NCBI GenBank assembly: GCA_902729315.2
Contig: LR746265.1
Location: forward strand, 6,373,892-6,437,891
Length of the DNA stretch: 64,000 nt
DNA from: Spirodela intermedia
Taxonomy: Eukaryota; Streptophyta; Magnoliopsida; Alismatales; Araceae
Reading direction: 5' to 3'
Shown here: positions 1 through 64,000 of the stretch, piece after piece
Numbering within the stretch: position 1 is the first letter of the stretch
Layout of the letters: each line of letters starts with the position of its first letter
The notes under the pieces: generated by a model
Database searches by the model: none
The model's input: the letters and a program-made list of their open reading frames with translations, nothing else
Told to the model about the DNA's origin: nothing
Made by a program: the position numbers and the translations under genes

Positions 1-1783
1 ACTAAGGAAACTGTAATCGATGACAGCATATTTTTGGTAGGTGTTGTAAATTAATTCAATACAAAAAGGTATGTAATCGATTGTTGTTTTTAAAAAGGAT
101 GAGATTCAAGCTTTCGAACAAGCTTTAGAATATTTACAAACACCGAAGCATGGAGAAAATAATGCTGACACCTTTCTCCACGTTCCACTCAATGCCCAAG
201 TGGAAGAACAAACTAGATGACCATGCCACATCTGCCATTAGTAACAGGAAAATAGAGGCAAAATAGGACAAAATAGAGTCAAACAAAAAAAGAATTGAAC
301 TTTCTCCTTCAAATTCATTGGCGAAAGAGACAAATTGTTATTCATGAAAGAAAGCTTGAAAGATTCTCCCTATTAAGGGTTCGGAAGTTTGAAATAGGGA
401 TCAGAGTCACTTGGCTGAAATCTGATATTGGCAAATCAATGGTACCGACCACAATCCAAGTCTAAAGCCAACTGAAAAAGAATCTAGACACACTATTAAG
501 AACAGTTTTACATCTAAAGCTGCTCATCATCTGTGAAAGGCGAACGTGAAACATGCGCAATTGAAGCATTCACAGCTAACAAATTATCAAGGAACAACTC
601 GACCAGTACCGTGAACAAAAAATATCTGAAATAATACATAGCTTATATATAGTTCTCTAAGGTAATCCAATGGTTGGCTCAACCGATTGAGCAGTGCAAC
701 TACTCATACAATTTGGCCCAAAGATAGCGAGCTCAACGTTGGTTCACACTAACCGTTGAACTGCATGCCAATTCGTGGTGAGAATAAAGATTGCATTTAC
801 ACCATTACATAATATTTGTTCTGACACCCATAGGTTTCGTTGTGAAGCTTATTGAGGTCACATTCGTTAGCCAAAGTCTGCGAACATGTGCCTAAAAAAA
901 TACTCAGATTTGGTCCTCTAAGGAAAATGGCTGCAGTCACAACGGTAAAATGAATAAGAGGAACACCATGATTGACACGCCAATAAAAGCAAACTATAAT
1001 TGAGCCATAAAACAGCCTAGCTGTGAAGAACCTTTGAAAACTACTCATTCCTGTAAAATTTTCAACACCACGGACGTAACTTGGCATTCAACCAAGACAC
1101 ATCATTCCTCAAACTATTTACACTCCACGGAGATGGCATCCATGAGACTTCGAAACAACTTGGTGCCAACATCCTAAGAATAAGTCCATCACTATCTCTA
1201 GTTACCGCATAATAAAGCTCTTCATAGTTTAAAAAATCCAACCAAAGTATTATCTCTCTGTAACAGAAAAAAACCCAGACTGGAATAATACTACAAGTCG
1301 CAATAGTGAGACCTTAATTAGTACGCCTCACTTTTGGCCATCTACCATAAGCCATTCAGTGGAATGTGATAGATAAAAATTTAATACAAAAACAATCAAC
1401 TTAAATAGTCCCATGCTAAATGTTTTCCTAACGTAATTGATGATTGAAACCAACCGAACAAGAAATAAAATAGCTTTTATCAAATAAAATATCCCTGGTG
1501 TACATATATTAGATTATATGGCCCATATACGTTTATAAAACGCATTTCAATTATTTTTATCTCAATACATTTCTCTAGGCAGAATTCATCGAAATTGAAT
1601 TTAGTTTTTCGAAGACTTCAGGTCATGAGTAAAATTGACCGGTCCACTGCCTGCAATGTCGATCTTTCTTTGACCATCTACACGTGCATACATGTATACA
1701 GTATTAGGAATATATACATATACATTTACAATATTAGCATGTATATAAATGGATTATTAGGGCAGAATGACATCTTGTCTAAC
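1..1783 (-). other. Interior of NOL10 intron 8 (no exon seen)
   Basis: AT-rich sequence downstream of the last NOL10 exon visible here, which ends with a canonical GT donor (complement of 1782-1783). The next family segment, expected to begin V-A-L-Y-D-L-R, was looked for on the minus strand and not found, so the intron probably runs past the left edge. No other gene or RNA is recognisable. Confidence 0.6.
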
Positions 1784-4700
1784 CTTTCCAGCGCTGCTCC
1801 CAACAGCCAGGCAAAAGCCACTGTCATCATTAAATTGCAACGCAGTGACCTCCTGAAGAGGTATGAGTCATAATATGTCCACGAAGAAAACTAACTAATT
1901 TAAACAAAGTTGGATTGAAAGACGTTATTATTACCTCAATAGAGCCACCTGCAGACATACAAGCATCAATCCTTCCAACTGAAGATTTCACTCTCAAATC
2001 AAAACATTCCACAGACCCATCTTCTCCACCACAAGCAAGAAGCCCATGAATGGCACTAACCTCATCAAAGCACAGGAGAGATTTCGAAAGCAAATTTAGT
2101 TATTAGACCAATAACAGCAAGAAATTCAACAAAGACATTGCAAAAAATGGTGTACAGACCTTCGAGTGACTGTATTTACAGCAGGTGCTTGCGTTTTGAG
2201 AGAGGAAAGAAAACGACCCTGAGAATTTAGAAGGCAATATAGTTGATAATGTTTAGTGAAAGAACTGGGGAAATAACAAAAACATCAAAACCTACCATCC
2301 GACCAATGAAACAAAAAAATTGCCAAAACCCAATGAAGTAGTATTATATTGATAAAAATTATTAAACAAAAATAATCATGGAAAACCTAGAGTTCTAGGC
2401 ACCAGTTCTCATATTTGGCAATTGGATCAGACAAATGAGATGCAGGAAAAATCATCGTATCCAATTAATGGTAGGTAAAAAGAGCAGACAAAACAATATC
2501 AAGTAGCTCGATAAGATATTATCCATATTTAAGTTGGACGTCCCGAACTCTAAATATGAACCAATTGAGCAAGTTCAACTGTGATGGGGTCTGATTCAGA
2601 AGGGTCATCAGCAAGTTGTCAGCTAAAACTTTATTTAGACCTAGAAGAAATCAGGATGAACATAATACAGCAAATAAAATATTTCCGAGCAAGACAAGAG
2701 AGACCATCCCATGTAAGAAACTGATAGATCTGAGATGCTTGAAAATCGGGTGAGCCAACCAATAAAGAGAAAGCCTTGAAAAACTGTTTTAATTAGCCTT
2801 AGAAATGAATCATGTCCCAAAAAAGAAAAGCTGTAAAAAAAGACCATCATTAGTATTGCCTTCGTGGAAACAAGAGAAAGGTCAGGTGCGAATGAAGGAA
2901 AGAATATAGGGTAACGACAAGTGAACGGAATGATTTGTGAGATTACTCCCATCTTCTACGCATTGTTCTGACCAAATGATGAACTGAAGGCCTCAAGTCT
3001 ATGATCCTGAAAAAACAGACGTGAAGAGAGACAAAGCAGGATATGCATGAGAGAGGCGATAGCTGGAGAGAAATGGGGGAGAGAAAGATATCGGATGAGA
3101 GAGAGGAGGGCTAAAATGGTGCTTTACTTTACCCCTCACTTGACTGTTTTGGTTTCCCACAAGAATAATACTGGTCAGCATACGGCTGAATTGACTACTT
3201 ACAATAAAAATCAGGCAGAAGGATGTACAATCAGAAAGGTATGAGTAGGTAATGAGGGCCAAATGATGGCCAATACTGGTCAGCATTGGCCACGCAATCA
3301 TTCTTGCATGTTCATAAGAAAAATTGCGTCGTGGTCATCTCTCACAATCTAGCTCAAGCAATGAGAGAAAAGCCGCAAGATGTACATTCACTGACAATCA
3401 AGAAAACGAGAACAGGTGGATGGAGAGAAGGGTAGATGATCAGCAGCATCGAAGCTTCTCACAAATAGTCTTCCTCTGAAGTCTTCCAAGAACGCAGAAT
3501 AAAGCACCCGCTAGAGAAAAGAGGACATACCGCAACCCCAAATTATCTACTTCACTGTGTATGTCCTTTATTACACAATTTTTTAACCATTAATCAATGA
3601 TCTATGTTCTCGCTTTCAAGCCAACATACTGTTGGAAATGGAGAAAAAACCTTGACGAAGGATGGAGGGGAGAACAGTAGAAACCACCTCAAGATTCATT
3701 CAACTCTAACCCCCATTATATAGGGAGTAACAATACACAACTTTTGCCAAAACACCATCAACTAATTGCACTATTTCTCTACGACCTAGAACTTCCAACA
3801 CACCAAGTTTTACCATTTTCAAATATCTAAAAAAGGGACAAGTTCAGCCCTTTTTAATCAATGATGTACATTCCCATGCACATAAATACAACTATTGGTT
3901 AAATTTCTGACATGTTCCCCTGATAAACTATTAGAATGAATTTGAAGAGATTAAAACTTTTTTAATAAATACACTTCGTCAGCAAAGATGAACCTCCCAC
4001 TGGGATCTGAACAAAGGGTCCAATCAGAAGCAAAACCTTTTCGAAAGTTAGAGAGGTCAGTTCAACTGATCTGGTACAATAGAGTAAGCAATTACACAGC
4101 AGCTAGCTTGAAATAAAGAAAAGAATCCATATGAAATAAGATTGGTACTAAACAAAATACATAAAATTGTAGTACGCATCAATCAGCAAAAGAGTCTACA
4201 CATTTACAAAACTTTATAGACTGTCAACGAGAACCTGTTCCAGATTGATTCTATAAATGCTGAGAGAAGAGCAGAAAAAATATATCACTCAGTAAAGAAA
4301 TATAAAATAAAGGCAAGTATTGAAACCAGCAAATAGTAGAATTGAAGTCTAGAAATTTAATCATTAGAATATAAATGAAAGACCTGTTCCAAATTGATTC
4401 TGTAAACTTCTGGAGAAGAAGCAGCACAGATTAAGTCACAAGACCAGCAGTCATAAGTAATATCTCTCCCCATTCTGTAAAATCATACAAAAATCATTAG
4501 CAATAGCTTCGCCCACAAGTTATTCCAAAACATTAGGGCTTTAGATGTTGCTGTGGACGTTCAAAGTGGAGAAACAAAATGGATATCAAACAAACATATT
4601 AAACAATGCCTCGAGTCGCAGCAGATAAGTGTATCAAAATATTGATGATGCCTTAGAATTAAAATATTTTAAAATATTTTAAAATAGTTCGTCTATTGAT

Positions 4701-7700
4701 GATGCCTTAGAATTAAATCAGAAAAATATGTCCGAGATTGATCAAGGAGTGGCTGTGCTCAAAGATTGATCACTTTGGCCGGAGGGGGGGGGGGGGAGTC
4801 AGACCATGTGCTCAAAGATTCCAACTTGCTGACAAGCCTATTTGTTTCCTTTTGTTTCTTTTTAATGGATCCTTAAAGAACACAAAAAGTGGTCTACGCA
4901 TGGCTTTTGAACCAAACATAAGAAATACCTAAAACAACAAAAGAAAGTGGTGTGTTTATGTTCAGACATATGCCAGCCATGACACCTGCCTACTGATTCA
5001 ACAATGAAGACAAATCTCGATGGCCTCCACGATTCATTTGTCCCTCTAGGAAGACACTCATATTTTTCACAAAAAGACATCATGTTATAGATTTTCTGTT
5101 CTTTTCCCTACATGTTCATTCATGAAGAAGCATTCATCCACTAAAATAAACATGAGAGATAATTTAACAGAGAAACCACAATGATGCAAATTTTAGGCAT
5201 ATATACCTTAAGTTTCATGCTTCATATTATGTTGATGGCAGGAATAATCTACTTATGAAAGGATGACAAAAGAACCATTTGTCACTGAAAACATAAAGAA
5301 ACAGCATTAAAGAACACCCCAAAAATGTCTTCACTTACCATCCAACAAGGTGATAAGCTAGAACAGAATGGTCTATCCTTAGTCTTCAGGGATATAAGTA
5401 GACGCACTTCAAGCACAAATGACTTCATGCTTGATGTTGATTATGATATCTAAAAGAAACCCAAAAAGAAATAACCTCAAATATCTACCCCTCCTCAGAA
5501 GTTTATTAACCATTCATATTGGCTATCACAGCATGCACCAATGACAATGAAATCGGCATGTTTGAGAATGGTAAATAACCTTGGTATGCGCAGGCTGTAA
5601 TGACTTCCATACTTTGCATGTAGGCAAACAGAACGATCAGCACAAAGAAATGCAATCTTTGAATAGTCGTCACACAACACCTAGATGAGCAAAGATATTG
5701 TACACTTCATCAAAAAGACTATAGAAACCATAAAGTCAAAACAAAGTTCCAAAAAAGACGATAGCTTGCACTCCACGCATGCTATTCAAAGAAATCCAAT
5801 TTAAAATTTTCAAAAGAAAATGTGCCACTAACGGCAGCTGCTTCAGAAGTTCCCATTATTAGTTACAGCTCTTATTGCTGTTAAACGTATTGGCAGCATG
5901 ATTGGCCGTGCTGTTGTGTGCAACAGTGGCAATGGCTAACACTGCCGCCCCCACCCATGGCACATTTAAGAAGATGCTTCAAACAGACAATGAAATATGC
6001 AGGCAATAGCATTCCACTCAACATAAAAAACGACACCTGTCGAACTTGCAAAAATATCATGCTCAATACTCAGTAAAATATGACTGCTAAATTAGATTGC
6101 TTCTAGTTATCTTATATTGGGCTTCCGCAACATGACATTCTAATCGTGTCTCACCTATACAACATCCTTTAAAACAATTTTCATTAGAAAAAAAACTTAA
6201 GGTCAATGGATCAAGCTTACTTCCTTGTCTCCTCAAAAAATTACATATATGATTAGCCATTTTCAGAATCCAAGACCAAAGGATAGGCTCTAAACTCTAA
6301 TAAAGATACATAAAGAAAATAAGTTGAGAATAGCACAATGATGTATTTCAAATCCCATGTTAATCCCTGGGCCTGAAACATTAGTTCATACATGAGAGAA
6401 ATTCAGAGAATGAGTGATGGAAAGATCAGTTCATAGCATGAAGATCATTTTCCATTGCAAATTGCAATATCAGGAAGCACGTGATACATCTTCAGAGCTT
6501 AAAAAATGTCAGTGACATCATGCTCGCTGTGTTCTACCAGAACACACGCATCACATTTCACTTCCATTCAAGACGATAGCAGCACCTTAAATGAGAGGAC
6601 AGCAAGTATGCACAAGCTCTTGGCAATTCTCTACAAAATTAATGACAACAATGGCGAGACTGACTCCATGGAGGAGGGCCGCAGCTACCAAGTGAGAGAA
6701 GAGATACACTACGTAACTCCATTCAACTCCTCCAGCCATTTTTAATAGGGTTATGAGAGTAGTCAAATAAAATTACAACATTCTTTAGCTAATTTAACAA
6801 AATAACAATTTCAAGGAATGAACAGAAACAAAGAGTCAAGTTGAAAAAATTTGACAGGAACAATCTGAGCAATTCAGAGAAACATATTTACTTTTCCCTC
6901 AGCAAGCACAGGGAAGGGAGAAATGGGCAACATTAAAAGCACATACCTGAAAATTTATGATTTCAGATGTGAGATGCCTTTCAAACTTCAGTGCCATATC
7001 CTTCAGTTCGTAAACTTTTACTGCAGGAGGGTAAATTCCTACACGCCACAACAAGAAGGTGATATTGTTATCTCTCTCTCTCTCTCTCTGTGACACACAC
7101 CCACCCATATGAATGACCACTTTGATTTTATCAACCAAAATTCCAAAGAAAGATACACATATTCATAGTACACACAGCGTAACACAGTATCTACTACAAC
7201 AGCGAAAAATATATCGGAAGCAAAAAGAGAACATTTGTGGCACAGAGAGTATAATATTTTTTATACAAAAAAAGGAAAGAAAATAACTGTAACATCAAAC
7301 ATTGATTATCCCAGATTTATTTCCCATTACTTATCATGAAAACTCTGAGAAAAATCGTCTAAATGTTGAAGAATTTTTAGCAATTACGAATTTTAGCAGG
7401 TACAACGAGCCCTCTGTCCCACGCATCTAACCAGCTCGCGTGGTTCACCGGTTCCACCGAATCATTTTTTGAAGCAGAGCATAGTGCGGCGCCAAGCAAG
7501 AAATGTCTGTTCTCATAATAACATTAAGTTTCAACCAACCTTCCTTCAACATAGTTTTGATAATTTCACATCTGCATGAACACGAGTAAATACATGCAGA
7601 TTATACAACACTAAGGCCATTGCACCTTATTTTTAGTGGTTTCTTCGAGCTTCAGACATACATCCATGTCAACACTAAGGCCATCTTATGCTCCATCAGA

Positions 7701-8511
7701 TGTGAACGGTTTTCATTCAATACGAACCTATTTGTATACTACGGTTTCGAATGGAAACATTGATCCCACGTGCGAACACGGACAAAGGAGCGAATATGCT
7801 AAACTACAGTTGGTCGATTTAGTCAAAGTAAGCGCACAATAATAGACCGTGTATAAGATGGGTGCAGAGTTGTCCCTCTAGGAGTAGGTGGTTTTTTGAA
7901 CTTAAAAACTGCACTCTAGACATATGAAACGGAAGCGCAATTCAACGTGTAAAAAAAAACCTTCATTTCAACGCCAAGTCGTTAATAAAGAATCTGTGGC
8001 AGTGAAATACCTGATGCAATAACATATTCACCATCAGGAGTAACCTTAATTCGGGATGTTGCTGTCTCAAATTTCAAATCATGAATGACGTCAAGTCTTC
8101 TCTTGAATTCTGGTAGAAATAAGTTACCAAGGGCATTTAGTTCATAAAAAATGAGGTAAATGCCACCATAGGATGTTACACAACTATTTCGAAGGAAAAA
8201 GTAAAGACAAGCCCGGATGAGATCATATCCAAATAGACCTCCAGTGACCCAAAAAAAGAAAAATTAACGCGGACAATTTTGGTGATATGTTACAGAAGTT
8301 AAGACGGAAGGGTCCTGAGCCTGCATCTCGGGAGCACAATTGCACATAAGACGACCGAAAAGAAAATAAATCTAGGCGCACCTTCGTCCTTTTTGAGGGA
8401 CTTCAACTTGCTCGTTGGTATAGGTGTGGCACCGTATCGGTGGCCCGTGATACAGTACACCTTGACCCCATTGTGCGACAAAACCTTCAGACCCCCGCAC
8501 TGGCTCGCCAT
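1784..8511 (-). CDS. NOL10: NOL10/Enp2-like nucleolar WD40 protein, 5' part (8 exons)
   Basis: Nucleolar WD-repeat protein of the NOL10 (yeast Enp2) family, which acts in small-subunit (18S) pre-ribosome processing. Exons on the minus strand: 8511-8382, 8109-8011, 7038-6947, 5680-5580, 4474-4384, 2218-2160, 2055-1935 and 1852-1784; all junctions are GT-AG and the reading frame is continuous. The joined protein starts MASQCGGLKVLSHNGVKVY and includes the family landmarks GIYPPAVKVYELKD, CADRSVCLHAKYG, YDCWSCDLICAASS and HGLLACGGEDGSVECFDLR. The ATG at 8511 was chosen because it matches the family start; an in-frame ATG at 8529 would add six residues. The C-terminal WD repeats and the NUC153 region lie beyond the left edge. 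Intron 5 (2219-4383) is over 2 kb and carries a degenerate copy of the end of exon 5. Confidence 0.9.
4229..4275 (-). repeat. Degenerate duplicate of NOL10 exon 5 3' end
   Basis: About 45 bp closely matching the end of exon 5 plus its donor. On the minus strand both copies read as a CTGCT-rich stretch, then (A/C)AGAATCAAT(C/T)TGGAACAG and GT. The true exon end is at 4384, about 150 bp upstream in the gene. This copy keeps a potential donor GT but no clear acceptor, so it looks like a local duplication and not a working exon. Confidence 0.7.
4641..4717. repeat. Short direct repeat in an intron
   Basis: A 23-bp sequence beginning ATTGATGATGCCTTAGAATT occurs at 4641-4663 and again at 4695-4717, separated by A/T-rich AAAATATTTT repeats. 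It lies in NOL10 intron 4. The ATGATG core resembles a C box of a snoRNA, but no D box or guide arrangement is clear. Confidence 0.6.
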
Positions 8512-10014
8512 TGAGAGGAACGCCGACACTCACGCTTGAACGGCAATCAAGGCTCCTTCCGTATGGCGGCAGATGCGATCAAACAGATGACCGTGAGTCA
8601 TCCACAAGCTGAGTAATCACAAGGAGGGGCAGCAACCTCAGCGGAGTCCCTCTGGACCGCCCTTCCGAGGAGGAGAGGGGTTTAGCCAGGGTTTGCCCCG
8701 GGAAAGGAGAACCAGGAAGCAGCGACCACCTCGGCCGGGTTCCGCTGGAGGAGGAAAACCCTAACGGTACCGGTCCAGAGGGCGAGGAAAGTCGGCCGAA
8801 CCCAGCCGCGTGGACTAGGCCGATTGTGAACTTGGGCCGACCCCCCCCCCCATCGTAATGCACATCGAGTAGTTACTGGGCCAAACTCGGCAATGGGCTA
8901 CGGCCCGTTAATTGCACCCATTCCATCCAAATCAGATCTTTTTTATTATTTATTATGAAAAAAGGCCTCGTTATCCACGTAAACATTTAAAAATTATTTC
9001 GCTGAGATCTTGAAAAAATATCTCAGCAGGTGGGCCCCACTTTACTTGGTCCACCGCCGCCGCGGAGACCATGGGAGACCGACTCCGCCCGGCGCAATTT
9101 CACACGTAAAGAGAGAGAGAGACGCCGGATGCTCATCCTTGCACAGTGAGGACGACAGGAGGAAGAGAAAGTAAGAAGCCAAGGGAGGACTTTTTCTTCT
9201 GCCTGCTTTCACACGGCGGGCGGCGGAACGACGAAGAAGAGAAGGAGTGGAAGCTCGAAGAGAGGAAGACCGTCTCTCGCTATCTGCCGTCATCGCCGTC
9301 TGAGGAGTGCAATCGCGAGTCCTCCCTATGCGGATAAATAAAGGTCGATAGGTGGGGAGATCAGACGAGCCCGGCAGATACGGAGGGAAGGGGGGACCCC
9401 TGAGAAGATCGGTCTTCCCTGCGGCGGAGTCATACGGCGGCGAAGAGGCCACGCCGACCGCCGGAGGTGAAAGACTTCTCGGGCTTCATTTCTACTACAG
9501 AGAAGAAAAGAAGGGGAGAGAGAGAGAGAAGCATTGAAAGTGAAAAGTATGAATGCAGGCAGGATCTGAGATTCTATTTACCCCAGCATGTCTCTCGGTT
9601 TCCAGGTTCATGCTTTGACGTGAAGGGATGGATCGTCGTCGTCTTCTTCTTCAGCTCACAGGGCCTGCTCCAGATGCGAAGGTGGGCAGGCGGCGTGGTG
9701 GGGGACGTCGATGTCCATGGCGAATGACCTTCGACGTCTGGGTTTGCGTTAAAGCCGGCCCCGGCGACGAGACGGCATAACTGCCATGGTTTAATTGCAC
9801 CCCTCGGGCGCGACCCTCTTCAAGAACTGCGAGCAACTCATTGGTTTACCTGAACCATTTTCTGGCCCTATTCACGGGTTTGCCTCATTATCACACCATT
9901 TTTTACAGGCTAAATCGTTGCCTTAGCCATTTTCAGCCACTGTCTACGTCGTTGACTTTTACAAACCGGCGCCATAACTCTGCTATTTGACAGTTGGAAC
10001 ATTCGGTCCAATTA

Positions 10015-10024
10015 ATTTAATGCC
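10015..10024. promoter_or_regulatory. Possible HD-ZIP IV binding site (ATTTAATGCC)
   Basis: The complement reads GGCATTAAAT, close to the GCATTAAATGC pseudopalindrome bound by HD-ZIP IV proteins. It lies about 4 kb upstream of an HD-ZIP IV gene. The call rests on motif match only. Confidence 0.3.
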
Positions 10025-10870
10025 TCCGAAAATATCAGAGCTTATGGTAACTCCGAGTCTCCCTCATCAGTAAAGATATTTTAATCGAATCGCTCTCGGC
10101 CAGCTGACCCGGCTGGCCAGATTATCCGCGCTATTTTAGAGGGTCGATCGGATCCAGTTCATCGAGTCCGGCTGAGCATGGTTGAGCTGAAACCGCCGGC
10201 GGTTTACCACCCCTGTAAAAGTCACACGAACTTAAGGTCAACGATAATGGAATCTGATAAATGAAACCCCCCCTCCCTTCCCCTCATTCGATCTGCAAGG
10301 CGGAGGCGGTGAGCTCCGCTCTCCGGAGTTATTGAGCAGTGAGTGGAGATCTGGACGGTGGGTGAGCTCTCGGAAGCACATCAAATCGCGATCCTCCTGG
10401 TCCCTTATAATACTCGATACTGACCTCGAGAATATATGCGCCGTGAAATGCAATATATTCATTTATATTTCCAAACTTTAGGCAGTTCTTCCATGGTTCG
10501 GGCGTATCCGAATGATGAAGTGGCTTTCCTTCGTCTGGGTCTTCCACTCTATCTCTATCTCTCTCTATCCATCTCCTGCAAGCGGGTGCACATGGAGGAC
10601 CCGGGGGGGGCCCTTCCAGAGTGTTTCTATTATTTCTTATGGGAGCATTGATGGGCTCGTGACCACTGTTCCAGTGTGAGGTGGAGAAAAGGGCGGAGTC
10701 GAGTGAGCTCGACGCGGGCCACCCTGGATGTCTTACCTCTGACCTTCAAGTGAAGCCGTAAAAGAAAAGTCAACACTACAGAAACCTTGCATGGTTGGGA
10801 ACCCACGCGTCCGTCCTTTTGCCACGTGGCTGCCCCATGACGTCCTCTCACGTGGCAGTCACATCCCTCC

Positions 10871-10903
<33 letters not shown>

Positions 10904-11451
10904 AACTACATGTGCGTATTGAATGCCAGAATGGAGAGTAATTGGGCCCATTGACAGCTTACTCGACTGAGTGGCACTTTTTTTAGAGCACTTAGATTAA
11001 TTACTAGCGACAATTGACAATAACTATGTATGATGCCCTTTTATATTCCGAACTTTATAGCCCCCACGAGTCACATATTTGGTGCATTCAAGCTGATTTT
11101 CGACTGCTATTATTGGCTCAAAGAGAGCATCGCCGTCACACTAAAATACATAGCATACGCCAAGATATTTCCCCCCTTATTTTTCTATAGAGGGCGAGGT
11201 CAGTCCTGGAGGTCAATCGTCAACTGCGTTGACACTGAAGATACATCGACAAGTCTCGGCGCTGTCGTCACCTTCCAACTGTTATCCCTTCAACAGTCGT
11301 GTAATTGAATGAGGGAGGAGGATAAGGATGCGGACAAGGAGGTGTTGGCCGGTAAATAGAGGGAAATGGGGGCGTCTGGTTGATGGCGTTAGAATTGAAG
11401 GAACCCGGAGTCGACCGGCCCGGCTGCCGCCGGAGCGCATACGGAAGCGGC

Positions 11452-11462
11452 CATTTAATGCC
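11452..11462. promoter_or_regulatory. HD-ZIP IV-type pseudopalindrome (CATTTAATGCC)
   Basis: The complement reads GGCATTAAATG, containing ten of the eleven bases of the HD-ZIP IV target GCATTAAATGC. It lies 2.5 kb upstream of the HD-ZIP IV start codon in GC-rich DNA, where an AT-only core stands out. Related cores follow at 11585-11596 (GCATTTAATTCC) and 11996-12007 (AATTTAATGGCC). Confidence 0.4.
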
Positions 11463-11903
11463 GCCGGTCATTTTCCGGTGTGGCGAGGAGGCCCCCGGCG
11501 GGCTGTATGCACGCTGGGCCTCGTGCCGCGGCGGCGGTGGCGGTGGCGGGACCGCCTGAGGAAGGGAGGGAGGGGAAGAGAGGAGCATTTAATTCCGGCG
11601 AGGAGGTGCCCGTGAGCGACGCTCGTCTCCGGCGGGGGGGAGGAGTGCGGTGAGGTTGCCGGAGGCGGCGGGCCGGCACAGCGAAGGCCAGCCGGGCGCG
11701 TCACGGCGTCCCCCACGCGCGCGCGCGCGGCCAACCGACTCCCAGCTCGGCGCCTTAATTGCGCCTCCCGATCGGGAATGCAACGGCTTTGGCTGGAGGC
11801 AGGGTCTGCTTCGTCCTCCCCGTCTGGAAGGCGGACGACGTAGGGGTAGGGGGGCCATGATCCATCCTTAAGACGCTCCCTTCACGCGCGATTCTTTCGT
11901 AAA

Positions 11904-11956
11904 TCTCTCTCTCTCTCTCTCACTCGGGAGGAGAGAGAGAGAGAGAGAGAGAGAGG
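11904..11956. repeat. CT/GA fold-back microsatellite
   Basis: A (CT)n run followed, after about 8 bp, by a (GA)n run. The two are complementary and could form a hairpin of roughly 18 bp with a very short loop. GAGA-type tracts are common in plant promoters and are bound by BBR/BPC proteins. Confidence 0.7.
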
Positions 11957-13724
11957 AACCGAGGGAGATCGACCACCTGTAGATCCGTAACGAGGAATTT
12001 AATGGCCTTCCGGCTCCTCCCGCGCGCCCGTACCCGTCCCCATCTCGATGCCCACTCCGTCACTCCGCCTCCCCTCTACGACATTCGGCGACTCTCTCTC
12101 TCTCTCTCTCTCTTCCGACCTTCCATCTCTGGGTAGCCTCTCTCGCCCCACCAGTGGTCGTCTCTACCCATACCGTCCCTCCAGCCGACGCCGCTTCGAT
12201 CACCGTGTACGGGAAGCCTTTCAGAGAGGTGTAACTGTCTTATCTGTAGAGAGAGAAGTAGTAAGAAGAAATTGAGGGAGGAGTGACCATGACCAAGTGT
12301 GGGAAGCCGGGGGACCGGGTTTTCTTGCGAGGAAATCGCGTGTATTTTTCTGTCATACTGTGTCTAGAGTATGCTCATCGTCTATAAACTGTGCATAATA
12401 TTATTATATTTTTTCAGTGGTTTTTGGGAGCACAGTGTTAGGCGGGGTAGAGATAGATGTGGATGGGGGAGGGAGAGACAGACAGGGACGGGGTGGCGTG
12501 GTGGGGGGGAGAGAGAGAGAGAGAATGGTTGGGGAGGTAGGCGAGTGAGGACGCTGTTTTGACTTGAGCTCCTGCTAAATACGACTGCCATCTGCAGAAG
12601 AGAAAGAACCAGTCGGTCAGCCGTGATCCCTCCTCTCGGGCTCAAAGGTCTAGTACGATCCGCCCCTTTGTATTTTTCTTTCCAGTAGGTCGTTCCGATT
12701 TCCACCTGTTTCACACTCCTAAGAAAAAAATACAGAGCCCCCCCCCCCTCTCTCTCTCTTTTCTTACCCCCACCGTCTTCATCTTGCTCCTTCTGCCGGT
12801 GTGTAGGTCTACGACGGGGTAGAAGCAGGGAAAGTAGAAAGGGAAGGGCAAAAGGCTCGGCTTTCCCCCGATTTTACCTCGGCCTTCTCCGATCTCTCTC
12901 TTTTCTGATCATTCCAACGGTGATGGGAGGGCGCAGTCAAATGGCGCCTTTCGTCTGTGCCTCCTCTTATTAAATAATCGGCGTTATATATCTCGCCTAC
13001 TTCCTCCCTGCGCTCTGAGAACCGCCAGAGCGACAAGCGGCTCTGGGGTCCTTTCCCACCTTTTGTTCGTCTTCCTTCGCCGAAGCTTTTCTTTTTTCTT
13101 CTCCGACCTCTGGTTCCGAAAGGCTTCACACGGTCCACATATGCTTTTTTATCCTTCCATAGTCGCCTCCCGTCGTTCCTGCCATCTGCCTCCCGACCCG
13201 GTTTCCTTAGCGGCCCCCCTCTCTTGAGGCCCTGGAGCTCTGCGTCGGCAGCCGTAGCACAGGAAGGAAAAAAATATGAGAGGCGAGTTCTGAGGAGGTA
13301 GAGGAGGAGGAGGAGGAGGAGGAGGAGGAGGGAAGGCCTCATATTTTTTCGTCTTGGGGTTTGGAGTGAAAGCGGGAGGGGGGAGACGGGAAGAGAACGA
13401 GGCGCTAGCAAGCGCAATCTCTTACCAGAGAGAGGGGGCTTTGCTCGGCTTCTTTCTCTTCCCTTCTTCCGTAGAACAGGCAGAGAGAGGAGAGGTGGTT
13501 AGGAGGCATTTGTTGGCAGCACCCACCATCATCTGGAACGGGGGTTAATGCGATCGCCTCCTCTGGCCTCTCCTTCACTCGAGTCCTTTCCTTTTAGCTT
13601 CGTTTTTCTTCCATTTTCTAGTCTCTTTCTTCTTCTTTCCGTTCTCTCTCTTCTTTAACACTCTCCTTCGCCATAGCCGGTCTTCCTTCCTCGTTTCCTT
13701 CCAGAGCTCCGTGCATGGCTTGAG

Positions 13725-13781
13725 ATGGTTTCAGATCCGAGTGGCCGAAGAACTAGGGTTCCTAAAAAGGGACGATCATAG
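13725..13781 (+). promoter_or_regulatory. Possible uORF in the HD-ZIP IV 5' leader
   Basis: An ATG at 13725 opens an 18-codon frame ending at TAG 13779-13781, about 230 bp before the main ATG. Two other tiny frames lie nearby: ATG GCT TGA at 13715 and a six-codon frame at 13894-13914. They would act as upstream ORFs only if the transcript starts before 13700, as the pyrimidine-rich sequence upstream suggests. A 5' UTR intron could remove some of them. Confidence 0.3.
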
Positions 13782-14014
13782 CTCGGTAGTGGTCTTCACT
13801 GCTCTGGGTTGAAGGAGAGGAGAGAAGATCCTGTCAGATCCCTGAGAAGAAGTCCGCAAGACCGTAGGAACTAAGGTGGCCTTCGTCTGGCGGATGAAGA
13901 AGGCCTGCAGCTGAAAAACAGCGAAGAGGAATATATATTGAAGGGTAAGGAATTGATTGCGCAGCGGCGAGCGAGAAGCGTCTCGGAAGAGCGACGAACG
14001 AACCGGGGAAATTG

Positions 14015-17000
14015 ATGAGTTTTGGAAGCTTCCTGGACAGCAGCAGCGCTGGTGCAACGGTGGTGGTGGACATTCCCTACAGCAGTGCCACAGCCGGCAT
14101 GCCTGCCGGCGTTATGTCGCAGCCGCGTCTCCTCTCCCCTTCGCTTCCCAAGTCCATCTTCTCCTCGCCGAGCCTCTCTCTAGCCCTCGTAAGCCCAGCT
14201 CAGCCTCCCATCGTCGCGAAGCCTAGCGTCCATCCATTATTTTCTTCTGTCGGGATTTTTTTCTGATGTTATTTGTTCGTCATTCTCTTATGATTTCCAT
14301 CCGGTTTAGAATTGCGCAACCCACCCGTGCATGATTATCTTGTCTCCGAATTTCTGAGCAGACGAACCTGGAAGGCGGTGGAGTCGGCGGTGTAAGCGGA
14401 GGCCACAACGATATGTTCAGACAGATTGCCGGTGTGGGGGATTTCGACTCGCCGGGGGGTGGCGGATTCACCGTTGGCGCGGGCTTCGCCGGGAAGTCCA
14501 ACGGCGGTCAGAGGGAGGACGAGAACGAGAGCAGATCGGGGAGTGACAACATGGAGGGCGGCTCGGGGGACGACAACGATCCGGAGAACCCTCCGAAGAA
14601 GAAGAGATATCACCGCCATACTCCATGGCAGATCCAGGAGCTCGAAACGTGCGCTCTCTCTCTCTCTCTCTCCCTCTCTCCTCTCTCTCCCTACTGATTG
14701 CGTCTCTCATCACTGCTCATGCAGGTTGTTCAAAGAATGTCCTCACCCTGATGAGAAGCAGAGGTTGGAGCTGAGCAAGAAGCTATCCTTGGACAGCCGC
14801 CAGGTCAAGTTCTGGTTCCAGAACAGACGCACACAGATGAAGGTAATCGATCTCCTCCGAATATTTTCTTTCCGTTTTCTCGATCTATCTGTCTCTCACA
14901 GCAGATCACCGGATGATGGTGCAGACCCAGCTGGAGCGGCATGAGAACGCTCTCCTCAGGCAGGAGAACGAGAAGCTGAAGATGGAGAACATGCACATCC
15001 GCGAGTCGATGAGGAACCCCATGTGCCAGAACTGCGGCGGCGCCGCCACACTGGGGCAGGTTTCGATGGAGCAGCAGCAGCTGAGGCTGGAGAACGCCCG
15101 TCTCAGGGACGAGCTTGACCGTGTCACTGCTCTGGCCGGTCGGTTCATAGGCAGGCCGATTGGTTCCTTCGTCGGCCAGCTCCCTCACATGCCCGACTCG
15201 TCGCTGGAGCTGGCTGTCGGCGGCAACGGGTTCGCCGGACTCTGCCCCGTCCCCTCCGCTCTCCCTCCGGTGACGGACTACGTCACCGGAATCTCTAACG
15301 GGATGCCCATCGTGGCGCCGCCATCGGTGCGCCCCGTTGCCCCGGTTGGGGAAGTCGACCGGTCCTTCGAGAGGTCCATGCTGGTGGAGCTCGCCCTCGC
15401 CGCCATGGACGAACTTGTGAAGATGGCGCAAATGGAGGAGCCCCTCTGGGTTCGCGACGGATCTGGCAGGGAAGTTCTAAACAGCGAGGAGTACGCTCGC
15501 GTTTCCTCCCATTGCCTCGGTTCTAAGCCAGTGGGATTCGTGACGGAGGCCACGAGAGAGAGCGGCATCGTCATCATCAACAGTTCCGCCCTCGTCGAGA
15601 CGCTGATGGATGGGGTGAGCTCTCTCGCCCTCTCTTACCCAGTTCGGGTCTGAATCTTCTTCCTCGTGATCTGCTATTAGTCTCACACGATTTATTTCTT
15701 GCAGAAACGCTGGCCGGAAATGTTCCCCACCATGATCGCGAAGAACTCTCCGACGGATGTCATCTACGTAGGAATGGGAGGGACGAGAAACGGCACACTT
15801 CAGCTCGTAAGCGTTCCCTTCTGCTTTCTTCATTCCATTTCCAGACCGGACCGGTGTTCTACCAGTCGGGCAGAGGGTTGACTTCGGGATGTCCGCAGAT
15901 GCGCGCGGAGCTCCAAGTTCTCTCGCCGCTCGTGCCCATCCGAGAAGTCAACTTCCTCAGGTACTGCAAGGAGCACGCCCAGGGCGTGTGGGCCGTGGTG
16001 GACGTCTCCGTGGAACCAATCACTGGCGGCTCGCCGGGCCTTCACCAGTCGGTCAGCTGCCGGAGGCTCCCCTCCGGCTGCCTGGTGCAAGACATGCCAA
16101 ATGGGTACTCCAAGGTGCGCTCGCCTCTCCTTCTCGTTATCGTTGGTTTCTCCGCTTCCGTCCACCTCCCCGTGATTCTCCAATCCCCTGGCAAATTATC
16201 ACACTAGGAAACAGTCTAGTTTATCTCAGGCTCAATAAATTCTCTGGGCAAAGATGGGATTCGCCCGGCGGTGGGCGTGACGCAGTTCCTTGAGGCCCTA
16301 GATTATTTTAGAGCTTAGCAGCCATGATGGTGGAGCTCGAGCTTCCAGAAATCTTGTTGGGTCTTGCGCCCTCCCCCCCCCCCCACACCCAACCATCCCC
16401 CTCCTATCCGTTGGTCAAACCCGAGATGGATCAGCGGCCAATGGGTGCTCTCTTGCGCCCAAAGGTCAATGAACAGATCCCGGCTTTCCTCCCGAGTCTC
16501 TGCCTAGCGGGATTTTCTAGAGTTTCCGAATGTAGGAGAAGAGGCTCTTCTCCCCCCGCCTGGTGCAGCCGTCCCCGGCCATATTGAATTTCCTTGACCT
16601 CGGCCCTCGTGCGAGAGCCCTTGGAATCAAGAACGTGTTTTTATGTTTCTAGACCGCGTCTTCTCCTACATTAACTATTCCTTGGTTCTTTCTATTCCCC
16701 CTCTGCAGACTGGGCCTATCTGACGTCTCTCTTCGACCTCCCCCTTCCCTCTAAGCTAAGCAAGCCTCTTTGCTTAGACTAATCGATAAATGCCTCGCAG
16801 TAGCAGTCTTAGAGTTCCGCTCCCAGCTGGTTATAATTCCTATGTTAGATAGAAGATTGGGGTGATTGGTGGATGTTAACGGCGGCGTCTCCTCGCCATC
16901 TTTACTCGTCCAACGAAGCCGTCTGCTGTGGCGCAGGTCACGTGGGTGGAGCACGCGGAATACGACGAGTCTGGAGTTCACCTGCTCTACCGGCCGCTGC

Positions 17001-18321
17001 TCCGCTCCGGCATGGCGCTCGGCGCGCAGCGGTGGGTGGCCACCCTCCAGCGGCAGTGCGAGTGCCTCGCCGTCCTCATGTCTTCCGTCCTCTCCAACCG
17101 AGAGCTGCCAAGTATGGTCTTCGTCTCAATTCTCCGGCCGACGATAACGATGACGACGATGATCGTGGATTAGTCACTAATCTGGTTATTTTACTGCGTC
17201 TGGTTGCGCTACCAGTGACGGGGATCACGGCGGCGGGACGGCGGAGCATGCTGAAGCTGGCGCAGCGGATGACGGCCAACTTTTGCGCGGGTGTGTGCGC
17301 CTCGTCGGTGCACAGCTGGGCGAAGCTGAACATCGGCGCCGTTGGGGAGGACGTGCGGGTGATGACCCGCAAGAGCGAGAACGACCCCGGGGAGCCACCG
17401 GGGGTAGTGCTTAGCGCCGCCACCTCCGTATGGCTGCCCTCCGCCCCCCAGCGTGTCTTCGACTTCCTCCGCAACGCGTCGCTGCGCAGCGAGTGGGACA
17501 TCCTCTCCAACGGCGGCCCCATGCAGGAGATGGCCCACATCGCCAAGGGCCAGGACCAGGGCAACGCCGTCTCCCTCCTCCGCGCCAGCGTAAGTAACGG
17601 CCTCCACCATCCTTATCCATCTTTCACCTTCCTTCAATCTCCGCCTCGTTTCCTGTGTGGTGGGATGACTTATTCGTTCACCCTTCGCCTTCGCTGTCCT
17701 CTTTACATTCCGGTGGCTGCCGGAGAGTCATCATTTCCGTTGTAGTACACGACACAGGTAGAGTAAACTAGTGAGAAAGGGTGTGGAGGCATTGACATGA
17801 CTCCCCCCCTCTGCGGCTTTGTTCTTTTCCGGCTGAGAGATCCGCCTTGTACGCCGCCGGTCGACTGATATTATCACTCACCGTCGTCGTCTTCTTCCTG
17901 AAAACTCCCCCGTTTTCATCATGTGCAGGCCGGCGGCGCGAACCAAAGCAGCATGCTGATCCTGCAGGAGACTTGCACCGACGCGTCGGGCTCGCTGGTG
18001 GTGTACGCTCCCGTGGACATCCCCGCCATGCACCTCGTCATGAACGGCGGCGATTCTTCCTGCGTCGCGCTGCTTCCCTCGGGGTTTGCTATCTCCCCCG
18101 ACGGGCCTGACCTGCGGGGATCACAGCAGCAGTCACACAATGGCGGCGGTAGCAGCCCGCCGCCACCGGCCGCCTCCGGGTCCCTGCTCACGGTTGCTTT
18201 TCAGATCCTGGTCAACAGCCTGCCCACCGCCAAGTTGACGGTAGAGTCCGTCGAAACGGTCAACAACTTGATATCCTGCACCGTTCAGAAGATCAAGGTC
18301 GCCCTGCACTGCGACAACTGA
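14015..18321 (+). CDS. Class IV HD-ZIP transcription factor (ANL2/HDG1/ROC5-like)
   Basis: Nuclear homeodomain-leucine zipper IV factor; the family controls epidermal cell fate, cuticle and pigment genes through L1-box elements. Exons: 14015-14188, 14359-14648, 14725-14842, 14925-15614, 15705-15806, 15899-16114, 16937-17111, 17216-17589 and 17939 corrected to 17929-18321; all are GT-AG and in frame, giving 843 aa (ANL2 is about 800). Domains: N-terminal [11 protein letters not shown]; homeodomain about residues 135-194, ending [13 protein letters not shown]; zipper-loop-zipper about 195-270 with the loop CQNCGG cysteines; START from about 345 ([19 protein letters not shown]) to about 580; C-terminal HD-SAD region ending [17 protein letters not shown]. 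The start fits the family N-terminus and is the first in-frame ATG. Exon 2 has a tandem NAG acceptor. Intron 6 (822 bp) is the longest. ANL2/ROC5 clade placement is from remembered family sequence. Confidence 0.95.
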
Positions 18322-19054
18322 GGGAATCTGAGAACCAGGGCGGAGGCCGCCGACGGCAATAATCGTCGTTGAGTCTTTTCCCCTTGGGTAGGTGATGAAC
18401 GGAAAGAGAAAGAGAGAGAGGTAAGAGAGAGAGGGAGAGAGAGAGATATGGTCGGTCTCATCGAAGGGCCCTAGCACTTGGAGACTGAGTCAAGAACGAA
18501 CCCCGCGGTAATCCCTTGCTCCGCAGAGAAGAACAGCTACAGCTGTGGAGAGAAAGAGAGGGAGGGATCAATGGTGGTGGTTCGGCATTGACTCCGTCTG
18601 GAGCCGCGATCGTCCTTGGAGCAGCAGTATGGCAAGTCGTCATCGTCTTCGTCTTCGTCTTCGTCATTCGTCTTGTCATTCAGTAAAAAACGAGGTGAAT
18701 ACCAAAAGAAAACAAGAGCAGATAGGGATTGGGAGCCATTAGTGGATGCAGCAGTATCGTCTGCTCTCCAATCGGCTCGTCGTGCTTGTTTTCTTTCTGT
18801 AATCGTCTCTTAATAACAGTGTCTTTGTCTTCCTTTTCTCACCACCCATCGGCCCTCCCTCTCCCTGACCCTTAGCTTCTTCTCGTCCAGCAGAGCAAAG
18901 TAGAGAGAGAGGAGAGAGCGGGGAGTAGAGAGAGAGAGCATACCATCGGCGGGCTCCTCTGCAGCGGCTCTTGGCGGGGTGATTCCCGTCAGTCTGTCCC
19001 ATCCCGCCTTCTCTGGCGAGGGCATTCAATGCACTGCCGCCATACGGCCATTCT

Positions 19055-19065
19055 CATTTAATGCC
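19055..19065. promoter_or_regulatory. HD-ZIP IV-type site (CATTTAATGCC)
   Basis: Same 11-bp string as at 11452-11462; the complement GGCATTAAATG contains GCATTAAATG. A related GCATTCAATGCAC lies at about 19022-19034. It sits about 730 bp after the HD-ZIP IV stop codon, in GC-rich DNA. Confidence 0.4.
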
Positions 19066-19624
19066 GGGCGTTCTCACGCGGCGCCACCGCCTCAGAGCCC
19101 GATATTATATTCACATCCGTACATGGCCGGGGACTTTGATGGCGCTGGCCGAAGGGGGAGGGGTCCCCAAGGCGGCGCGAGGGACAGGCCCACGATCCGC
19201 GGCGGAGCTGTCGTCCGTGACTCACCTCAGTCGCTGGGTCGGTGCATTCCGAGGCGTTTTACAGGGCCGCCGGCATCGTCGGCGGCGCCGCCGGGTGTGC
19301 CGTCGGGTCATGGTTCCTGTCTCACCGTTCTTCTGGGTCATTACCGTTCCACCCCATGGCACCGACCTACCTCACCTCGTTCACCGTCTTCACCTCGTTA
19401 TTTATCTCTCTCTCTCTCCCTTGTATAAGGCGTTGACAAATATCAGTGGGATCGTCTTGGAGTGCGGACAGAGGGGTGATCGTATTTGTCTCTTTTTGTC
19501 AACACCCACCATGTGGCCGGCCAATTCAGCGGCGCTGCATCTGATCCTCTCACCGTGCTGGGATTCTCCAGCCCGGCGGCCACCTCTCGCCTGGCGACCC
19601 GCTGCAGTGCCGCGCCGGCGGCCT

Positions 19625-19632
19625 TAAATGCA
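19625..19632 (+). promoter_or_regulatory. L1 box (TAAATGCA)
   Basis: Exact match to the L1-box consensus TAAATGYA, the binding site of HD-ZIP IV proteins in epidermis-expressed promoters. It lies about 1.3 kb downstream of the HD-ZIP IV gene and 960 bp upstream of the PORR gene, so either gene could be the target, including self-regulation of the HD-ZIP IV gene. An 8-bp match alone can occur by chance. Confidence 0.45.
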
Positions 19633-20587
19633 CTGTTCACTGACGGGCTCTACGCTTCCGCCCCTCAGAGGAACCGAGGACCCGGAGCGCCATCACGAGA
19701 GGTCTAAACGACTTCCACCATCTTTACATCCTCCTCGTCCTGGGTTTTATTACCTCCGTCAGTCTGAATATTTTACGACATTTAATCAGGAAAGGTTTTT
19801 TGTTTTCTAATAACTGTGCGGATTAATCCCCTATTAATTACTAAAATAAACCCTTTTGACTAAAAGAAAGAGACAAATGTGGGCGTAAATATGATGGGAA
19901 ATGTATCAGAAGCATGCGAGGTATTGACTTTTATAAGCTTATTTTCTTGGGTCAACGACAGATTCTGACGACGACAAAAAATAAAAATAAAATAAAAATC
20001 GTCTAGTCTACCAAAAAAGAAACCCAGTTATCCGCATGCCATCTCTCAAAAAATTAAACGCTTTAGAGAAAATATCCATTTATTTATTCACTGTGTCGGC
20101 CTTTTTCTATGTAGTGGATATTGCTGCAAAGACTTGTTTTTTTATTATATTATATATTCCCATAATAATGATAATATTTTTATTTATTTATTAGTGCATT
20201 GTGAGAAAAAATATAGCATAAGATGGAAAAAATGGGCCCCATCATTTAACACGGATAATTCTCACACATTCTGATTCTTGAAATTACTTTAAGTCGATTT
20301 TCCGATTATTCTGAAATTATTTTACTAATTAATAAAACAAGAGTATGTCAGTCTTGCATGATCTTTGAAGAAAATACTTTACGGGCTAATCGGGCCGTCC
20401 GACTTCCTCTCTGGGCTCGTTTTTGACTCACGGGCCGGGCCCATACTTATCCCAGTGACAAACAGCCTACTTGGCACTAACACTTGACGCCCTACTTCGT
20501 CCCTTCCGCTGCCGCCGACCTCCGCCACCATCGCCGACGATCCCAGGGAGGAACAGAGGGGAGTGAGAGAGGGAAGGGAGGGAGGCT

Positions 20588-21919
20588 ATGCTACCCCTAC
20601 GCGGATGGCGGAACGGCGCCGCCCGAGTGGCCGGCCGTCGCTGCTGCGGAATATCTCCGCCGGCCGGGGGCGCCGTCGTGGGGCGCGAGTTCTCCAAATC
20701 CACCGCCATCCCGAAGAAGCTCCTGCGCGTCCGCGACCACGGCTTCGACGGCTACATGGAGGTCCAGAAGAAGGTCCGCCGCGCCCTCAAGCTCCAGGAG
20801 CTCATCCTCTCCCACCCAGGCGGCGCCGCCCCCGTCTCCCAGCTCGACGCCCTCGCCCGCCGCCACGCCGCCTTCGGCCCCTTCGAGGCGGGCTCCTTCC
20901 TCCTCAAGCACCCCCACGTCTTCCACATCTACGAGCACCCCGTCCAGCGCGTGCTCTGGGTGCGCCTAACCCCTCGCGCCGCCCGTCAGCTCCACGAAGA
21001 GGCCACCGCCGTGCAGGATATGCTCCCCGACGCCACCCTCCGCCTGCGGAAGCTCCTCCTCCTCTCCAACTCCGGCCGCCTCCGCCTCGAGCACGTCCGC
21101 GTCGCCCGCCGCGATCTAGGGCTCCCTGACGACTTCGAGTACTCCGTCGTCCTCGCCAATCCCCGCTTCTTCCGCCTCGTCGGCGGCGACGGGCGGCGCT
21201 CCAAGTACATCGAGGCGGCGGCGGCGGAAGGGGACGACAAGGACGATGAGCTGCGAGTCTGCGCGATCGAACGGAGTCGGGAGAGGGAGTACCGGGAAAG
21301 GGGGGGAGACGCCGAGGACATGAGGTTCTCCTTCCTGGTGAGGTTCCCGCCTGGTTTCAAGATCGGCAAGTACTTCCGCATCGCCATGTGGAAGTGGCAG
21401 CGGGTGCCCTACTGGTCTCCCTACGAGGACGTATCGGGGTACGACCTCAGATCCATGGAGGCGCAGAGGAGGATGGAGAAGCGGGCGGTGGCCACCATCC
21501 ACGAGCTGCTGTCGCTGACGGTGGAGAAGAAGACCACGTTGGAGAGGATCGCCCACTTCAGGCAGGCCATGGACCTCCCGATGAAGCTCAAGGAGTTCCT
21601 GCTGCGGCACCAGGGCATCTTCTACATCTCCACGAGGGGAAACCAGGGGAAGCTCCACACGGTGTTCCTCAGGGAGGCCTACTGCAAGGGGGAGATGGTG
21701 GAGCCCAACCCGGTGCACCTGGCGAGGAGGAAGCTCGCCGAGCTGCTGCTGACCAGCCCCAAGGACGTCAACCTGGACAGGATGCTGACCAGTCTCGGGA
21801 GGGCCTGGGGAGGAGGGGGGCAGACGGGTGGGATGGAATGCCTTCCGAGAGACTGCCATGGGGTGAGCGAGGAGGAAGATGGGTCTGATTCAGCTGTGGA
21901 ATCTGAGTTTGCAGAGTGA
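20588..21919 (+). CDS. PORR-domain organelle RNA-binding protein (RPD1-like)
   Basis: Single-exon gene for a 443-aa Plant Organelle RNA Recognition protein. PORR proteins bind organellar introns, usually group II, and aid splicing in mitochondria or plastids. Residues 1-40 are rich in Arg, Ala and Gly with few acids, as in a transit peptide. The PORR domain spans about 45-385, starting KKLLRVRDHGFDGYMEVQKK and including VFHIYEHPVQRVLWVRLT, EHVRVARRDLGLPDDFEYSV, FPPGFKIGKYFRIAMWKWQR, PYWSPYEDVSGYDLRSMEAQ and HQGIFYISTRGNQGKLHTVF. The acidic tail is EEEDGSDSAVESEFAE. The order of blocks is closest, from memory, to ROOT PRIMORDIUM DEFECTIVE 1, though other WTF1-like members share it. Codon use is extremely GC-rich. 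It converges with VPS29. Confidence 0.92.
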   Translation: MLPLRGWRNGAARVAGRRCCGISPPAGGAVVGREFSKSTAIPKKLLRVRDHGFDGYMEVQKKVRRALKLQELILSHPGGAAPVSQLDALARRHAAFGPFEAGSFLLKHPHVFHIYEHPVQRVLWVRLTPRAARQLHEEATAVQDMLPDATLRLRKLLLLSNSGRLRLEHVRVARRDLGLPDDFEYSVVLANPRFFRLVGGDGRRSKYIEAAAAEGDDKDDELRVCAIERSREREYRERGGDAEDMRFSFLVRFPPGFKIGKYFRIAMWKWQRVPYWSPYEDVSGYDLRSMEAQRRMEKRAVATIHELLSLTVEKKTTLERIAHFRQAMDLPMKLKEFLLRHQGIFYISTRGNQGKLHTVFLREAYCKGEMVEPNPVHLARRKLAELLLTSPKDVNLDRMLTSLGRAWGGGGQTGGMECLPRDCHGVSEEEDGSDSAVESEFAE

Positions 21920-22590
21920 TGAAGATATTCTTCGGCCAAGCCTTCTGTGTGACTGTACAGGGAAAGAACCAGACGTCGGGGAAAGAAAAAAATTGTACAT
22001 TCTAGGGTTCTGTGGGAGACCAGCCTTTGTTTGGTGGTCATGTCTGAGAGATGGGTGTCTCTGAAACAGGGGAGGATCCATCTCGAGATCAATTAGTGAA
22101 GAAGATGCATGGGCTCGGAAGCAATCAAGCTAAAGAAATACAGAGAGAGATCTTCGCTGTTCTTGCCAAGTGTGCAGGTTATACATCTAACGCTGCCCAT
22201 GATGATCCAAGCTTAGATCATCTAGGGCAGCACTCCTGTCCTGTAGAGAATCGGAGCAACATTTGTATTGCCAGTGGAGTGTTTTTGTTCATAGACCTGG
22301 GGGTGGCATGGTTCAGACCTGCAGACATGGATTGATGCGAAGGATTCTTCTGGTCAAGGTTTTTTTTTCTTTCTAGCTTTCAAATCAAACACGGACTCCA
22401 AAGTTTGTGAAGTGGTTTCAGAAGCGTTGTGGCAAATGAATGAGAATGATGAGGGATGGCTCTTGACGTGAAGAAAAAAAACATGTTAAAGTGAAGGCAA
22501 ATGTCAGTTCAGATCATGCGGAATCCATAAACAACACTCAGACTGGATACCTCTAGTGGCGATGCGAGACAATCCAGAGAGACAGGAAGC
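21920..22590. other. Shared 3' region of convergent PORR and VPS29 genes
   Basis: About 670 bp between two stop codons that face each other. It should hold the 3' UTRs of both genes. No further coding family or RNA gene is recognisable. Confidence 0.6.
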
Positions 22591-25500
22591 TTAATGAGCA
22601 GATGCAGTGGTCGAGGTCTTCTTGAAATCAATCTTGTCGACTTTCACTTCTCCATCGATGAGCTCGTAAACATACACCACGACGCGGAGGCCATCGATGT
22701 CCATGAGTACGAAGCTGGGGTTCACATCATTTGTGATGCTGCTGTAGGCGCCTGTCGCAGAACCTGGGTTGATGACGACCCCTCCCTCGTGCTTGTAGGC
22801 CTTAAATTGATGGGTGTGGCCCGTGATGAGGATGTCTACGTCCAGTTGCCTCTGAAGCATGGCCAAGGAGTCCAAATCCCCCCATGGGATGACCTGCTTT
22901 CAGTGCCGCAGGAACACGAGAAACATGAATACAGTACGAATCATAGAGAACGGCAGCAGTTGGACAAAGATTTTGCTTTGGCAAGTATAAATCCATGAAC
23001 AAAAACGAGTTAAAAATAAATGATCGCTAGGACTGAAGATGGATTGGTTTTGGGCGGTGTACACCTGATCGATTTGTACCCTGTTTTTCTTTAGAAACTG
23101 TTGATGCAACAGTAATTGATCAGACCTGATACCAAGTTAATTCCGCCAAATCAAGACTTAGCGGAGATGTATCGGGGCCTTGGATAGGTGAAAAGCATAT
23201 TTCGGCACTAAAACAACACAATGATATGAAACTCCCATCTTCCAGCCATCTCACATAAAAGATTACTGGCGAGGATGAACGATAGAGTTGGAAATTTGAC
23301 GTCCATGAATGCCACTGTCATGGACGGGGAGTCGGCTGATTACGTTATGGAATGTTCCATACTTGGAAAGAGAAGAAATTGAAACTAAAGTTACCAAGAA
23401 ACTGCAGATTGATCAATATAAAAACGAAAAATGGAAGGAAGAAACCTAGTAGTTAGGCTCAGCTCTCTTCCATTCTCCAGTTTGATCTTAAAGAGATCTA
23501 GTGTCATCAGACGATGAGATCAACCAACGAATTTAGCTCGTTTTCCTGCCATTCTCTATTTTATCCTAACAAGACCTAGTTTTATCCGTCAGATGGGATC
23601 TACCAAACGGTTGACAGAAATTACCTATGTTAAGTCAACTTAACATGTAAACGCATTAATACATGCCACATTATCCGCTTCAGAGAGAGCATGGGCATAT
23701 CAAGTTTAGAGCCGGCGGGAGAGTTTTGCGATCATACTGATAGCACTAATTAAAAACTATGGGTCAAAACTTTTAAGTTCTTAAGCTTTGCCGTAATTAG
23801 TCTGGCTAGAGGCATTATACGAAGAAAACAGAACCCGAGCACAATCGGAGGCAGGATAAAGCATACTTTTCCTACCTCAATAACCACCCAAATCAACAAA
23901 GTTTTGGGACGTAAGGAGGCAATGAAGTCATACGTCGGCACTTACCTCAGCTATCAAAGATCAACCTCAACGAAACCTGATGTTTGATCTCGGCTCAGAC
24001 CCAGAATGTCTTTCAGGGTTCAGTTGACAAAGGTAACCGAAGTCATGGCTGGTAGATTTATTTTTGTGGTCCAACAGTCCAGATTTATCCATATTTTAAG
24101 GTCACATGCACCATTTTCAGGCAAAGAATTACATTAAAATCCTAAAGACTTAATTAGGATTTTCAGGAAAACCTAATTCAACTCTAATAACAGAATTATG
24201 ATTAAATAATATATTTCACCAACTATGTTAACAACACAATTGGAATTCAGTAAAACATTTCTTTGTCACTGAAAAATATTTCACAAGCACAAGGTGGAAT
24301 CCAGAGAAAGTGCCTGAGATATGAACTCTTTCTACAAGAAAAACGAACCTGGTGACCATGACAGACTCCGAGCTTAAACTGACCAATGGTGAGGGTTTTA
24401 CTTTCAGGGTACCGAGCATCCTCGTCATATTCCCCTCGACTAATATGCAAGTCAGGGCAAAGACTTTTCAAGTAATCATGAATTTCCTGTAAATAAGAAG
24501 GGCATATTAAGTCATTTATTTATAAATTTTGGCATTCATCAACAGTGAAACTACTTTGCATAAAAGTTTGCTGACAACGAATGCCATATTGATAACCACG
24601 AGATGCAAGAATTCTATGCTTTACACAGAAGGAACAAGGAAAGAAAGGAAAAAACATATCAAATGTACAGTCATGTCGTTCTTTTTTGGCAGCATAAATG
24701 TTAAGTATCTGTATTTACAAAGAAAAATACATTGATGACTATGCTGTGCCATCTCCCGTGAACAATGAGAAGACTGGACCAAATTAGGTAGTAAAGATTC
24801 AGATGGATCGTTCATGCAATGGGAAATTTCTCTCACTCTTGGGTTATGCAACACTTTGGAGACAAAATCAAAGAAAAAAATCAGATTAATAAATATTAAA
24901 ACCCTCATAAGACATTCTAAGTTCTCTCTCACAACTATGCATGTAAAAACGTTTTTCCTTGAACTCAACAAGTAGAAAATGTTCCAACACGAGTGAAGGA
25001 TAATGAGACAAAACGAGGAACCAAAATCTAAACTGAGAGCAAAGAAATATTTTTACTGCACATCTTCCGAACACCAACTGAAAAGGGACCACGCTCACGT
25101 ATATTACACTTCACTAAAAGCAGATTAGTAAGCTATTATGGGCACTACTAAGTCTTTACTCGGGCTATTCGTGTAATAAGAGCAAAGTGGCTCTTACATA
25201 TTATTAGTATCGGCATTAAACTAGATGATATATCCAGCGACAAGTAAATCCTCAAATCCTGGGCTGCAGCCAGTGAGGGACCAGCTTGGTAGAAACTACT
25301 TTGAATCTGACACAAGTTGTCATGCGATCCATTCTTCTATCATTGAGATTTATCTTCTGAAGTGCTCGGATCACCGGCAAGCCCTCTGTTTCAGTCACTT
25401 CGAGTTCAGTAAAGGGCTTGTCACATGTTTCTGCAAACACGCGGCCTAATCGTCGGAGCATATTAATACCATACTAACTGACATGGGTAGCTAGTAATGT

Positions 25501-26563
25501 TTCAGGGCCACATAACCAACAGGTGATATGAGCACATGCCTTTACCCCATTTCTAATAAAATAGGTGTGCACTAGCACACATGTTTATTATAAAATGTCA
25601 TAATACCCCAAAATTGAAAATAACGAGAAAACCTTGTTCCTACTCGGGGAAGATATGACCATTCCCGAACTCGTTTTCCTCGAAGGAATAAAATGGTGGC
25701 CGTTCTATTCGAACTGTCAGCTCCATCACCATTTGTAACTTATTGTGTTCCCATATGTTTCCCTTTCCTCCGTTTGATTGTACATACTTCATTCTACTTC
25801 AGAAAACATGGGTCTATAAGTTGATCGTCTGAATGTCAGTGTCCTCGTGTGTTTTCTCAATGTACAATCTCGATACGGAAGTTGAACAATCACGGACGAC
25901 TTATGTCCGAAAAGTTACCTTTTTGAGCACCATGGTAATCCCTACGCTTAGGACCTTTAAACTTGTTATCAACCCTATGTTCATCCTACTGAATAGTAAT
26001 ATATTCTTATTTTCTACACATCAACACCTTGATATGAACGAGCATCATTTGAAATTCCTAAGTGATAACAAAGGAGAAGCGAGTAACCACGATTAAACGA
26101 AGCCAGATGTGTAATTGATCCATCTATTTGAACGACATCCTAGATGTCGAATCCTAAAACAAAAATGAGCGAGTAACCAAGATGTGATGTGCAGTTTAAT
26201 TTATGGAATTAATCATTTTCATATCTTAGTTATAGATGAATCGAGGGAGCCGGATGATAAAACGGCAGGTTTGTCCAGCTCCGGGGTGCATAATTCATCC
26301 GTGGCGTCCTACGAAGAATTGGTATTGAAGTGTAGAGAGGACCTCAGAGAGTGATCATTCAAGATCTAACGAGCACACGGCGAATTTTGATGAAGTACCA
26401 CGAACAGAAAAAGAAGTGCGGCAGAGAGTACCTTTATACAGAGATTTCCCGTACAAATGATGTGCTGAATCTTCCCCGGGACGAGCATAGACTTGAACTT
26501 CGTGGGGAGGTCGGAAGCACGGTGGGGGATGTGGAGATCCCCCAGGGCTAGAACCAACACCAT
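22591..26563 (-). CDS. VPS29: Vacuolar protein sorting-associated protein 29 (retromer subunit)
   Basis: Core subunit of the retromer cargo-recognition complex with VPS35 and VPS26, recycling vacuolar sorting receptors at endosomes. Exons on the minus strand: 26563-26432 (44 codons), 24486-24349 (46 codons) and 22893-22591 (100 codons plus TAA), with GT-AG junctions and phase 0 throughout, giving 190 aa, the usual plant length. The protein has the metallophosphoesterase-like fold motifs [48 protein letters not shown] and [16 protein letters not shown], ending [17 protein letters not shown]. The ATG at 26563 gives the family start [14 protein letters not shown]-rich stretch on its strand (complement of 26778-26812) lies about 220 bp before the start, as expected for a pyrimidine-rich leader. 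Introns of 1455 and 1945 bp contain no recognisable gene. Confidence 0.96.
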
Positions 26564-26772
26564 CCTCCCCAATACTGCCAGATCAGGCTTCGAAAATCTT
26601 CACATTTATATCCAGGATCAAGAGGACGAATAAGAAAGAGAACGGTTATAGATGAAAAAAGCGCAAGAGATCGCCGATTTGCTACGGACGGCAAGGTCGA
26701 GGGGAAGGAACACACTTCAGCAGCCCCCAGGAAGACTCCACCAGCCCCGGATCCCCCCCCGGCCGCTGTCAC

Positions 26773-26815
<43 letters not shown>

Positions 26816-28046
26816 AGGCCAGGTCGGTTTAGTATTCTGATAGCGTCAATAATCATTTTAAGCATTCAGCATCCGGCAAAATATTAAAGAGCATTTTATT
26901 TATTTAGGTTACAGAAAATCCCGAAAATGTGTTGTCCATTTTATTCGCTGAAGTGGGTTGCTAATTACGGTCCATTTAGAAATAAACCCAATAAGCCCGT
27001 TGGGCTTATTTCCCCCGCCCGTCTGAGCGGCGACCAGCTCTCTCTCTCTCTCTCTTTCTCTCACTCGGAAGGGTACAATTCCAATTTTTTATTTCAGGGT
27101 ATACATTTGTAATAATGCACGTCATCCCATGATTATAAATTCTCCGAGTTTAGGGGGAAATAATTTCATTTTTGGCAGCTTCCAAACCAACCAATGCCGA
27201 GAGTACTTCATAAATAAAATTATCATTTTTAATACAGATCAAATAAATAAATAATATCATTTTTGGTAGCTTCCAAGTCAACCCATGCCCGAAGTACTTC
27301 ATAACTAATTTTCTTGATTTTTGTATTCAATTTAAAAATAATTAAGCATCGTACTTAGGCAAGTGAGACAAGGATACTCGAACTGTGAGAATTGAAATTA
27401 AAAATGACAAATTATTTGTCATCCCACCACAAAAATGGATATATATTTATTTTTATCAAAATAGCATGGGCATCAAAAAATTTAAGTACGTACCCTTGAA
27501 ACACTTGCCATTGACCATCTTTAGCCGCATCGGCACCGTCCGCTCCTTTCCCTTCATATCCACCGTCGAAACGATGGACCTCGAACCAATCACACGGCCT
27601 AGAGTTCACGTATTACTGTTTAAATCGGGGTTGACCGATTCCCGCGCGCCTAATTTGGGTACAAGCTCGGTGGAGCCTCCGTCTTCTGCGGGCTCTCTTC
27701 CCGGTTGACTGTCCGTACGAGAGAGAGTCAATGATTGGGGAAATAAATAAATAAATAATATAAATGGGTCTGGTTTATTTTATTTTACGTATTTCTTGTA
27801 CTTTTTTTTAATTATGAATGTAATATTCTCTCTCGTGTTCTTCGTTCTGCTGACGATCCGCTGCCTCCCCTCCCCCGTCTGTGCTCACATTCTCTCCTCC
27901 CGCCGCTGCGCAGCTCGTCGCAACGGGGAGGAGGGGGAGGGCCCTAAGGTGAAGCGGGAGGGTGGGGGAGACGGAGCAGGAAGACGGAGTGAGTGCTCTG
28001 TCTCGGTACAGGATCTTTGGCTGCGGCGGGAAGAGGAGCTGAAGCC
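26564..28046. other. Divergent promoter region of VPS29 and the GSK3-like locus
   Basis: About 1.5 kb with a (GA)n tract at 26778-26812, a CT tract at 27039-27062, and a direct repeat of about 57 bp at 27159-27218 and 27250-27305 (both with TTTTTGG(C/T)AGCTTCCAA). A GC-richer segment at 27500-27720 contains short frames without recognised similarity. The last 200 bp before 28047 are GC-rich and fit a 5' leader of the kinase locus. Confidence 0.5.
27159..27305. repeat. Diverged tandem pair of about 57 bp
   Basis: Copy 1 at 27159-27218 and copy 2 at 27250-27305 share the order AATAAT(T/A)TCATTTTTGG, AGCTTCCAA, CAACC, ATGCC and AGTACTTCATAA. An A/T-rich TAAATAAATA spacer separates them. It has no coding potential. 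Confidence 0.6.
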
Positions 28047-30439
28047 ATGCATGTCATGCGGCTTCTCAGGAGTATCGCTTCGGGAAGATTTTCCGCGTTG
28101 GGTCTCGTGAGTGTTTTCCTTTTTTCGTTTGCGTTTTATTACCTTTGATAGTCGTAGGCTGCTTCCACCGGGATGTTTCACGGATCGGTTCATTGTGAGA
28201 GGAGACGGATGGTTAGGATGGCAGACTTCTTCGTCAATTTTCTGTTGGCCATTTTTCTCTGCTGGCATTTACGAACATATTGACATTTACGTTTTATTTT
28301 CCTTATGTTATTCACTACCTCTTTTTATTTCTTTTAATTACTTCAGTTTTCTCCGCCTAACTATTAGGACTAGCCAAAAGAACTCTCTCTCTCTCTCTCT
28401 ATCTATCTACATTTATGTCCGGTATTAGACTCATTAAATTGATCCGAAATCATTTGCTTTAATCACTAAAAAGCTAATTCAAGGCTGATTTTTTCAGTTG
28501 AAGGGCATTCGATTAGATCAATGTGCGTGCTTTCTTCAGGCTGGGATGCATAATTTTTTTTTTTTTGGGAGAAAGAATCTGGAAGCATAGAAATCCATGA
28601 AATTTTATGAATTATCTGCTGACGTGGTTGAAGCTTAGCCCCAACTATCGACTTGTCTCTATTCAGGTGGTTTTGAAATTTGATGGCATCTGTAGACCAT
28701 TTAATGCGGACCCTTGGACTTTGCTTGGACATTTTGGCATTGGGGACGCCAATGGTAATTGAAAGCATCAGATAATTACTTTTAGGAAGATTCAGACTAG
28801 TGATCCTCATTTAGAATTGTTTCCATTATAAGGGGTATAAGAGATAATCAATGATTGTACAATTATACAATCATGCATGATTAATATCTGGAAAGATAAA
28901 TTTTACATTGTGATGAAAAAGGTTGTTCGATAAGTTACATCTCGTTCACTCTAACAGTGTTTAACATCAGATCCAAAGGTGATATGCCTAGAGACTACAG
29001 AGGACAAGGAACTATTCGAAAGGATATTGCCTTTGGATCCATACTTTCCAGGTTTGAAAATTACTCAGCACTAATATAATGATGATACATTCCCCTGTAG
29101 GAGTGATGATAACTTGCTGAAAATGATGATAATCGTATTCTCTCCTTCGGAATGGGAAACAATTGAGAAATTTCTTATTATTCTCACTTTAATGTCAAAC
29201 CTCCTGATGGCTAGTGTTGCTTCTTTAGGTAGCTTTTCTCTTTTGCGACACTGATCATCAGAGACGACTGCTGATTTCTTGGAAGATAAAGAAATTCGAA
29301 AAATATATATTTACAAATTTTCCCACATTTCTGAAGAGGGAAGACTGTTATCTTTTTTGTATTTTGCTGTAGTTATATTGCCAAATATATTTTTTCGGAT
29401 TTAGTGAATCATTACGGATTATGGGGTCACTAGTGATGATGTCGAGTACTTCTTTCATTACGTTCATACGGAATGCCTGCTGTGGTCCAATATTGGTGTT
29501 TTTCCGAGGAACTTTGCTTTGTGGATGTCATCGGCATACGAACATGAATATTGCATGTGCTGTGGGAATGCTGTTAATGTTCCTCTTATATGATAATTTT
29601 TTTTCCTGTGGTGAATCATGTGGTTTTTGGGTTATTGTTTGGTTCTGAGATCTTTTTTTGACACAATAGTGCTGTTATTGCATTCCTATGTTCTAAGGGC
29701 GGAGACTCTGGGACCAAAAGAGTGAAGGTTGAAGAAGACAATGATCAGAAGGTTCCTGTGGATCAAGCTGCTGGAAGTAAACTAATGAACATAATGGATC
29801 ATATCAGTTCCATACTTTAACCTGTTACAGTCTTATCTAATGTAGGGTTAATTTTTCAAACTGAACATGCAGGTGTCTATGGGCTTCAAAAGGAAATGAG
29901 TGACATGCAAATCAGAGACAAGAAAGCTGCTAAACCAGACGACCAGGCATTTTTATTGATATATACGCATTAGGGTTTACGCCATGGTTATTGGACATTA
30001 ACTCCCACTATTGATTTTTTCAGGATTTGGAACTGGTTGTTGTGAATGGCGAAGGGACTGAGACAGGGCAGGTAGTTTCAATAACGACTGGCGGGCAAGG
30101 TGGTGGAGCCAAACAGGTATGCTGTGTCACAGATTGCTGGTACTCTGCTTTAACCTTTTTCTTATCTTTTTTCTGAATATTAGATTTCTTAATGTGCAAG
30201 TAAAAGGTCGTCTAATTCCTTTTTCATAAGCATCACACATGACGCTTGTCAGAGAAGGAAAAAAAACAAGGAAAAAAGAGAAGATCTCCGCTATCTGATT
30301 AAATTGAAAGCAAGAAACCTCTAAGGGTTTAAGTGAGTTCTTACTCAGGAGACTAAGGAACAATGCAAAATACTGAGGGCTGCAATGCCTTTTGTAAAAT
30401 TTCAATTACTTACATGAATGTACCTCATAACTTATTTCA

Positions 30440-31090
30440 GGCATGGCCCACCTAATCAGATGACTTTGATCTGAGTTGGGGGTTCCTGATTCTGTTCCCT
30501 GGGGGGGAATGTAATATCTGCCTTTATTTATTTATTTATATAGAATAGGCCAAATTAGGCCTTCAGAGACCTTTGATGATGTCTCTTCTTGGGGTTAGAG
30601 AAAATATGAAGAAGCCAGAAGAGAAGGAAGAATAAGTGGAAGAAAATAATGCAACTAACTGCAGCTGGCTGAGGGAGAAATGGATAAGAAAACTTACCTT
30701 GTCATTTCCCCTTGCCTACAGAAATCCGTTGTTCTTTACGTCCACAGCTGTCCAGTGTCGTCTGCCATAGCCAGTGGCTTCCTATTGTGGCTTGCCCACG
30801 ATCACTGGCTGCCCTTGTAGCTTATGTCCATGGCTGCCTGCTGTCATCAGTGGCTGTGTGTGGGATCTCTCGTCTCATAAAATGAAGAGGCAGTCTGATA
30901 ATGTACCGTATAATGAGGAGCTATTATTTTTGTATCATTCTTGAGCTATATTCAGGTCTCTCCCTTTAAATCAGCCAGTACGTCCTGCTTGATTGTATCA
31001 GACCTGATCTGAATATGGAGAATTCAGAGTTCTCATTGCTTGATATCAATGATAAAGTATGAGTTACCTTCACACCTGAACCATTGATTA
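30440..31090 (-). mobile_element. Possible LTR or leader remnant of the Copia element
   Basis: Non-coding, repeat-like DNA in intron 4 of the kinase locus next to a Copia reverse-transcriptase fragment. It contains motifs resembling an LTR/primer-binding neighbourhood (TATCAGACCTGATCTGAAT around 30990-31015), but no clear paired LTRs or target-site duplication. The assignment rests mainly on position. Confidence 0.3.
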
Positions 31091-31344
31091 CCAACATAAC
31101 AAGAACTCATGTAGTAGTTTGTTAAGTACATCAAAAAATGTCTACTAGGCGTCTACAACTGTTTTTTTCCATGAACTATAATGATTTTTTTTATCATCAG
31201 GTAAAAAATCGAAAATATAAGAAAAAAGGTTCTCTGTACAATAGATTGATGGGTTCTTACTTCATCAGGGTCCACCATGTTTCCCTCTTTTAATTCAACT
31301 TTGTGCGTGCTCAGCAAGGGAAAAAGACAAAAAAGTCTCCATAT

Positions 31345-31840
31345 AAGGGACTCAGGAAGTAGCTCAAAGGCCCAAGGTCTGTCATTTTAATTGATGGTAG
31401 AGGATACTGGAGGGAGGCAAAGGTAGTAGAGTCATCTCTAGTAATGAGCATGTTATCAGTATAAAGAAGAAAAGGACGCTCACGAAGAAATTTATGAATG
31501 AAGAGATCATAATCTTCAACATTCTCATGAAATCGGCATTAATAACAACTTGATGGAACCGTTTTAGCCATGTGGGGGGAGCCTGTTTGAGTTCTTATAT
31601 GGCTTTCTGAAGTTGACTAAATAAAATGTTGCTTCATCAATTTGAAACAATATATTCTGAAGTACCTTTGATGTAATCTAAAACCAGCATTTTATGATTT
31701 ACTTCATTTTTTAATAGTTTAAAAAATACTTGAAGAATATTTGAAGAAAAGTCGAAGGCATCTCTTACTTGGGAGTTACATGTCATGGCCTCCACGGATT
31801 TTGGCTCTTTTAGCAAGACCTGATTAATTAAATTCACATG
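31345..31840 (-). mobile_element. Degenerate Ty1/Copia reverse transcriptase fragment
   Basis: The minus strand at about 31612-31345 translates to a decayed Copia reverse transcriptase: ELKQAPPTWLKRFHQVV (family LKQAPRAW), then DYDLFIHK, LLYTDNMLITRDD (family LLYVDDMLITGDD, catalytic Asp changed) and MTDLGPLSYFL (family MKDLGPLRYFL). A stop lies just before ELKQ. Just upstream, 31837-31637 reads VLLKEPKSVEAMTCNSQ, resembling the start of the same domain. The fragment lies in kinase intron 4, antisense to the host gene and only about 16 bp from exon 5. Confidence 0.75.
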
Positions 31841-34710
31841 CTCCTTGATTGATAGGTGGTCTCATACATGGCCGATCAAGTGGTTGGCACAGGCTCATTT
31901 GGCGTTGTTTTTAAGGTACACAATGTTCACCATTGTTTTTGTGCTTATTTTTCTTTCTTTGAAAAATATTTGATCTCATTTTTCCAGGCTAAGTGCCTTG
32001 AAACTGGGGAAACACTTGCTATCAAGAAAGTTCTTCAGGACAAGCGATACAGGAACAGAGAACTCCAAATTATGCAATTACTCGATCACCCCAATATAGT
32101 TGGGCTACAACATTATTTCTTTTCTTCCAGTGACAAAAATGAACAATACCTTAACCTCATGCTTGAATTTGTCCCTGATACTGTGTATCATGTAGCTAAG
32201 CATTATAACAAGATGCACCAACGTATACCTTTATTCATTGTGCAATTATATATCTACCAGGTGAGTTTCTCAGGGTCTGCACATGTTTTTTTTTCATCAT
32301 TCATCGTTTTTTGTGGGATTCATACTGTCTGTTGTTTATTAACTCATATTCTTAATGCCATGCAGCTATGCTGTGCTCTTACTTATCTTCATGGTGTCAT
32401 CGGCGTTTGCCATCGTGAAATTAAACCTCAAAAATCTCTTGGTGGGTTTCTGTGGTATTGTTTTGATTTGCTAGTCGAGCATGTTCATGTTAAACACATT
32501 ATGGCACATGTAATATCGTGAATTAAACAGTTCTAAGGGGGTCACACGAGGGAAAGTTCCACTACTTTATTTCCAGTCGTTTTTTAATATCTGCGCTGTT
32601 GTGATGTTGATTAGAAAGACAACTTCTCTAAGTTTACCTCCTTGACTGTTCTTATAATGGGTAAACCATCTATTATTCATAACTTGTATTAGGTTGATAT
32701 CCAAATAAAATAAAACAATCATATGCAGTCTCTGTAGGCTTGGTTTCTTCATTTGCTTTCACACTGGGGCGACAATGTGTTGTGCTTATGACATAATTTA
32801 GACCCAAGCCAACCTGGCCATTTTCCTTGATCCGAACTAAACACTGGCTCAACTCGAATTTTACTCAGTCTTTGAAGTTTGAGTTTAGGGTAGTAATCCA
32901 TTTTATTTTGAAGCATTTTGGAATGCTTCAAAATAAATCCTGTAAATAAAATGGAATGCTTCGTTTAAGTAGAAAAATTTGATCCGGGGAGCGTGTAAAT
33001 TACATGAATTGATGTTGGCCGTGTAAATTACATGGATTTAGGCCTGGGGTTCATCTCTATACGAATCCATCATATAAAGAAGAATGCGTCTGTTTTATGT
33101 CTGTTCAACAATATGCTAATTTTGTGCTGCCAAATCCTGCTTATAAAGCGTTTAAATTTGTCCACTTCAGCATGGGTAAGCAGAATTGGACAGGGACCTG
33201 TTCAAAAGCTTTGCTAGAAGTACTGTTATGCTGTTTCCTTGGGCCTTTTCCTTCCCTTGTAAATGGGAGTGTGATGTCTTCCAATTAACATTCCATCCAT
33301 CCCTCTTTTCGTTGTTGTATTCTTATTTAACTTCATATCAGTAAGTCTCAAGCGGTATCTCCACCAAATTCAGACTTCCTGTCTTGTGAATCCCTTTCTT
33401 GCAGCACTTGCCACGTAGCCCAAGCAGCCATTTTTTTTCCAACCGTAAGCATGGTTCGATTCATCATGTCGACTTCAGAGCACCTGCAGCTGCACAAACT
33501 CAATTTGGTTTTTTAGACATTATATTGCCCCTATTATGGCAAGCCCAACGCTGATGAGTGATGCAGAAAAAGGAAGAAACCAAGGGATTCTGGTCACAAT
33601 AATCCATGCCTCTGATTGCAGACTATTCTTTTTTGTCCTGCTCTCAAATTGACTTCATTGGTCTAGCCACTGTTGACCAGCAGTTCTATCGCCGTGGCAC
33701 ACTTCCCACTTTCCTTTCCATCCAACCACCGGTTCACGAGCTCACTGGCTTTTATATAAAGCCTTCCACATATTCTACCTCTATCTTTGATTGACACAGT
33801 ACTTTCAAGCGCATTTAAACCTCCTTTGCGTAAATTAGATTTGTCTTTATGCACTTGAACTCCGGACCAATGATTCATTTTTATTATTACTCAAACTGGA
33901 GTTTATAAATTACTAAGAATTCTTACTTCTTGGTGAAATTCAGGTTACCTTCTTGTTAAAAAAATAATTCCCGTTAATGATATCAAGGTTTCTCCATTGT
34001 ACCTGGGATTTCTTGAATATAGGATTACTTCAAGAAGGAAACAATGTACGGCATCAAAGAGGTGATTAACATCAATTCCACAATCATGTAATCTAATTAT
34101 GTCATTAAATATTGTGTATAATTCTGTGCGTGCCTAAAAATGGATTGTTGGTGGTAGAATGAATGTGCTTAGTTTTTAAAAGATGAAAACTTTGTGAACT
34201 GCATCTACAGAAACAGAATTTCATAACTGTCTTTGTTATAAAATGGCAATTATACCATCATAAAAATATGGATAGGGTAAATGAATGTGCAATCTTTTGA
34301 AAACGCTACGCTTTTCTATTTTTTACAATTTTTTATAACCGAACTGGACTACTCTTTCCCGATTCTAGTCCTGTTAATCTGATTCAGCTCTGAACTGTCA
34401 ATCTGTCGATTCGCTGTCCGAGTTTTCAGTAAAATTATCATCATGAGGCTCAGAAGAGTCCATGACATCTTGTAATGTTATCCCAGTCAAGATATGAACT
34501 ACTTTGACTTGACTGAGTCACCTTTGGCTTGCAGTCTGTGACATTTTTTGTTACATGTTGCAGGTAAATCCTCAAACCCATCAGCTCAAGCTTTGTGACT
34601 TTGGAAGTGCCAAAGTGCTGGTATGTGATGTTTGGTTAAATTTAAGAGCAGCTTGAACATTTTCCTTCCCTGTTGACTACTAACATTTCTAGTTTTAGGT
34701 TCCCGGGTAG

Positions 34711-34974
<264 letters not shown>

Positions 34975-36995
34975 TAAAAGTCACTTTGTGCACGATAATG
35001 CTGATTTTTTCATGGATTATTTTAAGTATGTTGAACTTTTGGTAAGATTTATGGATGCAACAGCGACCTCCCATGTAGTCACATCTAGTGAGGATCTCAA
35101 GATGACTTCTTTGAAGTTTGTTGCCAGATTGCCATCTTGTTAGGAAATCCTGCAATAAAGTTGAAAAAGATAAGACAACTCCTTTTGGATCTGGAAATTT
35201 GTGACATGAAAAACGCTTCAATTAGTATCTGCTGTATCGCCTGAATGATTGTGAATGATTAGACTGTCACGTTCTGGAGAGGACATTCCAGCAAGAAATT
35301 AGTGGACATTTCAATAATATTTTTATTTTGCGGAGAATTTCGTGCCACTTACAATCTAGGAAGTGATAGAGCAATAGCTCCTCCATGGGAGCTTACTTAT
35401 CTGTGCTTTTATATTTTTTCAGTCTTTTTATAATTTATCATTTTCTGAATGTTCTGTACTTCATCCATCTGCAGCAATTGCTTATTTATACATTCATTAT
35501 TTATTCATTTATAGTTGGTTGCTTATTTTGTAAATTTTCGTATCTGACATCGAGCAGCCTATCTTTCATGGAGAAAGTGGTGTTGATCCGCTGGTTGAAA
35601 TTATTAAGGTCGAAAACAAGGCAACTATTTTCTTGTTTATCGTTTTAAAGGTCATTTTTGACTATGAACCCAACAAGTAATTATTTCATTCTAATAGGTC
35701 CTTGGTACGCCAACAAGGGAAGAAATTAAGTGTATGAATCCAAATTATGCTGAATTCAAGTTCCCTCACATTAAAGCTCATCCTTGGCATAAGGTTGAGT
35801 GGCTTTTCATTGTAGTACTTATTTTTCTTCTAAATTTCATGGTCTATACGTTATCTAGTCTCTTCTTTGATACCTCAGTCTTTGTTGTTTATTCAATATT
35901 CTTTCAGCTATTCCGTGAAAAGGTGCCTCCCGAGGCTCTTGACCTTGTATCACGAATGCTCCAATACTCGCCTAATCTGCGTTGCACTCCTGTGAGTTAT
36001 TTCTTGTCCTCCTTTCTTTATATAGTAGACTAGGGGCTTATCTTTGTCTTTCTATGCATTTATGTTGAATCTTTTTTTTTTTTTTTTTTTCTTTTCATGG
36101 TTAAGATTCTATACTCTGTACAATGTAGTCCTATGAAAATTGATTGTGCTCCGGGCAAATAATCTCCATATATCTGTAGAATTTTAATTATTTCTTAGTT
36201 CATAGTCACAACTGTGGCATTGGTGCTTGTACCATTTTTTTTTTAGAACAAAGGGGTTGATGATTAGAGGAACTTCAATATATTTTGCGGGGTGATGATA
36301 CGGAAGCCCCATGTAAACAAAAGCTTACCCTTAGTTGATAAGCAGGTAGAAGAAGGATAGGTTATCAGTTCTGGAGCTCAGATACTTCAATGGTGTTTTA
36401 ATGTAGACATGCACCTACTTTGTCGACTGAACCACCTAGAATGACTGCAGGCTAGTGAAAAAAAGCAAGAACTATGGTCAGTTTTGGCCAGCCTCCATGG
36501 ATGTAGTCGTTTAGTTTTATCTTTATGTGATACTTTAAAATACTAATTGATTGATAAAAAACCGCCCGGATTTTTTATTTGGATTTGGGGGGGGGGGGGA
36601 TTCAGATCAAAGAAAAAGAAGGATTTTTTTACTTATTTTCCCTTATATCCATTATTCAATAAAAAAATAATTATCTCTAAAAAAACCTTGTTATGCTTAA
36701 TAAACAGCACATACAGTAACAGTGATTAGTCAACCCTCTAACATCGATTGCTGTACATAGCTTATGCCGCCTTTGTCAGTGACTCTGCCGCGAGAGAATG
36801 CAGTTGTATCACTGTCAGAAATTATGGTCCTTTTCTCTGCAGTTGGAGGCCTGCGCCCATCCCTTTTTCGATGATTTGAAGGACTCCAAAGCACAGCTAC
36901 CCAACGGAAACCTCTTCCTCCTCTGCTCAACTTCACATCTTGAGGTTGAAGCCATAAGAGCAAACAGCTTCTCTTTCCCCCCACCTGGCATCTGA

Positions 36996-37380
36996 TCTCC
37001 TACTCATGTTGATTTCTCAGAGCTGGAATGAAGTAGCATCAAATTGTCGGCAGCATTTGATTCAAGAGCTCACGCACTGATGATTCCAGCCGACCATCCT
37101 CTCCCACCTCTGATCCTCAATGATCTGCCCAGAAGCAGAAAAAATGAACGAGCCAAGAGAAGTGCTGAGGCCCAACGCATTTAATCCGACCCAGCTAAAT
37201 CCTGAAGGTCATGTCTTCGAGAGTTCATCCGCATGAGAACTCCCACCCCTCTCCTTTCATCTCATGTATTTCTCCATGATCCATGTAATTAACGAGTATC
37301 TCTGTGACATTGTGGGAATTCTTGTTGGCTGTTGAATCCCTTCGTTCCGCAGGAAGTTCCAAGGAGCTTCAGATTTATCT
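36996..37380. other. Region between the GSK3-like locus and the PPR gene
   Basis: About 385 bp between facing stop codons; no gene seen. It probably holds the 3' UTR of the PPR gene and residual sequence of the kinase locus. Confidence 0.6.
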
Positions 37381-39522
37381 CTACCAGAAATCCCCACAGG
37401 AGCAGATCCCTTCCCGCCCGAAGTGGTGGAAGCAGGCGGCGTCCCTCACCACCACCACGCGCCCGTACACCTTGGCCACCAGCTTCAGCGCCTGGTGGCA
37501 GTCCCCGCAGATCCGCAGGTTCTTGAACACGCGTATGGGCATCCCCGGCGGGGCGATCAGCAGCCCCAAAGCCACCGCCAGCTTCTCGCTGTGGTGTGCC
37601 AGCTCCACCGCTGCATCCGCCGTCTGGTGCAGCGCCCATCCCAGGTCCGCCCTGTAGCCCGCCTCCCCTATCCTCTCCATCATCTCTTCCACCTTGGCGT
37701 ATATCTCCGCTGCCCGTGGGTGGCCCCTGTCCGCCGCCCGGAAGGCGTGCACCTCCCCCCCAACCTCCGTCCAGCTCCACCCGGGTTCCTTCCTCACCCC
37801 CCGCCGCCGCATCAGGCGGCGCACCCGCCGTGCTTCCTCCCATCTCCCCGACGCGGCGTAGCTGTTGGCCAGCAGCATGTACGGCGCGGCGTCGCCGGGG
37901 CACGCGCGGAAGAGCGCCTCCGCTGCACGTTCCGCCAGCCCCGCCGTGGCCCCGTGGACCCTGCACGCCGCAAGCACGGCCTTCCACACCGCCGCGTCCG
38001 GCGCGAACCCCGGCCGGTCCAGTAGCTCTGCGGCGGCGGAGAGCTTCCCCAACCGCCCCAGAAGGTCGACCATGCAGGCGTAGTGCTCCGGCCCGGGGGC
38101 CACCCCGTGGGTCCTCTCCATGGAGTCGAAGTGCCGCCGTCCTTCCTCCTCCAGGCCCGCGTGGCTGCAGGCGAAGAGGACGCCGATGAAGGTGACGTAG
38201 TCCGGCCGCGCGCCGCTCTCCACCATGCGGTGGTACAGACGGAGCGACTCCCTGCCGCGCCCGTTCTGCGCATATCCCACGATGAGGGCCGTCCAGGTGA
38301 TGGCGTCTCTGTGGGAAATCGCGTCGAACGCCTGACGAGCCTCCTCGATGCAGCCGGCCTTGGCGTACATGGTCACCAGCGCGTTGCCCACCGAGACAAA
38401 TGCATCAAGCCCCCGCCGGACGCTCCCGGCATGGACCTGCTCCCCCAGCGCCAGGGCGGGAAGCCCCGCGCAGCAGCTCAGAGCCCCCGCTGCGACGACG
38501 TAATCCGACTCGACGCCGGTGGCGCGCATTTCGCAGAACAGGTGGAGTGCAGCCTCGTAGAGGCCACGGCGGGCGCACCCCGTGATCAGAGACGTCCACG
38601 ACACCACGTCCCTGCTTGGCATGTGGTCAAACACGCCGTGGGCGCTCTCCAGGTCGCCGCATTTGGCGTACATGTCCACCAATGCGTTGCCGATGTGCAC
38701 GTAACCTTCACCGAAACCCGACTTCACGATGGAACAGTGGACGGCGCCCCCCTCTGCCACCGACCCGGCGGCCGCCAGCGAGTTGAGGACGGATGGGTAC
38801 GTGAATTCGTCCTCATCGACACCCCTCCGGCGCATTTCGACGAACAGAGAGAGCGCTTCATTTGCTCGCCCGCCTCGCACGAACCCCGCCATGAGCGAGT
38901 TCCAGCCGACCTCGTTTCCGCCGTCGCCGGAGCCGCCATCTTCCCTCGTCTCCAGGATCTTCCTTGCCGCGGTGAGATCCCCGCACTTGACGTACATCTC
39001 GACCAACGAACTCCTCACGAAGGCGTTCCCGCCGAAGCCGCTGCGGACCACGCAGCCGTGCACCTGGAAGCCCACGCCCGGCGCCGCTTCCGCGGCGGCG
39101 GCACAGGCGGTCAGCACGGTCGGGAAGGTGAACTGGTTCGGAGACACGCCCGCTGACCGCATGTCGCAGAAGAGGCGGACGGCTCGGACAGGCTCGCCAT
39201 TCCGGGCGTGGCCCGCCACCATGACCGCCCAGAGGACGCAGTTGCCGTCGCGCTCCGGGGGCGGCACGGTGGCGAAAGCCCGAACGGCCTCCGCCACCAT
39301 CCTGCACTTGGAATACATGTCAACGAGGCCGGCGACGACGGCGGCGCTACCGTCGAACCCTGACTTGTACACCAGCGCGTGTAGCTGCTGCCCGGGGAGG
39401 AGGCGGTGTTGGGCGGAGCATTCGCGCAGAGCGCCGCCGAGGGCGTACTGATCCAGCCTCAACCCCCGGTTCATCATCAGCTGGAGAACCCCGACCCCTG
39501 TAGCCCGAGCGACGGAGCACAT
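37381..39522 (-). CDS. PLS-class DYW pentatricopeptide repeat protein
   Basis: Intronless 713-aa PPR protein. DYW-type PPR proteins bind organellar transcripts and carry out C-to-U editing. P, L and S repeats run from about residue 20 to 520, with typical units such as NALVDMYAKCGDLESAHGVF and VVSWTSLITGCARRGLYEAA. E/E+ motifs and the DYW deaminase follow from about 580: EPGWSWTEV, HHSEKLAVALGLL (HxE zinc-glutamate motif), RVFKNLRICGDCHQALKLVA and a terminus CSCGDFW. The zinc ligands are all visible; the last triplet is DFW, a common variant of DYW. The ATG at 39522 is the first after an in-frame TAG (about 39564-39566). The N-terminus is short and lacks an obvious transit peptide, beginning almost inside the first repeat. 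Coding GC is very high. The RNA target cannot be told here. Confidence 0.93.
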   Translation of the reverse strand: MCSVARATGVGVLQLMMNRGLRLDQYALGGALRECSAQHRLLPGQQLHALVYKSGFDGSAAVVAGLVDMYSKCRMVAEAVRAFATVPPPERDGNCVLWAVMVAGHARNGEPVRAVRLFCDMRSAGVSPNQFTFPTVLTACAAAAEAAPGVGFQVHGCVVRSGFGGNAFVRSSLVEMYVKCGDLTAARKILETREDGGSGDGGNEVGWNSLMAGFVRGGRANEALSLFVEMRRRGVDEDEFTYPSVLNSLAAAGSVAEGGAVHCSIVKSGFGEGYVHIGNALVDMYAKCGDLESAHGVFDHMPSRDVVSWTSLITGCARRGLYEAALHLFCEMRATGVESDYVVAAGALSCCAGLPALALGEQVHAGSVRRGLDAFVSVGNALVTMYAKAGCIEEARQAFDAISHRDAITWTALIVGYAQNGRGRESLRLYHRMVESGARPDYVTFIGVLFACSHAGLEEEGRRHFDSMERTHGVAPGPEHYACMVDLLGRLGKLSAAAELLDRPGFAPDAAVWKAVLAACRVHGATAGLAERAAEALFRACPGDAAPYMLLANSYAASGRWEEARRVRRLMRRRGVRKEPGWSWTEVGGEVHAFRAADRGHPRAAEIYAKVEEMMERIGEAGYRADLGWALHQTADAAVELAHHSEKLAVALGLLIAPPGMPIRVFKNLRICGDCHQALKLVAKVYGRVVVVRDAACFHHFGREGICSCGDFW

Positions 39523-40514
39523 TCCGGCGGCCCGGAGCGCCGCCGCCGTGCCTTCCGCCAGCTATGGTTCTCTCCCGCCGTCGTCCTCGTTCTTGGTCAG
39601 AGAACATGGTCACTCCCGCCAGCTGTGGTTCTCGGCGGCTCCGGGGAGTTGACCACCATAGCCTTACGATAGCCCGCTACCCCGTTCCTTGACCTTAGCA
39701 TCAACAAAATAACGTATTTCTCGCAGTCATTCGCATCGTCCTCGGATGATCCAACGGAGGCCGGATCACCAGACACGTTCTCGGGTCAACGGCGAAAAAC
39801 TGATGGGTTAATGGGTTGGGGCCGGTCTGAAAACACGAAATTGAGGCCCGATTTGGTCAAACAAGTTAGTTGCATTAGAGGAAAATTAGCGTCCCATCAT
39901 ATTCAGCCGGGGTGGAGTCTGGATTTTATAGTACCGAAGACAAATCGACGTCTGAGAAGGTGAGGGAACTGGCAATGGGAATGAGAGAGACCCAGCCTTC
40001 ACCTGCTTCAGGCGGAGCCCATGAGGTAAACCAGGGCGCTGACTTTAAAAAATCCAGAAACCTGGGTTATTTTTATTTTCCACTCTGATATCTGTATTTG
40101 ATCAAAATATAATATTTCCAGCTTATAACATTAAGGGAGAGGTATCTGGTCATTTGGTTTATTTGTAGACCCTTCTAAATACTTCGTTGCTAAGATTTTT
40201 TTCAGGGATAAATGCTAAACGCCTTCCGCATGTTCCCGTCCATTTTCTTGCAATTCTAAAACAGCGACTCCCCCTCCGTTTCTGTGGATCCTCGTGGCCG
40301 TGGAGCTTTTCTTCGCAGAGGTCGAGCGACCGGTGGGCGAGCCCCGGTGGTTGAACCTGGAGGACGCTTTGCCTCGCCCCCCCCATTTCAGCGGGGCGTG
40401 GAACCCTCTGGGTCAGCCCTTCCAGCAAGTTCGGCCTGATTAGGGTTTCTATCCGGCTCCTTCTGGCTCTCCTCTGCAATTCACCTCTTGTTGCTAAGTC
40501 TGGATCCGATTCTG
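39523..40514. other. Divergent promoter region of the PPR and RING genes
   Basis: About 990 bp between two start codons pointing outwards. No separate gene is recognised. A minus-strand frame opening at ATG 39613 overlaps the PPR start in another frame and could act as an uORF. The last 300 bp before 40515 are probably the 5' leader of the RING gene. Confidence 0.5.
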
Positions 40515-43500
40515 ATGGCGACGATATCGTCTAGCCCCACCGGGAGCCCTTCTGGGGAGGGCACGGAGCCGCTACTCGGTGCAGAGGGGGACGACCGGGG
40601 GCGTCGGTTCCGTGTAAGGCCGACCCTGCGTGGCGCTGCGCAGTTCCTGCGCCGGGCGAGCAGCAGGCGGATGATGAGGGAACCGTCGATGATGGTGAGG
40701 GAGACGGCGGCGGAGCAGCTGGAAGAGAGGCGGAGCGACTGGGCATACTCTAGGCCTGTCGTCGTTCTGGACCTCCTTTGGAACCTTGCCTTCGTGACTG
40801 TCGCGGTAACGGTGATGGTCATAAGCCGATATGAGTCGCCGTCGATGCCTCTTAGGCTGTGGATAGCGGGGTACGCTCTGCAGTGCATCCTCCACATGGT
40901 CTGTGTATGCATGGAATACAGGCGCAGGCAAGTGCAGGAGCCCTCTTTCCTCGACGAAAACGAGGCTAATCAGGGGGGTTCAGGTTCCAGCACGCCTCGC
41001 GGGGCGGAGGAAGCCGACATGTATGAAACCGAGCAGGTACAGGACGAGAGGACAAGGTATGGTTCTAGACGCCGTCTAGATAGTAGAAGAGGGAATAGGT
41101 TCTTCTGTTGTTTTGTGGGATAAAACATGTTAAATTACAATTCTCTGTTGGACTATTTCGGCGGCTAGGGATCATCATTTGTTTTAAACATAACATACCG
41201 AAATTGGACAACACCATTAGAAAGGGGAACTTTATATTTGATGCAATATGCCCAACTCATTATGCATCATATTTCTCATGAAAAAGTCATTCCTGAACGA
41301 AGTATTGACATTTACTTTTGGATACATAAAACACTTGGGAGTACTTTTGTTACTTGTAGTTATTGGAGTTTGGATTATACACATTACATTTTATTGAAGT
41401 GAATTTGACTCAAATAGCACCCCTGGAGAAGTTCTAGCTAGTCATGAAAAAATGGAACTTGTCTTGATATCCGGGGGATATAACTGGTGGAAAAAAATAG
41501 AGAAGAGTGCTTCTATTCATCTGCTCCGATTCATTTGGGTGCTTCAGTCTATGATGCTTCCTTTAGACAATTCTTAGTTTTTAGTGTGCGGTATGCTGTT
41601 TCCAAGGTTTAGTGCGCTCTGTTTGTGATCCCATGTAGTGCAAACTCCCTGGCTACTGACCAGGTACCATTTGGACCACTTGTTGGGTTGATCTCCGCGC
41701 ACCTACTTTCATTCAACCGTGGGTGCGATTGGATGGTAGTGGATAACGTAACTCTGATGACTTCGTCATTTTGATTGCCTTTGTGTTAACTTTGTCATCT
41801 TAAAACTTGTGCATTGTATTAATAGGCAAGTGGGAAATGATTCGAAATCTTTTTTTACACTTCCCACAGAGAACGCACTTGTATCTGACAGGTTCTTCCA
41901 AATTACTCCGTTCGTTGAAAGCAGAAAATGATGTTAAAAATATCCATTTTTGTGTAACAGAACAGCAAAGATACTTCCATGACGAAGCCTATAATGTTCA
42001 TCAAATTGAGTCTCAAATGGTCGTTCAAAATTCTATCAGTGATTGATAGCTATTCTTGCTATTCGAAGCGGGGTGGTGTAGTCATAGGCTTTCTTCTCGG
42101 AGTCATGCATCCCAATTCAAGGAACTATACTAATTTTGTACTTCAATCATTCGCCAATTCAATTAGTTGCTCTAGTTTACCTCCGTGAAATCTTGAGGCC
42201 CCAAAATTAACCATTTCTAGAAATGGTCTGCTGTTCCAGATGTGGGGTGGTGTGCAGGTGTGCATGGCGGATGTATATGATCCTATTGAGACCACATCCT
42301 CTCTTATGAACTTCTTATGCCACAACTTCAATTTGTACATTCCTCGTGACAATCTCTCCTGGGAATCTATACCATTTTTTTATTATTTGGAGTATTTTAA
42401 TCATTGATGTTGAAACTGAGAAAAAGCAAATGGCAGTTTTTTATAATAATACTAGCGTTACCGGTAGCAGGTCCTTGCCTTTGTTTATCTTTCATTATCC
42501 GATGTAACTAGATGGACATCCCCACTGAAGCAAATGAGTGCTTGTGGCGTACAGAAGACATAATCCATACACATCTTAATGGATATATTTCAGTGTCTTT
42601 TTATCTGGCACATCTTAACTAGATGGACATAGGATATAATCCATACACATCTTAACAGATCGCTTTCATCCAGCATATCATTCAGCCTTTAGACAAGTTC
42701 TAAACTCAACCCTGTGTAGAGAAATGATTATATAACCTTAATTTATAATAATTATATTGGTATTTTCTATTGTCATTAATTTTGGGAATATAGTTTTTAT
42801 AAATCAACATGCATTTTTAAAGAATTCTCTATCTCATGTCTTTCTTGGCAGTGTTGCAAAGCACCTGGAGTCCGCAAACACAATGTTTTCATTTATATGG
42901 TGGATTATTGGATTCTACTGGGTATCTACTGGTGGCCAAACCTTGACACGTGACGCACCCCAGCTATATTGGTGTGCACTGAATTCTTTTGATACAATTT
43001 TGTTGCTGTTAACTTGAATTAACAAATTACTGTCGTCCTCCTTTGTTGTGCAGGCTTTGTATTGTCTTCTTGGCCTTCGATGTATTCTTCGTGGTGTTTT
43101 GTGTCGCACTTGCTTGTATTATTGGTATTGCTGTTTGCTGCTGCCTGCCATGTATTATTGCAATTCTGTATGCTGTGGCAGATCAGGTATTCCACTTTTA
43201 CAATAGAATCATGCTTTCCTCAGAAAATGTAATGATGCTTTTATTTGCTTTCCATGTCCCAAGCAGTTCTGTTTTGGTGGGTTTTGAAGATTTATGTTGT
43301 ATCTTGTACTTGAGGAATGGGAGTGGTTTATTGATCTCGACATATTCATGATTTATGGATGGATAAATATCAGTTGTGAAGGTAGTTCTGCTGACTTTGA
43401 AAGTGATTGTGTAGATGAAAAAGCTTGAGCCTGTACACTGGTAGTGTACGGTTGTGTAGGGTGCCATTAATCTACATTTTTAAAGAGTGCCTGAGCAAAA

Positions 43501-46500
43501 ATTTGAGAACACAAGATGACAATTTTCTCTTTTCATGCGATGTGTGATTCGCAGGCAAAACTTAAGCTGCTGCTAAGTGTCGTTGTATGTACCCAACTTT
43601 GTTCTTTTTATGATTCTAGGATCTGTGTATGCGCTCTGAGGCCTGTATTAGGCTTTGGTAACGGTTGATATATGTAAGTTTCATTTTTGTGTGGGGATAA
43701 TCACGTCTAGTCTAGTAAGTCATATCTACGACGTTAAGGAAAGCAATGGCTTTATCAGACAAATCTATGGGGACCTCCCCCCAGTCTTGGACACTGGATT
43801 CAGGCAATGTTATGGTTGAGCACGTCATGTGGAATAATGGGACCAGTGGCACCAACTAGGAAACAATGCAGGACCCAAAAGTGTTGAGGCTAGGGAACAT
43901 AACATGGATTACCGAATTGATGGACATTGATCTGATTGCACTTCATCCGATTTCAACTTTTAAGGGGGACAATGGGTTATCAAAAACGAAAAAGATGAAA
44001 GTATTATAAGACAAGTCGGTTGAGAGAAAAGAAAACATAAGAGAAAGAAGGGAAAAAATCTCCAGGTGATAATCAAACAACTGAGATGACTGAGATCTGG
44101 TCAGAGGTAATGGAGGTGTTTTTGCACTAAATTTTTTCCTACTTTAAATATCCATCAATCTCACCATTTGACTGATCCATGCCAACAATAAATTTTTCAG
44201 TCCATGTAACTTTCCTCTGACTTGATAGGATGTATGTTTAATCTTACAAGACCCACCAAGAAGAATAATCTTTGCAGATTATGAAAATCTGGAATGTTTG
44301 GTCGGCAGCGAAATTGTGACTCAATCTAACTTTAATATCCGTCAATCTCACCATTTGACTGATACCACTCGTTAAGGATATTATAGAGGGTGAACACCGT
44401 CACTCTCTCAGGACAATAGGCTTATGGAAAGGATCAAAGCACTGCGATTGACATGACCTTCTTTTGGAAAATATATTTTCCCCACGATCGCAATTTATTG
44501 ACGGATATAATTTTTTCCCCTCCCTGCTGGCAAATAGTTGCGTTTTTCGTGTCTGATAGAAATGACAAGAAGCTAAATTGAATAAGTTATGCTGAGAAAC
44601 GTTCCTCTCGTGATTTTGTGCCAAGTTATTGGCCTCTAGCCAACCAATTTGAATAGGCTTTACAGACATCCTATTCCATCACACACACCACGGCTAATTG
44701 TTATCATCGATTTATATTTTTGCTTTTCTTTTACTTGTCTAATGAGTCTATATTAGGATTCATGACTACTGGTTTTTGTTTATTTTTAAACATCCTTTAC
44801 TATTAGGAAGGGGCATCTGATGAGGACATTAGTCAACTCCCAAGATACAAATTTCGAAGAATTGGTGGTGTTGAAAAGCTGCCTGGGGAGATATCTAGGC
44901 CCTTTGGAGGAGTGATGACTGAATGTTCCTCTGAAGCACCTACGGAGCATGTTCTTTCAGAAGAGGATTCTGTAAGCCTCCTATTTGAAAATTTTTACTG
45001 TTCTCGTGCTAACAATGTGCATCATGATCGTCCAGTGTCCTGAGTGCGATTGCGGCATGTTGAATCTTGCATTGTGTATATTTTTAGTGCATTGCTCTAT
45101 TTTCTTGTTTTATATTCATGCCAAGGTTTGCCAGATCAGGAAGCACTAGTTCAATTAAACCCATTAACTCTGATTGAAATTAGAAGCCCCTACCCTGATT
45201 TTGTTGAAACCCAGCTGTCCTTGCAGTTTTGTATAGCAGAAAACAATTCTGATATCAGTTGGGGCAGTCCATTTTTGTCTGCCTGAAGATTCTTCCAAGG
45301 CTTCTTGCCTTCCCACTTAAAGAGAGAGGAAGAGTTGGAGAAAGAAGAGGCTGCAACTTGTGCCCAACGAGGGAAGACAAGTGAAGGAAAGTAATGCAGG
45401 ACACCACGCAGGTGACTGATTTTAAGAGAAATCAGCAAAGTTCAATTTAAATGAAGGTAGTCACAGTAGGATTATATTATTTCCAAACCAGACTACATCG
45501 CAGGGTTGTGATTTATGGAAGCTTCCTCTGAGTAGGGTTGATATTTATGATGTGTTAAGAGTGGACAGGAATAGGAAATGTGGAGATAGGGCTGTTGGAG
45601 GCTCAGATACAGGTATCAGCAGTAATAAAGAATGTCTGATAACTAGTTAGATGAGAGGTCTAGAATAGGATGACAAAGATTATACCTTGATCTCGTGGAT
45701 AGAGACTTGTAGCCTGACGATCTTGGAGTAAACAGGCAAGCAGCTATGCTCTTCTGGACGTGTAGAGATTTCACGCAGCCTAAAGAAACCTAGGGATCAA
45801 ACAAGGATGAACTAACCTCAGCTTTGGAACCACCCTGATTTCATATCGAAGGACCTTCATGAGAAAGAGGTAGGAGCAATATTTTCATTCAAAATACCCT
45901 CTTTTTTTTTCCCATCATATTCGACCTCCTATTTTTAGGAGCAACATGAGGCCCTTTGGAGGGGCGTTCTTAGATCTGGCCTATAAACCCCAGTAGCTCC
46001 CATCGCTAAAATGGGCAGAAATTTCGGCCTTAAGTGTCACTAAAAAGTAGTGAAGACGGTTGGGAGATCCTCGGTTCTTTAGTAGTAGACCTTAAGTACT
46101 TCAAAAAACGGCCAAGATAGTACCAACAAAAAGAAATAGCTTTTACATTATTCACATGTCCAGGCATATATACTTCGAGTGTAGACCTTGATCTGTGCAT
46201 CGCTGACTAATCGATGCCCTCATCACAGAGGGTTGTAAGAATATGAGGAACAATAGGAAATAAATAAATAAATAAATGACGTCGCATCACCTACTGCCAA
46301 CCATCACAGTATTTTTTTTATCAGTTCATCAGGGCCTCCTTCGGTAGAGTCACTGAGGGCAATATCCTCCGATTATGCTGCACCACCGCATTAAAAATTT
46401 GGGTATTATTATCCCCTTCACGCAGTCCAATTCTATGGTTCCATCCCGGTCCGGTTCCTTATTGAATAATAGCATTTCCATTTCCCAAACTGCGTTAATT

Positions 46501-47050
46501 AAAGCAAGGGGGCGGGCTTTCCTCTGGTAGCAATTTTTTAATTTGATTTTTTATCATTTTTGCTAAAAATGAACTGGGACGAATTTTCGGAGCTCTGTTT
46601 AGATTTATATCAGAAGAACTCGGCGGATTTTAGCGTCCTCGCTCCAATCATCAACTTCTCAGCGATTTTGAGTTCAATACTTCAACATATGCCGGTCATT
46701 TCTTTCTGGGTCTTTTGCTCTGCCTTATAGCGGTCATAATATTCTTCTCATACATTGGTGGGTTGACTGTGCTAGCCTGTCAGCCTTGCCTAAAACAGTT
46801 AGAATTTCTTGAAAGAGAAGAAGGGAATTTCTTCACCCATCTGGGTCTTTTGATATCGTCGTCTTGGTGCCTGCAGGAGTGCTGCATCTGTCTTTGTACC
46901 TACGAGGACGGAGTGGAGCTGCGGGAGCTCCCCTGTAATCACCACTTCCACACTTCCTGCATAGACAAATGGCTGTATATCAACGCCACCTGCCCCCTTT
47001 GCAAGTACAACATCAGAAAGGACGGTAGCCATGGCCGAGAGGACGTCTAG
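40515..47050 (+). CDS. Membrane RING-H2 E3 ubiquitin ligase (At1g12760/At4g11680-like)
   Basis: Predicted membrane-bound E3 ligase of 377 aa. Exons: 40515-41056, 42852-42971, 43054-43186, 44807-44971 and 46877-47050; GT-AG, in frame. The Ser/Gly-rich N-terminus is followed by four hydrophobic segments: [53 protein letters not shown] and the long [20 protein letters not shown] segment continuing into a Cys-rich stretch ending ILYAVADQ. Exon 4 adds the soluble linker [20 protein letters not shown]. The C-terminal RING-H2 has spacing C-x2-C-x14-C-x-H-x2-H-x2-C-x10-C-x2-C ([33 protein letters not shown]), all eight ligands intact. Introns 1, 3 and 4 exceed 1.5 kb and hold repeat-like sequence, including a 35-bp direct repeat in intron 3. 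The family matches Arabidopsis RING proteins of this architecture; substrates are unknown here. Confidence 0.93.
42505..42660. repeat. Mosaic local duplication in RING-gene intron 1
   Basis: TAACTAGATGGACAT occurs at 42505-42519 and 42616-42630. ATAATCCATACACATCTTAA occurs at about 42560-42579 and again at about 42636-42655. The order suggests small template-switch duplications in intron 1 (41057-42851). Confidence 0.55.
44142..44363. repeat. Direct repeat in RING-gene intron 3
   Basis: About 35 bp (CTTTAA..TATCC(A/G)TCAATC followed by TCACCATTTGACTGAT) at 44142-44176 and 44330-44363. The surrounding intron looks repeat-derived but matches no element I can name. Confidence 0.55.
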
Positions 47051-47113
47051 AAGAGCTTCTTCTACTGGGTCCAAAATCCGCATGCCCTGGCGTTTTTATT
47101 GCCTCCCCCCCGT

Positions 47114-47159
<46 letters not shown>

Positions 47160-47565
47160 CACTGCTGCTGCAAAGAACGCGATGATGTACCTACCTTGTT
47201 CATGTCTGCGTGTGGGTGTGCCTGGCCCATGCTTCTGAGGCCCTTCTCGGCGTCGTTGAACTGAGAATGCCCGCATTCGGTGGGGCCTAGGATTTGCATG
47301 GAAGAGGGGCCTTTTTGTATAAAGTGAAGTGGATGTGTCTGCCAAATATGATGGGCGTCGAGAGGCCGTGTTCATCAGCGTTGACCTTGTTCGTCGATCT
47401 TAACACTCGTGTCGAGATCATTGTCATGCCATCGCCGCCCCACGGCTCTTGATCAGTTTCTTCTTTTTTATTCTTTCTACATCATCAGCCCTACAAAATG
47501 ATCGTCTCCCCATGGCGGATGTCTGAGGGGAGGATCAAAGCCAGCTATCACACCCTTAAATGATC

Positions 47566-47615
47566 CTCTCTCTCTCTCTCTCTATCTCTCTCAACAAGAA
47601 ACGTTGCACCTCATG

Positions 47616-47650
<35 letters not shown>
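47566..47650. repeat. CT/GA fold-back microsatellite
   Basis: A (CT)n tract at about 47566-47593 and a complementary (GA)n tract at about 47619-47650, separated by about 25 bp. It can form a stem of 25 bp or more. Confidence 0.7.
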
Positions 47651-47655
<5 letters not shown>

Positions 47656-49223
47656 TACGGAGGAATTGTTGAGGGCTTCTCCCACAGACTATTCACCTCA
47701 TCCTACGTAGTCAACATTGTCATTATCATCAAGTAACAAAGACTGTAGTTAGTCACCAAGTTTGACCCACAAGGTAGGTACGTGTCTCTTGGTCAATGGC
47801 CATTGATATAACCTCAATATTATATGATAGGATATGTATATTTGATATCATTATAATTTAAATGTCTCAATGAAAGCACATGGTCAATGTAAATATATTT
47901 TTTATGTGATTTTATATTATTTTTGAATTACATATAAAAAATATTGATTTTTATATATTTTATAACATATATATTAAAATAAAATAAAATGTTTTTTAGG
48001 TAATATTGAGTATTCCAATATGAAAATTTATATTTACATATAGAAAAATTAGAAAAATGATACTTTACATTTTAAATGAATTTTCTATTATTTTAAAGTA
48101 TTTAATGAGTTAATCAACGGATCCATTACAATTGGCCCACTATTAAGCCTCATGCCAGCCTATTCTAATGAGGGGTATTTAAAGGGAGAGAGAGGAGAGA
48201 GAGGAGAGAGAAAAAGGGGAAGGGGCCCATGATTAAGAGAAATTAGGGCTCTCTGAAGAACTAGAAATCACGACAATGATGGCAGCGACAACATCAACAA
48301 TGCTGAGTCTCATTCTGTGTGACAGGCAAAGAAGGGGCTGAGCATGACGATGGTGGTGCTCATGACAGTGAGAGCAATAGTGGTGACAACAACGGTAATG
48401 ACTGTGAACTCCTATTTGACGTGACATGTACAAGAGGAGATGAATATATTAGTAACGACAACAATGATAACAATACGTTCACGACAGCAACAACAACAAC
48501 AGTGGTTGTGAGCTGCTTTACTATGTGACAAGTAGAACAACAGCAACACCTACACTCTCAAGCTTCGAATTAAGTGCTTTAATAATCTTTTTTACGAATG
48601 CTGAAAATAATAGACTTTGGTATTTTCAATAGTCATTGAATTTCAACACACTAACTGTATATTTTTTATAGTTGTCAATACAATCTAAGGTTCCCTCTCA
48701 AACACAAATTTAGTAATCTACCAATAAACTAACTAATAGAAGTGTTTTCACCTCTCACTTTTCACAAATTTATAATATTTCTTGTATCATTTTTCCTTTT
48801 GTTCCTTCGATTTTGAATTTGTGAAAGATGTAAAAAAGTTTTTAAATCTACTTCTTTTTCATTCCTTTTTTGTCTTTCACCTCACCCAAACATTTAATAG
48901 AAAATATTCGTGCATCACATAATATCAATTTTTCTTTGTGGATCAACTCAACTCCACTACACATTATAAATAATTGAAAGCATAATTTTCAGAAATTTGG
49001 TTTTAATAAATTTTAAAATTAATTACTTCTTAAAACAACTACTAGAGTAAAATCAGCCACCAAACACATGGTTACTTGGAAAATGGTTAATCAGATACAA
49101 AAATTATCCACTACCTTTCTAATTCTATTTCTTTTTACCAAAAAAATAACTTCTTCCAATAATTCAGAAAATAACTAAATTTAACTACCTTTCCCAGAAA
49201 ACCACATTTTTTTTTACTGAACT

Positions 49224-49536
49224 AAGTGAATAAATGCATTCACAAGATATAAAAAATATATAAGATTTATTACACATTTACAAATAATGTGGACGAAGAA
49301 TAAAACTCCCAAATATTTGCATGTAAAAATCTTGACGGCATGACGAGCATGATGAAGAGCTGACCATCGTCATGAAGTCAACCAAAGTGAATAAACCCAT
49401 CCACAAGATCGAAAAAAATATAAGATTTACTACCTATTTACAGACAATGTGGACGAATGATAAAGCTCCCAAATATTTGCATATAAAAATCTAGACGGCA
49501 TGATAAATAGCTGACCATTGGCATGAAGTCAACCAA
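49224..49536. repeat. Tandem duplication, units of 161 and 152 bp
   Basis: Unit 1 (49224-49384) and unit 2 (49385-49536) both begin AAGTGAATAAA and share CACAAGAT, AATGTGGACGAA, CTCCCAAATATTTGCAT and GACGGCATGA, ending ATGAAGTCAACCAA. Unit 2 lacks a short segment after GACGGCATGA, near the repeated GAGCATGATGAAG. It is non-coding. Confidence 0.8.
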
Positions 49537-49854
49537 TAAACAAATTTTGGTGCATTAATATAAGATTCGTATATGCTGGAGAGCCAAGTGATTCACAACC
49601 ACCATGAAAAGGGTTATCAAGAAAGCCGCCCCCCCTTATAAATTTTTTTGGAAATAAACAGAAATTGTGCCATTTGAATACAGCATATATTTCTCATCCT
49701 TGGAAAACTAGGATCACCCGACCTCAAATAGAGGCAAAAAAAAAGAAGAAGTCATATCATTATCTTCTAAAACTGCCGCTTGAGGTTATTATTCTGTCGG
49801 CTTGGGATCTCTGGGCAGAAAAATCAGGAAAGCTAGAGAATTGCGGCAGGGCAT

Positions 49855-52800
49855 CTACCTTTTCTTCGATTTGTTCCGACTCTTGACTCTTCGTTCGAGC
49901 TGCCGAATCCGCTGGTTGATGACTGAAGATGACTTTCGCTCCTCAGAGGAAGAGGACGGAGAATCAGCAGTCTCTACTGCTGCCTGCTTGGATCCCCCGA
50001 AGAGAGGAAAGCTGGGTGGGGGAGGAGCGGCGCGCTGGGGAGCAGAGATTTCCGGAAGACTCAGGAACGTGCGCACTGCCGGACGCTTGAGGACTGCCCA
50101 AAATATAAGACAGACCGACGATTATAACCATGAAAGGATTCCTCCTGAGTGAGTGAGGAGGAGGGAGGGGGGGGCAGGGGAGGGGGGGGGGGGGTTCAGA
50201 AGCTCACCCATTCCGTATGTGAGGGAAAACAGGTTGGAAGTGATCCAATAGCAAAAGATAGCCTGCAGAATGACGAAGGCTCAGTCAGACACCTTTCCAT
50301 GATTCGCTACTGGATATCATAAGAACGAGCTTTAGACCAACCGTACAAGGTGATCATCTGCTCGCCACGGCACCTTTATGAAACATTTAACAAGATTTCA
50401 AAGCTAAAAAAAGATATCATCTGCTCGTAATCTCATTGAATATCCAATAAATCTGGACTTCGGAGTTGAACGCTAGTTTCTTAGCATGAATCTGTTATTT
50501 CATGCACGAACTTTGGCGTATTTTCCATATTGCATATAATGTGATGATTACGAATATTTATTGTCTTCCGATAACTTTGGACGACTAAGGATATCCTATG
50601 AACATAGTCTAATGATGCAGTATTGATGGCAGGGATTAATACATAATTCTTCATTAAATAATGATTATCCATCTGTTCAACGAAAAATAAAATGCTCCAT
50701 CGTGTTGTACTCACTAGATACTGATGTGAGTTGAAGAGAAGATGAAAAAAAAATTGTAGTAGAAATGCAAAATACCTTTGGAAACGTTGACGTAAACGGA
50801 ATTGTAAGGAAAGCAAGAATTCTGGAGAAGTTCTTCATGGTGCTAGCCATTGGATTCCCTTCCATACCCTCTTGCATATTAAACTACGACATAAAAGATA
50901 TTCAAACACGCATTGAATTACAAAATTATACGAGGAAATCAGAGAGTACAAATAAATGAATAAATAATAAACAATCAGCATATCAGTGTTTCTGCCTTGT
51001 TAAGATTAAAACCTAACCAAATTATTGCAAAACTAACAGACTAATTCGATAATCATGCAATAACGAAAATCAAATGCGACGAGCAACCTCAACATAGGTA
51101 ATGGATGGATAGTTAACTATAAAGTTTACAACCAATACGAAAGATAAGGGCAGGGTGATATGACAAAGAGCTGTGGAGCTTTGATCATTCAGATATACAA
51201 ATTAACTGATCTGAAAGAAGTATCCCCAAAAAGGCTAAGTATACCAAAATGCATTTTTACATTGTTTTTGAATTGTATTCACAATTATTTTATTAAGTTG
51301 ATAAATGGTGTCTTATACAATATCCCTCTCATTTATCAGAAAGTCTCTGCATAATCAACTAATTCCAATTCACAAGGGGGAATACGGATCAGATTGAGTT
51401 GAATTCTGGCAGAATTGAACCCTGCGAGCCTGATTTTAGAGAAGGATCAAGATTTTCGACACAAAGAATCAACTAATTTATATTTCCCAGTCTGATTCCC
51501 ATCCAGATTGCAATGCACAAGGCTGATCTAAGTAACCAATCCAATACAGACGTAAATCCCATTCGGTTCACAAGTGCCTCACAGCAGGGTGCAGAAGGAA
51601 CAAAAGATGAATCAATCCTATTCTTCTTCTTCTTTTATCATTTTTCCTCCACTCTTCTTCATCCTCCACCTCCCATAATCTTCAACGTCAACCCCTCTGC
51701 TTTCTCATTAGCTTGTAAAAAGCTAGGGGGGCTTCTAGAGAAGGTCCAGCTCAGCCTGGAATTATCTGAGCCCAGTGGCCACAGTCGAATCAGGATCAAA
51801 AGGAATGCTTGATAAGCCGACTCTAATACACATGATTAAGGGAAATGGCCAGTTTGTTTAAAAAATTAGATCAGGGATAGTTTCGCAGCACAAGAGTGTA
51901 TGACTCAACATTATTAAAAATTGGTATTTTTGAAATACTTCAATCTTTGCTAGCTCTCAAGCACTGACTTCTCCCCTCTACCTTTCTAGGAGAAGAGGTG
52001 AGCAATGTAGTTCGTTGGTGGCCACAAACAGTTCTTAGTTTTTTTCTTCCACATTTTTGAATTGTTGCTGCAGCAACAGTGGCAGCAATCTCCTTTTTTA
52101 AACATACTCTGATGGCTGCAGCCTGGAATTTCTCCTTCTACTTTTGCTTCTTCTTTGTTCATTCTACACCCTGTTCGCCTCATTTTTTCCTCCCTCCAAC
52201 CATTCAAGGAGGGATAGTCGAAGTTTCACTTGAAATTTCTTCCATAGGCTGGACAGGGGACGTTGACGAACTAAAACTAGGGAATGATATGATTGATAAC
52301 AAGCAGATGTTATATCTTGACTGTAGCAAGAGTCATGATCTACATTTATAACCACAGAAGCAAAAATAAATGAACAAAGGGTAGAATTTGTCATTGAAAA
52401 TGTTTGTCAAGGTTACTTCCACGGTTAAAAGATTCTCCTTTTCACATGTACATATTTATGATTGGAAGATCAATGCTTACCTCCACAGTTGCCAGGAACG
52501 TAAGTGATGTCAATACTGGAAGCATATATAGAGGATCAGCAGTAGTTAAATCACTAAACCAGAAAGCTCCACCATCTTTAAAAGACGGAACTTTCTCAAC
52601 CATGTTCGTTATCTACAAGCAAAAACAACTATTATAAATTAGTGCCTGAACTTTTGAGTGCATTCTTTTTAGCTTAAATACAGATAAAATGACACTTTAA
52701 ATTCAAATAATTTATGGGAAAGAGGACTTTGAAATCTTACAGCTAAATAAAAGCTGATGAAAACAGGCCCTTGAATAAAAAGTCCCTTCAGAGGAGTAAA

Positions 52801-55800
52801 TGGAGTGACCCCATGCCTTCAGTATAAATTTGATGGGACAACAAGTGAGATAACAATAGATCAAAAGTTAACTGTAATTTTTTTTTCAAGATTCCACACT
52901 CCATGGGTAAAGTTTAAAACAACACATGTTTTCATTCTTACTAAACATTCATAGCTCAAATGACAGATGCTGACGTTTCAGGTGGCATACAAAGGAAACA
53001 AACAAAAAGAATGAAGGACAAATATTCCAAAAAAATTATATTATTTGTCGCAATTTTTGGCAATCTAAGTAACAAACTGAGTAAGACAAGTAAAATCATC
53101 TGATGGGTGTAGACAATTACAAGACGAACCTTTCCAATTTGGTCAGAAAAAAGGCAGAGAGAGAGAGAGAGAGAGGAGGTGCTGCTATGCGGGATAGTCT
53201 GTGAAACTTCAACATTTTTTATTCAAATATATATAGTGGAAAGAGGCATCACGAATAACACAGGCGTGGTAACTGGCAGAGAAAAGAACTGGGCTGTGGT
53301 CACTGCTGTTCCCTGCACACTAAGTCCAATGGCACTGGAACAGACATCCAAGACTTAGCCACAATAGCAAGCTCAGGCACCTGTGCGAAGCACTTTGGAT
53401 CCAGATTGAGTATCTGGATTGTCTGAACTTACGTCCAATCAAGAGGAAAAAGGGAGGTCCATTCTGCCCAAAAATATAAAGTATGAAATGATGTTTTATA
53501 AATAATGAAGCCGTAGTTATATGTTAAATAAGGAGGACAAACATTGGTTTTCAACCAGTTTAAAGAAAAATAAACATTTTAACACCCAAGATATAGTTCA
53601 ATAAAAGGGATTTGAGTCTTCTTCCTTTCATTCAGCTGCAAGTTACAGGGGTTGATAAAACACACCTTAAGCTCGACACATAACATCAAATCAAGAACTG
53701 TCAGTTCGAGAGGGATTAGTAGACCTAGGGTATTTTCTTTCCCACATAACTGATTTGATCTGGCATATTCATTCTCTTTTCTTAAGCTTACAAGGGTGGA
53801 CAAGGTTCTCAGTTGACATTGGAAAATGAAAACACTGCAGTCACCCATTTTATCACATATGAGCCTCTCAAAGCATACAACAAAAGCCTTCTGAAACCTA
53901 AAAGCGTTTTCAGAGGTGGTTTCTCAAATTTTTTAAACTATTCAAAAAAATAAAGAAAACATGCTAATCCAACAAAATACTATTTTTATTACCTTTCTTG
54001 AAAGTATACTAGTATAACCTTACTTTACATTTGTAAGAAAAAGATATCCATCATAAAATAAAACGTTCAAAAAATACTACACAGCAAGCAGAGGCATCTG
54101 AAAATGGGTACTTAAACATGAGGGCTTGACGAGTGAAGAAATGGCACTGCAATTTCCTGATGGCCCAGACAGCAATCCCGAACAGATTATGAATGGGCAT
54201 ACCAGGATAAGACCAGAGTCAGGGTTTTAGCACGCTTGGAAGGATATATCAGGTTACAAATGTCAGCCATAGGGTTCAAGTTTTTTTTTTTTTACTGTCT
54301 TTTGTTCACCAGTCTCTCCTCATCAATCTAGCCTGAATGTAACTGGAGACTTATTGGAACAGTATTAATAAGATTTCTATAAATATTAAGGTATCAGATT
54401 TAACAGTATTAATACCATCTGAGAAATTTCTGCTCAAATTGGAACACATGATGCAGGGACTCCAACCCATTTCCGAATCATTGTGAAGAAGGATTATCTG
54501 CAGTAAGAGTTTATACAGCCTCGTGATCGTTTTTTTCTACTTCTTAGAATATATGGTATTAAACAGCAACATCATGTTCTAGTTTTGATGTAACCCCAGA
54601 ACACAGCAAAATGAATCTGTAATGGCAACTAAATAAAACTTACTGTTTAAACAGTTCTTTCATTCGTTTCTGACTCTCTTGAATAGCTTGTGGATCAGTA
54701 CTCTGGAAAAGCATAAAAATTTAGAAAGATGCATATGTTAGGAACAAAGAAATGTATAGCTTGCATAAGATGATGTAGAGTTTTTGTTGATCTAAATGAT
54801 TGAAAGGATAAAAACCGGGCAACAATGAGGTTGAAAATGGTTGCCCCCGTTTCCAAAATATGTTATGGCTCGAATTCGTAATATTCGACTCTAGCCCAGA
54901 AAAAAAATTACGTTTTGCATTTTCTCCTTGATCTCCTCCAGGTGTGGTCTCATTAACTGTACATGAAAAAGAAGAGAACAGGGATGATTACAAATGAGGG
55001 ACTATCTTTAACATTTAAAAAGAAGTCGAAGTGAATTAAAAAAATAAGGATACTTTTAACACCAAAAACGACGCATAGAATTCTGAATAGCATGATCCAA
55101 TGTAACCATGATCCAATGACCATAGAATTCGTGCTTAAAATAATAGAAAAATATATTAAATTTGCATGGCAAAGTAACCATGATCCAATGACCATAGAAT
55201 TCTGAATAGCATAGGCATGGTAAATGTAATTGTCTATGGTCTTTTGTCAGGAAATTATAATACAAATACGGGATAAATTACTGAAAAATATAGCTTTGAT
55301 CTAATTGAACTTTGATAGCCAATGCATTGATGTTTGTGAAAAATAATGCATAAAATTGAGAAAAAGACATACACCGTCCATTATTTTAATCATATTGTTT
55401 AGATACTCCTAGAAATCCATAATTTTTAAGTTATTACGGAATCTGCGGTTGTTTTCTTCATTACTTGCAAAGATCTGAGAAATCTCAATGAAAATAGTTG
55501 TCATCAAGAGGCCCACTTCTAAATAACTGGAATGTGTATAGTCTAAATACAGATGCATATATGAAAACGGTTAAGGACCAACTGTGGGACTGCTTAAAAT
55601 TTCAGAGGCCTGTGTCTAAATAACTGGATTGTGTTCAGCACCGATATCCAGGGGTAGTCCTAGCATTCCTTTTAAGGAAGTGAAATTATCCCACAGTTTG
55701 AAGGATGTATTTATCTGGAGGTTTGGGCCATTAGTAGCACTTGGAACCATGATATTGTGAAAAATGATGGGTATACAGTCAAGCGTAGACATATGACATC

Positions 55801-57393
55801 AATGAGATTTCTAGTGTCACAGCTACATCTTGTATATGCACCCAACCTTAATATTCCAAGAAAGACAGACAAAAACTTCCTCATTTGGTTATATAATAAC
55901 TATACAAGAAGAGAACTTGACGCAGTGCTTATTATAAGGCCGTCACCTTATCTCTGCATAATAAAACAAAAAAAACGCAGTGACATTCTCGCAACCTTTC
56001 TCGCATAATGTTTGAAGCCATTTTCCTATTTCTTTCAATAAAACTGAAAATCAATTTTAAATTAAATTTAACTTTGTCACATAAACTTTCTGCAATATTC
56101 ACTGATATATGAACATTTAAACACTGTCATTAGAGGCCTCAATTACGTTTGCGTCTCTCAAAAAGGGCTCAAGACCCAAGAAAATTTTTCATGACCATTC
56201 TTGAGCGTGCTCATGATGGCAAGATGAGCCTTATAGAACAGAAGGAACAGATTGTTCGGCATACATACGACCTGGCAATCAACAGTTGTGTATTTCTGAG
56301 CACAATGTTTCCACAGAGGTCTAGCCGCCTGTATAGACTCTGTACTAACTACATATCTTTGAAAGAATAAAATAAACCTTTTTTTAAACATCTGTACTAG
56401 AAATCGTGAATTATCAGAAAATTCAGGGGAGGACATTGAGAGAGAAAACATAAGACTGATCCCATTGCCAAAGCTCCCACCCAATTCCATGGGCTACACC
56501 AATGGGATCATGTAATAATGGTAGGTTTACTAGTACCTACATCATTCTTCTACGTGCACTGTTTCTATTAAAAAATCACAGAGTGATACCGATTCGAACC
56601 TAGAAAGATCTTTCATGATACATATATTTTTTATCGAGAGATCTATTAAAAATATCCTTAGGAGAGAGAGGTAGAAGCATACACTCAGCTTAGTTGAAGC
56701 TTTCATTCCATTTATCAGCAACGGGACAGTGGCTGTCCGAATCAAAACAGTCGTCAGGACAATGGCAGCCCACCTGGTTTAAACAGGCCATTCATCGGAT
56801 GTATTGTCGGATGAGTAGAACGCCGACGTAAATTGCAGTAATATGTACGCAGGATCAATAAGTCGAAAACCCACTGACCAATTCAGACCAGTGAACGAAT
56901 GGACGGCATCTATCAAGTGCTGGAGAGCTGCGACAGGAATAGCAGAATCAGCTGCAGCTAACGCTACTTCGCTGGCCACAGGAGCGACTTGTGCTACGGC
57001 GCCGGTAGCCACATCAACGCTCTTGTCCGTCAGTACGGTGGCGATGTCCTTCATGTACTCGACATCACCGGATCCACCGGGACCGGAAGAGTAGTACCTG
57101 CAGACTGACGATTGGAGCCCTGGATAAAGGGAGAAGCCGATACCCCTCCGATCCCGGGAGAGGACACCAAAGTCACCGGGGTAACCAGCAAGAGACCGTT
57201 GAGCGGAGAAGAAGTGACGGGAAGCGTGGGAGGAGAACAACGAAGGCGAGGTAGCCTCAAAAGGGGGAGGCTGGGGATGGTGATCTTCATTCCCATCTCT
57301 ATCGGAGGAAGCGAGGTGGGCAAGAGAGGAGTTGAAGCGCCGGGCGATGCGGTAGAAGCTGCAAGCCAGACTCCTCCGGCTGGAAGCCGCCAT
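49855..57393 (-). CDS. OXA1: Mitochondrial OXA1-type membrane insertase
   Basis: YidC/Oxa1/Alb3-family insertase of the mitochondrial inner membrane, inserting newly made proteins. Exons on the minus strand: 57393-56879, 56773-56683, 54956-54912, 54702-54644, 52816-52741, 52612-52481, 50883-50776, 50262-50208 and 50093-49855; GT-AG, frame continuous, 439 aa. Residues 1-110 form a Ser/Arg-rich mitochondrial presequence (MAASSRRSLACSFYRIARRF). The insertase core follows: HSFTGLNWWAAIVLTTVLIR, TVPLLINGMKASTKL, LMRPHLEEIKEKMQN, KRMKELFKQHGVTPFTPLKG, LFIQGPVFISFYLAITNM, ADPLYMLPVLTSLTFLATVE, FLTIPFTSTFPK and AIFCYWITSNLFSLTYG. The C-terminal tail is basic and rich in Ser and Lys (SVINQRIRQLERRVKSRNKSKKR region), the matrix part that contacts ribosomes in this family. 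Mitochondrial rather than plastid membership rests on the presequence and memory of plant OXA1 proteins. Confidence 0.95.
55102..55202. repeat. 29-bp direct repeat in OXA1 intron 2
   Basis: Copies at 55102-55130 and 55174-55202 share GTAACCATGATCCAATGACC followed by ATAGAATTC. A further TTCTGAATAGCAT pair flanks them (55081 and about 55200). It is a recent small duplication with identical copies. Confidence 0.75.
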
Positions 57394-58181
57394 TAGTGCT
57401 CCGGGAGATCACCGTGGACGAGCCAAGGTGGAAGAAGAAGCTGGGTTTAGGGGTTTCTTCTCTCGCTCCTCCCCTTCTCACGCGTCCCCACATACTCTTG
57501 CTTCAGCACTGTGGCCCAATCCAGTAGGAGGAGTTTGGGCTAAGACAGATATGGGTCGGCCTGTCTGGGGGTATCTGGGCCAATTGCGATTGCCCCATCA
57601 ACCTGCTGCCATCGGATCGGATAGGCCGGCGTGATCGTGATGAGACGGGATCGACCCAATTGGCTTATTTATTTATTTATTATGGAGAATAAAATATACT
57701 GGGCAAGGGAGGCCACGCGTGTCAAGTCGCCACAGAAGTACACGTCTAGAGAATTATAAAATTATAAATCTATTTATATTCATTTAAAATAATTCCAGAA
57801 TTTTTGCATCAAAAGAATTCATTTAATCGATACGCTCCCTATAAAATGAGTGCGAACACGACCCGAAGACTCGTCAAATGGATCACGCGAGCCTCCTCCA
57901 CCCATTATTATACGCTTAACAGTCAACCGCGTCGCGACCAATTCAACGCCGTGGATGGAAAGGTCAACGGCTTCCTTATCATATATGTTCCCCGGCAAGA
58001 GCGACTTTTTTGGTACGTATGATTTTTTTAAAATAACGCGGGAAATATCCCAGAATGAGTAGTTAAAAACAAGAATGAATGATTCTGGGTGCCGCGAGAC
58101 GACTGAATTATGCGCTATCTAAAATGATAATTTTTTTTTTACTTTTGATAATTTTGATCGATAGATTAGAGGTGGATCGCA
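57394..58181. other. OXA1 promoter and 3' flank of the C2 gene
   Basis: About 790 bp containing the OXA1 upstream region (GC-rich near 57394-57650, then AT-rich with a TTTATTTATTTATT run at about 57666-57679). No gene is recognised. Confidence 0.5.
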
Positions 58182-58661
58182 TTACTTCATGCTCTCCCAG
58201 TTTGCGGCCAAAGAGGGCAGTGCAACTCCGGCCCCCGCCCACGGAAGCGCCGGCGGCGGCGGTGGCGGTGGCGGTGGCGCGGGCCGTACTCTGACGGAGA
58301 GATTAATAATCCCATTGTGGTTCCCGTGGGGGTCTCTGAGGCGGTAGCTGAGGAAGTGGAGGTAGCCGGCGGGGAGGAGGCCGCCGTGGAAGTCGGCGGC
58401 GGGGATGGTGACCCGGCCGAGGGTCCGCACGTCGGCGCCCGTCTTGCAGCGCACCTCCACCGTGACGGAGCGCGACGAGGGCGGCATCGCTAGTGTCAGC
58501 CGCTGGTTCCAGTGCGGGTAGCTGCCGCCGTCGGCGCGGAGGGCCGTGGTCGCCTGGTTCTGAGAGTCCGTCCGAAGCGCCACGAACGCGTTCTTCTTTA
58601 TCGGTCGCTGGCCCAGGCTCAGCTTCTCTGCCGACAGCACCGTGATGTCCAGAATCTCCAT
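58182..58661 (-). CDS. BON1-associated (BAP1/BAP2)-like C2 domain protein
   Basis: Single-exon 159-aa protein that is almost entirely one C2 domain. Family members BAP1 and BAP2 bind membranes and the copine BON1, and restrain cell death and defence. The protein reads MEILDITVLSAEKLSLGQR, PIKKNAFVALRTDS, YPHWNQRLTLAMP, VTVEVRCKTG, LGRVTIPAADFHGGLLPAGY and LHFLSYRLRDPHGNHNGIINLSVRVR, followed by a Pro-rich linker of about ten prolines and the short tail AANWESMK. The block PIKKxxF...GHLxFLSYRLRD..G..xGIVNLSV is typical of BAP proteins. The ATG at 58661 was preferred over the in-frame ATG at 58691 because MEI fits the family, and because a TATATA at 58697-58702 would place transcription near 58670. 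It is head-to-head with the COR27-like gene. Confidence 0.85.
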   Translation of the reverse strand: MEILDITVLSAEKLSLGQRPIKKNAFVALRTDSQNQATTALRADGGSYPHWNQRLTLAMPPSSRSVTVEVRCKTGADVRTLGRVTIPAADFHGGLLPAGYLHFLSYRLRDPHGNHNGIINLSVRVRPAPPPPPPPPPALPWAGAGVALPSLAANWESMK

Positions 58662-59401
58662 TCTCTCTCTCTTTCTCTCTCTGGTTTGCACCCTGGTATA
58701 TATTGAGGACAGGAAGAAGGGTACAGGAAAGGAGGGGGAAGCGTTAAGGAAATGAGGTTCGCCGCGTCGTCCACGTATGATGTACGCAGCGTGAAGCGGG
58801 CCCTAACAGCCGGAGCGAGAGATTCGTAACCCGACACGGCGTTGACTTTCTGGGGAACGACTCCCGGTCTCACAGCGGGCGGGAAACGTGTGCCCGTGCG
58901 TGTTTAATATGGTGAAATTGCGAATAGTCGGATTGGCTGTTCGGCGTCTGCGACATCATGCCACGCGCCATCTTGGCGCCTTCCCTCGACTAGCCAGCAA
59001 GATGCAGCGCGCATCCTGTGCTGGACATCAATGGCACGGCGACGATAGGAATCCGCCGGGAGGCGCAGGAGAAGCCGCCGTGGAGGGTATCTGTCGGTCA
59101 TCCTCTGAACCATGCAAGCAATGAGAGCACATATTTTGTCGCCATTTTTTATATTTTAATATTTTTCTTAGAATTATGGAATCTGGGAAAATAGGAAATG
59201 TCTCTATTTTGTCACGCTGATGAAGACAAATGTGACGTAACACAACGAGAGGTGAGAGAGAGACAGAGAGAGAGGAGGGAAGATGTCGACGTCACAGCGT
59301 TGGGATATTTATCCAGTCTGCCGCCAGATCGGAGTCTAGTCGACAAAACGCTTTTGGTTCTCTATTTTATCTGTCGCGATTCCCGAGATGGTCGATGATG
59401 A

Positions 59402-59410
59402 AAAATATCT
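59402..59410 (+). promoter_or_regulatory. Evening element (AAAATATCT)
   Basis: Exact match to the evening element bound by CCA1/LHY/RVE clock MYBs, 109 bp upstream of the TATA box of the COR27-like gene. A one-mismatch reverse copy (AGATATTTC) lies near 59445-59453. Arabidopsis COR27 and COR28 are clock-controlled. Confidence 0.6.
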
Positions 59411-59415
59411 GAGGC

Positions 59416-59421
59416 CACGTG
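59416..59421. promoter_or_regulatory. G-box (CACGTG)
   Basis: Palindromic CACGTG within GGCCACGTGGACG, 6 bp after the evening element. G-boxes are bound by bZIP (HY5, ABF) and bHLH (PIF) factors. The tight evening element and G-box pairing is typical of clock- and light-regulated genes. Confidence 0.6.
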
Positions 59422-59510
59422 GACGCCATAGCTCACCTGCTGCGAAGATATTTCACGGGGGCCGCTACATTATCGGCGCCAGGCTGGGTTTGTGGGGGCG
59501 GGGGCTGCCG

Positions 59511-59516
59511 TATAAA
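59511..59516 (+). promoter_or_regulatory. TATA box of the COR27-like gene (TATAAA)
   Basis: TATAAA 88 bp before the start codon at 59599, which predicts transcription near 59541 and a leader of about 58 nt. Confidence 0.6.
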
Positions 59517-59598
59517 GGGTTACTGTGGAAACGCTGCAGAGCCCCCGGGGGAGCATTCCCGCTTATTCTTCTGTGGAAGAGAGAAAGCCGATCAATCG

Positions 59599-60756
59599 AT
59601 GGAAGATCTGGTGGAGGAAGGCGGCTCTGGAGCGGCATGGACGGACGAGAAACACACCTCCTTCCTCAATTGCTTGGAGGACTCCTTCGTTAGGTGGATG
59701 ATGATGGGAGGAAGGCTCGGATCAGGCGTCACCAGGCCGGATGCGGAGCCTCTGCGGCTCGATCGGCACATGCCAGACGGTGAGGATTCTACCAGGGACT
59801 GCCGATCGCGCAAGAGCGGGAGCCAGAGAGCAGTGGCGCGCCACCGCCATGGTCGGACAGGTAGGATCCGGAGCCTGTGGTCCTCCGATGGTCTTTCCTT
59901 CTTCACATCCGTCCTATTGGAGAGCCTTTGCGTCTCCGATCTGTCCTTGGGAGATCGGAGAAATCACTGCGGGTTGCCGCCTTTGGGGCTGACGTGCTCC
60001 ACCGAAGAGTTTATCGTTGCTGTTACGTTTGACTGTTTAGGAGCAAGAGATTGGTTCCTGTTTCACCTGTAGATGAGGGAAAGTGGAATAAGATCACAAC
60101 CTTCATTACTGCTCACTTCCCTTCTTTTTTTCGTTATCTCATCTTTCGCCGACGAGAAGATCCGTCACGGAATCTGGATTACAACAATTCTGGCGATGGA
60201 TTGTCTCTCGGGGGGGAAGTGGGGGGGGGAGATTGGCACCACCTGACTACTTGTCTACTACATCTGCATCGCTGATCATCTTTTTCCTTTCGTTTCTCCA
60301 ACCCAGACATCGTGGAGAGTCACGGCAAGACAAGGAAACGCTGGCACCGGCGTCAGGCGGACCCTCAGCTGCAGGAAGATCAGGTTTGTTATCATCTGCC
60401 TTTTCATGAATGATCCCCGAGCCGATGAGACCGCCTTCCACGTTTTTGCGAACAACCCCACCAATAAAACTCTCCAGACCGTACAGACGTTTTGGGGTTT
60501 TCCCCAGATATGTCAGTACGGCGATCTTCCTTTTGGTTCTTCTTTTGCAATTGTAACCGACGTCGTCTGCATATGCACTCTCTCTCTCGCTCGCTCATTC
60601 TGACGAGTGATCTCGATCTCGTTCCCTGATTGTACCTGTTCCCTGCAGGTGGTTCCGAGATATGAAGGGACGACGAGCGAAGAGAACGGCAGGCCAAACC
60701 CTACGGATGCCAGGCTCTCCACCTCAGCTGATGACCGGCGATCGACGGAGAATTGA
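59599..60756 (+). CDS. COR27/COR28-like cold- and clock-regulated protein
   Basis: Small nuclear-type regulator of the COLD-REGULATED 27/28 family, which links cold, circadian and light signalling in Arabidopsis. Exons: 59599-59860, 60307-60383 and 60649-60756; GT-AG, in frame, 148 aa. The diagnostic motif is AAWTDEKHTSFLNCLEDSFV at about residues 12-31 (family WTDEKHxxYLxxLEASFV). The basic region KTRKRWHRRQ in exon 2 and the second family block EDQVVPRYEG across the exon 2/3 join follow. The ATG at 59599 was chosen because it lies 88 bp after a TATA box and begins MEDLVEEGG just before the motif; the longer upstream frame in this phase would add unrelated sequence. The last 17 codons including the stop (60706-60756) lie inside a large inverted repeat, so the C-terminal end may be repeat-derived or, conversely, the repeat's source. 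Confidence 0.82.
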
Positions 60757-61656
60757 GAGAAGACATTTGGCATTACTTTCCCAGAAGCAGCTGGTCTTGT
60801 ACATGAGAAGTAGACGCGTAGTAGGACCATCGAGTGGCCGCATCAGTTGTAGCCGTCGTGAGCCGTAAGCAGCTGGTGGGAACAAGGCTGCGGGCGGGGA
60901 GGGAGAGTCTCTTACATAATGCATCATTTACCGCATCTGTTGTAGCCGTGGTAGAGGGGAGAGAGAGAGAGAGAAAGAAAGTTTCTTACATATTTACCAC
61001 GATTGCCATCGTAAAATATCATAGGAAAATATCTTGTCGCTTTCATGGTACATCAACTAACGGTCTCTCTTGATGGCCGCGCCCGCATGTCATGTCGACA
61101 TGATTAATTCAAACGGTTATATATCGAATAAATGAGTGCAATTTTTTAAGATAAATATTAGCAAGTTTAGGTTTTCCTCACAAATTAATGGCACATTTTT
61201 CTTCTAATTATAGATCTCATGATCTTATGTGACAACTGAAGTGAAATGATAGCATTTGAGTGCATAAACAAAGAGAAAATATCCAAAGTTATGAAGAATT
61301 AATTGTTTTTGGCTCTATTATTGATATTATGGTGTGATTTCTATCTTACAATAGGTAGAAATTAGGTGTTAAGCCTCTTAAATAATCGGATCAATAGAGA
61401 TGTGAATGAGTAGGAAAATAATTACTACCCCCTATGAAAAACTTTGTATGCATACACAAACTTACATTCTCACCTGATGACAGTGACATCATTTCATGTC
61501 ACCATGATTATTTAGGACAATTATACATTGAATAAATGAGTGTAAATTTTAAGATAAATATTTATTATGTTTAAGAGATGGCCCAGCCGTTCTCCGATGA
61601 GCGGCATGTCCCCTAAGGTCAGCCATCTTCTAGAGTTTCACCGTCATGATTTTTTC
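60706..61656 (+). repeat. Inverted repeat, left arm (copy A)
   Basis: About 951 bp whose reverse complement recurs at 61751-62674. It begins GATGCCAGGCTCTCCACC inside exon 3 of the COR27-like gene, includes the stop codon and the 3' flank, and ends near TCACCGTCATGATTTTTT. Near-continuous identity, roughly 90% by eye, was followed along the whole arm. A 94-bp unpaired centre (61657-61750) separates the arms. Confidence 0.93.
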
Positions 61657-61750
61657 ATCCTAGGGTTTTACCAAATGAAGATGGCAATAGGTTAACGCTT
61701 CAAAAGCCAACCTGGTGTACATAGAGCCTGCTGACTTCGTACCGTAGGAC

Positions 61751-62674
61751 AGAAAAATCATGACGGTGAAACTCTAGAAGATGGCTGACCTCAAGGGATA
61801 GGCTACTCATCAGAGAATGGTTGGGCCATCTCTTAAACATAATAAATATTTATCTTAAAATTTACACTCATTTATTCAATGTATAATTGTCTTAAATAAC
61901 CATGGTGACATGAAATGATGTTACTATCATCAGGTGAGAATGTAAATTCGTGTCCACATACAAAGTTTGCTCATTCACATCTTTGTTGATCCGATTATTT
62001 AGCAGTCTTAACACCTAATTTCTGCCTATTTTAAGACAGAAATCACACTATAATATTAATAATAGAACCAAAAACAATTAATTCTTCATTAACTTTGGAT
62101 ATTTTCTCTTTGTTTATGCACTCAAATGCTATCATTTTACTTCAGTTGTCACATAAGATCATGAGATCTATAATTAGAAGAAAAATATGCCATTAATTTG
62201 TGAGGAAAACCTAAACTTGTTAATATTTATCTTAAAAAATTGCACTCATTTATTCGATATATAACCGTTTGAATTAATCATGTCGACATGAAATGCTGGT
62301 GCCGCCATCAAGAGAGATCATTAGTTGATGTACTATGAAAGCGACAAAATATTTTCCTATGATATTTTACGATGGCAATTGTGATAAATATGTAAGAAAC
62401 TTTCTTTCTCTCTCTCTCTCTCCCCTCTACCATGGCTACAACTGATGCAGTAAATGATGCATTATGTAAGAAACTCTCCCTCCCCACCCGCAGCCTATTC
62501 CCACCAGCTGCTTATGGCTCATGACGGCTACAATTGATGCGGCCACTCGATGGTCCTACTACGTGTCTACTTCTCTTGTACAAGACTAGCTGTTTCTGGG
62601 AAAATAATGCCAAATATCTTCTCTCAATTCTCCATTGATCGCCAATCATCAGTTGAGGTGGAGAGTATGGCATC
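61751..62674 (-). repeat. Inverted repeat, right arm (copy B)
   Basis: Reverse complement of copy A, 924 bp. Read on the minus strand it starts GATGCCATACTCTCCACC and still contains the gene's terminal codons and TGA in frame. Compared with A it lacks about 27 bp near 61960 and is rich in C-to-T and G-to-A differences at former CG sites. Confidence 0.93.
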
Positions 62675-63075
62675 AAGAGAAACCACTAGTTGATGTGCCA
62701 TGGAAGTGTCATCAACTTAATGAAATGTTGTCATCCAAGATATTTTCCTATGAGATTTTACTATGGCAATCACAATAAATATGTAAGAAACTTTTTTCTC
62801 TCTCTTCCCTCTACTAGAGCTATATTGATGTAGTAAACATTTTAAAAACTCCACCTACTACATGTTGTAAATAATATAGTATGTAAGAAACTTTCCCTCC
62901 CCGCCTTCAGCCTGTTCCCACCACCTACTTACGTCTTAGGACTGCTACAATTGGCCACTCAATGGTCCTACTATGTGACTACTCTTTTGTACAAGATCAG
63001 CTGCTTCTGAGAAAGTAATGTTGAATGTCTTCTCTTAATTCTTCGTCGATCAGCTGAGGTGGAGATCATGGCATC
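62675..63075 (-). repeat. Third, more diverged partial copy (copy C)
   Basis: About 400 bp in the same orientation as copy B, directly adjoining it. On the minus strand it starts GATGCCATGATCTCC, runs through TTCTTACATATTTAT and GGAAAATATCTTGG, and ends CATCAACTAGTGGTTTCTCTT, where copy B begins. It corresponds to the outer 365 bp of B, with small indels and inserted bases. The coding frame is lost. Confidence 0.85.
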
Positions 63076-64000
63076 TATAAAGTAGTGTGGATATCCCCCC
63101 CCCCCTACCTGAAGACAATCCATCACTATAACTATTGTGATTTCTTTAAGATAATAATAAACTATTCGGTGGAGTATAGTAGCTTCAACAATGGCAACTT
63201 GCAAGGATTTCTCTGATATCTCAATGACAGATTAGAGATGCAAAAGCTCTCCAATATAATAGATGGAAAGAAGAAAAGATTATTAGAAGACCACAAACTT
63301 ATAATAAATATGTAAACACATACTCACAATAATAGTGGAAACTCAATTTCTAAATATTAGTGAGTAAAATATAAGAGAAATCACTAAGCTATCAAGAATT
63401 TTGATGAAAATGACACCTCCACTAAATACCTTTAATCTACATCTCAACATCTTTGAGATGACCACACACTGGAGAGTTAATAATAGACTCTTTATTTTCT
63501 TCTATAAGGACTTCACATGCAATATAAATAAGAAGATAGACAAAAAAGAGAAAGAAAGTTGAAAAAAAAGAGAATAAAATCAAAAGAGATAAATTATTGT
63601 TGTTCATCATACTCATAAAAAAAGAAATATATGCTCTATTTATTGAAAAAAGTGAAAAGACCCTAAAAAGAAGTATTTTCAACAAACATACGGGCAAGCC
63701 CACACATCTTGGTGGTGATGGTTTCAACCACCCTCATTTTCCACTCTCTCTCCCTACTTGACCCCTAAATGAGTCAAAAGGATAAGGTGACAATTGTGAC
63801 ACTACTCCTCACTCCTCACATGTCCCCTGAACAAGTTAGACAAAAAGTGACTCCTCTCATGTCTTTTGAACAAATTAAATGTGATGGGTTGACACCATTA
63901 ACAAACTCTTTACCTTAGCAACCATCATTGTTGCATGTAGGGTCATCATTCATTTATACTCTAAGTTCTCCACTTTTTGTAAACTATTTACAACATAAAT
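63076..64000. other. AT-rich region, no gene seen
   Basis: AT-rich with a poly-C run at about 63097-63106. It resembles repeat or LTR-flank DNA, for example repeated CTCCTC and ACATGTC segments at 63800-63865. The longest minus-strand frame (63437-63727) is composed of low-complexity hydrophobic residues and is not supported as a gene. Confidence 0.45.

Follow-up and report, generated by a model that had tools for sequence, protein, structure and literature searches.

It is well known that plant gene silencing can be triggered naturally by long inverted repeats of genic origin, and a near-kilobase inverted repeat at the end of a gene raises the question of whether it acts on that gene, gives rise to a young MIRNA or is something else. 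The locus considered here lies near the end of a window of 64,000 nucleotides of Spirodela intermedia (contig LR746265.1, positions 6,373,892 to 6,437,891); coordinates count from the first letter of the window and run on past its end where features do so. The initial annotation, made from the letters alone, had derived the repeat from a COR27-like gene's 3' end and suggested that it may be a self-targeting siRNA locus or a proto-MIRNA. Among the literature matches listed, judged by title and the start of the abstract, no publication dealt with this locus.

The host gene is read on the plus strand, with coding exons at 59599-59860, 60307-60383 and 60649-60756 (148 codons plus a stop, the TGA at 60754-60756 in exon 3). 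Its joined exons translate exactly to residues 75-222 of the S. intermedia protein P0001, and both introns are bounded by GT and AG. We take the gene to be COR27-like from its resemblance; its product matched no Pfam family at E<=1, and protein searches returned the same four proteins each time, including two from S. intermedia and one from Wolffia australiana, none of them named COR27. An evening-element word, AAAATATCT, is found about 190 bp before the ATG (59402-59410, plus strand); evening elements are reported for the Arabidopsis COR27/28 promoters (PMC10315267). The same word occurs in arm A of the repeat (61026-61034, plus strand) and in the third copy, C (62738-62746, minus strand), and is missing from arm B, where it was destroyed by a change at 61033.

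The near-kilobase inverted repeat is real. Arm A (60706-61666, plus strand) starts inside the last coding exon, as previously noted, and carries the last 51 nt of exon 3, the 3' flank of the gene, about 1.3 units of a repeat that we call R and most of a fragment, T1; arm B (61741-62674, minus strand) is its inverted copy, whose gene-end part is decayed by C-to-T changes. A gapped local alignment of 60706-61666 with 62674-61741 pairs 933 bases, of which 865 are identical (92.7%); 55 of the mismatches are transitions and 13 transversions, and gaps take up 29 columns. A global alignment (60706-61667 with 62674-61740) gave 92.5% of 934, with 70 differences of which 15 are transversions. The gaps include one of 21 bp and one of 6 bp, and four ungapped blocks stand out: 60706-60882 with 62498-62674 (91%), 60885-61291 with 62090-62496 (96%), 61291-61410 with 61970-62089 (91%) and 61439-61666 with 61741-61968 (90%). 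Copy B had been described as a reverse complement around a centre of 94 bp; the orientation holds, and the centre, 94 bp by the limits chosen at that time, is 74 bp by the local alignment. A comparison of the window with its own minus strand (E<=1e-10), in a list from which the main palindrome was filtered out, returned four rows, all at this locus. The architecture is thus that of two inverted, gene-derived arms with a short spacer, in which gene sequence makes up only part of each arm.

Can one strand of this DNA form the stem of about 0.9 kb, holding the terminal codons and the stop, that had been envisaged? The folding predicted for 60650-62720 (2071 nt) reached -1544.5 kcal/mol, compared with -481 to -516 for five mononucleotide shuffles, and 893 of its 939 pairs join arm to arm, so that by this prediction a transcript of the region would form a long stem in which the COR27-like gene is represented by its final 17 codons, stop included. 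Sixteen helices of at least 21 bp sum to 729 bp, the longest being 104 bp. Of 942 registers of 21 nt, 241 are exactly the same in both arms. Among the 51 that touch coding sequence there is no exact match; allowing one mismatch admits 9 of them, allowing two admits 22 and allowing three admits 39.

Judged by its alignments, the stem is chimeric, composed of the gene 3' end, a local tandem repeat of about 400 bp and part of the 5' flank of a trehalase gene, the order along the chromosome being gene end, R, T1 and T2. Repeat R in arm A (61049-61573, plus strand) is about 70-74% similar to a tandem array of ~400-bp units at 68657-70300, outside the window, and contains an internal direct repeat (61049-61159 and 61453-61562, 75.7%). 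Beyond the array follows a gene whose product matches Pfam Trehalase (PF01204, E=2.5e-31). T1 (61575-61693, plus strand) is a 119-bp copy of 70988-71106 in the 5' flank of this gene (84.9%), and T2 (61704-61747, plus strand), mostly in the loop, is a 44-bp copy of its coding sequence at 71857-71900 (88.6%). A stretch of 25 nt is identical in arm A, arm B and the trehalase 5' flank (61616/71029).

Concerning the partial third copy reported earlier, it is present, with matches at 62671-62711 and 62736-63075; it is, however, the tail of an inverted pseudogene that reaches 68557, beyond the window. Copy C (62671-63075, minus strand) is an older inverted copy of the gene 3' end, 85.9% identical to arm A over 347 aligned bases with 81 gap columns. 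The pseudogene body (63082-63298, minus strand, resuming at 68234-68557 outside the window) covers most of the COR27-like gene: similarity is 73.3% for gene 60706-61036 with 63075-62736, 70.8% for 60178-60242 with 63141-63082, 74.1% for 59876-60014 with 63295-63157 and 75.5% for 59553-59879 with 68557-68234, and no match in it was found for exon 2 or the first part of exon 3 (gene 60243-60698 or so). Its homology ends at gene position 59553, 46 bp before the ATG, so the upstream part with the evening element is absent from it; the 99 bp beyond its end contain neither a match to the upstream DNA of the gene nor an evening element. No other copy of the gene was found in the genome among the best candidates scored.

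The pseudogene is split by an old Copia-like LTR retrotransposon on the minus strand (63299-68235, 4937 bp, of which 63299-64000 is within the window). Its core LTRs (63303-63765 and 67610-68082) are 73.6% alike, and by eye it is flanked by a 5-bp target-site duplication, CAAAC/CATAC, where the gene has CAGGC. An open stretch at 64688-64882 matched RVT_2 (PF07727) with E=1.5e-4, under the curated cut-off; a second open stretch of the element gave two weak Pfam matches to cellular families, which we took as chance. The pseudogene, the retrotransposon, the trehalase pieces and the C-to-T decay were absent from the initial annotation, and much of this material lies beyond the window.

At the junction of B and C (62671-62674) a 4-bp microhomology, GATG in gene orientation, common to 60706-60709 and 61072-61075, was seen by eye; a fold-back template switch would be expected to leave such a remnant. 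We considered whether B and C have the same outer border at 60706 and rejected it, since C, judged by eye and across C-to-T changes, goes on resembling the gene for about 7 bp more. A common descent of B and C after their separation from A likewise found no support: of seven columns in which B and C agree against A, five are transitions with C or G in A, and 4 to 5 are expected by chance on a rough estimate.

The differences between the arms have a direction. At the gene end (60706-61075), 24 of the 28 differences have C or G in A and T or A in B, and none the reverse. Polarised by copy C over 346 gap-free columns, all 15 changes found only in B are C>T or G>A; in the same columns 7 changes are private to A and 44 to C, 28 of the latter being C>T or G>A. 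The affected sites at the gene end are 11 of 38 CG, 5 of 33 CHG and 8 of 109 CHH; CG differs from CHH with P=0.0015, and CHG does not differ significantly (P=0.18). Over the whole arms the C-to-T direction counts 45 against 10, weaker outside the gene end (21 against 10). Exon 1 of the pseudogene repeats the pattern (56 against 7; CG 27/50, CHG 14/44, CHH 15/102). The CpG observed/expected ratio is 0.91 for the gene and drops within arm A from 0.88 at the gene end to 0.68 in the outer part. Arm B has 0.51-0.59, copy C 0.28, the pseudogene 0.14-0.32, the transposon 0.33 and the R array 0.18; the stretch 70301-70987 stands at 1.23.

The C-to-T changes in the gene end of arm B, which affect CG sites most often, suggest a mark of past cytosine methylation. 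A general C-to-T bias with selection on arm A could account for part of the pattern, the CG preference excepted. We read the footprint, present in B, C and the pseudogene, as that of an island which was probably methylated for long, with its border inside arm A. Hairpin DNA in transgenic Arabidopsis is described as keeping its methylation in two RdDM mutants (PMC9263138), so that such a footprint would need no working RdDM. A bias towards changes that preserve pairing was not found in arm B: in a plus-strand hairpin 25 of its 45 C-to-T changes would give G:U pairs and 20 C-A mismatches (P=0.55).

The locus belongs to a known kind, the gene-derived long inverted repeat, and can be compared with several described systems. 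The rice glutelin locus LGC1 is reportedly a tail-to-tail arrangement in which read-through can give dsRNA, with a dominant silencing phenotype; the tail-to-tail copies and the possibility of dsRNA by read-through are what our locus would have in common with it, and we know of no silencing phenotype for the Spirodela locus. The PAI4-PAI1 repeat of Arabidopsis Ws and Cvi, for which siRNAs, methylation and silencing are reported as measured, is likewise a gene-derived, tail-to-tail inverted duplication (PMC13213937). The Spirodela locus differs in that a broken pseudogene takes the place of one copy, the only gene part within the palindrome is the 3' end, the arms are 92.5-92.7% alike and any siRNAs are putative. 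VIM4-VIM2 of Arabidopsis Cvi, described as arranged head-to-head, with 100% identity across the first exon and intron, and as acting in trans on VIM1, is similar in its close inverted gene copies and in a read-through stem-loop with a short centre (PMC13213937), but in S. intermedia the local pseudogene was the only other gene copy among the best candidates scored. The model of Allen et al. (as given in PMC3237417), by which MIRNA genes originate from inverted duplications, also starts from adjoining inverted segments of a target gene, with extended identity between arms and target; the stem here differs in including the unrelated repeat and trehalase sequence, and a miRNA-like duplex from it would be putative.

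The reading that we prefer, with a probability of about 0.6, is a gene-derived fold-back duplication of the PAI/VIM kind that now decays as a relic and silences little or not at all. A stretch reaching from the COR27-like gene in the direction of the trehalase gene would have been duplicated in inverted orientation next to the former; an older such copy would have become the pseudogene and then received the Copia-like insertion, and a younger or homogenised copy, arm B, would face the gene 3' end across a loop of trehalase fragment, the order of these events being our reconstruction. The similarity of A and B (92.5%), far above that of gene and pseudogene (74-76%), suggests that B arose in a separate, later event or was homogenised. 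On the inverted side, and in the repeats that follow it, CG sites would long have been methylated and C lost to T, the gene end of arm A being spared. Most transcripts of the gene probably terminate within arm A, which would make the hairpin at most an occasional read-through product: AATAAA occurs at 61127 and 61531, in arm A and ahead of the loop in both cases, which argues against a transcript crossing the centre, although AATAAA by itself is weak evidence of poly(A) use. What RNA does read through would be cut, probably by DCL4, into 21-nt siRNAs that would act post-transcriptionally on the gene's own 3' UTR.

Several observations weigh against this relic. A C-to-T bias can arise without methylation, the CHG excess is not significant, the direction outside the gene end is only 21 against 10, and transversions make up 15 of the 70 differences. 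A tract at 61090-61289 has only 3 differences between A and B in 200 positions (P=0.0054, 5000 composition-aware permutations), which hints at recent conversion or homogenisation, so that the arms may be more than a relic. Moreover, comparable inverted repeats of Arabidopsis are reported to produce siRNAs (PMC13213937).

This last point leads to the alternative that comes closest, an active self-silencing siRNA locus of the PAI4-PAI1 or VIM4-VIM2 kind, which we hold possible but tentative. A read-through or antisense hairpin of 0.9 kb would be diced and the COR27-like mRNA lowered, the trehalase mRNA perhaps also, through the 25-nt stretch shared by A, B and the trehalase flank. Besides the Arabidopsis precedents of related architecture, the 893 predicted arm-to-arm pairs and the 241 exact 21-nt registers speak for it, and siRNA output from the predicted hairpin is possible. 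As for the machinery, on which the preferred reading also draws, a genome search, judged on one exon of each, recovered DCL1, DCL3 and DCL4; it gave three Dicer_dimer matches and not a fourth. The sister species Spirodela polyrhiza is reported to be without DCL2, DCL3 expression, CHH methylation and most 24-nt siRNAs (PMC10989885), and according to a review its intact transposons still face residual RdDM (PMC13087006); with such a reduced RdDM machinery, a hairpin here would most likely feed DCL4. Against active silencing stand the two AATAAA words before the loop, the 0 of 51 exact registers touching coding sequence, the pseudogene end that offers no evident antisense promoter, the even split between G:U and C-A changes, and the gene end of arm A, which is not deaminated.

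A bolder version, which we consider quite improbable, would see one arm, eroded from C to T under methylation, as nature's equivalent of an engineered transgene, the G:U hairpin, in which every sense-strand C was changed and RNA pairing kept (PMC9263138). Here too C-to-T changes in one arm loosen the DNA inverted repeat, and the locus would escape self-methylation and still give 21-nt DCL4 siRNAs in a lineage for which little RdDM is reported, its chimeric stem tying a trehalase gene to a cold/clock gene; the 20 of 45 changes that would leave C-A mismatches set it apart from the transgene.

Identity as a proto-MIRNA gene under the inverted-duplication model is unlikely, and decidedly so. Both arms do have the extended identity with a putative target gene that the model requires (PMC3237417). 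The stem, however, is near-continuous over 0.9 kb and no short foldback, it sits in cis on its own target and gives no sign of selection for pairing, and Rfam returned no match at E<=0.1 in 58000-64000. Precursors of miRNAs are much shorter than this stem. Of the interpretation first offered, the gene-derived origin and the foldable strand are supported, the siRNA part is possible and the MIRNA part is unlikely.

Very improbable is an origin of the 3' exon from a transposon of the foldback or MITE type that landed at the end of the gene, to which the long inverted arms and short centre would be suited. It had been pointed out that many unrelated genomic copies of the arm would make it a mere transposon. 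In genome searches, which scored only the best candidates and skipped very common words, the arm gave nine matches including its own, all on one contig within about 10.4 kb, and R and T1 gave four and three, their own places counted, all in this neighbourhood. This confinement argues against a dispersed transposon, and at this search sensitivity a dispersed repeat was rejected. Neither dispersed copies nor a flanking target-site duplication were found, the 10-base flanks outside A and B being unlike by eye; an inverted gene copy adjoins the palindrome, and, as a weak point, 7 of 16 arm-encoded residues are identical in the Wolffia homologue. Finally, an assembly or chimeric-read artefact has a very small chance, since long-read fold-back chimeras can generate palindromes but would leave nearly identical arms, and these differ at 70 of 934 positions, with 21-bp and 6-bp gaps and a C-to-T direction.

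In the preferred reading of a decaying fold-back duplication, the sequence of the locus would record where the methylated side ends, namely within a hairpin arm and little past the stop codon of the gene. Since S. polyrhiza is described as having little RdDM (PMC10989885), a duckweed case would show how a palindrome behaves under such conditions. If siRNAs were found, the locus would offer a test, set up by nature, of whether DCL4 alone can silence a cold/clock gene.

Evening-element words (AAAATATCT) were located by motif match at 59402-59410, upstream of the COR27-like gene, at 61026-61034 in arm A, the copy that begins in exon 3 of this gene, and at 62738-62746 in copy C, the older inverted copy of the gene's 3' end. 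Arm B, the inverted copy of arm A, does not carry the word, which was removed by a C-to-T change. In the whole window we counted six matches to AAAATATCT against 1.39 expected, and six matches were reached in one of 100 shuffles.

Concerning the end of the gene, P0002, a second S. intermedia protein, was compared by eye with 60706-60760, and its frame shifts directly past ARLS; its tail is longer and is read onward through arm A, as though one base were absent at that point. Either the other assembly may carry a sequencing error here, or the difference may be genuinely allelic.

Past the window end (window-scale positions), a diverged tandem array with a period of about 380-400 bp occupies 68657-70300, with a CpG observed/expected ratio of 0.18; among the best candidates scored, part of this array used as genome-search query matched at this locus only. 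By eye, TAGCTCAG and GTTCGATTTC words are present at 70801-70920, and from these words the stretch resembles a decayed tRNA-derived SINE. The trehalase-flank piece (70988-71106; L010:3988-4106) contains, again by eye, a short ATG frame, MAKPFSDERLPP followed by a stop, which is likewise open in the arm A copy of the piece and is possibly an upstream ORF.
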